41,656 nucleotides of DNA from NCBI GenBank assembly GCA_017437005.1, contig JAFSBZ010000048.1:1-41656 (forward strand), written 5' to 3'. Below are positions 1 to 41,656 of the stretch, in pieces (positions within the stretch are counted from its first letter, which is position 1; each line of letters begins with the position of its first letter). Below the pieces are notes generated by a model. It was not told the origin of the DNA and made no database searches. It saw only the letters and a list, made by a program, of their open reading frames with translations. The position numbers and the translations under genes are program-made. The stretch comes from Clostridia bacterium. Its GTDB lineage: Bacteria; Bacillota; Clostridia; Oscillospirales; Acutalibacteraceae.

Positions 1-297
1 AAGATTTAATTCTTCTGTATTCTTAACCTTTATTACAAAGATTTCTTTGTTTGAAAAATCATTGGTAAAGTGGTTATCCCCAAAATAAAAACCTATATCG
101 TGTTTAAAATAGGGGCAATCTTTACATCTATATAAGTACTCTGCATATTTGTCCCATACTAAATCTTTTAAAAAACCTTGATTTAAAAAATCTTCTGTGC
201 AATTAACGGTTTCTCTATCTTCTGGAGAACAATACAGTTCATAAGTATAAAAAGTTAGAGATTCATTAAATGCAATATCGTAAAACTTGTTTTTCAT
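1..297 (-). CDS. Unknown protein, N-terminal part (runs off the window)
   Basis: An open frame of 99 codons starts at an ATG (complement of 295-297) preceded by an AGGTGAAG ribosome site, and continues without a stop to base 1, so the C-terminus is missing. It opens MKNKFYDIAFNESLTFYTYE and contains a CKDCPYF segment, a possible single CxxC metal-binding or redox pair, in an otherwise aromatic-rich and acidic sequence. No signal peptide or membrane segment is visible. I do not recognise the family and assign no function. The coding call rests on the ribosome site and the unbroken frame. Confidence 0.65.
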   Translation of the reverse strand, partial: MKNKFYDIAFNESLTFYTYELYCSPEDRETVNCTEDFLNQGFLKDLVWDKYAEYLYRCKDCPYFKHDIGFYFGDNHFTNDFSNKEIFVIKVKNTEELNL

Positions 298-414
298 TCT
301 TCACCTCATGAGTAAGAACATTTTTCAAACAAATTATACCACAAATTATTTGCAATTTCAACGTTTCGATAAACATCGTGACTCTTTGTCTTAAACGTAA
401 AATAATCGTTATAT

Positions 415-474
415 CGTAGGGAACGACCTGTGTGTCGTTTCGTTACGGACGGGCACGCAGGCACCGACCCTACG
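415..474. repeat. Intergenic inverted-repeat element (CGTAGGG...CCCTACG)
   Basis: The ends CGTAGGG (415-421) and CCCTACG (468-474) are exact inverted repeats. Inside lies AACGAC-ctgtgt-GTCGTT (422-439) and a GC-rich stretch unlike the surrounding AT-rich DNA. The layout is that of the short non-coding repeats scattered between genes in many Clostridia. No ORF of note is present. Confidence 0.6.
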
Positions 475-480
475 TAAACA

Positions 481-668
481 AATTTATCTGCTTCGTTTAG
501 ATAAATTGCCGCATCGGCATCAGCGAAATAATTGAGCATTTGCTCAATAGCGAAATTATGCTTTGCATAGCTAAATTAAATTCGCCCTTAGCGTGTCTCA
601 GACACATTTAGCGCGGTTAAGCATTTAGCGTGCTACAGGTACATTTAGCTCGCGTTAGCGAATTTAGC
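481..668. repeat. Tandem cluster of short palindromes with iterated ATTTAGC
   Basis: Successive small hairpins: AATTTATCT/AGATAAATT (481-507), ATTGAGCA/TGCTCAAT (531-548), AATTATGC/GCATAGCTAAATT (554-577), GTGTCT/GACAC (593-605) and TCGC/GCGA (650-661). The heptamer ATTTAGC occurs at 606, 623, 643 and 662, about 17-20 bp apart, with one inverted copy GCTAAAT at 570. The 490-bp gap between the first gene and nagB is filled by this block, the neighbouring inverted repeat and the nagB promoter. I see no gene in it. Confidence 0.6.
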
Positions 669-697
669 TTTTTGTTTTACAAAAATAGGAATTTTAT

Positions 698-726
698 TTG
701 ACTTTTGGGTAAGATATAATTATAAT
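698..726 (+). promoter_or_regulatory. Sigma-A type promoter of the nagB operon
   Basis: TTGACT (698-703), 17 bp, TATAAT (721-726), followed about 60 bp later by the nagB ribosome site. Confidence 0.75.
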
Positions 727-729
727 AGA

Positions 730-741
730 TATGATATCATA
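730..741. promoter_or_regulatory. 12-bp palindrome at the nagB transcription start
   Basis: TATGATATCATA is a perfect palindrome sitting 4 bp after the -10 box, where a repressor would block transcription. It does not resemble the NagR/YvoA GntR-family operator, so the binding protein is unknown. The match could also be chance in AT-rich DNA. Confidence 0.3.
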
Positions 742-789
742 GATGTAGTGCGTTTGCATATCATCGACAATTTTTGGGAGGAATTAGTT

Positions 790-1500
790 ATGAATTTCAT
801 CACAGTAAAATCTTATGACGAACTAAGTATTAAAGCCGCTAACATTATTGCTTCACAAATTATTATGAAGCCAAATTGCGTTCTTGGCCTTGCAACCGGT
901 TCTTCACCTGTTGGCACTTATAAAAAGCTTATTGAAAAGTGTGCGGCAGGCGAGCTTGATTTTTCTACCGTTACTTCTGTAAACCTTGATGAATACGTTG
1001 GTCTTAACGGCGACCACGACCAGAGCTACCGTTATTTTATGAACACCAACCTATTTGATCACGTAAATATTGATAAAAACCGTACCGCTGTGCCAAGCGG
1101 TATTTCAGGCGACCTTGAGGCTGAGGGCGCTGCTTACGACAAGCACATTGAAAGCCTTGGCGGTATTGACTTGCAGCTTCTTGGCATTGGTCTTGACGGT
1201 CACATTGGCTTTAACGAACCTGCTGACGTTTTCACAAAAGAGACACACGTTGTTGACCTTCACGAATCAACAATTGAAGCAAACGCAAGATTTTTTGAGT
1301 CTATCGACGACGTTCCCAAAAAAGCAATTACAATGGGTATGGGCGCTATTATGAACGCAAAAAAGGTTCTTTTAGTAGCTAACGGCGCTAACAAAAAAGA
1401 AATTCTTGAAAAAGCATTCTTTGGTCCTATCACCCCACAGGTTCCAGCATCTATTTTACAGCTTCACCCCGACGTTACAGTAATTTATAGTGAAAACTAA
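790..1500 (+). CDS. nagB: Glucosamine-6-phosphate deaminase
   Basis: Converts glucosamine-6-phosphate to fructose-6-phosphate and ammonium in the cytoplasm, the committing step that sends amino sugars into glycolysis. The 236-residue product has the family landmarks GLATGSSPVGTYKKL, LDEYVGL and GIGLDGHIGFNEP (active-site Asp/His loop). Length is near the short Gram-positive NagB enzymes. The ATG at 790 is chosen because GGGAGGA lies just upstream; an in-frame GTG at 748 has no ribosome site. First gene of an operon with the kinase at 1528 and the mutarotase-like gene at 2625, driven by the promoter at 698-726. Confidence 0.95.
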   Translation: MNFITVKSYDELSIKAANIIASQIIMKPNCVLGLATGSSPVGTYKKLIEKCAAGELDFSTVTSVNLDEYVGLNGDHDQSYRYFMNTNLFDHVNIDKNRTAVPSGISGDLEAEGAAYDKHIESLGGIDLQLLGIGLDGHIGFNEPADVFTKETHVVDLHESTIEANARFFESIDDVPKKAITMGMGAIMNAKKVLLVANGANKKEILEKAFFGPITPQVPASILQLHPDVTVIYSEN

Positions 1501-1527
1501 TATTATATAAAAACGAGGTATTTTAAA

Positions 1528-2613
1528 ATGACTGATAGAGAAATTGCAATTCTTGCGGCAAAGCAGTTCAACAGCGACGAAATCACCTATATCGAACCAT
1601 ACGGTAGCGGCCATATCAACTCTACGTGGCTCTCCGTACATAAATCTGCTGACGGCAAAGAGGTTAAAAACCTTATGCAAAAGATTAGCACCGTAGCCTT
1701 TAAAAAGCCTGACGAGCTTATGGAAAACATTGTAGGTGTTACAACATTTTTGCGCGACAAGGTTGATGAAGACGGCACACTTACCGTTATTCCTACCCTT
1801 GACGGAAAAAACTTTTATGTTGACGAGTGGAATAATTACTGGCGCGTTTACAAATTTATTGACAATGCAACAGCATATCAGCAAATTGAAAACGATAACG
1901 ATTTTTACACCTGCGGTTTAGCTTTTGGTGAATTTCAGCAAATGCTTGCCGAATACCCTGCTGAAAAGCTACACGAAACAATCGTTAATTTCCACAACAC
2001 CCCAAGCCGCTTTGCTGACTTTAAAAAGGCATTAGCCGAAGATAAAATGGGCAGAGCAAAGGATGTTCAGCCCGAAATTGACTTTGTGCTTGCACACGAG
2101 TGCAAGGCAGATGCCATTACATCTAAGCTTGAAAGCGGCGAGATTCCTTACCGCGTAACACACAACGATACCAAGCTTAACAACATTCTTATTGATGATG
2201 CAACAGGTAAGGCAAAATGCGTTATCGACCTTGATACCGTAATGCCTGGCGCTGCAGCATACGACTTTGGCGATAGTATTCGTTTTGGCGCGTCAACAGG
2301 TGCCGAGGACGAAACCGACCTTTCAAAAATTTCGGTTGATGTTCATTTGTTTGAAGTGTTTGCAAAGGGTTATCTTTCTACCGCAAACAAGTTCCTCACC
2401 CCCGCTGAAAAAGACAGTCTTGTAACAGGCGCATACCTTATGACACTTGAATGTGGTGTTCGTTTCCTTACCGACTATCTTAACGGTGACGTTTACTTTA
2501 AGATACATAGAGAGCATCACAACCTTGACCGTTGCCGCACACAGTTTAAGCTTGTTGCTGATATGGAAACAAAAGAGGCCGAGCTTCGCGCAATTGTAAA
2601 CTCAATTAAATAA
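1528..2613 (+). CDS. NahK-like N-acetylhexosamine 1-kinase (APH-fold phosphotransferase)
   Basis: A 361-aa aminoglycoside-phosphotransferase-fold kinase. The catalytic loop THNDTKLNNIL and the metal-binding IDLDTVMPG, followed by DFGDSIR, are visible in the second half, and a glycine-containing nucleotide loop (PYGSGHINSTW) is near the N-terminus. The motif set and length match NahK/LnpB proteins, which phosphorylate GlcNAc or GalNAc at C1. Position directly after nagB (27-bp gap) and before a mutarotase supports an amino-sugar role. Family membership is strong; the exact sugar is inferred. A homoserine/choline-kinase-like role is less likely. Confidence 0.8.
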   Translation: MTDREIAILAAKQFNSDEITYIEPYGSGHINSTWLSVHKSADGKEVKNLMQKISTVAFKKPDELMENIVGVTTFLRDKVDEDGTLTVIPTLDGKNFYVDEWNNYWRVYKFIDNATAYQQIENDNDFYTCGLAFGEFQQMLAEYPAEKLHETIVNFHNTPSRFADFKKALAEDKMGRAKDVQPEIDFVLAHECKADAITSKLESGEIPYRVTHNDTKLNNILIDDATGKAKCVIDLDTVMPGAAAYDFGDSIRFGASTGAEDETDLSKISVDVHLFEVFAKGYLSTANKFLTPAEKDSLVTGAYLMTLECGVRFLTDYLNGDVYFKIHREHHNLDRCRTQFKLVADMETKEAELRAIVNSIK

Positions 2614-2624
2614 GGGTAAATTAT

Positions 2625-3473
2625 ATGATTACTATTTCTAACGAATTTGTAACCGCCTCGTTTAGCGAAATCGGCGCAGAGCTTAAAAGTTTTAAGTGTG
2701 ACGGCAAAGAGCATATCTGGTACGGCGACCCTGCTTACTGGACAGGGTCTTCACCCGTATTGTTCCCTATTTGCAGCGGACTTAAAGACAATGAATTTAT
2801 CTACGAAGGCAAAACCTACAGCTTGCAAAAGCACGGTTTTGCGCGCAGAGCAAAGTTTGATGTCGAAAAGGTTGACAGCAATACCGCAACATTTTTGCTA
2901 AGCTCAAATAACTGCCCGCAAGATAATTACCCTTTTAAGTATGAATTTAGAATTACATACACACTTATTGGTAAAAAGCTTAATGTCGAGTATAATATAC
3001 GTAATCTTACCGATGGTGATATGTATTTCTCGGTAGGCGCTCACGAAGCGTACAACTGCCCCGAGGGTATTGAAAATTACGAGATTATCTTTGATAAAAA
3101 AGAAAATCTTGATGCTTACCAGCTTGTAGGTCCATTGCTTTCTGATAAAACTGTAAATTATGGCAGGGATACTGATAAATTACAGCTTGACCAGTCACTT
3201 TTTTCAAATGATTGCTTGATTTTTAAAAATCTAAATTCACGCGGCGTAACGCTTCGTAACAAGACAACCGACCAAAAGATTAAGGTGGACTTTGAAGGCT
3301 TTGAATTTTTGCTTGTTTGGACAGCACCAAACGCGCCATTTATTTGCATAGAGCCTTGGTGCGGTATTACCGACAATATAAATACTAACAAAAACCTTCC
3401 CGAAAAAGAAGGTATCCAAAAGATAGAAAAAGGCGGCGCTTTTTACCGCATACATAGTTTTGAAATAATTTAA
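2625..3473 (+). CDS. Aldose 1-epimerase family protein (LacX/YihR-like)
   Basis: The 282-aa product belongs to the galactose-mutarotase superfamily, which interconverts alpha and beta anomers of sugars. N-terminal ISNEFVTASFSEIGAELKSF, the GSSPVLFPICSGLKD segment, the HGFARRAKF histidine motif and a VGAHEAYNCP segment follow the LacX-like branch. It lies 11 bp after the NahK-like kinase. Supplying the correct anomer to a C1 kinase would fit the operon. No signal peptide, so cytoplasmic. The substrate is not determined by the sequence. Confidence 0.82.
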   Translation: MITISNEFVTASFSEIGAELKSFKCDGKEHIWYGDPAYWTGSSPVLFPICSGLKDNEFIYEGKTYSLQKHGFARRAKFDVEKVDSNTATFLLSSNNCPQDNYPFKYEFRITYTLIGKKLNVEYNIRNLTDGDMYFSVGAHEAYNCPEGIENYEIIFDKKENLDAYQLVGPLLSDKTVNYGRDTDKLQLDQSLFSNDCLIFKNLNSRGVTLRNKTTDQKIKVDFEGFEFLLVWTAPNAPFICIEPWCGITDNINTNKNLPEKEGIQKIEKGGAFYRIHSFEII

Positions 3474-3481
3474 GCAAATAA

Positions 3482-3517
3482 AAAAATCTCTTAACTCGAA
3501 CGAGTTAAGAGATTTTT
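3482..3517. terminator. Bidirectional terminator
   Basis: Stem TCTCTTAACTCG / CGAGTTAAGAGA (3487-3498 and 3501-3512) flanked by A6 on the left and T5 on the right. It can end both the nagB operon and the converging lipoprotein gene. Confidence 0.9.
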
Positions 3518-3527
3518 AATTTTGTAA

Positions 3528-4613
3528 TTAGTATGCCGCTTGTGGATAGGTTATATTTTTAACCTTAAACTGTTTGGTAGAAGATTTATTTACGTCACAG
3601 CTTAACTTTTTGCCGTATTCGGCAATCTCGTCTGTGTAATCATCACCAACTATATCCTTACGAAGTGTGGAATCATATTCTTCAATATAATATGGGTCAG
3701 CCGCTATATCCTTTTTAACAAGAAGTACTAAACCTTCATCGTCTTCAAGAGTTATGAGCTTTACCTCACCAACAGCCATATCCTTTGCGTTATCATAGTA
3801 GTCGGATGCATAGTCGGTTTCTTCAGCACCTAAAACTGTTGCGTGCTGGTCTTGCGGAAGTGTTTCGCCCTCTTCTGCCTCTTCGTGCTTGTGATCTTCC
3901 TCTTCGATGTTGTTATATGCAAGATAAACTTGTTCAAAGGTTTGACTGCCATCTTTAAGCGAAGCCTCATAGCCTGCTAATTGATTCTTCTTTTCTGTAA
4001 TTTGGTCTTCACTCAAACCACTAAAAGAAACCTCAAGCTTGTTAACAAGAACATAATTATCGGTAAGCTGTTTTAAAACCTTGTCTGCGGCAATTTCCTT
4101 TTCGCCGCCCTTGCCGTACAAGAACTCAAAGTACTCGTCTGCGAGATAACTGTCGGTCATATATGCCATAAATGTATCCTTGGCTACGCCGTTTGATTCC
4201 ATAAGTACCGAATAGCCGTATGTGTCCCATAAATACTCGGCGTTGCTATCGGCTAAAGCCTTTGTCTCACTATCAAGCTCTACCTTGTTTTCAGCGCAAA
4301 GAGTTTTTATTGCGGCAAGCTCTACAAGTGTATCAAGAGCAGTCTTTTCTACCCATTCGGTGTAGTCGGTTTTTTCTACCTGATGCTTCCAATACTTGAT
4401 TTCTCCATTTAGCTCATCCTCGGATAAGCCTTCCTCTACCTTGGCGCGAGCCTCGGTATCGGCAAAAACAAGAGCGCAAGCATAGTAGCCAGATGTAAAC
4501 TCAATATCGCCAATCTTTACAGCAATTTCACCTTTTTTGTGACAGCCTGCAAAACAGGTAACCATTAATGCCAAGCATAGCATCAATGCAAAAAATTTCT
4601 TTAAGTTATTCAT
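3528..4613 (-). CDS. Lipoprotein, SurA/PrsA-like foldase candidate
   Basis: A 361-aa exported lipoprotein with an N-terminal signal ending in a lipobox (VTCFAGC). The ribosome site AAGGAG precedes the ATG. The body is highly charged and helical, like the chaperone part of SurA/PrsA proteins. The central stretch around DQHATVLGAEETDYASDYYD and the later VGEVKLITLEDDEGLVLLVKK resemble the core of a parvulin-type domain, although the acidic insert and weak motifs leave rotamase activity uncertain. It follows mfd, the same gene order as prsA-type foldases in other Clostridia. Likely acts outside the membrane in folding of secreted proteins. Confidence 0.65.
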   Translation of the reverse strand: MNNLKKFFALMLCLALMVTCFAGCHKKGEIAVKIGDIEFTSGYYACALVFADTEARAKVEEGLSEDELNGEIKYWKHQVEKTDYTEWVEKTALDTLVELAAIKTLCAENKVELDSETKALADSNAEYLWDTYGYSVLMESNGVAKDTFMAYMTDSYLADEYFEFLYGKGGEKEIAADKVLKQLTDNYVLVNKLEVSFSGLSEDQITEKKNQLAGYEASLKDGSQTFEQVYLAYNNIEEEDHKHEEAEEGETLPQDQHATVLGAEETDYASDYYDNAKDMAVGEVKLITLEDDEGLVLLVKKDIAADPYYIEEYDSTLRKDIVGDDYTDEIAEYGKKLSCDVNKSSTKQFKVKNITYPQAAY

Positions 4614-4692
4614 AACTTTTCTCCTTAAATTTTATATACAAATTATTATATAACAAATCTTTTAAAAAGTCTATACGAAATTGTAAACCTTT

Positions 4693-7600
4693 TTACAAAA
4701 TTTTAGAAAGTCGCGCCACCGCATCTTGTAATTTAAGCCCATTGTTAAGTCTTATTACATATGCAGGCTCACCAATTGCCGATACGCTAAACTGTGATTC
4801 AAATTCTTCGGCAAGCTTTGCGGCTACCTCCATATCAATTTTAACCGTATGAAGCACCGCAGTATTTTGGGTGCTTGTAACCTCGGTAATACCTACGGCA
4901 CTTGCCTTGCTACGCAACAGCGCCACGTGTATAAGACCCATAACCGATTTTGGCGGCTCACCAAAACGGTCGCAAAGCTCATCAATTACATCATCAACAT
5001 CACTTTCATCACGAATGTCGGCAATTCGGCGGTATATACCAAGTCTTGCAGGCAGAGCGCTTATATAATTTTCGGGAATATGCGCCGAAACATTAAGGTC
5101 AATTGTACACACCAAATCCTCGTGTGATTCTATTCCCTTTTCCTCGTTTACGGCATCGGCAAGCAATTTGAGATACATATCGTAACCCACCGCTTCCATA
5201 TTTCCGTGTTGCTCACCGCCCAGTATACTGCCGGCACCACGAATTTCGAGGTCGCGCATAGCAATTTTAAAGCCCGAACCAAATTCGGTAAACTGACGTA
5301 TTGCCTCAAGTCGCTTTGTTGCGGTTTCACTGATTTCGCGATTTCGTTTAAAACAAAAATATGCATATGCACGTCTAGGTGAACGCCCTACACGACCGCG
5401 AAGCTGATGAAGTTGAGACAGCCCCATACGGTCGGCATCTTCAATTATGAGTGTGTTGGCATTAGGAACGTCAACACCCGTTTCAATTATAGTGGTACAA
5501 ACAAGCACATCTATTTCGTGATCAAGCAGTTTTTTCCACACGTCGCTTAATTCGTCCTCGCTCATTTTTCCGTGAGCGATACCAATTTGCGCGTCGGGTA
5601 ATTTTTGCTTTAATTTTGCGGCGCATCGCGTAATAGAGTCAATCCTGTTGTGCAAATAATAGACCTGACCACCGCGACGAAGCTCTTTATTTATAGCGTC
5701 TAACAGCACGCCGTCATTTTGTTCTAAAACATAAGTTTGTACGGGGTGTCGGTCACTGGGTGCTTCATCTATGGTAGACATATCGCGAAGCCCTGACATT
5801 GCCATATTAAGTGTACGAGGAATGGGTGTTGCAGAAAGAGTAAGTATATCCACAAAGGGATATAATTCTTTAAGACGTTCCTTTTGTGCCACGCCAAAGC
5901 GCTGTTCCTCGTCAATAATTACAAGACCTATATTTTTAAATTTAACATCCTTTGAAATAAGTCGGTGAGTACCCACAACCATATCTACTCTGCCCGATTT
6001 TAATCCCTGAATAGTTTTTTGTTGCTCGCTTTTTGAAACAAATCGGTTAAGCAGTTTTACATTAAGCGGAAGCTCACCAAAGCGGCGCACAACGGTGTTA
6101 TAATGTTGCATTGCAAGTATGGTGGTAGGCACCAACAAAGCACACTGCTTGCCCTCGCTAACGCACTTAAATGCGGCGCGAAGCGCAACCTCGGTTTTAC
6201 CAAACCCTACATCACCGCAAAGTAGTCGGTCCATAGGTACGTCACGTTCCATATCGCGCTTAATTTCGTTTATTGAACGTAATTGGTCATCGGTTTCTTC
6301 GTATTCAAATCGACTTTCAAAACCACTTTGTAAATCGCCGTCTTCGGCAAATGCGTGACCCTTTGTTGCCATACGCTTGGCATAAAGAGCGGTTAACTGC
6401 TTTGCCATATCGCGCACTGCCTTTTTAACGCGCGCGCGGGTGCGTTGCCATTCACTACCACCAAGCTTATTAAGTTTAATTCCGCTATCCTCGGCGGCGC
6501 CGATGTACTTAGAAACAAGATCAAGCTGTGTTACGGGAACGTACAGCACGTCGGTTCCTGCGTACTTGATTTTTATATAATCCTTGGTAACACCACTATT
6601 TGTAATACGGTTAATACCGTCAAAAATACCTATGCCGTGAGATGCGTGTACCACGTAATCGCCGTGATTTAGTTCATCAAGCGAATTTATTCGCTTGCCA
6701 TCCTTGTGTCGCTTGTATGTTCGTTTACTGTCGGAGGCAATGTGCCTGTGTGTTATTACGCTTAGCTTAACGCTTGGCAATTCAAAACCGCTTGAAAGCC
6801 CACCTGATAAAACGAACACGCCTCCGCCAAGCGACTGACTGGCATTTTGTATATAAATTGCGTTTATACCCCGATCACAAAGCTCGGCAGTAAGCACACG
6901 GGCGGTTTTTTCCTCACCGGCAAGTATTATAACCGTTCCTTTCATATGTGTTGTATAAGAAATATCCTCACATAGTGTGTTAAGGTCGCCGCTCCACGCG
7001 GTAGAACGTTTAAAATTAAACGAAAGCAAATCTTTAAGCGCAAAGTCATATGACGTGCGAGGAAAGTTTTCAAGAAAAACAGCATTTTGTAGTTTTGATA
7101 AAAATTCTATACTGCTCATACGTAGTTTTGCTGATTTTGGGCATAGCTCTCCGCGTTCGAGCAAGGAGGTTACATCCTCTTTTTCAAGGGCAAACACACT
7201 TTTAAGACGCTCAAATACATTACCGGTTTCACAGCTTACCAAAAGCCCGTCTTGCAAGTAATCAAAAATTGTACCCTGTTTTTCATATAAAAAAGGAATA
7301 TATAAATCAGATGACACCGTCAATCCGTTTTTAAGCCTGTCAATATCCTTTGTAATAAAATCTTTTTGCAAATCGGTTAGTTTTTTATTTTTGTTTATAT
7401 AGCTTTCAAGGTCCTGGGCAAGAGCTTTGGCATTAAAGGGCAGTTCATTTGCGGGAAAAATTTTTATACCGTCTATTGTATCGGCTCGGCGCTGACTTTC
7501 AATATCAAAGTATGATATATTATCAATTTTGTCTCCCCAAAATTCAATTCTTACAGGGTTATCGCTACCCGTTGCAAAAACATCCACTATACCGCCGCGC

Positions 7601-8121
7601 GCGGCAAATTGACCTATACCCTCGCAAAGCTCTGAACGTACATATCCCGCGTTTACAAGTCGGGTGCAAAGCTCGCCCATATCCACTGTATCACCGGTGC
7701 CGATATTAATAATATTTTTTGTTAAAATCTCGGGCGATACAGTGTACTGAACGGCCGAATCCACAGGTATTAACACCACGTCAAAAGCCCTATCAAGAAC
7801 TCTTGATAGGGTGTCAACACGCTTGTGTTCATATTCTTTTGAGTAGCCGGTCATACGCGTAAGATTATAGTCTCTGCCATGCAAAATCAGCGAATTTACG
7901 CCAAGCGAATTAAGGTCACCTTGCATCGATACAGCCGCAGGTTCGTCAGAAACAAGCACAAAAAGCTTTTTATCCGTATGATTTGAAAGTGCGGATATAA
8001 TAATCGCCTTATGAACCTCCGACAAACCGCTCGCCGCTATAGGCAGGTCGCCTTTTTGCACATCTTTGAGTAAGCGCGTATAATCAGGCTCGGTTTTAAG
8101 TATATCAAATAAACATTTCAT
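4693..8121 (-). CDS. mfd: Transcription-repair coupling factor
   Basis: An ATP-driven translocase that removes RNA polymerase stalled at DNA lesions and recruits UvrA. The 1142-aa length is normal. In order: UvrB-like N-terminal modules, the CarD-like RNA-polymerase-interacting segment (LNHGDYVVHASHGIGIFDGI), Walker A CGDVGFGKTEVA near residue 630, the DEEQ box IIDEEQRFGV, TLSATPIPRTL, helicase motif VI HQLRGRVGRSPRRAY, and a C-terminal UvrA-binding region. The gene starts 6 bp after pth and has no obvious ribosome site, suggesting translational coupling. Confidence 0.97.
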   Translation of the reverse strand: MKCLFDILKTEPDYTRLLKDVQKGDLPIAASGLSEVHKAIIISALSNHTDKKLFVLVSDEPAAVSMQGDLNSLGVNSLILHGRDYNLTRMTGYSKEYEHKRVDTLSRVLDRAFDVVLIPVDSAVQYTVSPEILTKNIINIGTGDTVDMGELCTRLVNAGYVRSELCEGIGQFAARGGIVDVFATGSDNPVRIEFWGDKIDNISYFDIESQRRADTIDGIKIFPANELPFNAKALAQDLESYINKNKKLTDLQKDFITKDIDRLKNGLTVSSDLYIPFLYEKQGTIFDYLQDGLLVSCETGNVFERLKSVFALEKEDVTSLLERGELCPKSAKLRMSSIEFLSKLQNAVFLENFPRTSYDFALKDLLSFNFKRSTAWSGDLNTLCEDISYTTHMKGTVIILAGEEKTARVLTAELCDRGINAIYIQNASQSLGGGVFVLSGGLSSGFELPSVKLSVITHRHIASDSKRTYKRHKDGKRINSLDELNHGDYVVHASHGIGIFDGINRITNSGVTKDYIKIKYAGTDVLYVPVTQLDLVSKYIGAAEDSGIKLNKLGGSEWQRTRARVKKAVRDMAKQLTALYAKRMATKGHAFAEDGDLQSGFESRFEYEETDDQLRSINEIKRDMERDVPMDRLLCGDVGFGKTEVALRAAFKCVSEGKQCALLVPTTILAMQHYNTVVRRFGELPLNVKLLNRFVSKSEQQKTIQGLKSGRVDMVVGTHRLISKDVKFKNIGLVIIDEEQRFGVAQKERLKELYPFVDILTLSATPIPRTLNMAMSGLRDMSTIDEAPSDRHPVQTYVLEQNDGVLLDAINKELRRGGQVYYLHNRIDSITRCAAKLKQKLPDAQIGIAHGKMSEDELSDVWKKLLDHEIDVLVCTTIIETGVDVPNANTLIIEDADRMGLSQLHQLRGRVGRSPRRAYAYFCFKRNREISETATKRLEAIRQFTEFGSGFKIAMRDLEIRGAGSILGGEQHGNMEAVGYDMYLKLLADAVNEEKGIESHEDLVCTIDLNVSAHIPENYISALPARLGIYRRIADIRDESDVDDVIDELCDRFGEPPKSVMGLIHVALLRSKASAVGITEVTSTQNTAVLHTVKIDMEVAAKLAEEFESQFSVSAIGEPAYVIRLNNGLKLQDAVARLSKIL

Positions 8122-8127
8122 ATTAAT

Positions 8128-8724
8128 TTACTTGCTGTATTTGTTCATAGCCGAATCTATTCCTCGGGCTATAATCTCTTCAACAGCCTTTACTGCGTTA
8201 ATGCAGGCAGCTTTAAAATCGTTTTCCTGTTCTGACGGTATTTTACCAAGCACCCAATCCTTCATATCGTAATCAGGATGCGGTTTTGCGCCAACGCCGA
8301 TTTTTATACGAGGTATTTCTTCGGTACCAAGCATCTGTATTATATTTGCAAGCCCTTTTTGACCGCCTGCGCTTCCCTTACGTCGAATACGAATTTTGCC
8401 CACATCAAGCGATACGTCATCGTGCATTATAATAATCTTGTCAACAGGAATTTTATAAAATGCCGACAGCTTTTGTACGGCTGTGCCCGACAAATTCATA
8501 TAGGTCTGCGGTTTTACAACAAGCACACGCGCGCCCGCAATTGTGCCGTCGCCATAAAGAGCATCAAATTTGGATTTTGAAACACTTATATTAAATTTAT
8601 CCGATAACATATCTGCGGCTACAAAGCCTGCATTGTGGCGGGTGTTTTCATACTCGCGACCGGGGTTCCCAAGCCCCGCAACAAGATAATCAAAAGTGCC
8701 GCCCTTGTCTTTTTTTAAAAACAT
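8128..8724 (-). CDS. pth: Peptidyl-tRNA hydrolase
   Basis: Frees tRNA from peptidyl-tRNAs that drop off the ribosome. The 198-aa product has [18 protein letters not shown] with the catalytic His, PQTYMNLSG with the conserved Asn, and [20 protein letters not shown] with the catalytic Asp. The ATG at 8724 is preferred: GGTGA lies at the right distance, while upstream GTG/TTG codons have no such site. The first residues (MFLKKDKGG) are an unusual short extension before the core. First gene of the pth-mfd-lipoprotein operon. Confidence 0.95.
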
Positions 8725-8741
8725 TTTTATCACCAAAGGTT

Positions 8742-8770
8742 ATATTAACACAATGTTTACCTTTATTCAA
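8742..8770 (-). promoter_or_regulatory. Promoter of the pth-mfd operon
   Basis: Reading the minus strand: TTGAAT (8770-8765), 17 bp, TAATAT (8747-8742). It lies back to back with the rubrerythrin promoter, 10 bp away. Confidence 0.5.
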
Positions 8771-8780
8771 GAAAATATAC

Positions 8781-8809
8781 TTGATAATTTTAAAAATTCG
8801 TTATATACT
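8781..8809 (+). promoter_or_regulatory. Promoter of the rubrerythrin gene
   Basis: TTGATA (8781-8786), 17 bp, TATACT (8804-8809), about 30 bp before the rubrerythrin start codon. I see no clear PerR or Fur box. Confidence 0.65.
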
Positions 8810-8840
8810 AATCTTAAGAAATAAAAGGAGGTTTTTACCA

Positions 8841-9389
8841 ATGGGCGTAAAGGCAAACAAATACTCAGGCACACAAACCGAAAAAAATTTGATGGAAGCA
8901 TTTAGCGGTGAATCGCAGGCTCGCAACAAATACACCTACTTTGCATCAAAGGCAAAAAAAGAAGGCTTTGAACAAATAGCTGCACTTTTCCAAAAAACCG
9001 CTGATAATGAAAAAGAACACGCAAAAATGTGGTTTAAGGAACTAAACGGTCTTAGTGACACAGCAGAAAATCTGCTTAACGCCGCCGAAGGCGAAAACTA
9101 TGAATGGACCGATATGTACGCAGGCTTTGCCGAAACAGCCGACAAGGAAGGTTTTCCGGAGTTGGCCGCAAAATTTAGAATGGTTGCCGCTATTGAAAAG
9201 CACCACGAAGAACGTTATCGTGCGCTTCTTAACAACGTTGAAACCGCTCAAGTGTTTGAGCGCAGCGAGGTTAAGGTTTGGGAATGCCGCAACTGCGGTC
9301 ACATTGTAGTAGGCACCAAAGCTCCCGAAATGTGCCCCGTATGTGCACATCCTAAGGCATACTTTGAAATCCACGCAGAGAATTATTAA
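8841..9389 (+). CDS. rbr: Rubrerythrin
   Basis: A di-iron peroxidase that reduces hydrogen peroxide in anaerobes. The 182-aa protein has a ferritin-like four-helix domain with iron ligands in the GESQAR helix, EKEHAKMW and [12 protein letters not shown]-terminal rubredoxin domain follows with the two cysteine pairs CRNC and CPVC. The ATG at 8841 is chosen for the AAAGGAGG site; a longer frame from 8781 begins inside the promoter. Monocistronic, with its own promoter and terminator. Confidence 0.96.
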
Positions 9390-9429
9390 GTCTCATTAGA
9401 AAACTTAATAACACTAAAGTCTACTCTAA

Positions 9430-9461
9430 AACATCCCCGCCGATTTATCGGTAGGGATGTT
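9430..9461 (+). terminator. Terminator after rubrerythrin
   Basis: Stem AACATCCC (9430-9437) with GGGATGTT (9454-9461), inner CCGA/TCGG, followed by a T-rich tract. The right arm overlaps the last codon of the converging GerAB-like gene. Confidence 0.7.
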
Positions 9462-10260
9462 ATTGTTTTATTATACAATTTTTTACTACCTCTATACAAA
9501 CGGCAGTCTTAATCAAAGCCGTTATAAAAAACACAAACCACACAAGACCATCTAACCGTGTAAACAAACTACCCGACGATATTACACTTATAGATTTTAA
9601 ATAAGGAAATGAAATATTACTATTTGCGCCAAAAGTAAGCATTATTTGCAACATGGCAACCAAAAGCATTAAAAAGCCTATTGACACACCAAAAAACATA
9701 GGTTTTATATCTCTTTTATCTGTTTTTACAAAAAACACAAGCGCCACTAATGATACAAAAAACCGCATAAAGTTTTTCAAAGAAAAAGAAAAGCTTAAAG
9801 CCCGTATGTCTAAATTTTGATAATCAAAGCTTTTTATTCCACCCACAAAGCATATCGCCATTATTGCCACTATAAGCACGAAAACAAAAAGGCTATATTT
9901 GTAAATCGCCGTAGTTTTACTTATAGTAAAAAACGCAACCGTAACCGCAAAAGCAATGCCAAGCAATAAAACACTTGTTTGTGGCAACTGTTCATTTTTT
10001 AAAAATTTAATATAGTCCAAAAAAGTTATCGCCACGCTATATATCGCCGTAGCGCACACAAATGCAACTGCACAAAAGTATATAAATTTATTTTTTTGAG
10101 ATAAATTAAATAAATACATGGCCAAAAATATCATTATCAACGCCAAAGCAAAACACATCAGTAAATTAAATAAATTTAAACCCGACATTATAATTACGGC
10201 GTTACCAAACGTAAAAAGCGAGCTAAGAGCCAATATGTGCGGTTTATATTTTTGTGTCAT
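9460..10260 (-). CDS. Shortened GerAB-like germinant receptor permease subunit
   Basis: The B subunit of GerA-type receptors is an APC-fold membrane protein that senses germinant in the inner spore membrane. This 266-aa protein is almost wholly hydrophobic, with about eight membrane segments. The family-typical end SFPYLKSISVISSG.. LFTRLDGLVWFVFF is clear. B subunits are usually about 360 aa with ten helices, so roughly 100 residues are missing, apparently internally, since both ends look normal. It overlaps the C-subunit gene by 4 bp (ATGA), and the A subunit lies upstream. Germinant unknown. Confidence 0.72.
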   Translation of the reverse strand: MTQKYKPHILALSSLFTFGNAVIIMSGLNLFNLLMCFALALIMIFLAMYLFNLSQKNKFIYFCAVAFVCATAIYSVAITFLDYIKFLKNEQLPQTSVLLLGIAFAVTVAFFTISKTTAIYKYSLFVFVLIVAIMAICFVGGIKSFDYQNLDIRALSFSFSLKNFMRFFVSLVALVFFVKTDKRDIKPMFFGVSIGFLMLLVAMLQIMLTFGANSNISFPYLKSISVISSGSLFTRLDGLVWFVFFITALIKTAVCIEVVKNCIIKQ

Positions 10261-10832
10261 TTACTATCCTCCGCTTGCTTTAAAATTAGATTTCCGTCAA
10301 ATATATTTACCGTTGGCAATTTAATCGTTTTACCCTGCGCTTTATAAAGTTGGTTAACTATATGCTTTTTTGTCTCTTTTTCCCTTGTTTTTATAAGCGT
10401 TATAATATCATACCCCAATACGCCACTTGGAGTTTGACCCTCAAAGAGCGTGTTTGCATCATCAGTTAACGCAATATATATTCCTGGGTTTATATTTGTA
10501 ATTTCACCTAAAAGTTTAAAGTCGGGCTTTATTGTTTTTTCAAAAACAACCGTGCCCAATTGCTCAAAATAAAGCGGCTTTACAAGATTGCTTTTTAAAT
10601 TTTGATAAGCCTGCTTATTACTTTTTCCAACGCCGGTCAATAATATTCTTTCTTGTTTTTTATCTGACATATCCGATGCGGACAGCGCCTCTATATAAAT
10701 TGTAGACTGATCGTTTTTTGCACCAAACCCCATTGCCGTTACCATATATCCACGATTAACCTCGCGATAGCCCATACATCCGCAAAGCAAAAAACACAAG
10801 GCAAAAGCCATAAAAAAATACAGTTTTTTCAA
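10257..10832 (-). CDS. Short GerAC-like lipoprotein (first domain only)
   Basis: The C subunit of a GerA-type receptor is a lipoprotein of about 370-400 aa with three domains. Here a signal peptide with lipobox (FLLCGC) leads into GYREVNRGYMVTAMGFG and a domain running to residue 191. It ends where domain 1 should give way to domains 2 and 3. The stop codon lies in the 4-bp overlap with the B gene, so the shortening is not an obvious recent frameshift. It begins 1 bp after the A-subunit gene. Probably a natural minimal form. Confidence 0.68.
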   Translation of the reverse strand: MKKLYFFMAFALCFLLCGCMGYREVNRGYMVTAMGFGAKNDQSTIYIEALSASDMSDKKQERILLTGVGKSNKQAYQNLKSNLVKPLYFEQLGTVVFEKTIKPDFKLLGEITNINPGIYIALTDDANTLFEGQTPSGVLGYDIITLIKTREKETKKHIVNQLYKAQGKTIKLPTVNIFDGNLILKQAEDSK

Positions 10833-10833
10833 T

Positions 10834-12321
10834 TTAGTTATCCTTTCTTGTTCGGTTGCGGTTAAAAATCGGACGAGTTTTCATTTGCCGCCAGCTTGTT
10901 CGTACAAAGCTGTCCTTAAGTGTTTGAAAATTCGGACTTGAAAAAGAAATGGTATAGTCTACCCCGAACGAATTCATAGAAAATACCCTTATAGCAAAAA
11001 CCGACGCTAACACAAAATATCCAAAAAGTCCAAAAACAGCGCAAGCAATAACAATAAAAATTCTCCAATAAAAAACCGCACCCATAAGACGTGGAACCAT
11101 AAGTCCCGCTATTGCGCTGAATGACACCGCTATCAGCATAGGCGCGCTTATAATTCCCGCCTCAACGGCGGCCTGTCCTACAACAAGACCACCCACAACA
11201 CTGAGCGCATGGCCTAAATTTTGCGGCATACGCAGTCCTGCCTCTTTTAAAATTTCAAATGCCAGAATAAGTGCCAAACACTCCACAACGCTTGCAATCG
11301 GTACGCCTGATCTCAATCGCGCTACGGTTAGCGCAAAATGTGTTGGAAGCAACTGAAAATGATGTGTAACAAGCGCAACAAAAACCCCAGGCACGCTAAT
11401 GGTGACAAAAAAGCAAAACCACCGTAATATTCTTGACAAAGATGCCATTATAAAGTTTATATAATAATCCTCATCTGATTGAAAATTTTCAGAAAACAAA
11501 TAGGGTAATGTAAGCACAACGGGAGTACCATCAACGACAAGAGCTATTCTACCCTCAAGTAATCGCGCCGCAACAATATCCGGTCGTTCGGTAGCACCTG
11601 TAGTTTTCAATATACTACGTTTATGATCACGTATGTTTTCGGCAATGTAATTACTATCAAGTATACCGTCAATATCTATTTTTTTAAGTCTGCGTTTTAA
11701 CTCTTTTAATGTATTTGGATTTACAATTGTACCAAGATAACAAATAAATACCGGTGTATCGCTGCGGCGACCTATACGCATAAATTCTATGCACAAATCA
11801 GGTGTCAAAAGCTTGCGCCGAATCATCGCAAGATTAAACATTGCCGCTTCATCAAAGCCTTCACGAGGGCCTTGTAACACGCGCTCGCTGTCAGGTTCTT
11901 TTATTCCGCGTGTGCGCCAACCTTTTGTATTTATGGTAAGAGCCGTTTTGTTATCTTGCGCAATAAGCACAGTATCACCATATAGAATTGCGCGCAGCAT
12001 ATCGGGAAATTTTTCGGTTTCATTTACCTCGTTTGCAAACAAAATATTTTGAGCTATATATTTACAACTGATAAATTCTTCTTGAGGTAACACGGTTTCC
12101 ACCAATGCTTCTACCACGGTTTCGCCCTGCCCTATAGAATTTACCATACCATCCATAAATATTATAAAGCTACGCGTAACACCGCCTATTAAAACCTCTC
12201 GTGTTCGCAGTACCGCATCCCGACTGAAAATACTTTTAAAAATTGCAATATCGTTATCTATATTACCGCTTAATTTTATATTTTTATAATCATTTACGCT
12301 TCCAGACAATACAATCACCAC
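10834..12321 (-). CDS. Spore germination receptor subunit A (GerAA/SpoVAF family)
   Basis: A 495-aa protein of normal family length. The soluble N-terminal half contains ILKTTGATERPDIVAARLLE and GRIALVVDGTPVVLTLPYLF, both hallmark GerA stretches. The membrane half begins near residue 290 with several helices (LRSGVPIASVVECLALILAFE, then GGLVVGQAAVEAGIISAPM). Its task is germinant sensing and signalling in the inner spore membrane. The start is uncertain: two GTG codons occur at 12321 and 12318 without a ribosome site, and a TTG at 12309 follows GGTGA at a fitting distance. First gene of the A-C-B operon. Confidence 0.88.
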   Translation of the reverse strand: MVIVLSGSVNDYKNIKLSGNIDNDIAIFKSIFSRDAVLRTREVLIGGVTRSFIIFMDGMVNSIGQGETVVEALVETVLPQEEFISCKYIAQNILFANEVNETEKFPDMLRAILYGDTVLIAQDNKTALTINTKGWRTRGIKEPDSERVLQGPREGFDEAAMFNLAMIRRKLLTPDLCIEFMRIGRRSDTPVFICYLGTIVNPNTLKELKRRLKKIDIDGILDSNYIAENIRDHKRSILKTTGATERPDIVAARLLEGRIALVVDGTPVVLTLPYLFSENFQSDEDYYINFIMASLSRILRWFCFFVTISVPGVFVALVTHHFQLLPTHFALTVARLRSGVPIASVVECLALILAFEILKEAGLRMPQNLGHALSVVGGLVVGQAAVEAGIISAPMLIAVSFSAIAGLMVPRLMGAVFYWRIFIVIACAVFGLFGYFVLASVFAIRVFSMNSFGVDYTISFSSPNFQTLKDSFVRTSWRQMKTRPIFNRNRTRKDN

Positions 12322-12359
12322 AACTTTAGTTTGTATTATCTTTTGCTAAAATCATCTTT

Positions 12360-13727
12360 TTATGAATTTAAGTCGTTATTTAATAAATCATACTGCTGGG
12401 CAATTGTGTTCCAGGTAAACGCACCTACGGCTCCGTTTGGATTAATACCAAATGCATTTTGAAATGCAATTACTGCCGCCCGTGTTTGTGGGCCGAAATA
12501 TCCCGTTACGGGAATGGTAGGTATATCTTCATAGTTTTCACCTATAAGAGATAAATAAGTTTGTAAATCTCTTACGTTCTCACCGCTCATTCCCTCACTT
12601 AAAAAATACCCAGGATAAAGCTTTGCCTTATTTCCTGAATAGCCTTCCGGTAAAAAATCTACCGTTTCTGAATATATGCGATTAAGAACATTCCAAGTAG
12701 CCGTATTCATTACACCCGTAACAGGCAGTCCGTAATACTGTTGAAAAACTCTCACCGCATTAGTGGTTGAAGCGCCATACACACCATCAAGCGGCGGTGA
12801 TGACAAGGCAGGATTAAAATATGCCAATATATTAAGATAATACTGAATTGTTCTAACCGCTATACCCTGAGCGCCCTCACGTAGCTGTGTTGAAAAAGGC
12901 ACCTGTGCTTCACTTATAGTAACACCCTCGCCAATTAGATCGGATAACCCCTTTACACCCGTATAGTATTTTTTTATTTGATACCACGTTGATTTATCAA
13001 CCTCTCCATTTTGAGTAAGGCCAAAAATCTGCTGAAATTTTCTAACAGCTTCTTCGGTATCAACACCAAAAACACCGTTTTCTTGCGCTATCTTGGGTAT
13101 TGCAGGATAATTACGCGCAATACGGTTAAGCTGGGTTTGAATAATTTTAACATTATTACCCGCATCTCCTACGCGAAGTGGCACACCGGGATAGGATTCG
13201 GATATATCGGCAACGGGTGCATTTTCTACTATGCCTATATCCTGACCGTAATAATTTTGCAAAATCTGATATGGTGTAAGTCCGGCACGCGCTAAATCAA
13301 CTGTGCCCCATTGTGAAAGCCCGTCACAACGCGATGTAGTTCCGTTACAAAACTGAGTAAAAAGCGGCTGTACCTCTCCCTGCCGCACAACATAATCATT
13401 GAAAATTTCATCAACAATCAGACCTATGTTTTCATAAATTTCACGATTTGGAACAAACGCTTGATCAACGGCAGTAGAATTGGTAATATCAAAATTGTAC
13501 CCACGCGATGGATACCACTCGGTATATACACGATTAAGCGCATAACTTATAATTGCATAAATATTCGCACGCAAAGCCTCTTCGGGCCACGTAGGATAAA
13601 TTTCACTGGAAGCAACATTTTTTATGTAATCCACAAAATCTACTGTCACATTTTGAGCGGACGCGTCGGGTGCGCCAAGATGCACTGTGATATTTTGAGG
13701 AATAACAGGCGTTAATACCTCTGGCAT
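12360..13727 (-). CDS. SpoIID/LytB-domain protein with three peptidoglycan-binding repeats
   Basis: A 455-aa protein. Residues about 25-170 match the SpoIID/LytB type (ALRANIYAIISYALNR, CDGLSQWGTVDLARAG, PYQILQNYYG), which in SpoIID cuts peptidoglycan glycan chains. Three PG_binding_1 modules follow, each with the pattern VRxFQ..G....G..... T W (for example AVRKFQQIFGLTQNGEVDKS). No signal peptide is visible, so it may act in the mother cell or be packed into spore layers. GGAGG precedes the ATG. It directly follows the small gene at 13742 and precedes the gerA-like operon. A role in the spore cortex or coat is inferred. Confidence 0.75.
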   Translation of the reverse strand: MPEVLTPVIPQNITVHLGAPDASAQNVTVDFVDYIKNVASSEIYPTWPEEALRANIYAIISYALNRVYTEWYPSRGYNFDITNSTAVDQAFVPNREIYENIGLIVDEIFNDYVVRQGEVQPLFTQFCNGTTSRCDGLSQWGTVDLARAGLTPYQILQNYYGQDIGIVENAPVADISESYPGVPLRVGDAGNNVKIIQTQLNRIARNYPAIPKIAQENGVFGVDTEEAVRKFQQIFGLTQNGEVDKSTWYQIKKYYTGVKGLSDLIGEGVTISEAQVPFSTQLREGAQGIAVRTIQYYLNILAYFNPALSSPPLDGVYGASTTNAVRVFQQYYGLPVTGVMNTATWNVLNRIYSETVDFLPEGYSGNKAKLYPGYFLSEGMSGENVRDLQTYLSLIGENYEDIPTIPVTGYFGPQTRAAVIAFQNAFGINPNGAVGAFTWNTIAQQYDLLNNDLNS

Positions 13728-13741
13728 ATTTTTCCTCCAAA

Positions 13742-14275
13742 TTAAAGATTGTATTTATTTTGTTCGTCAAATATTTGCGGGGCGGTGTGACTACCTGCAG
13801 CGGTTATAGGCAAAAGATCAATGCCCTGTACCGATACTACACCTGAAAACACAGGTACATTCATTGCAATTTGCTCAACATAGCCGTCACTCTGCACCGA
13901 AATGTTATAATTGGCATACGGTAATACACCGCCGTTTTCTGCTTGAAGAGAATCGGCACGTTGCGGCGTTTTCAAATTAAAAACATCGCTTTTGCCGCTT
14001 TCATCGGTAACATTTGTCTCAATAACCGTCATATTTTCTTTTTGCCCTGTAAAAATTGTTACAAGGGCATTTTTTACAGGATACAAACGACCAAGCGTAG
14101 TTACATTTACCTGCAACCCGCCCGTACCGTCCTCAAAGACACTTTTTTCCGATACATCACTTGAACGGTTTGATTTTTGCTGCTCGTAATTGTCTATGTT
14201 TCTTATTTCTTGCGCATTGGCGCGATACATTTGCAAAAGTTCGTTTACGTATTCCTGCGGCGTTTTTTCTTGCAT
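13742..14275 (-). CDS. Unknown protein with a carboxypeptidase-regulatory-like beta domain
   Basis: A 177-aa protein. After a helical N-terminus (TPQEYVNELLQMYRANAQE) comes a beta-rich region, GGLQVNVTTLGRLYPVKNAL, with NVTDESGKSDVF and NYNISVQSDGYVEQ. That is the pattern of CarboxypepD_reg-type sandwich domains. No signal peptide. It sits 14 bp upstream of the SpoIID/PG-binding gene in the same direction, so the two are probably co-expressed and may act together in the spore. No specific function can be assigned. Confidence 0.6.
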   Translation of the reverse strand: MQEKTPQEYVNELLQMYRANAQEIRNIDNYEQQKSNRSSDVSEKSVFEDGTGGLQVNVTTLGRLYPVKNALVTIFTGQKENMTVIETNVTDESGKSDVFNLKTPQRADSLQAENGGVLPYANYNISVQSDGYVEQIAMNVPVFSGVVSVQGIDLLPITAAGSHTAPQIFDEQNKYNL

Positions 14276-14405
14276 ACTATCAACCCTTTTAAAAATATTT
14301 ACTATATTCTATGATTTAGAGGCGGCAAATATTATAAAAGGGTAGCTTTTATATGTTGTATACACCTTTTCACCTTCAACCAATACTGTAATAATGCTTT
14401 TTTGC

Positions 14406-14434
14406 TTGTTAATTCTAATCAAATGTGTTATAAT
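14406..14434 (+). promoter_or_regulatory. Promoter of the small lipoprotein gene
   Basis: TTGTTA (14406-14411), 17 bp, TATAAT (14429-14434), followed 13 bp later by AAGGAGG. Confidence 0.65.
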
Positions 14435-14461
14435 GTATAAAAATTCAAGGAGGATTTCACT

Positions 14462-14746
14462 ATGATGAAACGTATTATTTCAGTTTTACTGGTACTTGTA
14501 GTAGCGTGTAGTATGCTTGTAGCTTGTGGCGAAAATAAGCAAATCACCGCAATAAAAGCGCAAAGAATCGCGCTTAAGGATATGGGCGCTGCTGCCGAGC
14601 TTTCTCAGGTTCATACCCACGAAGCAAAGACAGAAGACGGTATTTATTACAATGTATATATTACCTACGGTAATCAAAGTATGACATATGTGATAGATAA
14701 CGAAGGAAACATTGTTTCCAAAACAGAAGGTGGCCACAGTCATTAA
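14462..14746 (+). CDS. Small lipoprotein with PepSY-like domain
   Basis: 94 aa: signal peptide and lipobox (SMLVAC), then one PepSY-like unit (ITAIKAQRIALKDMGAAAEL with a following YNVYITYGNQSMTYVIDNEG beta region) and a His-rich tail GGHSH. PepSY domains often inhibit proteases or bind at the cell surface. The histidines could bind metal, but that is speculation. Perfect AAGGAGG site, own promoter and strong terminator: a single-gene unit. Confidence 0.75.
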   Translation: MMKRIISVLLVLVVACSMLVACGENKQITAIKAQRIALKDMGAAAELSQVHTHEAKTEDGIYYNVYITYGNQSMTYVIDNEGNIVSKTEGGHSH

Positions 14747-14763
14747 AAGTAACCAAACATAAC

Positions 14764-14803
14764 GAAAAATCCTTCAAGGTCAATCTTGACCTTGAAGGAT
14801 TTT
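14764..14803. terminator. Bidirectional terminator
   Basis: Stem CCTTCAAGGTCAA / TTGACCTTGAAGG (14771-14783 and 14786-14798) flanked by AAAAAT and ATTTTTG. It serves the lipoprotein gene and the converging COG2426-type gene. Confidence 0.9.
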
Positions 14804-14826
14804 TGTATTATATCTATTAAATATTT

Positions 14827-15303
14827 TTAAAAAAACAACCTATCCGCCCCAAAAGTTACAAAGGTTACTATTACCGCAGCCCCAATCACACCAAGTGCTA
14901 TAGCCGGAAACGCCCTTTTAAGCCTCATATCAAGCATAGCTGCAACAAGCGCGCCGGTCCATGCGCCTGTACCCGGAAGCGGAATAGCAACAAGAATAAA
15001 CAATCCCCAAAAAGCGTATTTCTGCACCACGTCAGACTTACTTTCAGCACGTTTTTCAAGTCTAGTTACAAGTCCGTCGAGTTTTTTGCTCCATTTGCGC
15101 ATAAGCTCAAATATTTTTCTTATAAAAAGAATAATAAACGGTACGGGAATAAGGTTTCCGACAATGGAAATAACCACTGCTACCCAGTAAGGTAATCCGC
15201 TTCCAACACCGATTGGTATCGCGCCTCTTAGTTCTATTACCGGTACCATAGACCACAAGAACGTAATAATTATTTTACCTATCGTCGTGCTAAAAAAAGA
15301 CAT
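14827..15303 (-). CDS. COG2426-type small multi-pass membrane protein
   Basis: 158 aa with four to five hydrophobic segments. It shows the family signature of the Sm_multidrug_ex domain (PVIELRGAIPIGVGSGLPYW, then AIPLPGTGAWTGALVAAM). Despite the family name, transport activity is poorly established. The ATG at 15303 is chosen for the AAAGGAG site; a TTG two codons earlier lies too close to it. It follows the MoCF-like membrane protein by 12 bp and is the last gene of the run from the cysteine desulfurase. Confidence 0.85.
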   Translation of the reverse strand: MSFFSTTIGKIIITFLWSMVPVIELRGAIPIGVGSGLPYWVAVVISIVGNLIPVPFIILFIRKIFELMRKWSKKLDGLVTRLEKRAESKSDVVQKYAFWGLFILVAIPLPGTGAWTGALVAAMLDMRLKRAFPAIALGVIGAAVIVTFVTFGADRLFF

Positions 15304-15315
15304 AATCAATCTCCT

Positions 15316-16332
15316 TTAGACCAAAGTACTACTGCTTACAATTCCAAAAATTTCTTTTATATAATCGCCTACACCTACGCCCATTGAAACCGGTCTTAAA
15401 ACCAAAAGATACACAAGCGCCAAAACCGCTAAAAGAAGTAATACAACTAATGCCGTTATGGTTACGTCCATCGCGCGCATAGTATCCTGCTTTTTTTGTT
15501 TTTGTTCCAATACATCTTGTACTTTCTCGGATATAAACAAGCCATCCTCTTCAGAAGATGTGTAGGTTTCTTCAATGTCCTGAGTTGGTTCGTCTTCAGT
15601 TTTAGACGTAGCATATATATCCATATATGTATCGCTTTCCAGAGCGACCTCGGGTTCGGTATCGGGTTCCTCTTCATCACTTCCGCTCATCACAAAATCC
15701 ATATTATACTCGTCGCTTTCAGTATCTACGGACAATTTTGACGACTCATCCTCAACCACATCTTTGTCATATTCTTCATCTTTTTCGGTCAAATATATCT
15801 CGTTTTCACTAACCGCAGTATCATACGCTTCGCTTTCGGGAGAATCTGCTACTGATTCGGTTGTTGCGTTTGGAAAAACATAGCTTATTTCGGACATATA
15901 CGGATGAATAAGGTTTTTCATAATCGATTTTCTAAACGTTCTGTTTTCGGTCAACAAAATAATAGTTTGAGGACCGCTTTCAATTATACAACCACCAAAA
16001 TAGCCATCGGGAGTTACAAGTGGCGTAGAGCCGCTTATAATATCAATAGGCTCGTCGCTGTTTATACCATAAATTTTGTTGTCACATCTACTTGTACCTG
16101 TACCAATAGCCTTAGATACTATTTTTATAAGACCGTCTTCGGCAAAAAGAGGACCGCAGCACATAATAACACGGCTACGCGCAACACCGCGAACAAGCGC
16201 TTTTATAAAACTTTTTTTATCGGTTGTTTTATCACTTAAAGTGCGCATATGACAACTACTGCCAAGATTAAACTCCATTTCAAAATCAGATGGGGATTGA
16301 TAATATATGATGTCTACTTTTAAATTCTGCAC
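15316..16332 (-). CDS. Membrane protein with degenerate CinA/MoCF-like domain
   Basis: 338 aa. Residues about 1-150 follow the order of a MoCF-binding (CinA N-terminal) domain. ALVRGVARSRVIMCCGPLFAED takes the place of the usual GGLGPTxDD, and the TPLVTPDGYFGGCIIESG.. and LLTENRTFRKSIMKNLIHP segments align with the P-loop-like GtAPG and LPG.P.E regions, but with key residues changed. An acidic low-complexity linker (about 155-275), one membrane helix (about 290-312) and a short tail follow. The start is a GTG with AAAGGA upstream. Likely a membrane-anchored non-enzymatic relative; function unknown. Confidence 0.55.
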   Translation of the reverse strand: MQNLKVDIIYYQSPSDFEMEFNLGSSCHMRTLSDKTTDKKSFIKALVRGVARSRVIMCCGPLFAEDGLIKIVSKAIGTGTSRCDNKIYGINSDEPIDIISGSTPLVTPDGYFGGCIIESGPQTIILLTENRTFRKSIMKNLIHPYMSEISYVFPNATTESVADSPESEAYDTAVSENEIYLTEKDEEYDKDVVEDESSKLSVDTESDEYNMDFVMSGSDEEEPDTEPEVALESDTYMDIYATSKTEDEPTQDIEETYTSSEEDGLFISEKVQDVLEQKQKKQDTMRAMDVTITALVVLLLLAVLALVYLLVLRPVSMGVGVGDYIKEIFGIVSSSTLV

Positions 16333-16357
16333 TGTTGTTTTTCCTTTCTGTTTTTAT

Positions 16358-17275
16358 TTAATACGGATATTCAAGTCCGCGCTCTGTATACCATATTTTA
16401 GGGTACTTGATTTTTCCGTTAACTACCGCATTAACTGTATTAATATAAGATGCTTCTCTATCGGTGACTTTTTTTGCCAACACCACAAGTCTGGCTCCTT
16501 TAAAATCGTTAGCCGATGTAACCAATGTAAGCATTTCATCGGTATTGTCTAAAGTGACATTTGTTTTTATAATACTGCGCGAAACACTCTCGCTATACCA
16601 CCGCTTAAATTCATCGTTATCGGCAAAATGACTTTTTGCGGGATTATATATATCCCCCGCATCATCATTATAAGATGCTACTAACATCACGGCGAAAATT
16701 GCATATTTTTCCTGAGTATCACCGTAATAAAGCTCTATCACAGGATTTTGTTTATAAAAGTTAAGATTTCGGTATTTTTTTAAAGAACCAAACATTGTTC
16801 CGTCCTTCATATTATTACCAAATATAACAATATTGCGGTCATTTCCCGTTCTTTCAAAGCTATCCGCCGAAGAAAGCGCTAACGCGCCATATCGACTTTT
16901 TTTGCCAAGCTGATTATGATTGGTATAATACCTGTCATCTTCACCCTGACACACAGCACAGCTTATATCTGTTCCGCTTATGTTAAGCCAGCCCCTAATA
17001 TCATCATTTTCTTTCGATAATGTTTTAATAGCTTCATTACCGCCCAGTTCTTCAAAATAAGCACTGGCATTATTTAGTAATTTTTTTTGCGAATTACCAA
17101 CAGCAAAAAATCTGCCTATTAAAACAGCCGATAATAACAAAGATACTACCAACACCATCGTTATTATTTTAAAAGGCAACGACATTTCGCTTTTATTGTG
17201 AAGCTTAGATTCAATTTGTAAAACAAGCGCATCTTTTAAAGAAGCAAAAATGCTTTTTGAATGTTTTCCTGCCAT
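16358..17275 (-). CDS. Sortase-B-fold protein lacking catalytic His and Cys (pseudosortase)
   Basis: 305 aa: a cytoplasmic N-terminus, one membrane helix (about 37-57), then a class B sortase domain from about residue 90 (DIRGWLNISGTDISCAVCQG). Class B sortases use a His in GHNM, a Cys in TLxTC and an Arg. Here the positions read GNNM (Asn154), TLVTSA (Ser254) and ARLVV (Arg262 kept). I checked both changes in the nucleotide sequence. Transpeptidation is therefore unlikely; a structural or binding role is inferred. No sortase substrate is visible nearby. It lies between thiI and the MoCF-like gene, all on the minus strand. Confidence 0.8.
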   Translation of the reverse strand: MAGKHSKSIFASLKDALVLQIESKLHNKSEMSLPFKIITMVLVVSLLLSAVLIGRFFAVGNSQKKLLNNASAYFEELGGNEAIKTLSKENDDIRGWLNISGTDISCAVCQGEDDRYYTNHNQLGKKSRYGALALSSADSFERTGNDRNIVIFGNNMKDGTMFGSLKKYRNLNFYKQNPVIELYYGDTQEKYAIFAVMLVASYNDDAGDIYNPAKSHFADNDEFKRWYSESVSRSIIKTNVTLDNTDEMLTLVTSANDFKGARLVVLAKKVTDREASYINTVNAVVNGKIKYPKIWYTERGLEYPY

Positions 17276-17300
17276 ATTTACCTACTTTAATATTAAATGT

Positions 17301-18470
17301 TTATTCAATGTAAGAATATTCTATTCCGGCTATTGCACGTTCAATAAGAGGCTCAATATCAAGATTTTTTTCCGCCTCTTCACATTGACCTTTTTTAGGC
17401 TTTGTATGTGGGTGCTTAGGTGTAAACACCGTGCAACAATCCTCGTAAGGTAAAATTGAAATATCAAACGCATCAATTTTTTTAGAAATTGCAATAATCT
17501 CTTCCTTGTCCATACCTATAAGTGGACGAAGAACAGGCATAGTGCAAACCTCATCAGTAGAAGCAATTGCCGGCAGCGTTTGACTTGCAACCTGACCTAA
17601 GCTTTCACCCGTAACTAACCCTAAGCATCCGTCATTTTCAGACACTCTGCAAGCAATACGCATCATCATACGTCGCATTATAAGTGTAAAATAATCCTCA
17701 GGGCAATGCTTACCTATTTCTTCCTGAATCTCAGTAAATGGAACTATTGCAAGCTTAATAACACCACTGTAACGTGCTACCCTGCCCAACAAATCTCGCA
17801 CCTTTTGTTCGGCGCGAACGCTTGTATACGGAGGGGACGCAAAGTGAATAGCATTAAGCACCAAGCCACGCTTTGCCATCGTATATGCTGCAACAGGGCT
17901 GTCAATACCGCCCGAAATAAGCACCTGTGCGCGACCTGCTGTGCCCACAGGTAAACCACCCGCGCCCTTTATCTGACCGCCGCGAATGTATGCCGCATAA
18001 TCTCGCACCTCAACGGTGATAATTTCGTCGGGATTGTGAACATCAACACGAAGATGCGGAAACGCACGAAGAAGCGCGGCTCCGACCTCGCGGCAAATTT
18101 CAGGTGATTTTAAAGCAAAAGCCTTGTCAGCTCGCTTTGCCTCAACCTTGAAGGTTTTAATTGCACGAAGTGTATCAGCAAGATATATCGGCGCTTTTTC
18201 TAAAATATCGTCCATATTCTTTTCGCACACACACGCGCGGCTGAATGCCGCTATACCAAATATACGGCCCATACGGTCAAGCGCTTCGGCGAAATCAAAA
18301 TCTTCATCGATAGGCTTTATATAAATGGTGGATTGCGCACGTTCAACACTTACCTTGCCAAGCCCTTTTAATCGGCGGCGGATGGTTGCCACCATTTTGT
18401 CTTCAAAGCTACGGCGGTTAAGTCCTTTAAGCGCTAATTCTCCGTCTTTTATGAGTATAATTTCTTTCAT
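17301..18470 (-). CDS. thiI: tRNA 4-thiouridine synthetase
   Basis: Adds sulfur to U8 of tRNA (and in some bacteria supplies ThiS sulfur for thiamine). The 389-aa protein has an N-terminal ferredoxin-like and THUMP region (to about residue 165), the PP-loop SGGIDSP at 186-192 that binds ATP, and the C-terminal DCCTVFTPKHP segment. There is no rhodanese extension, as in most Firmicutes, so sulfur is taken directly from a NifS-type partner. That partner is the upstream gene, overlapping by 4 bp (ATGA). Confidence 0.96.
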   Translation of the reverse strand: MKEIILIKDGELALKGLNRRSFEDKMVATIRRRLKGLGKVSVERAQSTIYIKPIDEDFDFAEALDRMGRIFGIAAFSRACVCEKNMDDILEKAPIYLADTLRAIKTFKVEAKRADKAFALKSPEICREVGAALLRAFPHLRVDVHNPDEIITVEVRDYAAYIRGGQIKGAGGLPVGTAGRAQVLISGGIDSPVAAYTMAKRGLVLNAIHFASPPYTSVRAEQKVRDLLGRVARYSGVIKLAIVPFTEIQEEIGKHCPEDYFTLIMRRMMMRIACRVSENDGCLGLVTGESLGQVASQTLPAIASTDEVCTMPVLRPLIGMDKEEIIAISKKIDAFDISILPYEDCCTVFTPKHPHTKPKKGQCEEAEKNLDIEPLIERAIAGIEYSYIE

Positions 18471-19609
18471 TTTATTGACCTTCTTAATTTTTGTGTTGCT
18501 TTAATTAATGCAGTTTTCAACGCATCTATATCTTCTTGTGTTGTGTCACTCGAAAAGCTTATACGTAGCGCTGAGTCTACACGATTGCGGGAATATCCCA
18601 TTTCCTTTAACACATAACTGCCCTCGCCCTTTGCACATGCGCTACCCGATGACACGTAAATGCCCTCGGCCTCAAGAAAATGCAACAGTGTTTCAGAGCG
18701 ATAGCCTTCAACCGATACATTTAAAATATACGGCAAAACATCATCACAAGAGTTTACAGACACAATCCCCGTCTCAAGCAAGGTGCCCTTGGCGTATTTC
18801 CATAATTCTTTTTTTATTTTAAGATTTTCGTTAATATTGCCAAGGCTATCAATCGCGCCCTTCAAGCCGTAAATCAGCGGTACCGATTCAGTACCAGAGC
18901 GCATATTTTTTTCTTGGCCTCCGCCACAAATCAAAGGCTTTATGGTAATTCCTTTTTTTATATAAAGAACACCCACACCCTTTGGTCCGTGAATTTTATG
19001 TCCGCTTGCCGTAAACAAATCAACGCCAAGCTCGGATAAATTTATCGGCATTTTACCAAACGCTTGTACACCGTCGCAATGAAGCAAAGCAGGTGCATTT
19101 ACAGCCTTTATAGCATCAGCCGCCGCCTTAATCGGTTGAATTGCTCCTGTTTCGTTATTTACAAGCATAATGCTTACAAGAATAGTATCTTTATTTATTG
19201 CTAAATTCAAATCCTCAACCGATATAACACCGTTTGCCTGAGGTTTTAAATATACTACCTCAAAGCCGTCTTCTTCCAAACGTTTAACGGTTTCTAAAAC
19301 CGACGGATGCTCAATGGCGGTGGTAACAATTCTATTTCCGCGTTTTTTACGAGAATGTACCGCACCTGTAATAGCGGTATTATTCCCCTCGGTGCCGCTA
19401 CCCATAAAATATATCTCATCTTCACGGCATTTAAGCATTGCCGCTACTGATTTTCTTGTATCATCCACAAGCATTTGAGCGTTAAATCCCAAATCGTAAA
19501 GACTTGATGGATTGCCCCAATTCTCACACAAAGCAAGGTTTATGTTTTGAATAGCCCTTTGACAAGGCGCAGTTGTTGCGCTATTATCAAGATAAACCAT
19601 CTTTTTCAA
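18467..19609 (-). CDS. Cysteine desulfurase (NifS/IscS-like), ThiI partner
   Basis: A PLP enzyme that moves sulfur from cysteine to its own Cys and then to ThiI. Visible are the N-terminal YLDNSATTAPCQ, the Asp/Gln region HCDGVQAFGK, the PLP lysine in ASGHKIHGPKG and the active cysteine in SSGSACAKGEGSYVL (long-loop, group I type). A TTG at 19609 is the preferred start because GGGTGGT lies upstream. An ATG at 19624 has no ribosome site, and an ATG at 19600 is also possible. Product about 380 aa. Confidence 0.93.
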   Translation of the reverse strand: MKKMVYLDNSATTAPCQRAIQNINLALCENWGNPSSLYDLGFNAQMLVDDTRKSVAAMLKCREDEIYFMGSGTEGNNTAITGAVHSRKKRGNRIVTTAIEHPSVLETVKRLEEDGFEVVYLKPQANGVISVEDLNLAINKDTILVSIMLVNNETGAIQPIKAAADAIKAVNAPALLHCDGVQAFGKMPINLSELGVDLFTASGHKIHGPKGVGVLYIKKGITIKPLICGGGQEKNMRSGTESVPLIYGLKGAIDSLGNINENLKIKKELWKYAKGTLLETGIVSVNSCDDVLPYILNVSVEGYRSETLLHFLEAEGIYVSSGSACAKGEGSYVLKEMGYSRNRVDSALRISFSSDTTQEDIDALKTALIKATQKLRRSIK

Positions 19610-19775
19610 AACATACCACCCCATTTTTTCTTATTCAATATCATTATACAGTATATTTTAAAAATAAACAATACCAAATATCTTAAAATTTAGTATAATT
19701 TTTTTATGCAAACTCTTGAAAAGAATATGTCAAGATATTATAATATACAATAGCGAAATTTTTGGAGGATTTTAT

Positions 19776-20819
19776 ATGGTTAAAAAAATTTTTGCGACTT
19801 TGATTGCCGTACTTATGATATTTGCGACAGGTTGCAACAATGATGCTGATTTTGAAAATCTTTCGGATTACGAAAGCGAAGCATCTACTATTATAGAAAA
19901 CGAGGAACCCGCTCCAGAGCTTTTAGTTAACCCACTTACAGGTGTTGCAGAGCTTGGCGATGCTAATAAGGTAAACCGTCGCCCTGTTGCTGTTATGATA
20001 AACAACCTTGATAATACCGTAAGAAAAGTTCAAACAGGCTTATCAAAAGCGGATATTATTTACGAGACCGAGGTCGAAGGCGGACTTACTCGTCTTATGG
20101 CGGTTTATCAAGACATCTCCGACCTTGACAAAATCGGTACGGTACGTTCAGCACGTTATCAGTACATCGATTTGGCCTTGGGTCATAACGCAGTTTATGT
20201 GCATTTTGGTTTTAATACTTATTGCAAAAGCCACCTTACCGATGTAGATGATATTGAATTTAAGGACAACTCCAAAGGTTCAAAGCGTATATCTAACGGC
20301 CTTGCAACCGAGCATACCGCTTATGCTCTTGCCAAAGAACTAAACGAGCATATTTCAAACGAATTTAATATGTCGGTAAAATCGGTAGCTCCTTGGGTTA
20401 ATTTCACTGACGAAACACTCACCCTTGACGGCGGTCCTGCCACAAGCGTTAATATTCCCTATCCCGCATCAAGCACTACATTTACATACGATTCTGCAAG
20501 CGGTCTTTACACCAGACTTTTAGGCTCTACCGTACAAACTGATTACTTTACTCAAGAAAAAACACAGGTTAAAAATATCTTTATTCTTCTTACAAGTATG
20601 TCATACTACAGTGACGGTAAAACCAGAAAGGTTGATTTTAGCGGTGGTGACGGTTATTACATCACAAACGGGACCGTTCAGTTTATAAAATGGGAAAAAG
20701 GCGCATCCACCAACGGCTTTAAATTTACTGATACTAACGGCAACGAAATAAAGGTAAGCGCAGGTAATTCTTGGGTTAGCATAGCAAACAAATCCACCTG
20801 TAATCCATCTATACAGTAA
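19776..20819 (+). CDS. DUF3048-domain lipoprotein (YerB-like)
   Basis: 347 aa. The N-terminal signal with lipobox FATGC precedes an acidic linker and the DUF3048 domain, recognisable by PVAVMINNLDNTVRKVQTGL, ADIIYETEVEGGLTRLMAVY and IGTVRSARYQYIDLALGHNA. A second beta domain ends the protein. YerB-type proteins are surface lipoproteins of unknown role. The ATG at 19776 follows TTTGGAGG. A TATAAT at 19694-19699 may be its -10 box, but no good -35 is seen. galT follows 10 bp later. Confidence 0.88.
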   Translation: MVKKIFATLIAVLMIFATGCNNDADFENLSDYESEASTIIENEEPAPELLVNPLTGVAELGDANKVNRRPVAVMINNLDNTVRKVQTGLSKADIIYETEVEGGLTRLMAVYQDISDLDKIGTVRSARYQYIDLALGHNAVYVHFGFNTYCKSHLTDVDDIEFKDNSKGSKRISNGLATEHTAYALAKELNEHISNEFNMSVKSVAPWVNFTDETLTLDGGPATSVNIPYPASSTTFTYDSASGLYTRLLGSTVQTDYFTQEKTQVKNIFILLTSMSYYSDGKTRKVDFSGGDGYYITNGTVQFIKWEKGASTNGFKFTDTNGNEIKVSAGNSWVSIANKSTCNPSIQ

Positions 20820-20829
20820 GGAGAAAGAT

Positions 20830-22326
20830 ATGATACAAACACAAATCAAAAAACTTATTTGTTACGGGCTCCAGAAAAATCTTTTTGCTAAACGCGACGA
20901 AATATATGTAACCAATCTTTTAATTGATGCGTTGGGTCTTGACGAGTTTGCTTGCGAAGAAAATTTCGCTGATGTTGATTTGGAATCTACTCTTGCCGCA
21001 ATTCTTGATTACGCGGTTGAAAAAGGCATTATTGAAGATGATATTACATCTCGCGATTTGTTTGATACCAAGCTTATGGGCCTTATGATGCCTCGTCCTT
21101 CTGAAGTAGAGTTTGAATTTTTCACCCGTTATAACGATGTATCGCCCGAAGCTGCAACCGACTACTACCACAAGCTTTCAAAAGACAGCGACTATATTCG
21201 TACATACCGAATCGCAAAGGATATGAAATGGATTTCTCCTACCGAATATGGTGATTTGGATATTACCATCAATCTTTCAAAGCCCGAAAAAAGCCTTAAA
21301 GAAATTATGGCCGCTAAAAATGCTCCACAATCAGGATATCCAAAATGCTTGCTTTGTAAAGAGTGTGAAGGTTATGCCGGCAGAGTAAACTTCCCTGCTC
21401 GTCAAAACCACCGTGTAATTCCACTTAAGTTAACCGACGAAAATTGGTTTATGCAGTATTCACCATATGTGTACTACCCTGAGCATTGTATAGTATTTAA
21501 TGCAGAGCATACACCAATGCTTGTAGACCGCAAGGCTTTTTGCAAGCTGTTTGACTTTGTAAAAATGTTCCCACATTATTTTATTGGTTCAAACGCAGGC
21601 TTGCCAATTGTTGGTGGCTCAATTTTAAGCCACGAGCATTTCCAAGGCGGTCGTTACACCTTTGCTATGGAGAAAGCACCTATTGAAAAGCCGATAGTAT
21701 TTAAAGGCTACGAGGACGTTACCTCAGGTCTTGTAAAGTGGCCGATGTCTGTAATTCGTCTAACAGCCGACAGCGCTGAGCGTGTTATTGACCTTGCTGA
21801 TAAAATTTTTACCACCTGGCAAGATTATACCGACGAGAGCGTATTTATATTTGCCGAAACCGATGGTGAACCACACAATGCAGTAACTCCTATTGCGCGT
21901 ATGCGTGGCGACAAGTACGAGCTTGATTTGGTTCTTCGCAACAACATTACTACCGACGAACATCCTCTCGGTGTTTTCCACCCACACGCTGAACTTCATC
22001 ACATCAAGAAAGAAAATATTGGTCTTATTGAGGTTATGGGTCTTGCTGTACTTCCCGCACGTCTTAAAACCGAAATGGCAGAGCTTGAAAAAGCAATGCT
22101 AAGCGGTGCAGATATTCGCTCAATCGAAAGCATAGAAAAGCATGCCGATTGGGCAGATGAAATTAAGGCAAAATACAACGATATAAATGCTGACAATATC
22201 GATAAGATTATCAAGGACGAAATCGGTATTGTGTTCTCCCGCGTTCTTGAAGACGCAGGCGTATTCAAGCGCGACCAAAAGGGTCAAGATGCATTTATGA
22301 AGTTTATAAATTATGTAAATAAATAA
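20830..22326 (+). CDS. galT: UDP-glucose--hexose-1-phosphate uridylyltransferase, type 2
   Basis: Exchanges UMP between UDP-glucose and galactose-1-phosphate in the Leloir pathway. The 498-aa length is that of the Gram-positive GalT2 family, not the shorter E. coli type. The active-site SHEHFQGGRY, the cysteine motif CLLCKECEGYAGR and YFIGSNAGLPIVGG are present. Type 2 enzymes also act on GlcNAc-1-P or GalNAc-1-P in some lacto-N-biose pathways, so it could use the product of the NahK-like kinase at 1528. GGAG precedes the ATG. Confidence 0.95.
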   Translation: MIQTQIKKLICYGLQKNLFAKRDEIYVTNLLIDALGLDEFACEENFADVDLESTLAAILDYAVEKGIIEDDITSRDLFDTKLMGLMMPRPSEVEFEFFTRYNDVSPEAATDYYHKLSKDSDYIRTYRIAKDMKWISPTEYGDLDITINLSKPEKSLKEIMAAKNAPQSGYPKCLLCKECEGYAGRVNFPARQNHRVIPLKLTDENWFMQYSPYVYYPEHCIVFNAEHTPMLVDRKAFCKLFDFVKMFPHYFIGSNAGLPIVGGSILSHEHFQGGRYTFAMEKAPIEKPIVFKGYEDVTSGLVKWPMSVIRLTADSAERVIDLADKIFTTWQDYTDESVFIFAETDGEPHNAVTPIARMRGDKYELDLVLRNNITTDEHPLGVFHPHAELHHIKKENIGLIEVMGLAVLPARLKTEMAELEKAMLSGADIRSIESIEKHADWADEIKAKYNDINADNIDKIIKDEIGIVFSRVLEDAGVFKRDQKGQDAFMKFINYVNK

Positions 22327-22332
22327 TAATTT

Positions 22333-22369
22333 ACACCGTACTTTTTACAAAAAGTACGGTGTTTTTTTA
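22333..22369. terminator. Bidirectional terminator
   Basis: Stem ACACCGTACTTTTT/AAAAAGTACGGTGT (about 22333-22362) followed by T7. It ends galT and, read the other way, the converging sleB. Confidence 0.88.
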
Positions 22370-23005
22370 CGCACAAAATACGTGTCTACCTATAGTGGTT
22401 ATAACCGGTCGTGAAAAAATCCATTTGTTTGTGGCAACCGATGGATTATAGTAATAAATTGCTCCGCCTGATGGGTCTAAACCGTTTATCGCATCGCGTG
22501 CCGCCGAATAGGCGCTATCGGATATAGGCTCATAAAACTGACCGTCATAAAGGCAAGAAAATGCACCGTTTTGATACACTACACCTGATAGCGTGTCGGG
22601 GAACGACGGATGCTCAATCCGATTAAGAACAACAGCACCTACCGCCACCTGACCGAGATATGTTTCGCCTCGCGCCTCAGCGGATATTATACGTGCCAAC
22701 AGTTCGTAATCAGCCGAGTTGTATACATTTGTTTTTGATATACCTAATGCCGCTAAAGTTTTTGTGCCGACTATACCGTCAGCTTCAAGGCCGTTTGATT
22801 TTTGAAATTTTATTACAGCATTTCTGGTCGCTGTGCCAAAAATACCGTCTACCTTACCATTATAATAACCCCACTCTTTTAATCGTGTTTGTATTTCGCT
22901 TACTTCACTGCCTGTTGATCCCATTTTTGAAAGAGCACCTACCGTAATACACAGCATACAAAAAAGCACAAAAATTGTGATAAAAAGTTTTAAAGGTCTA
23001 TTCAT
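22367..23005 (-). CDS. sleB: Spore cortex-lytic enzyme / cell wall hydrolase, SleB type
   Basis: Degrades cortex peptidoglycan in germination. The 212-aa protein has a signal peptide, a PG_binding_1 domain (VSEIQTRLKEWGYYNGKVDG, FGTATRNAVIKFQ) and a C-terminal Hydrolase_2 domain with ARIISAEARGE (catalytic Glu) and QVAVGAVVLNRIEHPSFP, ending KWIFSRPVITTIGRHVFCA. The ATG at 23005 follows GGAGGGA; a longer frame to 23077 has no ribosome site. No ypeB partner is adjacent, which is unusual next to bacilli. Confidence 0.92.
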   Translation of the reverse strand: MNRPLKLFITIFVLFCMLCITVGALSKMGSTGSEVSEIQTRLKEWGYYNGKVDGIFGTATRNAVIKFQKSNGLEADGIVGTKTLAALGISKTNVYNSADYELLARIISAEARGETYLGQVAVGAVVLNRIEHPSFPDTLSGVVYQNGAFSCLYDGQFYEPISDSAYSAARDAINGLDPSGGAIYYYNPSVATNKWIFSRPVITTIGRHVFCA

Positions 23006-23103
23006 AAAAATCCCTCCAAAAACATTGTTCCCAAAAACAGCAAAAAAATAATTAGTTGTTTTTTCTTTTAAAGACAAAAAAATCTGTTTTTTGATTTTTC
23101 ACT

Positions 23104-23136
23104 TTGACAAAAATTTTCCTCCTTTGACTATATAAT
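23104..23136 (+). promoter_or_regulatory. spoIIE promoter with 21-bp spacer and Spo0A-box-like repeats
   Basis: TTGACA (23104-23109), 21 bp, TATAAT (23131-23136). TTTGAC(A/T), one base from the Spo0A box TTCGACA, occurs at 23103, 23123 and 23140. In Bacillus the Spo0A-activated spoIIE and spoIIG promoters also have over-long 21-22 bp spacers, so this is a likely sigma-A/Spo0A promoter. Confidence 0.7.
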
Positions 23137-23188
23137 AAATTTGACAATTTATCCCCTCAAAGAAGTTTAAAAGGAGCGTTTTTTTAAA

Positions 23189-25495
23189 ATGAAAGATCTG
23201 ATTACAAAATCAACTGCCGCTATTAATCAATCAACCATTACAAACATTTCGGCGCTGTCGCTACATATTCTTATAGCCTTTATATCATTTATTGCCTCGC
23301 GCGGAATAATTTTTGAAACACTTATGCCTTTTGGTCTTGTATTTGTAGCGGGCTGCAGTTCAGTTTTTTTGCCAAGTACCGCCATTGGCGCTTTTGTGGG
23401 ATATTTTATACCCGCAGCATCAACCGGAGGATTTCGATATCTTGCGGCGCTGCTCGCAGTAGTTGCAATAAGACTTTTAATCTCTGGATATCGGCACATA
23501 TGCGACAACTCTTTTTTTCTTGGTGCGATAGCACTATTTTCAAACGCTGTTACAAGCATAGTAAGTTATAGCGGTGTGCCGCTTGATTTACTTAAGCTTG
23601 CAGCAGAATGTATTATTATTTTTGGATCGGTTTTTGTAATTCATCGCACATTTACCGCACTATCCTTTAATGCTACAGGCTTTACGCTCGACGAGATGAT
23701 TTGTCTTATAAGCGCGGGTGTAATGGTGCTTATAGGACTTATGGACATTTCGCTTGCAGGAATATCTATGGGCCGCACGACAGGTATTTTTTTAATACTG
23801 GCAGCCGCTCGTTACGGCGGCGCATCTGTAAGCAGTGTTTGCGGAATTGCGCTTTCGTTTGCTTGTATGGTTACAAGCTCTTACGAAAACGGAATTGGTA
23901 TTTATGCTTTGATGGGACTTGCTACCGGTGTTTTCAGTTCACTTGGAAAATACGCTATTTCGGTTTCTTCAGTAGCAAGCGGAATAATAGCAATATCGTT
24001 TTTACAGTTTCAAAACGGCTCCGGTCTATTTTTAGCTGAAATTATAATTGCATCAATTTTCTTTTTGCTTATTCCTCGCTCATTTGGAATATATTTAAGC
24101 AAGCTTTTTTACCGCGCGCCAATTGTAAACGCCTCAAACGACGCCGCAAAGGCTGTTCGTTTGCGTTTAGGTTTGGCATCAGATGCATTGCTTGGTGTAT
24201 CAAGCACAGTTACACAGGTATCGCAAGAGCTCGCCAAAATTAACGCGCCCGATTTTAAATCGGTATTAGGCTTTATAGAGCAAGACGCTTGCGCAGGCTG
24301 TAAATTGCGACTTCACTGTTGGGAAAGTAAATCCTCCGCCACATTAGAAGCGGTTATGCAAATGATAAACTGCATAAAGGGCGGCGAAAATTTAGACACC
24401 ACATCATTAGACGAGTTTCGTGGTAGATGTATTAGGATAAATAAAATGCAGGATGCGGTGAAATATCGTTACTCGCAATATGCATCGCACATTGCTGCCG
24501 AAGACCGTATACAAGAGGTACGTCAGGTAGTGTCAGAGCAGTTTGAGGGTGTAGCCGATATGCTACAGCAGTTATCACACAGCCTTTCTGCCGACGAACA
24601 TTTCAATTCCCGTGCCGCAACTGCGGCGGCATCAGCACTTAAAAACATTGGTATTCGCACCGAAGAATGCGCCGCAAAAATAGATAGCTTTGGAAGAATG
24701 TCGCTCGAAATAAAAATAAAGCTTGACGATACAACGGTGATAAATCGACTACAGATTATGAAAATACTATCAATCGCGTGCGAGCGAAATTTTAGCCCAC
24801 CAAATATAGCCAAATCGACCGATAGCGCCATTATAACCATAAACGAGCACGCTAATTTTAGAATAGATATCGGTATTGAACAGCACTGTGCTGTTGCGGG
24901 TAGTGTTTGCGGCGATTCATATAAATTTTTTAATGATGGCAAGGGCCATTTTGTAATGATTTTGAGTGACGGTATGGGCACAGGCGGACGAGCTGCAGTA
25001 GACGGCGCAATGGCTTCGGGATTGATGACACAATTGTTAAAAGCCGGGCTTGGATATGATTGCTCACTCAAAATTCTAAATTCTTCTATGTTGTTCAAAT
25101 CAAGCGACGAATCGCTTGCTACAATAGACATCGCAAGTATTGACCTTTTTACCGGCAATACACGGCTTTATAAAGCAGGCGCCGCGCCAACAATAGTACG
25201 TCGAAGCGGTCATTCCGGCAAAGCTGAAAGCCGTAACCTGCCTATTGGAATTTTAAAGGATGTTTCTTTTGACCGAGCAGGCATACGACTGCGACACGGC
25301 GATATTTTACTGCTCCTTTCCGACGGTGCAACCTTTGACGGCACCGAATGGATACGCGAGGAGCTCGAAGCATGGCAAGAAGGTAGCGCTCAAGACCTCG
25401 CCGAGCGCATTTGTGACAGCGCTTGCCGCAGATATACCACCTCCCGCCCAGACGATATTACGGTTATGGCGGCCATTTTAGAAAAAAACGTATAA
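23189..25495 (+). CDS. spoIIE: Stage II sporulation protein E, PP2C phosphatase
   Basis: A membrane-bound phosphatase that dephosphorylates SpoIIAA and so switches on sigma-F in the forespore. 768 aa: about ten membrane helices in residues 20-300, a central regulatory region containing a cysteine cluster (CAGCKLRLHC, near 367), and a C-terminal PP2C domain with metal-binding LSDGMGTGGRA (near 593) and LLLLSDGATFDG (near 705), ending RPDDITVMAAIL. The ATG follows AAAGGAG. Monocistronic between a Spo0A-type promoter and a strong terminator. Confidence 0.96.
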   Translation: MKDLITKSTAAINQSTITNISALSLHILIAFISFIASRGIIFETLMPFGLVFVAGCSSVFLPSTAIGAFVGYFIPAASTGGFRYLAALLAVVAIRLLISGYRHICDNSFFLGAIALFSNAVTSIVSYSGVPLDLLKLAAECIIIFGSVFVIHRTFTALSFNATGFTLDEMICLISAGVMVLIGLMDISLAGISMGRTTGIFLILAAARYGGASVSSVCGIALSFACMVTSSYENGIGIYALMGLATGVFSSLGKYAISVSSVASGIIAISFLQFQNGSGLFLAEIIIASIFFLLIPRSFGIYLSKLFYRAPIVNASNDAAKAVRLRLGLASDALLGVSSTVTQVSQELAKINAPDFKSVLGFIEQDACAGCKLRLHCWESKSSATLEAVMQMINCIKGGENLDTTSLDEFRGRCIRINKMQDAVKYRYSQYASHIAAEDRIQEVRQVVSEQFEGVADMLQQLSHSLSADEHFNSRAATAAASALKNIGIRTEECAAKIDSFGRMSLEIKIKLDDTTVINRLQIMKILSIACERNFSPPNIAKSTDSAIITINEHANFRIDIGIEQHCAVAGSVCGDSYKFFNDGKGHFVMILSDGMGTGGRAAVDGAMASGLMTQLLKAGLGYDCSLKILNSSMLFKSSDESLATIDIASIDLFTGNTRLYKAGAAPTIVRRSGHSGKAESRNLPIGILKDVSFDRAGIRLRHGDILLLLSDGATFDGTEWIREELEAWQEGSAQDLAERICDSACRRYTTSRPDDITVMAAILEKNV

Positions 25496-25502
25496 TATCA
25501 TC

Positions 25503-25543
25503 AAAAAAGCAACCAATCGCTTTAAACTTTGGTTGCTTTTTTA
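25503..25543 (+). terminator. Terminator of spoIIE
   Basis: Stem AAAAAGCAACCA / TGGTTGCTTTTTT with a 14-base loop, ending in a T-run. Confidence 0.88.
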
Positions 25544-25635
25544 TATTTAGACTTTTTTACCTTTTTGTTGACAAAGTACCTTTTTTTATGGTAATTTTAA
25601 ACTGTCATAAATTGCGGACAGGGGGGCTTGCATAT

Positions 25636-27456
25636 ATGTTTAATCGTCAAAAAGAAAAAATGCATTTTTTTGAAGAACAGATAATACATACCGAAGATCG
25701 ATTTATAAACGCGTATATGTCAGAGCACCCCGACAAAATTAAGGCCTTACGACTTTTATTTAAACTATATAAAGGTCATTATGGACGATTGTTGCTTGGC
25801 GCGTTGATATACATAATAAAAGACAGTCCTATGTGGGTACTGCCACTTATTACTGCAAACGTTATAAATCTGGTTACAAACCCACCCGAAAATTTTTGGA
25901 CACAAATAATTATTAACGCTATAATAGCCGTCTCGCTTTTGCTGTTAAACATCCCGTTTCACACGCTTTATGTTAAAATACTTTCCAAAGCAAACCGCAA
26001 TGTCGAAGCAGGGCTTCGTGGTGCTATGGTGCGCAAGCTTCAACAGCTTTCTATAAGCTATCACAAGGATACTCAGTCAGGTAAAATTCAATCCAAGGTT
26101 ATGCGAGATGTCGAGGTTGTAACCGACTTGGCATCTCACATTATGAACACCATTTTGGGAACGCTTATTAATCTATGCATAACCCTTGTGGTAATAATTA
26201 CAAACAACATTGTAATCTTTTTTATGTTTTTGTTGCTTATTCCCGCGGCTGTAATACTTCAAAAGAGTTTTCACAAAATTATGCACACCCAAACCAAAGA
26301 ATTCCGTCAAGAGCTTGAAAATACATCCTCGGCGGTCTACGATATGGAGGAGCTTATTCCCGTCACGCGCGCGCACAACCTCGAAAACACTGAGGTAAAA
26401 AAGCTTACCCGTGCCATAACAAAAATTGCCGAGCGTGGATATCGCTCGGACTCTACCTATAGTTTTTTTGGTGCGCTTAGTTGGGCGCTTATGAACTTTT
26501 TTCAGATTGCCTGCCTTTTTATAACAGTTTTTATGGCATTTAAAAAGTTTATTTCAATTGGTGAAATTTCTCTTTATCAAACGTATTTTGTGTCACTTTC
26601 GGGCAACGTTATGTCTATTGTGTATCTTCTTCCCGCGATAACCCGTGGTGCTGATTCTATACGCTCTATCGGTGAAATTTTATCATCACACGATGTAGAA
26701 AAAAACAATAACAAGCCTGCGCTTGCTGACCTTAAGGGAAAATACGAATTTAAAAATGTAGTCTTTAATTACGATATGGAAACCCACGTGCTAAACGGCC
26801 TTGATCTTACTGTAAACGAGGGCGAAACCATAGCGCTTGTGGGTGAATCGGGCAGTGGTAAAAGTACAATTATAAATCTTGTTACGGGATTTAATCTTGC
26901 CGAGGGCGGTCAGCTTCTTGTTGACGGGCAAGACATAAAGGATTTTGACCTACGTTCTTATAGAAGATTTTTATCGGTGGTACCACAGCACTCTATTCTT
27001 TTTTCGGGTACAGTACGTGAGAATATTACCTACGGAAATGACACTTATACCCAGCAACAACTATCCGATGCCATCCACGCTGCCCAACTTGACGACGTGG
27101 TAGCTCGCTTGCCACACGGTCTTGACACCAGCGTTGGTGAACACGGCGCAAAGCTTTCAGGTGGACAAAGACAGCGAATATCTATAGCGCGAGCTATAAT
27201 ACGTGACCCAAAGGTTATAATTTTTGACGAGGCAACCAGCGCGCTTGACAGCGTAACCGAGCGCGAAATTCAGGCGGCTATAGACAACCTTACACGCAAC
27301 CGCACCACCTTTGTTGTAGCGCATCGCCTCTCTACCATAAAAAATGCCGACAAAATTGCCGTTATTAAAGACGGCAAATGCGTTGAGTTTGGCACCTACG
27401 ACGAGCTTATTGCCCGTCGCGGAGAGTTTTTTGCATTTAAAGAAATTCAATCTTAA
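25636..27456 (+). CDS. ABC exporter, fused membrane and ATPase half-transporter
   Basis: 606 aa: an exporter-type six-helix membrane domain (about 75-350) joined to a nucleotide-binding domain with Walker A GESGSGKST, Q-loop VPQHSILF, signature LSGGQRQRIS, Walker B VIIFDEATSALD and H-loop AHRLST. It should work as a homodimer or with a distant partner, since no second half-transporter is adjacent. Substrate unknown (drug, peptide or lipid). The ATG at 25636 follows a run of six G. A possible -35 TTGACA at 25568-25573 has only a weak -10 (TAATTT, 25592). uridine kinase follows 20 bp later. Confidence 0.92.
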   Translation: MFNRQKEKMHFFEEQIIHTEDRFINAYMSEHPDKIKALRLLFKLYKGHYGRLLLGALIYIIKDSPMWVLPLITANVINLVTNPPENFWTQIIINAIIAVSLLLLNIPFHTLYVKILSKANRNVEAGLRGAMVRKLQQLSISYHKDTQSGKIQSKVMRDVEVVTDLASHIMNTILGTLINLCITLVVIITNNIVIFFMFLLLIPAAVILQKSFHKIMHTQTKEFRQELENTSSAVYDMEELIPVTRAHNLENTEVKKLTRAITKIAERGYRSDSTYSFFGALSWALMNFFQIACLFITVFMAFKKFISIGEISLYQTYFVSLSGNVMSIVYLLPAITRGADSIRSIGEILSSHDVEKNNNKPALADLKGKYEFKNVVFNYDMETHVLNGLDLTVNEGETIALVGESGSGKSTIINLVTGFNLAEGGQLLVDGQDIKDFDLRSYRRFLSVVPQHSILFSGTVRENITYGNDTYTQQQLSDAIHAAQLDDVVARLPHGLDTSVGEHGAKLSGGQRQRISIARAIIRDPKVIIFDEATSALDSVTEREIQAAIDNLTRNRTTFVVAHRLSTIKNADKIAVIKDGKCVEFGTYDELIARRGEFFAFKEIQS

Positions 27457-27476
27457 AAATTTAAGGAGCAAACAAT

Positions 27477-28088
27477 ATGAAACCATACATTATTGGTGTT
27501 GCCGGTGGCAGCGGCTCGGGTAAATCAACCTTTGCCCACCGTATAAAAGAAGCTTTTCCAACTCAAGTTTCACTCATTAGTTGTGATAACTACTATCTAC
27601 CGCACGATGAATTACCGCTGGAAAAAAGAGCGCACTTGAACTATGATTCACCAAAAGCATTAGAATTTGACCTAATGGTGCGCCATTTAGAACAACTTAA
27701 AAACGGACAAGCCGTGCTTTGCCCTGTGTATGATTTTTCCAAGCATACACGAAGCAGTCTTTTTACCGAGATAAAGCCCTGCCCTATCATTATAATTGAC
27801 GGTATTCTTATTTTTCACGATAAAGACTTACGAGATTGTATGGATCTTAAAATTTACGTAGAGACCGATGCGGACGAACGAATTTTGCGCCGTGCCAGAC
27901 GCGATATGGTAGAACGCGGACGTGATATCGACAGCGTTATTGAACAATACCTATCTACCGTAAAGCCAATGCATAACACTTATGTAAAGCCCACTAAAAT
28001 TTTTGCCGATATTATTTTAAACGGCGGCAAAAACGAGCAGGCATTTCAGTTGGTAAAAACTCAGATCGAACAATTACTTTGCAAATAA
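27477..28088 (+). CDS. udk: Uridine kinase family protein
   Basis: Phosphorylates uridine and cytidine to their monophosphates in pyrimidine salvage. 203 aa, with Walker A GGSGSGKST at the N-terminus, the substrate-binding SCDNYYLPHDELP, the YDSPKALEFDLM region, and the lid RRARRDMVERGRD. AAGGAG precedes the ATG. Likely co-transcribed with the ABC exporter and closed by the terminator at 28096. Confidence 0.94.
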   Translation: MKPYIIGVAGGSGSGKSTFAHRIKEAFPTQVSLISCDNYYLPHDELPLEKRAHLNYDSPKALEFDLMVRHLEQLKNGQAVLCPVYDFSKHTRSSLFTEIKPCPIIIIDGILIFHDKDLRDCMDLKIYVETDADERILRRARRDMVERGRDIDSVIEQYLSTVKPMHNTYVKPTKIFADIILNGGKNEQAFQLVKTQIEQLLCK

Positions 28089-28095
28089 CGAAGAA

Positions 28096-28134
28096 AAAAC
28101 GAACACACCAATTATGGATTGTGTTCGTTTTTTT
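28096..28134. terminator. Terminator between udk and the TIR gene
   Basis: Stem AAACGAACACA / TGTGTTCGTTT with a 12-base loop and T7. The A-run on the left lets it serve the converging TIR gene too. It marks the last recognisable backbone unit. Confidence 0.85.
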
Positions 28135-28139
28135 GTTTA

Positions 28140-29267
28140 TTATTTATATCCAAAATAATAATTCAACAAATCTCGTGTTTGATCTAGTTGCATCATTTCG
28201 TTACCTGCAATCAACTCATCCACTAAAAACATATAAAAATATGTTAAAATTTCTTTTATATTATTCACTCCCAAATCAACAATAGGCAGCAATCCTATCT
28301 CGCAGAAAAATCCCATTGCTTCGCGTCGCTCGGCAATAATTTCATTGCGTATCGGAGCCGAAAAGCAAAGCTTCTCTTTTGGCAAGACAATATCAAGCAT
28401 ACTGTAATGGTTTCTGTCGTTTGCTTTCTCTTGAATATCGAATCGTGGTTGGTACTCAAATATTTCTTTAAGCACATTCCACACAGCATTTAATTCATTT
28501 AACTGACAAAGCGCGCGTGTGTTAATGTCTAGCAAAAACAATTTTGCCGCCATTGCTTTGCGCAGATTTTCACTTTTTTGCTTTTCACAAAGTCTTTGCG
28601 CTTTCGTTAGATACTGAATATCCTGATCGGATACATCCTCGTCATTAGCTATTCGTTTCTCAATTTCATAACATTGGCTTTCCAATGAATTTATATTTTC
28701 ATCATCTAAATTTATACTTATGTTAAAATCCTTGTCGCGCTTGGCAATTATTTCAATAAGCTGCAATTTTTGCAAGCCTGTGGGCTGGTTGCTTTTTCCT
28801 TTGAGGTCAAGTCTAAAATCGAAATGATAATTTTTAATAACCTTTCCCATCACATTTATCTGATCTCCGTTGATAAGTCCGCGCACACGGCTTATAACTT
28901 TATCAAGTTTGTCCGACAAATTGTTTTGATCAACAAACATTGTCTGTAGATTGACAAAATGATATACAGCGCCACCAACAAGCTCACTATTGTCAATATT
29001 TACACAAATCATAGCGCAGTTTGACGCATCGGCCAAATTGATTTCCTTATAACATTGTTTTGAAGCCGCTGAGTTTTTGCTTTGCAAAAACAAAAAAACC
29101 TTGCACGATCTAATAGCATCAACAATTTTGTCAGCCCAATCCTCTCCACCATCAATATCTCTCGAGCAAACCCAGCAATCGATGCCGTTTTCTTCTAAAG
29201 CATCTTTAATAATATTTACTACCGATGCATCTACGTGTGAATGACTGATAAATACTGTTTTTTTCAT
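28140..29267 (-). CDS. TIR-domain protein with unknown C-terminal domain
   Basis: 375 aa. Residues 1-130 are a TIR domain: VFISHSHVDASVVNIIKDAL, GIDCWVCSRDIDGGEDWADK, and KQCYKEI, where Glu75 sits at the position of the NADase catalytic glutamate. The remaining 240 residues match nothing I recognise and contain a charged coiled region (about 195-240). Bacterial TIR proteins in such settings deplete NAD or make signal nucleotides on phage infection. The ATG at 29267 is chosen for AGGTGA. Its start region overlaps a 35-codon ORF. It lies between a backbone gene and a restriction operon, pointing to defence; that role is inferred. Confidence 0.8.
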   Translation of the reverse strand: MKKTVFISHSHVDASVVNIIKDALEENGIDCWVCSRDIDGGEDWADKIVDAIRSCKVFLFLQSKNSAASKQCYKEINLADASNCAMICVNIDNSELVGGAVYHFVNLQTMFVDQNNLSDKLDKVISRVRGLINGDQINVMGKVIKNYHFDFRLDLKGKSNQPTGLQKLQLIEIIAKRDKDFNISINLDDENINSLESQCYEIEKRIANDEDVSDQDIQYLTKAQRLCEKQKSENLRKAMAAKLFLLDINTRALCQLNELNAVWNVLKEIFEYQPRFDIQEKANDRNHYSMLDIVLPKEKLCFSAPIRNEIIAERREAMGFFCEIGLLPIVDLGVNNIKEILTYFYMFLVDELIAGNEMMQLDQTRDLLNYYFGYK

Positions 29268-29272
29268 ATACA

Positions 29273-29380
29273 TCACCTACAAATAAATATTGTGTTTAAA
29301 ATGTTGTTTTTATCTATACGCTTTTGGTGTCCTCGCACGGTAGCCACCGCATACTTCATATTGTATTTTTCTTCTATCAT
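29273..29380 (-). CDS. 35-aa small ORF just upstream of the TIR gene
   Basis: ATG at 29380 with AAGGTGG eight bases upstream; 35 codons ending in a TGA whose next bases run into the TIR gene's start region (six bases before its ATG). The product, beginning MIEEKYNMKYAVATVRG, is basic and matches nothing I know. Its good ribosome site and tight spacing suggest either a real peptide or a leader that couples translation of the TIR protein. It could instead be the residue of a longer lost gene. Confidence 0.45.
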   Translation of the reverse strand: MIEEKYNMKYAVATVRGHQKRIDKNNILNTIFICR

Positions 29381-29540
29381 AAGGGTAACCACCTTTCGAC
29401 TAAGTTGATTTTTAACAATTATATTTTATCATAAAACATAGATAAAGTAAAGCGATATAAAAACGAAACACCCACCATAAAGGCAGGTTGTCATAAGGAT
29501 ATCTTGAATATCCGCTGAAACAAGCCGATTGACGAGTGTG

Positions 29541-29579
29541 AAAAATGACAGTATGTTGTCTTGACATACTGTCATTTTT
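29541..29579. terminator. Strong hairpin (terminator or end of a small RNA)
   Basis: AAAAATGACAGTATG / CATACTGTCATTTTT is a perfect 15-bp stem around a 9-base loop (29541-29579), flanked by A and T runs. No recognised gene points into it from either side: the leftward TIR unit starts at 29380 and the rightward operon promoter is at 29699. It may end an unannotated transcript from 29461 on. Apart from this hairpin and an internal GATAT/ATATC palindrome near 29500, the 29381-29670 gap holds nothing I recognise. Confidence 0.55.
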
Positions 29580-29671
29580 ATTTCAGGTAATACAATTAAC
29601 AATATCATTAAATCAAGCGATAATTTTCACATCATATTCTAAAGGTATGTTCTATTATAAAAATCTCAATT

Positions 29672-29685
29672 AATACTCAAGTATT
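29672..29685. promoter_or_regulatory. Palindrome upstream of the restriction operon promoter
   Basis: AATACT-CA-AGTATT is a perfect inverted repeat; a further half-like GGTATT follows at 29695-29700. It lies 13 bp before the -35 box. A candidate operator for the HTH domain of the downstream methylase. Confidence 0.4.
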
Positions 29686-29698
29686 TTCAATTTTGGTA

Positions 29699-29727
29699 TT
29701 GCTATTATTCTCGATTTGGAATATAAT
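29699..29727 (+). promoter_or_regulatory. Promoter of the restriction/TIR operon
   Basis: TTGCTA (29699-29704), 17 bp, TATAAT (29722-29727), then GGAGG at 29744. No further promoter of this quality was seen before the terminator at 37140. Confidence 0.65.
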
Positions 29728-29755
29728 ATGATTAACAACCTATGGAGGTATAGTT

Positions 29756-30823
29756 ATGGAATTTATGTCCGCAAGAGAAGCAGCTGATAAATGGGGTATC
29801 TCTCAAAGACGAGTTGCTGTACTCTGTTCTGAAAACAGAATTGCCGAAGCAACAATGGTGGGCAACATGTGGATTATACCAACAAATGCTGAAAAGCCTA
29901 TTGATGCAAGAAGCATTCGTTACACTAAGGATGATGAGAAGACAGTAAAGCCTTTCTTAAAATGGGCTGGCGGTAAAGGGCAACTCCTTAAAGAAATTGA
30001 GCAATACTATCCTTTTGACCATAAAATTACAAAGTACGCCGAACCATTCGTTGGTGGCGGCGCAGTATTATTTGATGTCCTCAGAAAATTCGATATTCAG
30101 GAAGTTTATATTAGCGATATAAATGCAGAACTGATTAATGCCTATCGCATCATCAGAGATAACATAGACGAATTGATAACTACGCTCAAAACATATCAAG
30201 AAGAATATATCCCACTCCCAACAGAAGAACGCAAAGTCTACTACATGACTAAAAGGGAAAAATTCAACGACTTAAAAGTCAATGGGAATGAAACCGTAAA
30301 TATAGAAAAAGCAGCATTAATGATATTCCTAAATAAAACGTGCTTTAACGGTCTATATAGAGTAAATAAAAAGGGTCTTTTCAATGTACCGATGGGTGCA
30401 TATAAGAATCCTATGATATGTGATGAAAAGAACCTACGAGAAGTTTCAGCAAAACTTCAAAACGTAACTATAGTCTGCGGTGATTATAGAGAATCAGCAG
30501 AATTTATCGATGAACACACTTTCGTATACTTTGATCCTCCGTACAGACCACTTACAGATACCGCAAGTTTCACTGCATATACCGAGAATCTGTTCAACGA
30601 TGAAGAACAAATCGATCTCGCAAGATTCGTAGATGCTATGCACAAAAAAGGTGCAAAAATAGTAGTCAGTAACTCAGACCCCAAAAATTCGAATACAGAA
30701 GATGACTTCTTCGACAACATCTATAACGCACATAAAATAAAACGTGTAGAAGCCACCCGAATGATTAACTGTAATAGTGAATTACGAGGAAAAATTAAAG
30801 AATTACTTATTAGTAATTTTTAA
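29756..30823 (+). CDS. HTH-fused adenine-N6 DNA methyltransferase (Dam/DpnM type)
   Basis: 355 aa. Residues 1-55 are a helix-turn-helix (SAREAADKWGISQRRVAVLC...) of the excisionase/MerR-like kind. Residues 65-355 form a D12-class (alpha) methylase with FLKWAGGKGQL (67-77), EPFVGGGAVLFD (96-107) and catalytic DPPY (260-263). Enzymes of this type methylate adenine, usually in GATC, and here the DpnII-family nuclease two genes on makes GATC the likely target. The added HTH could repress its own promoter. Ribosome site GGAGG, spacing 7. First gene of the operon. Confidence 0.92.
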   Translation: MEFMSAREAADKWGISQRRVAVLCSENRIAEATMVGNMWIIPTNAEKPIDARSIRYTKDDEKTVKPFLKWAGGKGQLLKEIEQYYPFDHKITKYAEPFVGGGAVLFDVLRKFDIQEVYISDINAELINAYRIIRDNIDELITTLKTYQEEYIPLPTEERKVYYMTKREKFNDLKVNGNETVNIEKAALMIFLNKTCFNGLYRVNKKGLFNVPMGAYKNPMICDEKNLREVSAKLQNVTIVCGDYRESAEFIDEHTFVYFDPPYRPLTDTASFTAYTENLFNDEEQIDLARFVDAMHKKGAKIVVSNSDPKNSNTEDDFFDNIYNAHKIKRVEATRMINCNSELRGKIKELLISNF

Positions 30824-30834
30824 TGGAGGTAAAA

Positions 30835-31437
30835 ATGACTTACGAATACGATGTAGCATTATCATTCGCTGGTGAAGATCGAAAATTTGTTGAAGAGTGT
30901 GCAGAAATATTACGTTCACTGAATATCAATGTTTTTTACGATAACTACGAAAAAGATGTTTTACTTGGAAAAAACCTTTATAATTATTTAGTAGATATTT
31001 ATCAAAACAGAGCGCGTTTTGCTGTTGTATTTGTTTCAAAATCATATAAAGAAAAACGCTGGACAAAGCATGAACTCGAATACATTACTGCACGTAAATT
31101 TAAGCAAGACGAAGAATATCTTTTGCCTGTAAAACTTGACCAAACCGAACTCGATGAAATACCTTTAACCACGGGGTATCTACAAGGCGATGCTCCAATA
31201 AATGTTGCTGTAACAATAGCAAAAAAAGTAAATCCTAAATTAGATTTGGAATTGATGTTATCTGAATTAAAATATCATCTGCCCAATTACGAAATTAGTA
31301 TTAGTGGTAGTGAAGTTTGCTTTGCTTGTCAGCAAGAAGATTTTTACGCAACATACCCAATTGGCTTTATGATGGAATTATATCGTCAAGATTTGATTGA
31401 GCGAGCATTTATTCTACCTGCAATTGTACCAAACTAA
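30835..31437 (+). CDS. Small TIR-domain protein embedded in the restriction operon
   Basis: 200 aa. The TIR fold opens EYDVALSFAGEDRKFVEECA, continues through LNINVFYDNYEKD, and has FVSKSYKEKRWTKHELEYI, where Glu80 fits the catalytic glutamate of NAD-cleaving TIRs. The last 80 residues (from about 120) are an unrecognised extension. The ATG at 30835 is preferred because GGAGG lies just before it; a 4-codon-longer ATG overlaps the methylase stop. It stands 11 bp after the methylase and 15 bp before the DpnII-type nuclease, so it is an integral operon member. An abortive-infection effector is inferred. Confidence 0.82.
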   Translation: MTYEYDVALSFAGEDRKFVEECAEILRSLNINVFYDNYEKDVLLGKNLYNYLVDIYQNRARFAVVFVSKSYKEKRWTKHELEYITARKFKQDEEYLLPVKLDQTELDEIPLTTGYLQGDAPINVAVTIAKKVNPKLDLELMLSELKYHLPNYEISISGSEVCFACQQEDFYATYPIGFMMELYRQDLIERAFILPAIVPN

Positions 31438-31452
31438 CAAAAGGAGATATTT

Positions 31453-32331
31453 ATGAATAGAGAGTTTAACACTTGGCTATCAGGTTTTCGTGATAGCATA
31501 GCGGATTATGGTTATTACATAGATTTTGAAAAGGTTCATAGGAATGTTAGCAACATAAAAGTTGAACTAAATATTTTAAATTCTCTTATAGGCTCAAAAG
31601 ATATAGAATCCGATTTTGAGAATTTATTAAGAAAGTATCCCGAAATATTAAAATGTATTCCGTTACTTTTAGCTGTTAGAGCAAGCGAAATATACTGTCA
31701 GGATGAAAACGGCGGATATTTATTCCAATTTGATTTTGGTAAATATCCTCCTAACAGTCACGCTTATTATGAGAGATACAAATATTTTATGCGTGAAACC
31801 GGATTGTTTGATTTATTAGAAAAACATATCGTGAACAATTTGGTAGACTATGCAACGGGTGTTGAAACAGGTCTTGATTCCAACGGTCGTAAAAATCGTG
31901 GCGGGCACCTTATGGAAGATTTGGTTGAGAGCTTTATTCGAAAAGCAGGTTTCATAAAAGGTGTTAATTACTTCAAAGAAATGTATATTCACCAAATTAC
32001 AGATAAATGGAATATAGATTTATCCGCTATTTCCAATCAAGGCAAGATGGAAAAGCGTTTTGATTTTGTCATTAAGACACCAAATATGATCTATGGTATT
32101 GAAACCAACTTTTACGGAAGTGGTGGTAGCAAACTAAACGAAACTGCACGTAGTTACAAAACTCTTGCGTGGGAAACCGAAGAAATTGACGGTTTTACTT
32201 TTGTTTGGTTTACCGATGGCAAAGGTTGGACAAGTGCAAGAAACAACTTGGAAGAAACATTCGATGTTATGAAACACATTTACAATATAGAAGATATGGA
32301 AAACAACATAATGCAACAGATTTTTATTTGA
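31453..32331 (+). CDS. DpnII/MboI-family type II restriction endonuclease
   Basis: 292 aa, the length of DpnII. Visible family blocks are GVETGLDSNGRKNRGGHLME (136-155) and the nuclease core RFDFVIKTPNMIYGIETNFY, SGGSKLNETARSYK (from about 202), with Asp204 and Glu217 as probable metal ligands. DpnII cuts before unmethylated GATC. The matching methylase begins the operon. AAGGAG precedes the ATG. Recognition of GATC is inferred from family. Confidence 0.9.
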   Translation: MNREFNTWLSGFRDSIADYGYYIDFEKVHRNVSNIKVELNILNSLIGSKDIESDFENLLRKYPEILKCIPLLLAVRASEIYCQDENGGYLFQFDFGKYPPNSHAYYERYKYFMRETGLFDLLEKHIVNNLVDYATGVETGLDSNGRKNRGGHLMEDLVESFIRKAGFIKGVNYFKEMYIHQITDKWNIDLSAISNQGKMEKRFDFVIKTPNMIYGIETNFYGSGGSKLNETARSYKTLAWETEEIDGFTFVWFTDGKGWTSARNNLEETFDVMKHIYNIEDMENNIMQQIFI

Positions 32332-32366
32332 TAAGCTGATTTATTCGCAAATAAAATTTCTGTAAG

Positions 32367-32386
32367 ACCTGCTCAATGCAGGTTTT
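32367..32386 (+). promoter_or_regulatory. Short hairpin in the operon's widest gap (possible attenuator)
   Basis: ACCTGC-TCAAT-GCAGGT followed by only four T, in the 80-bp gap after the DpnII-type gene. Too weak for full termination; it might lower expression of downstream genes. Confidence 0.3.
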
Positions 32387-32411
32387 GCTCGTTGTAGGAA
32401 GGATAAACGCT

Positions 32412-32936
32412 ATGGCAGAACATGAAATTACATTCTCTTTCTCAAATGAAGGAACTCGAAACGAAGTAAGACTGAGAGTGGTAGAAGAATTCGCAAAAGA
32501 AATTCCTGGGACTATTGAAGAAACTGAAAGATATACATACTATGTGGAAACACTGAAAGATGGTAATAGAGTCTACTTGCGTCGTCCGGCAAATTTACAT
32601 AATGGCTTTGATTTTTTGGTTTGTGTGGAGAATATGAATTATGCACAGCCGGAAGAAAGGCGAAGAAACAGTCCTAAACATGATGATTTAGCTGCAGATC
32701 TACAAGCCAAAAAGATTGAAAATCATCAAATGTACGCAAGATTATATGAACTGTTGGAAAAAGTCTTTGAGTGTCACGATGTTACAGAAGACGATATGGA
32801 AGGTATTGAATTTCTCTCCGGATTATCAGTAGAACATATAATTAAAACAATTAAATGGCTTTTTATTGAACAGGATATCCGATATTGGAACTATTCGGGC
32901 AGAAATATGACTTGGGGTATAGTTCCTAAACCGTAG
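32412..32936 (+). CDS. Unknown 174-aa protein of the restriction operon
   Basis: I do not recognise a named family. The protein is soluble, starts MAEHEITFSFSNEGTRNEVR, has a central RVYLRRPANLHNGFDFLVCVE segment, a charged helical stretch (about 95-120) and a C-terminal EHIIKTIKWLFIEQDIRYWN. No nuclease, methylase or TIR motif is visible. AGGAAGGA precedes the ATG at 32412. Its place after the DpnII-type nuclease and before an Mrr-like nuclease suggests an accessory or control role. Confidence 0.75.
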   Translation: MAEHEITFSFSNEGTRNEVRLRVVEEFAKEIPGTIEETERYTYYVETLKDGNRVYLRRPANLHNGFDFLVCVENMNYAQPEERRRNSPKHDDLAADLQAKKIENHQMYARLYELLEKVFECHDVTEDDMEGIEFLSGLSVEHIIKTIKWLFIEQDIRYWNYSGRNMTWGIVPKP

Positions 32937-32966
32937 TGAATTCAAAAAATATAAGGAGAGTCTTTT

Positions 32967-33803
32967 ATGCAAGTAAGCTCAATGCTTTCGGATAGTGAAA
33001 TAAAACAATTTCAACAAGAATTATATTCTTATTTTCAAACAGGATATGAGTTTGAAGATTTTTTGAAAGAATATTTATCAAAAATGGGACTTGATGAAGT
33101 TCAAGTTACACAGCGTTCAAGAGATGGCGGAGTCGACCTAACCGCTATCAGAAAAGGTGTTGGTGATTTTAGTGAAATCGACACTACACATTATTACATA
33201 CAGGCAAAAAGGAACTCATTAACTAATAAAGTTAGTGTCCAAAAAATCAGAGAGTTAAAAGGAACAATACCTTTTGGATACAAAGGAATGTTAATTACAA
33301 CCTCCGATTTTACTGCCGACGCTATTTCTGAGGCTACTAATGATCCTTCCAAACCTGTTGTAGCTATTAACGGAAAAGCACTTGTCATAAGTTGTATTGA
33401 TAACGAAATCGGATTTTTATTTAAACCGGTGTTTAGTAAGAAACAAATGGATTCGTTCTTGAATAGAACTTTGCAAAATGGTACTCAACAAAATCTAACG
33501 CAAGCCATTGAAAACAATACTATCGAAAAAATTATTACAAACAACGACATAAGAGCGCGAATTGTTTCCATTCCTTCTGCAATAATGAGAGCATTTGATG
33601 ATAACATCGACACTGTAAATGTAGAAGTTAACGGTACTAACAACTATGTATTCACAGTTATTCGTGGAAGAAATTATTTTGGAAGCGTAACTACATTCTT
33701 TCGTGACTTTGGGTTGCTTTCCGATGATGGTGTTATTACTCCTAAGAAATGCAAATGGTTTTACGATGAAACTAATTCCATTGTAAAATTATTTTTAGAA
33801 TAA
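32967..33803 (+). CDS. Mrr-like PD-(D/E)XK endonuclease
   Basis: 278 aa. The N-terminal half is an Mrr_cat-type domain: GYEFEDFLKEYLSKMGL (26-42), RSRDGGVDLTAIR with Asp57, and YYIQAKR with Gln79-Ala-Lys81, then VSVQKIRELKG and KGMLITTSDFT. Many Mrr-type enzymes cut modified DNA. The second half is unrecognised and may sense the target. Ribosome site AAGGAGAG. Its activity must tolerate the host's own methylation, which argues for a different trigger. Confidence 0.85.
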   Translation: MQVSSMLSDSEIKQFQQELYSYFQTGYEFEDFLKEYLSKMGLDEVQVTQRSRDGGVDLTAIRKGVGDFSEIDTTHYYIQAKRNSLTNKVSVQKIRELKGTIPFGYKGMLITTSDFTADAISEATNDPSKPVVAINGKALVISCIDNEIGFLFKPVFSKKQMDSFLNRTLQNGTQQNLTQAIENNTIEKIITNNDIRARIVSIPSAIMRAFDDNIDTVNVEVNGTNNYVFTVIRGRNYFGSVTTFFRDFGLLSDDGVITPKKCKWFYDETNSIVKLFLE

Positions 33804-33828
33804 ACAAATGGTGGGAAGGTGATCTAAC

Positions 33829-34368
33829 ATGCCTATTAATATTTATGGTGGCGGAGCTCGAACAAATGAAAACGGGCTGAAGTTCGAGCAAGAAACAAGT
33901 CTTGCTGATGCTTTATATAATGCTGGATATACAATAACAACCAGAAACATAGTTAAAGATAAATATGGTAACTGCTTGGGCATTATAGCACCAAAACATG
34001 CTTTTTATAAACTAATATTAGAGCCAGAGGGCGTTGATTGGCGTGATTACATATCAAAACGGTTGTTGCCGGATGAAGCATTATTGAATTTTACAAACAA
34101 CACCGTATATATCATCGAAAAGAAATTCCAACATGATTCAGGATCGGTGGATGAAAAGCTGCAGACATGTGATTTCAAGAAAAAACAATACCAAAAGTTA
34201 TTTTATGATACAGATTATGACGTGGAATATTTATATGTATGCAACGATTGGTTCGAACAGCCTTGTTATCGTGATGTCCATAAATATATTTATTCTGTTG
34301 GTTGTCACATATTTTTCAATGAAATACCTCTTGAATTTTTAAATTTGCCGTTGGCAGAGCAGGAGTAA
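33829..34368 (+). CDS. PD-ExK nuclease, probable second restriction endonuclease
   Basis: 179 aa. It opens GGGARTNENGLKFEQETSL and carries Pro81-Asp82 and IIEKK with Glu97 and Lys99, a PD-x(14)-ExK arrangement, followed by SGSVDEKLQTCDFKKKQYQK. This is the layout of compact type II restriction enzymes. A methyltransferase gene follows 4 bp later, so the pair probably forms its own restriction-modification unit with an unknown target. AAGGTGAT precedes the ATG. Confidence 0.68.
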   Translation: MPINIYGGGARTNENGLKFEQETSLADALYNAGYTITTRNIVKDKYGNCLGIIAPKHAFYKLILEPEGVDWRDYISKRLLPDEALLNFTNNTVYIIEKKFQHDSGSVDEKLQTCDFKKKQYQKLFYDTDYDVEYLYVCNDWFEQPCYRDVHKYIYSVGCHIFFNEIPLEFLNLPLAEQE

Positions 34369-34372
34369 TAGT

Positions 34373-35119
34373 ATGGCTAAGAAAATAACCAAATGGGAGC
34401 CTGAAGATTTTGAATTGGAAATGACAACGCATTGGTCGTTTCCTAAACGCGGTGATTGGGCTACCCATGATGCAAAGTGGCGTGGTAATTGGTCGCCTTA
34501 TATTCCTCGTAACATTCTTTTGAGATATTCAAACGAGGGTGATTTGGTACTTGACCAATTCGCCGGTGGTGGTACAACTCTTGTTGAAGCAAAATTACTT
34601 AATCGTAATATAATTGGCGTTGATGTTAACGATGTTGCATTAGAAAGATGCAGAGAAAAAACAACTTTTGAACATGAAGGTGCTAAAGGTAAGGTTTATA
34701 TTCATAAAGGTGATGCTCGAAATCTTGATTTTGTTCCTGACGACAGCATTGATTTGATTTGTACACATCCACCTTATGCCGATATTATTCAATATAGCGA
34801 AAATATTCCCGAAGATCTGTCTTTATTAAAAGTTAAAGACTTTCTTAAAGAAATGGAAAAAGTTGCAGCTGAGAGCTATCGTGTTCTTAAAAAGGACAAG
34901 TTCTGTGCAGTTCTTATGGGTGATACACGCCAAAAAGGTCACATGATACCAATGTCCTTTGAAGTTATGCGCATTTTTGAGAATGCAGGATTTAAACTGA
35001 AGGAATTGATAATAAAAGAGCAACACAATTGCAAAGCCACAGGTTATTGGAAAACAAACAGTGTGAAATATAACTTCTTGTTGATTGCACATGAGTATTT
35101 ATTTATTTTTAGGAAGTGA
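34373..35119 (+). CDS. DNA methyltransferase (N4-cytosine/N6-adenine, beta-type order)
   Basis: 248 aa. The SAM-binding motif DQFAGGGTTLVEAK lies at 61-74, with NIIGVDVN at 79-86. The catalytic motif is THPPYADIIQYS (131-142), where HPPY replaces the common SPPY or DPPY. DTRQKGHMIPM and a C-terminal YKTNS-like KTNSVKYNFLLIAHE follow. Such TRM11-like methylases modify the exocyclic amino group of C or A. Paired with the nuclease 4 bp upstream, it presumably protects the same site. Confidence 0.85.
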   Translation: MAKKITKWEPEDFELEMTTHWSFPKRGDWATHDAKWRGNWSPYIPRNILLRYSNEGDLVLDQFAGGGTTLVEAKLLNRNIIGVDVNDVALERCREKTTFEHEGAKGKVYIHKGDARNLDFVPDDSIDLICTHPPYADIIQYSENIPEDLSLLKVKDFLKEMEKVAAESYRVLKKDKFCAVLMGDTRQKGHMIPMSFEVMRIFENAGFKLKELIIKEQHNCKATGYWKTNSVKYNFLLIAHEYLFIFRK

Positions 35120-35124
35120 AAAAG

Positions 35125-36834
35125 ATGAGTTTCAATCCAAATGAAATTAGTATAGGCAGAGTGTTATCGAATAACGTTCAATATATGGTTCCAAGGTATC
35201 AACGTAAATATGTTTGGAATGAGCAACAGTGGAAAAATCTTATAGAAGATATCTTGTCATCGATGAATGTAGTTTCAACAGAAGAAAGATACCATTTCAT
35301 TGGAAGTTTTATATTTGAGAAAAAGAATAATGGCTGGATAATTGTTGATGGACAACAGAGATTAACAACGATAACAATTTTGCTTGCGGTAATTTCTAAA
35401 CTTTTCGCAATAAATAATGAATCTAATCTATATGAGGGCATAAGAAAATATTGTATATTAAAAATGGATGACGGCTCCGAAAAAATGCGAATAGTAAATG
35501 AGGATTTTACTGTTTTTTCCAACATTGTATATGATTATTTTTTATTTCCGGGCAACACGTTGTCATTAGGGGAATTTTTCGAAAAAGAAAATATAACGAT
35601 AAGTAAAAATGGTTTGCCATTTGTAAAATGTTATCAATATTTTTATGATTATATTACAGAATATATGTCTTCTTTGTCCAGTGAGAAAAGCGTAGAGTGG
35701 CTCAGCAATTTTAGAGATGCAGTTATTAATTTGAAAGCAATTGAAATAACGGTTGATAAAGAACAAGAAGGGTACATAATTTTTGAAATTTTGAACTCTC
35801 GCGGAATGCCTCTTGAACAGCATGAATTACTCAAGAATTATATCTTTATGTATTACAAGGATTCTGTCGGAAGTGATATTGCTAAAGATAAATGGAATAT
35901 GATAGTTTCTAATGTTGAAGGAGACTCGTTATCTTCGTTAAAGCGCTTTATTTCTCATTATATAACTCATCGCTTTGGTAAGGTTTCAAAGGCGTTAGAA
36001 TATGCAACAATAAAAAAAGAAGTTTCAAAGGATAATGTCAAAGAATTTTTAGATGACTTGCTATTTAAATCCGAATTGTACCATTCGTTTAGCAACATCA
36101 ATGAAAGTAAATATACGCCTGCTATTAATTATGTCCTTAAATTTTTAATCAATAACAACAATTATCAGTTTAGGCCTATATTATTGAGTTTATTTGAGGC
36201 TCTGCAGAACGGATTAATTTCTACTGAAAAAGTTGAAAAATACCTTGTTTCAATCAAAAATTTTCTTTCTATTTATGTTGTTGTTTGTAAAGAAAAAACC
36301 AACGCCTTGGAAAAACTTATATATGATTATTCCGTGTTACTCCACAATGATTTCACAAAAGAGTTAATGGATGAATTTATTAATTCTTTATTCCTAAAAC
36401 TTAGTAAAGAAAAGTTTATCGCTGACTTTTCTCAACTTATGTATACTAACAATCAGAAAAAACATTCAAATCTTAAAAGAAACGCCAGAAAGGAATGTAG
36501 ACACATATTATATGAGTATGAAATATATTTATCCAAAATAGACGACTATCGATTGACAAGGTTCACAATTGAGCATATACTGCCTGATTCGGATAATGAC
36601 GCTGTGGTTTGTCATGTGGGAAATATGATACCATTAGTTCGCAGGCTAAACAATCGCCTAAAAGATTCGACAGTGGAAGAGAAGTCTAAAGAATATAAAA
36701 AATCTCCTTTTGTTTCGGTTAAAGAATTTGTGGAATTGCATGAAAACCAAAAGAAATGGGACAAGGATTCAATAGAAAAACGAACGAAGTATATGGCTAA
36801 TAAGTTTTGGGATGAAATATGGATAAAAAAATAA
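35125..36834 (+). CDS. Single-chain GmrSD-type nuclease (DUF262-DUF1524)
   Basis: 569 aa. N-terminal DUF262 (ParB/Srx-like NTPase) carries PRYQRKYVWNEQQW and IIVDGQQRLTT (72-82). The C-terminal DUF1524 is an HNH nuclease with FTIEHILPDSD (Glu483-His484), VGNMIPLVRRLNNRLKDS and KEYKKSPF. GmrSD and BrxU proteins cut DNA carrying modified cytosines (type IV restriction). The ATG at 35125 is preferred; a GTG at 35116 overlapping the previous stop is too near the AGGA site. Confidence 0.88.
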   Translation: MSFNPNEISIGRVLSNNVQYMVPRYQRKYVWNEQQWKNLIEDILSSMNVVSTEERYHFIGSFIFEKKNNGWIIVDGQQRLTTITILLAVISKLFAINNESNLYEGIRKYCILKMDDGSEKMRIVNEDFTVFSNIVYDYFLFPGNTLSLGEFFEKENITISKNGLPFVKCYQYFYDYITEYMSSLSSEKSVEWLSNFRDAVINLKAIEITVDKEQEGYIIFEILNSRGMPLEQHELLKNYIFMYYKDSVGSDIAKDKWNMIVSNVEGDSLSSLKRFISHYITHRFGKVSKALEYATIKKEVSKDNVKEFLDDLLFKSELYHSFSNINESKYTPAINYVLKFLINNNNYQFRPILLSLFEALQNGLISTEKVEKYLVSIKNFLSIYVVVCKEKTNALEKLIYDYSVLLHNDFTKELMDEFINSLFLKLSKEKFIADFSQLMYTNNQKKHSNLKRNARKECRHILYEYEIYLSKIDDYRLTRFTIEHILPDSDNDAVVCHVGNMIPLVRRLNNRLKDSTVEEKSKEYKKSPFVSVKEFVELHENQKKWDKDSIEKRTKYMANKFWDEIWIKK

Positions 36835-36882
36835 TGCATATCTTGCAACACATCGTAATATACTATAATTGGTGAATTATTT

Positions 36883-37077
36883 ATGTATTGTTTGAAATGC
36901 AAAAAAACGAGTAATGATAATTGGTTTTATATATGGGCAAATGAGAACGATATAAACGAATGGTGTGTTTCAAAAAATCCTTGTATCTTTAAAAATTATG
37001 CTATTGTTTCCGAGTTGTTTTCTAAGCTTAACGATAAACCGAATAATATTCGAGAACTAATTATAGAAAAAATCTAA
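36883..37077 (+). CDS. 64-aa cysteine-containing protein at the operon end
   Basis: Starts MYCLKCKKTSNDNWFYIWAN, with one CxxC near the N-terminus and two later Cys (WCVSKNPC), a possible small zinc finger. GGTGA lies seven bases before the ATG. A TTGCAA...TATAAT pair at 36843-36869 has a 15-bp spacer, so a separate promoter is doubtful. It lies 48 bp after the GmrSD gene and just before the operon terminator. Function unknown. Confidence 0.5.
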   Translation: MYCLKCKKTSNDNWFYIWANENDINEWCVSKNPCIFKNYAIVSELFSKLNDKPNNIRELIIEKI

Positions 37078-37086
37078 TTTTTATTG

Positions 37087-37140
37087 CAGAACTATCTTTG
37101 TATCGGTGTAACTGTATTACAAAGATGGTTCTGTTTTTTT
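37087..37140 (+). terminator. Terminator of the restriction/TIR operon
   Basis: A 16-bp stem CAGAACTATCTTTGTA / TACAAAGATGGTTCTG (37087-37102, 37118-37133) with one wobble pair, then T7. It is the only strong terminator in the 7.3 kb after the operon promoter. Confidence 0.9.
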
Positions 37141-37212
37141 ATTTAATATATTGCTGGACTTATGGAAAGTGTTGTGGTATGTGTTTGTGTTGCAAAAGGA
37201 GGTGCAACGCAC

Positions 37213-37497
37213 ATGAAAACACTTGAAGATTTATATTATGGAAACATCAGTCCACACGAAAGGTATATCAAGCGAGGGACGAGAGTGGATAAGCTCGTCA
37301 AACTCATATGCAAAAACGAGGAAGAACTCAACGCAGGACTCACAGAGAAGCAGAAAGAAACCTTTGAGAAGTTCAAGGACTGCACAAGCGAGCTATCCTG
37401 CATCACCGAACGTGAAGCGTTCAGTTCGGGATTTATACTTGCCACTCGTATAATGGCAGAAGTGATGCAAGGACTGGAAGAGGTTGAGGATATATGA
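37213..37497 (+). CDS. DUF6809-type protein of mobile elements
   Basis: 94 aa, highly charged and helical: MKTLEDLYYGNISPHERYIK, then EELNAGLTEKQKETFEKF and ITEREAFSSGFILATRIM. This is the pattern of DUF6809 proteins common on conjugative elements of gut Clostridia. The ATG at 37213 follows AAAGGAGG; a longer frame from 37162 has no ribosome site. It overlaps the next gene by 4 bp (ATGA). Role unknown. Confidence 0.75.
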   Translation: MKTLEDLYYGNISPHERYIKRGTRVDKLVKLICKNEEELNAGLTEKQKETFEKFKDCTSELSCITEREAFSSGFILATRIMAEVMQGLEEVEDI

Positions 37498-38330
37498 GGA
37501 AAATCATAATCCTTCTTCTCTGCTGTGGGGTGCTAATAAGTATGGTGGGATACGGTGACAACACCGCATCGCCGCCTATCGAAAGTCTACCGCCAACGGT
37601 ATCGGAAACAATAATAGAACCACCCACCGAAACAACACCGCCTGTAACGGAGGTAAAGCCGACAGAGAAAGAAAAAGAATCTACCCCGACCGAGAGCGCG
37701 GATCAGGCAACCGAGCCGACTGTGACCGCCACAGAGCCTACAACAACGGCAAAGCCAACGGAAGAAACCAAGCGTACCGAAACAACAAAAGCAACAGAGC
37801 CATCGGCGGCGGAAAATACAGAACCGACGGTTGAAGAACCTCCGAAAGAGGAAGAAATATATGTGGGGATACAGTGGCCGGAGGTCGATCCGGCGGATAT
37901 CGAAAAGCTTGTTGTAGAAAAGGTTAATGCCTATCGAACAGCACAGGGTGATGTAGCGGCTACGATGCTCCCTGGACTGACAGAGGTAGCACGGTACAGA
38001 GCAAATGAGCTTACAACTAACTTTGAACACCGCACGGAACAACACGTTAGTACGGAACTTAAATACGGACAATTCATTGACCTTGCTACTTATGGTATGC
38101 CCGATGGCAGTTATTACAAAGGATACAGCCGTGAAGCCATCGGCACGGGAGATTGGTTCGGCACAGCAAAAAGTATGGCAGAGCGAATTGCATCAGGCTT
38201 CCGAAATAGCCAAAAGCATTGGTCGTATGTGGGTGGCTCGGAATACAAATACATCGCAGTTGGCGTAGCAAAAGCAAATGATAAATGGTATGTATGCATA
38301 CTTATGAGTGATGATAATTACGGCGGATAA
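37494..38330 (+). CDS. Secreted CAP-domain protein with Thr/Pro/Glu-rich linker
   Basis: 278 aa. A signal peptide is followed by a low-complexity linker (about residues 25-120) rich in T, P and E. The C-terminal CAP/SCP-like domain begins VEKVNAYRTAQGDVAATMLP, with LTEVARYRANELTTNFEHR and IASGFRNSQKHWSYVGGSEY, ending in YIAVGVAKANDKWYVCILMS. The signal end reads MVGYGD where a lipobox cysteine (MVGCGD) would be expected: TAC in place of TGC. It may therefore be released or held by its uncleaved helix. Likely co-transcribed with the DUF6809 gene. Confidence 0.8.
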   Translation: MRKIIILLLCCGVLISMVGYGDNTASPPIESLPPTVSETIIEPPTETTPPVTEVKPTEKEKESTPTESADQATEPTVTATEPTTTAKPTEETKRTETTKATEPSAAENTEPTVEEPPKEEEIYVGIQWPEVDPADIEKLVVEKVNAYRTAQGDVAATMLPGLTEVARYRANELTTNFEHRTEQHVSTELKYGQFIDLATYGMPDGSYYKGYSREAIGTGDWFGTAKSMAERIASGFRNSQKHWSYVGGSEYKYIAVGVAKANDKWYVCILMSDDNYGG

Positions 38331-38350
38331 AAACAAAAATAAGGCAATTT

Positions 38351-38396
38351 AAGGCGAGTGAATGCTCAGACGAGCAAACACCTGCCTTCGCTTTTT
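38351..38396 (+). terminator. Probable terminator of the CAP gene
   Basis: Outer pairing AAGGC/GCCTT plus GTG/CAC and inner TGCTC-AGAC-GAGCA, then CGCTTTTT. The stem has internal bulges. Confidence 0.5.
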
Positions 38397-38487
38397 AAAT
38401 GCGACACAAAGCAAAAAAAATGCCGAAAATCGCCCCGGATTTCCTTTTTTTAGAGACTCCTCTCAAACGAAATGTGTAAATAAATTT

Positions 38488-38522
38488 TATCGCAAGTTTT
38501 AATAGACTTGCGATATTTTTTT
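38488..38522 (+). terminator. Strong hairpin with T-run
   Basis: TATCGCAAGT / ACTTGCGATA (38488-38497, 38506-38515) followed by T7. It separates the CAP gene from the repeats upstream of the HTH gene. Confidence 0.75.
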
Positions 38523-38550
38523 GCAAAAAACAGGCTCCAAAATACCGATT

Positions 38551-38695
38551 TTAGGACACTTAGTAAAGGAATAATTTTTTCAAAAAACACATGTACAAAA
38601 TTTTATTTTTCGGACGCTATATAGAGGGGTATAAATTTTACGTAAAAGCACTAGTAGAAGATACTGCTTTTAGACACTTAGTAGGGGAATAAATT
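38551..38695. repeat. Three spaced direct repeats upstream of the HTH gene
   Basis: Imperfect copies of GGACACTTAGTAGGGGAATAAATTT begin at 38554, 38612 and 38672, 58 and 60 bp apart. Copy 2 reads GGACGCTATATAGAGGGGTA. They fill most of the 390-bp gap before the HTH gene. The placement suggests binding sites (iterons or operators). Confidence 0.6.
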
Positions 38696-38720
38696 TACAT
38701 AACTGAAAGGAGCATTAAAA

Positions 38721-39047
38721 ATGAACGCAACTAATGAAAAATCTTTAGTAAAGGAGATGGTAAAACACAAGAACTTTTTTATGGTGTCAAATCGGATATT
38801 TGAATTTGACTTAAAGCCGAAAGATTTCACAGTATACTGTTGCCTTGTTCGTCACTGTGATAACGAAGATCATTACTGTTTCCCTTCACGGAAGCTCATC
38901 GCAACGGAATGTGGAATTGATAAAAAGACGGTGGATGCAGCTATGAAAAATCTCAAAGACCGTGGTCTTGTAAAGAAAGTTCATCGCAAACGTTCTAACG
39001 GCAGCAAACGAAGTAATTTATATTACGTCACTCGACTTTTTGAGTAG
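38721..39047 (+). CDS. HTH_36-type DNA-binding protein, replication-initiator-like
   Basis: 108 aa. FMVSNRIFEFDLKPKDFTVY is followed by YCFPSRKLIATECGIDKKTV and AAMKNLKDRGLVKKVHRK, a winged helix of the type found in RepA/replisome-organiser N-termini and mobile-element regulators. AAAGGAG precedes the ATG. It ends early compared with initiator proteins. The repeats just upstream are natural candidate binding sites. Confidence 0.75.
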   Translation: MNATNEKSLVKEMVKHKNFFMVSNRIFEFDLKPKDFTVYCCLVRHCDNEDHYCFPSRKLIATECGIDKKTVDAAMKNLKDRGLVKKVHRKRSNGSKRSNLYYVTRLFE

Positions 39048-39468
39048 CCTCAAAAACATATGGGTGTAGTGTGAGAACTTCTTATCATTAACTAAACCCA
39101 TAGAACTAAACTAAGTTTCTACAGCAGAAGATAAAGAATATATAGAAATGTTAAAGCCGAATAAATTGAGAGATTGAATGAGAGGGTGTGGCATAAAACA
39201 ATGCTGTTTTTCTTTTCTGTTGTAGTGGCAAAGCAGAGATTTCGCATGTGCGAAAAAAAGCAGGAGAAAGGAGCAACCCCTGTTGTTTGGGGTTGCTCCG
39301 ATCAGGACGGACGGCAATGCCGACCGTTAGGGCGTTTGCGGGCTTTTAGTTTTATTTTTGCAGGGTCGCTCCTTGATGTGCTAATTCAAGATATAGGTGG
39401 CTCCTTGTTGGGAAAACCGCCGAAATTACGGCATTTTTATAGGGGTTGCTAATTTTAAAGGAGGAAAT
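39048..39468. other. Structured stretch without a convincing gene
   Basis: A stop-to-stop remnant (VSTAEDKEYIEMLKPNKLRD, 39115-39177) has no start codon. Palindromes follow: TTCGCA/TGCGAA (39241-39254), a perfect 11-bp stem GGAGCAACCCC/GGGGTTGCTCC (39270-39299) and GCCG/CGGC (39419-39432). The motif G(G)TxGCTCC recurs at 39291, 39364 and 39397. Possibly a long leader RNA for the gene at 39469. Confidence 0.4.
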
Positions 39469-39714
39469 ATGAATAACAATCAGAAAAACAAAGTTAGAAT
39501 TCCAAGTGGCAAAGAATATGATGCTAAAACAGCATTAAATATTCGCCGCAGACAGAATATCGAAATAAAGGATAAAAAGTTAGTCACAACAAGCAGATAT
39601 AAAATCAAAGGTATGCAATATAAAGTAAACTCAATATTCGATCTCGAAAATGTCCGTGACAGCGAAGAAGGTCTCAAAAGACTTATGGTGAGCGATGCAA
39701 ATAAGGCATCATAA
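39469..39714 (+). CDS. TnpW-like small transposon protein
   Basis: 81 aa, basic N-terminal half (KKVRIPSGKEYDAKT-like, NIRRRQNIEIKDKK) and a C-terminal SRYKIKGMQYKVNSIFDLEN, EEGLKRLMVSDANK. The beta-strand then helix ending resembles the TnpW family found beside TnpX-type recombinases. AAAGGAGG precedes the ATG. Position 107 bp before the serine recombinase agrees. Family match is tentative. Confidence 0.5.
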   Translation: MNNNQKNKVRIPSGKEYDAKTALNIRRRQNIEIKDKKLVTTSRYKIKGMQYKVNSIFDLENVRDSEEGLKRLMVSDANKAS

Positions 39715-39728
39715 TCGCTGGACTTTTG

Positions 39729-39794
39729 AACCGATTTGGAGTATTGTTGCGGTGCAGAAATCTATATAACTGCACCATGCACTCTCAATCGGTT
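39729..39794. repeat. 66-bp imperfect inverted repeat before the recombinase gene
   Basis: Outer arms AACCGATT (39729-39736) / AATCGGTT (39787-39794), with GAGT/ACTC inside them, and inner arms GGTGCAG (39751-39757) / CTGCACC (39770-39776) around an AT core. Could be a recombinase site or an RNA attenuator. Confidence 0.55.
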
Positions 39795-39797
39795 TGA

Positions 39798-41462
<1,665 letters not shown>

Positions 41463-41469
41463 AATCATA

Positions 41470-41592
41470 ACTACCGGCCGAGCCGGTAGTATGCACTGCC
41501 CCCTTAGGGCATAAGACCGGCCGAGCCTATAGGCTCGTCGAAAGGTTTGCCAACCGCAACACTTTCACCGGCTGCCCCTAAAGGGGCTTTTT
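41470..41592. other. GC-rich hairpin cluster after the recombinase, ending in a terminator
   Basis: Hairpins ACTACCGGC/GCCGGTAGT (41470-41490), GCCC/GGGC (41498-41510), CGAGCC-TATA-GGCTCG (41522-41537), GGTT/AACC (41544-41555) and a terminator GCCCC-TAAA-GGGGC-TTTTT (41574-41592, read + strand). ACCGGCCGAGCC is directly repeated at 41473 and 41516. Much more GC-rich than the flanks. Confidence 0.6.
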
Positions 41593-41656
41593 ATTTGCCT
41601 TCTTTTACCTGCTTACCCGTAAACGGGTCTACATACTCTACTAATGACATTTGATC
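41591..41656 (-). CDS. C-terminal end of an unknown gene (runs off the window)
   Basis: Reading the minus strand, an open frame enters from the window edge and ends MSLVEYVDPFTGKQVKEGK followed by TAA (41591-41593). The internal Met at 41650 could be a start of a 19-residue peptide, but the frame is open beyond it and no ribosome site can be judged. Probably the last codons of a mobile-element gene. Function unknown. Confidence 0.4.
   Translation of the reverse strand, partial: DQMSLVEYVDPFTGKQVKEGK

Follow-up and report, generated by a model that had tools for sequence, protein, structure and literature searches.

A probable composite GATC restriction-modification operon with an exchangeable nuclease slot and an embedded TIR gene in a Clostridia bacterium

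Introduction

Type II restriction is usually viewed as the work of one methylase and one nuclease. SsuDAT1I is a more elaborate case, with two isoschizomeric GATC endonucleases and two methylases. It is also a known principle that defence genes can be embedded inside other defence loci. The window analyzed here, a stretch of 41,656 nucleotides from a Clostridia bacterium, holds nine consecutive genes that include two methylases, several nucleases, and a TIR protein. Do these genes form one system, several systems in tandem, or an accumulation of unrelated defence genes? We consider it probable that they form one composite GATC restriction-modification operon, in which two methylases frame an exchangeable nuclease slot with stacked cargo. 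The support is sequence-based and comes from the gene content, catalytic-type motifs, the conserved frame, the exchangeable slot, recurrent cargo, and a conserved promoter.

Results

Nine co-directional ORFs lie on the forward (+) strand of the window, separated by gaps of 4–80 bp; all features given below are on this strand. They are preceded by a promoter (29697..29727) and followed by an intrinsic terminator (37086..37140) composed of a hairpin at 37086–37134 and a U-run (−25.1 kcal/mol, z −8.3). This layout agrees with the single operon proposed in the initial annotation, and the nine genes are presumably carried on one transcript. Shine-Dalgarno-like sequences were found 5′ of most of the starts, with none at that of the last gene, Cys64. 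In a simple terminator scan of the window, the forward-strand matches were located only at 30049, within the Dam gene, and at 33887, within the PD-ExK gene; none was intergenic, and the scan also missed the 37086–37134 hairpin. Promoter-like matches numbered 53, versus 37 expected from shuffles, and include a 10/12 match at 32328–32357 before U4 and an 11/12 match at 36553–36581 within the GmrSD gene. The region is flanked by a second TIR gene (TIRb) and a serine recombinase gene. The host is a gut-type bacterium.

The first gene, HTH-Dam (29756..30823), encodes a D12-class adenine methylase with a DPPY motif, which scored 298 bits with TIGR00571, above the model's cut-off, and matched PF02086 (2e-66). 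Its N-terminus matches HTH_17 weakly (20.6 bits versus a cut-off of 27). The promoter upstream of it carries an imperfect dyad, CTATTATTC-N8-GAATATAAT, and its segment 29699–29727 matches the promoter consensus at 10 of 12 positions and is strongly conserved in relatives. We compared 72 regions upstream of Dam, 65 from the 71 complete loci described below and seven from the window and others. The pattern TATTG-N17-GAATATAAT was present in 61 of them, always with the same spacing where 12–20 was permitted; it was derived from the same loci in which it was then counted, its exact form is missing in the other 11, and one region is a duplicate, without which the count is 60 of 71. The 9-mer GAATATAAT itself was found in 59 of 66 upstream regions, versus a shuffled maximum of about 4. 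The dyad at 29697–29727 is thus a candidate operator for the HTH-like part of Dam, and HTH-Dam probably binds it. Binding to its own promoter would fix the dose of the whole gene set by autoregulation.

The second methylase, MTb (34373..35119), is an amino-methyltransferase (N6_N4 methylase; PADLOC MTase_II, 510 bits). Its FAGGG (at 63) precedes its HPPY (at 132), so motif I comes before motif IV; this is the reverse of the DpnA type, as seen in the DpnA-type gene of locus L162, where DPPY comes first. MTb is the usual last gene of widespread Dam-DpnII-MTb GATC restriction operons. It is 85–94% identical across the 80 loci that we compared, which were the best of 516 candidates; being the best-scoring ones, they are biased towards close relatives, for the most part uncultured Clostridia. 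Nine with an incomplete Dam-to-MTb interval were excluded and 71 were counted. The window has 41 GATC sites versus about 111 expected, and we considered such avoidance as evidence of specificity; we rejected it because GATC is also depleted in genus-member stretches without a close MTb.

Between Dam and MTb, all 71 complete loci (from the best 80 of 516) contain a DpnII, small PD-ExK, or MutH/Sau3AI-like gene. The bare order Dam-DpnII-MTb accounts for 32 loci, Dam-PDEXK-DpnII-MTb for nine, Dam-PDEXK-MTb and Dam-X177-DpnII-MTb for eight each, and Dam-Mrr-DpnII-MTb for four; ten have single arrangements, and in all these counts distant or short slot genes are missed because the family HMMs were built from small hand-picked sets. 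Unassigned small ORFs of 60–84 aa occur in L073, L128, and L133. With five genes in the slot, the window is the most loaded locus seen. Slot content varies even inside well-supported MTb clades, and the clade of L099, L102, L106, L112, and L128 has five members with five slot contents; the MTb tree is weakly supported overall, with 18 of its 69 inner branches starred. Some contigs carry two labels (G137/L117, G640/L143, G899/L088), and some viral contigs are the same or near-identical (L174/L175; L176/L182/L226).

In the initial annotation, the proposal was tied to homologous loci keeping these genes together. The complete set was seen in no other locus, and the direct junctions DpnII-U4, U4-Mrr, and Mrr-PDEXK had no counterpart in the other loci compared. 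Its parts are kept, in that relatives of TIR, U4, Mrr, PD-ExK, and GmrSD recur in or beside GATC loci. Therefore, the locus appears to be a modular frame rather than a fixed nine-gene system, and since relatives fill this frame of methylases with different inserts, it resembles an immune cassette of the plug-in kind.

The DpnII-type restriction endonuclease (31453..32331; PF04556, 5e-111) bears out the assignment of a DpnII core to this operon, and it is 63–91% identical to the copies in the genus, mostly 79–91%. The small PD-ExK protein (33829..34368) scored below its Pfam cut-off (19.0 versus 23.7 bits), and alignments place its residues at P81-D82 and E97-x-K99. It is the sole recognized nuclease between Dam and MTb in eight of the 71 loci (best 80 of 516), paired with a Dam-type methylase. 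It adjoins Dam without MTb on both of the lactic-acid-bacterial plasmids inspected, and Dam lies near it in 12 of 21 viral loci, six of the 21 having no recognized methylase. In an evenly drawn genome sample with its own genome excluded, the only relative (1/1) stands beside MTb. Because it pairs with Dam in places where MTb is absent, on plasmids and viral contigs, we infer that it is a second GATC endonuclease, and GATC specificity is also the likely one for MTb.

U4 (32412..32936, 174 aa) is uncatalogued, with no match in Pfam, PADLOC, NCBIfam, or PHROGs; neither U4 nor Cys64 matched Pfam at E 0.1. PDB sequence searches with the U4 and PD-ExK profiles gave matches at E 0.04 or weaker, with no nuclease among them. 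When eleven family profiles were compared, only U4 and a distant form, U4b, exceeded 15% probability (96%). In the same genome sample, all five evaluable U4 relatives, two of them U4b, lie in GATC loci, as do all eight in viral contigs, two of which are near-identical. U4b directly follows DpnII three times, two of these probably being one contig. The counter-example, in G136, adjoins a DndB-like gene outside any GATC locus. U4 is thus mostly tied to GATC restriction loci. PHROGs gave nothing for U4, Mrr, or PD-ExK, and no match was obtained in phages searched with U4 and PD-ExK or in plasmids searched with U4.

The Mrr-type nuclease (32967..33803; PF04471 (Mrr_cat), 2.5e-24) has a D...QAK motif and a C-terminal domain, and its relatives occur in Dam-Mrr-DpnII-MTb operons. 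The genome searches for Mrr and TIR used a threshold of 1e-20, chosen to exclude generic relatives. At this threshold, Mrr gave five matches outside its own genome: two in GATC operons, one beside a DpnI-family gene, and two elsewhere. None was confirmed in viral contigs. Since Mrr accompanies DpnII and, once, a DpnI-family gene, it can hardly read the GATC methylation state.

TIRa (30835..31437) consists of a TIR domain (PF13676 (TIR_2), 4e-15), alignable with the NAD hydrolase AbTIR, and about 75 further C-terminal residues that end in AIVPN. The catalytic-type Glu (WTKHEL) is kept in TIRa and in its four full-length relatives (L091, L204, L205, and L216), in line with a TIR NADase effector. 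All four relatives are at Dam-/DpnII-type loci. The position between Dam and DpnII, pointed out in the initial annotation, recurs as the order Dam-TIR-DpnII in L091 and L204, which belong to two other species. At 1e-20, both matches (2/2) in the genome sample, own genome excluded, are in Dam loci. A relative in G711 has a stop codon within the matched frame. None was confirmed in viral contigs. Plasmids gave eight matches with coverage of at most 72%; the two inspected are different TIR proteins, neither of which has Dam among its annotated neighbours, and a dcm-annotated methylase lies some 2 kb from one of them. We also considered Thoeris, but no SIR2, SLOG, or other ThsA-type domain was found in the nine genes or TIRb (E 0.1). 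TIRa may serve as a suicide-type back-up of restriction.

Behind MTb, the GmrSD/HEC-06-type nuclease (35125..36834, ATG at 35125) has both the GmrSD_N and GmrSD_C domains of Type IV (GmrSD) enzymes (PF03235, 3e-36; PF07510, 7e-13; PADLOC HEC-06, 8e-72). Its relatives follow MTb in L141 and in L103, where the gene is broken off at the contig end. Cys64 (36883..37077), a small Cys-containing protein, has a weakly similar ORF (29% by BLAST) after GmrSD in L141, which the profile search did not recover.

Discussion

In the composite operon that we favour, the GATC sites of the host would be shielded by a leading methylase, HTH-Dam, and a closing one, MTb. The slot between them is usually occupied by one or two nucleases; in this operon it has DpnII and the PD-ExK enzyme as two predicted GATC endonucleases, together with TIR, U4, and Mrr, and GmrSD and Cys64 stand behind MTb. 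DpnII and the PD-ExK enzyme would cut incoming unmethylated DNA, while Mrr and GmrSD may attack DNA that escapes GATC cutting through modification or other features. TIR could be an NAD-consuming back-up that comes into play if restriction itself is blocked or swamped. Layered defence by the stacked genes is plausible on these grounds.

The same genes could be read as two tandem restriction systems, Dam-DpnII for GATC and MTb with PD-ExK for a different site, with some stray defence genes alongside. The motif order of MTb, unlike that of DpnA, speaks for such a division, as do MTb homologues in L162 (56%) and L164 (55%) that are divergent from HTH-PDEXK-U4 and HTH-U4, respectively; in L162, a DpnM-DpnA-DpnII set lies alongside. 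The divergent arrangement in L162 would allow MTb a specificity of its own. However, PDEXK is missing from 52 of the 71 complete MTb loci (best 80 of 516), which speaks against the earlier proposal that the second methylase, here the usual last gene of the operon, has its own nuclease. Moreover, PDEXK pairs with Dam on plasmids and viral contigs lacking MTb, and the slot before MTb is shared by MutH/Sau3AI-like and DpnII genes, both GATC-cutter families. We regard a tandem arrangement as unlikely. Nearly the same standing applies to a defence-island pile-up of independent genes behind a strong promoter, with TIR, U4, and Mrr unlinked to GATC methylation. The fast turnover of contents, the occurrence of Mrr relatives and one U4 elsewhere, and the flanking TIRb and recombinase genes would suit a pile-up, but the four full-length TIR relatives and most U4 relatives are at Dam/DpnII-type loci rather than in random islands, and the Dam-TIR-DpnII order is recurrent.

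It is quite improbable that U4, Mrr, and PD-ExK are regulators or clean-up factors for DpnII cuts instead of primary effectors. In favour of such roles, Mrr can hardly read the GATC methylation state, given the company that it keeps, and none of the GATC loci examined has U4 as its sole nuclease-like gene, although in L164 no other belongs to the HTH-U4 unit. Against an accessory role, PDEXK keeps its PD-ExK residues and is the sole recognized nuclease of the slot in the eight loci noted above. An assembly chimera, which the three unmatched junctions might suggest, is also unlikely, because L091 and L204 share Dam-TIR-DpnII, many loci have PDEXK-MTb, the Mycoplasmopsis isolate L141 has both MTb-GmrSD and PDEXK-U4, the Fusobacterium record L171 shows the order DpnII-Mrr-MTb, and L145 carries fragments of Mrr and U4 side by side.

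If the frame and slot are as we propose, a widespread clostridial GATC system would be a vehicle in which nucleases and suicide genes are shuffled and stacked, its cargo united by one methylation mark and one regulator. This would suggest how Clostridia match phages that evade a single nuclease, make the interval between dam and MTb a simple place to look for new defence genes, and offer a tractable test of a TIR protein guarding a restriction system. More tentatively, GATC methylation might be a shared self-mark for plug-in effectors, with the TIR family specialized as their guard. The dam-side promoter and the two methylases would then be a fixed chassis for stacked GATC nucleases (DpnII, MutH-like, small PD-ExK, and perhaps U4, HNH364, and X354), and the TIR guard would fire upon blocked or saturated GATC restriction. 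Such a system would amount to a Type II equivalent of PrrC that works through NAD depletion, and it would include at least two uncatalogued nuclease families.

The window operon is a heavily loaded version of a known GATC restriction operon type. Like DpnII/SsuDAT1I-type loci, it combines a Dam-class methylase, a DpnII-family endonuclease in the same operon, and a second methylase; however, the latter is MTb instead of the DpnA type, TIR, U4, Mrr, PD-ExK, and GmrSD are added, and Dam has an HTH-like part and a conserved operator-like promoter. PrrC and RloC provide, according to the available text of PMC3710099, a precedent for a suicide-type protein within a restriction operon as a second line. 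TIRa and its relatives are likewise embedded in restriction operons, whereas PrrC and RloC are HEPN anticodon nucleases with a Type I host; TIRa has a TIR domain in a Type II setting, and no ATPase domain such as the ABC ATPase of PrrC was recognized in it. TIR genes within or adjoining restriction operons appear in the paraMORC account (excerpts of PMC2292703), there with a GHKL ATPase, none of which was recognized in the window. Within the accessible portions of PMC6789123, PMC3710099, PMC2292703, PMC10305163, PMC4081073, and PMC12988326, and in mentions and citations within PMC5198162 and PMC5398294, we found no description of a TIR gene in a DpnII-type operon or of nested Type II cargo.

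The best PADLOC matches were HEC-06 for GmrSD, PDC-S02 for Mrr, and PDC-S66 for TIRa, the last two covering only the catalytic-domain stretch of the models. The available part of PMC12988326 states that guilt-by-embedding led to the PDCs and that antiviral activity was seen for several Hma-embedded candidates, HEC-06 among them; the host operon of the window differs in being a GATC system. Loci of this kind with other GATC nucleases include the Sau3AI/MutH-type and NgoAXI ones, but they are not operons of the window's composition. In N. gonorrhoeae, PD-ExK pieces stand next to a fragment of a methylase and a gene of the DpnI family, and by our reading of the accessible text of PMC6789123 this locus resembles the NgoAXI locus.

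Organization of the operon

Nine genes lie on the plus strand at 29756–37077 with intergenic gaps of 4–80 bp. The promoter scan placed a good match ahead of them, and they are followed by a strong terminator hairpin on the same strand (37086–37134, −25.1 kcal/mol, z −8.3) and a U-run. Profile searches identified the first gene as a Dam methylase, with a weak match to HTH, followed by a TIR protein, DpnII, and U4, a protein of no recognised family. Next come an Mrr nuclease, the small PD-ExK protein (PDEXK, scoring under Pfam's cut-off), and MTb, an N6/N4 methylase; a GmrSD nuclease with both domains present and a small Cys protein without family assignment complete the series. Catalytic-type motifs were found in Dam (DPPY), MTb (HPPY), TIR (WTKHEL), Mrr (D...QAK), and the small PD-ExK nuclease (PD...ExK). 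The GC content of the region, 0.29–0.36 per kilobase, is lower than that of most of the flanking DNA.

A Dam...MTb frame with an exchangeable slot

MTb is present at nearly full length and at least 85% identity in 15 of 70 genus genomes, the window's own counted, and one more match at this identity is a fragment. The neighbourhoods are Dam-DpnII-MTb (one with an extra 90-aa gene, one ending inside DpnII at a contig end), Dam-PDEXK-MTb, or Dam-Mrr-DpnII-MTb. From the genome_contigs collection we took the best 80 of 516 MTb loci (identity 85–94%), whose hosts include Mycoplasmopsis gallinarum, Megasphaera hutchinsoni, a Desulfovibrio, and Anaerofustis stercorihominis. Among the 71 complete Dam-to-MTb intervals from these best 80, 32 are bare Dam-DpnII-MTb, 9 are Dam-PDEXK-DpnII-MTb, 8 are Dam-PDEXK-MTb, 8 are Dam-X177-DpnII-MTb, 4 are Dam-Mrr-DpnII-MTb, and 10 are arrangements occurring once. 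DpnII occurs in 59 of the 71, PDEXK in 19, and a MutH/Sau3AI-like gene in 4; none of the 71 lacks all three. It follows from these contents that, in such operons, MTb regularly partners Dam and is not tied to any one nuclease.

The identification of MTb as a DpnA was ruled out, motif I preceding motif IV in MTb; the DpnA-type gene of locus L162 has the opposite order. In L162 (7472–13408), an HTH-PDEXK-U4 unit is divergent from an MTb homologue (56%), beside Dam, the DpnA-type methylase, and DpnII, then a DGQHR-motif protein. Dam and DpnII share a single 624-aa open frame in locus L019 (9036–10910).

On the MTb DNA tree, which is mostly weak, the slot pattern requires at least 35 changes across 72 rows, and slot contents are mixed in some well-supported clades and uniform in others. 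The five-gene interval of the window is longer than any of the 71 others (from the best 80 of 516), which hold one recognised family in 40 cases, two in 28, and three in 3.

The element TATTG-N17-GAATATAAT precedes dam in 61 of 72 upstream regions (one duplicate included), with a single spacing throughout. An imperfect dyad lies within this element, which overlaps the −35 and −10 boxes. At 85% completeness, the genome of the window shows the conserved spacing at a single site (29697–29727); one further, chance-like site has another spacing. Since Dam has a weak N-terminal HTH match, it is plausible that it autoregulates the whole gene set.

Genes in and beside the slot

In 8 of the 71 loci (from the best 80 of 516), no recognised nuclease other than PDEXK separates Dam from MTb; in 9 it is stacked ahead of DpnII. 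Away from the Dam...MTb frame, PDEXK follows a DNA adenine methylase in both lactic-acid-bacterial plasmids examined, of seven such records. Among 21 PDEXK loci on viral contigs, Dam is nearby in 12, another methylase in 3, and no recognised methylase in 6. In N. gonorrhoeae, PDEXK pieces are preceded by a methylase fragment and a gene of the DpnI family, and this locus resembles NgoAXI, where a dam allele methylates GATC (PMC6789123). In the simplest reading of these neighbourhoods, the small PD-ExK protein would be a GATC endonuclease. It matched no PADLOC, NCBIfam, or PHROGs model at the thresholds used.

U4 matches 7 of 391 genomes of the class sample. With the window's own genome and one contig-end hit excluded, each of the five remaining hits falls in a GATC locus, in two cases as the distant form U4b. 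A relatives search gave three further hits, two in GATC loci and one (G136) outside. All eight U4 loci on viral contigs also contain Dam, together with DpnII or a MutH-like gene. Five of the 71 complete loci (from the best 80 of 516) have U4 in convergent orientation to MTb, preceded by a small HTH gene of Xre type; controlled restriction genes are known to have such a layout. The uncatalogued family X177 (~177 aa) has no match in Pfam or PHROGs; it separates Dam from DpnII in 8 of these 71 loci (L136, 6594–7127, and seven others).

The TIR protein matches 3 of 381 class genomes at 1e-20, the window's own and two others, and in both others it sits in a Dam locus. One reads Dam-TIR-DpnII-MTb; the other has Dam, a 432-aa DUF6997-type protein, and TIR, with one stop in the matched TIR frame. 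A relative 83% identical occurs in Dam-TIR-DpnII-HNH-MTb (L091), and a scaffold with an unverified phage label carries a DpnA-type piece, Mrr, DpnII, and TIR. Because the family recurs at Dam/DpnII loci, the TIR protein could conceivably be a dedicated guard, on the model of the embedded guard PrrC (PMC3710099). In L137, a DUF1883-TIR protein begins within a few bases of the MTb end (from ~8745), a second, different TIR recruited to an operon of the Dam...MTb type.

DpnII cuts unmethylated GATC. The target of DpnI-type enzymes is methylated GATC (PMC4081073). Mrr gave five class hits outside the window's own genome: two in Dam-Mrr-DpnII operons, one next to a DpnI-family gene, and two at other loci. 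Since its partners include both DpnII and a DpnI-type gene, it is unlikely that Mrr itself senses GATC methylation. In L213 (7400–9279), an Mrr relative (63%) adjoins a DpnI-family gene (PF06044, 5e-75).

GmrSD relatives follow MTb in two other loci, one truncated by a contig end. Further single inserts or neighbours are an ATPase-like protein (L106, 6460–7983), a 445-aa protein without assignment (L115, 5786–7123), and an AAA/OLD-like ATPase overlapping the MTb end (L212, 10395–12224).

Proposed working and novelty

Judging from the gene families, Dam and MTb would methylate host GATC sites, and DpnII, probably with the PD-ExK enzyme, would cut unmodified DNA. Escaping DNA would probably be attacked by Mrr and GmrSD, and NAD depletion by TIR would probably be the last step.

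SsuDAT1I is reportedly one GATC operon with two isoschizomeric endonucleases. Embedded guards are already in print, and TIR genes in other restriction operons have been published (PMC2292703). The best PADLOC match of the operon's GmrSD is HEC-06, reported as antiviral in a paper that identified defence candidates through guilt-by-embedding (PMC12988326). Within the portions of the literature that our search covered, what appears to be new is a conserved frame of Dam and MTb whose slot is exchangeable and whose promoter is operator-like, the association of U4 and of one TIR family with GATC systems, and the window's unusually full gene load.

Possible transfer and surroundings

Mycoplasmopsis gallinarum DSM 19816 (L141, NZ_JHZE01000005.1, 4966–10780) carries a clostridial-type Dam-MutH-PDEXK-U4-MTb-GmrSD locus close to the mycoplasmal genes rpsB and tsf; a Cys protein of weak similarity accompanies it. 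In-frame TGA is present in rpsB, tsf, and the Cys ORF and absent from the six main genes, which suggests a recent transfer.

Just upstream of the window's operon and outside it, a second TIR gene (28140–29276, minus strand, 378 aa) matches the Thoeris ThsB models of PADLOC weakly; its NCBIfam match, to Thoeris III, falls far under the cut-off. A DUF6809 gene (37162–37497) and a large serine recombinase with DUF4368 close to the contig end (39822–41462) probably represent a mobile element. CTAG, CATG, GATC, GGCC, and CCGG are all rarer than expected in the whole window (0.11–0.42 of expectation), and the GATC deficit extends to stretches from genus members that have no close MTb.
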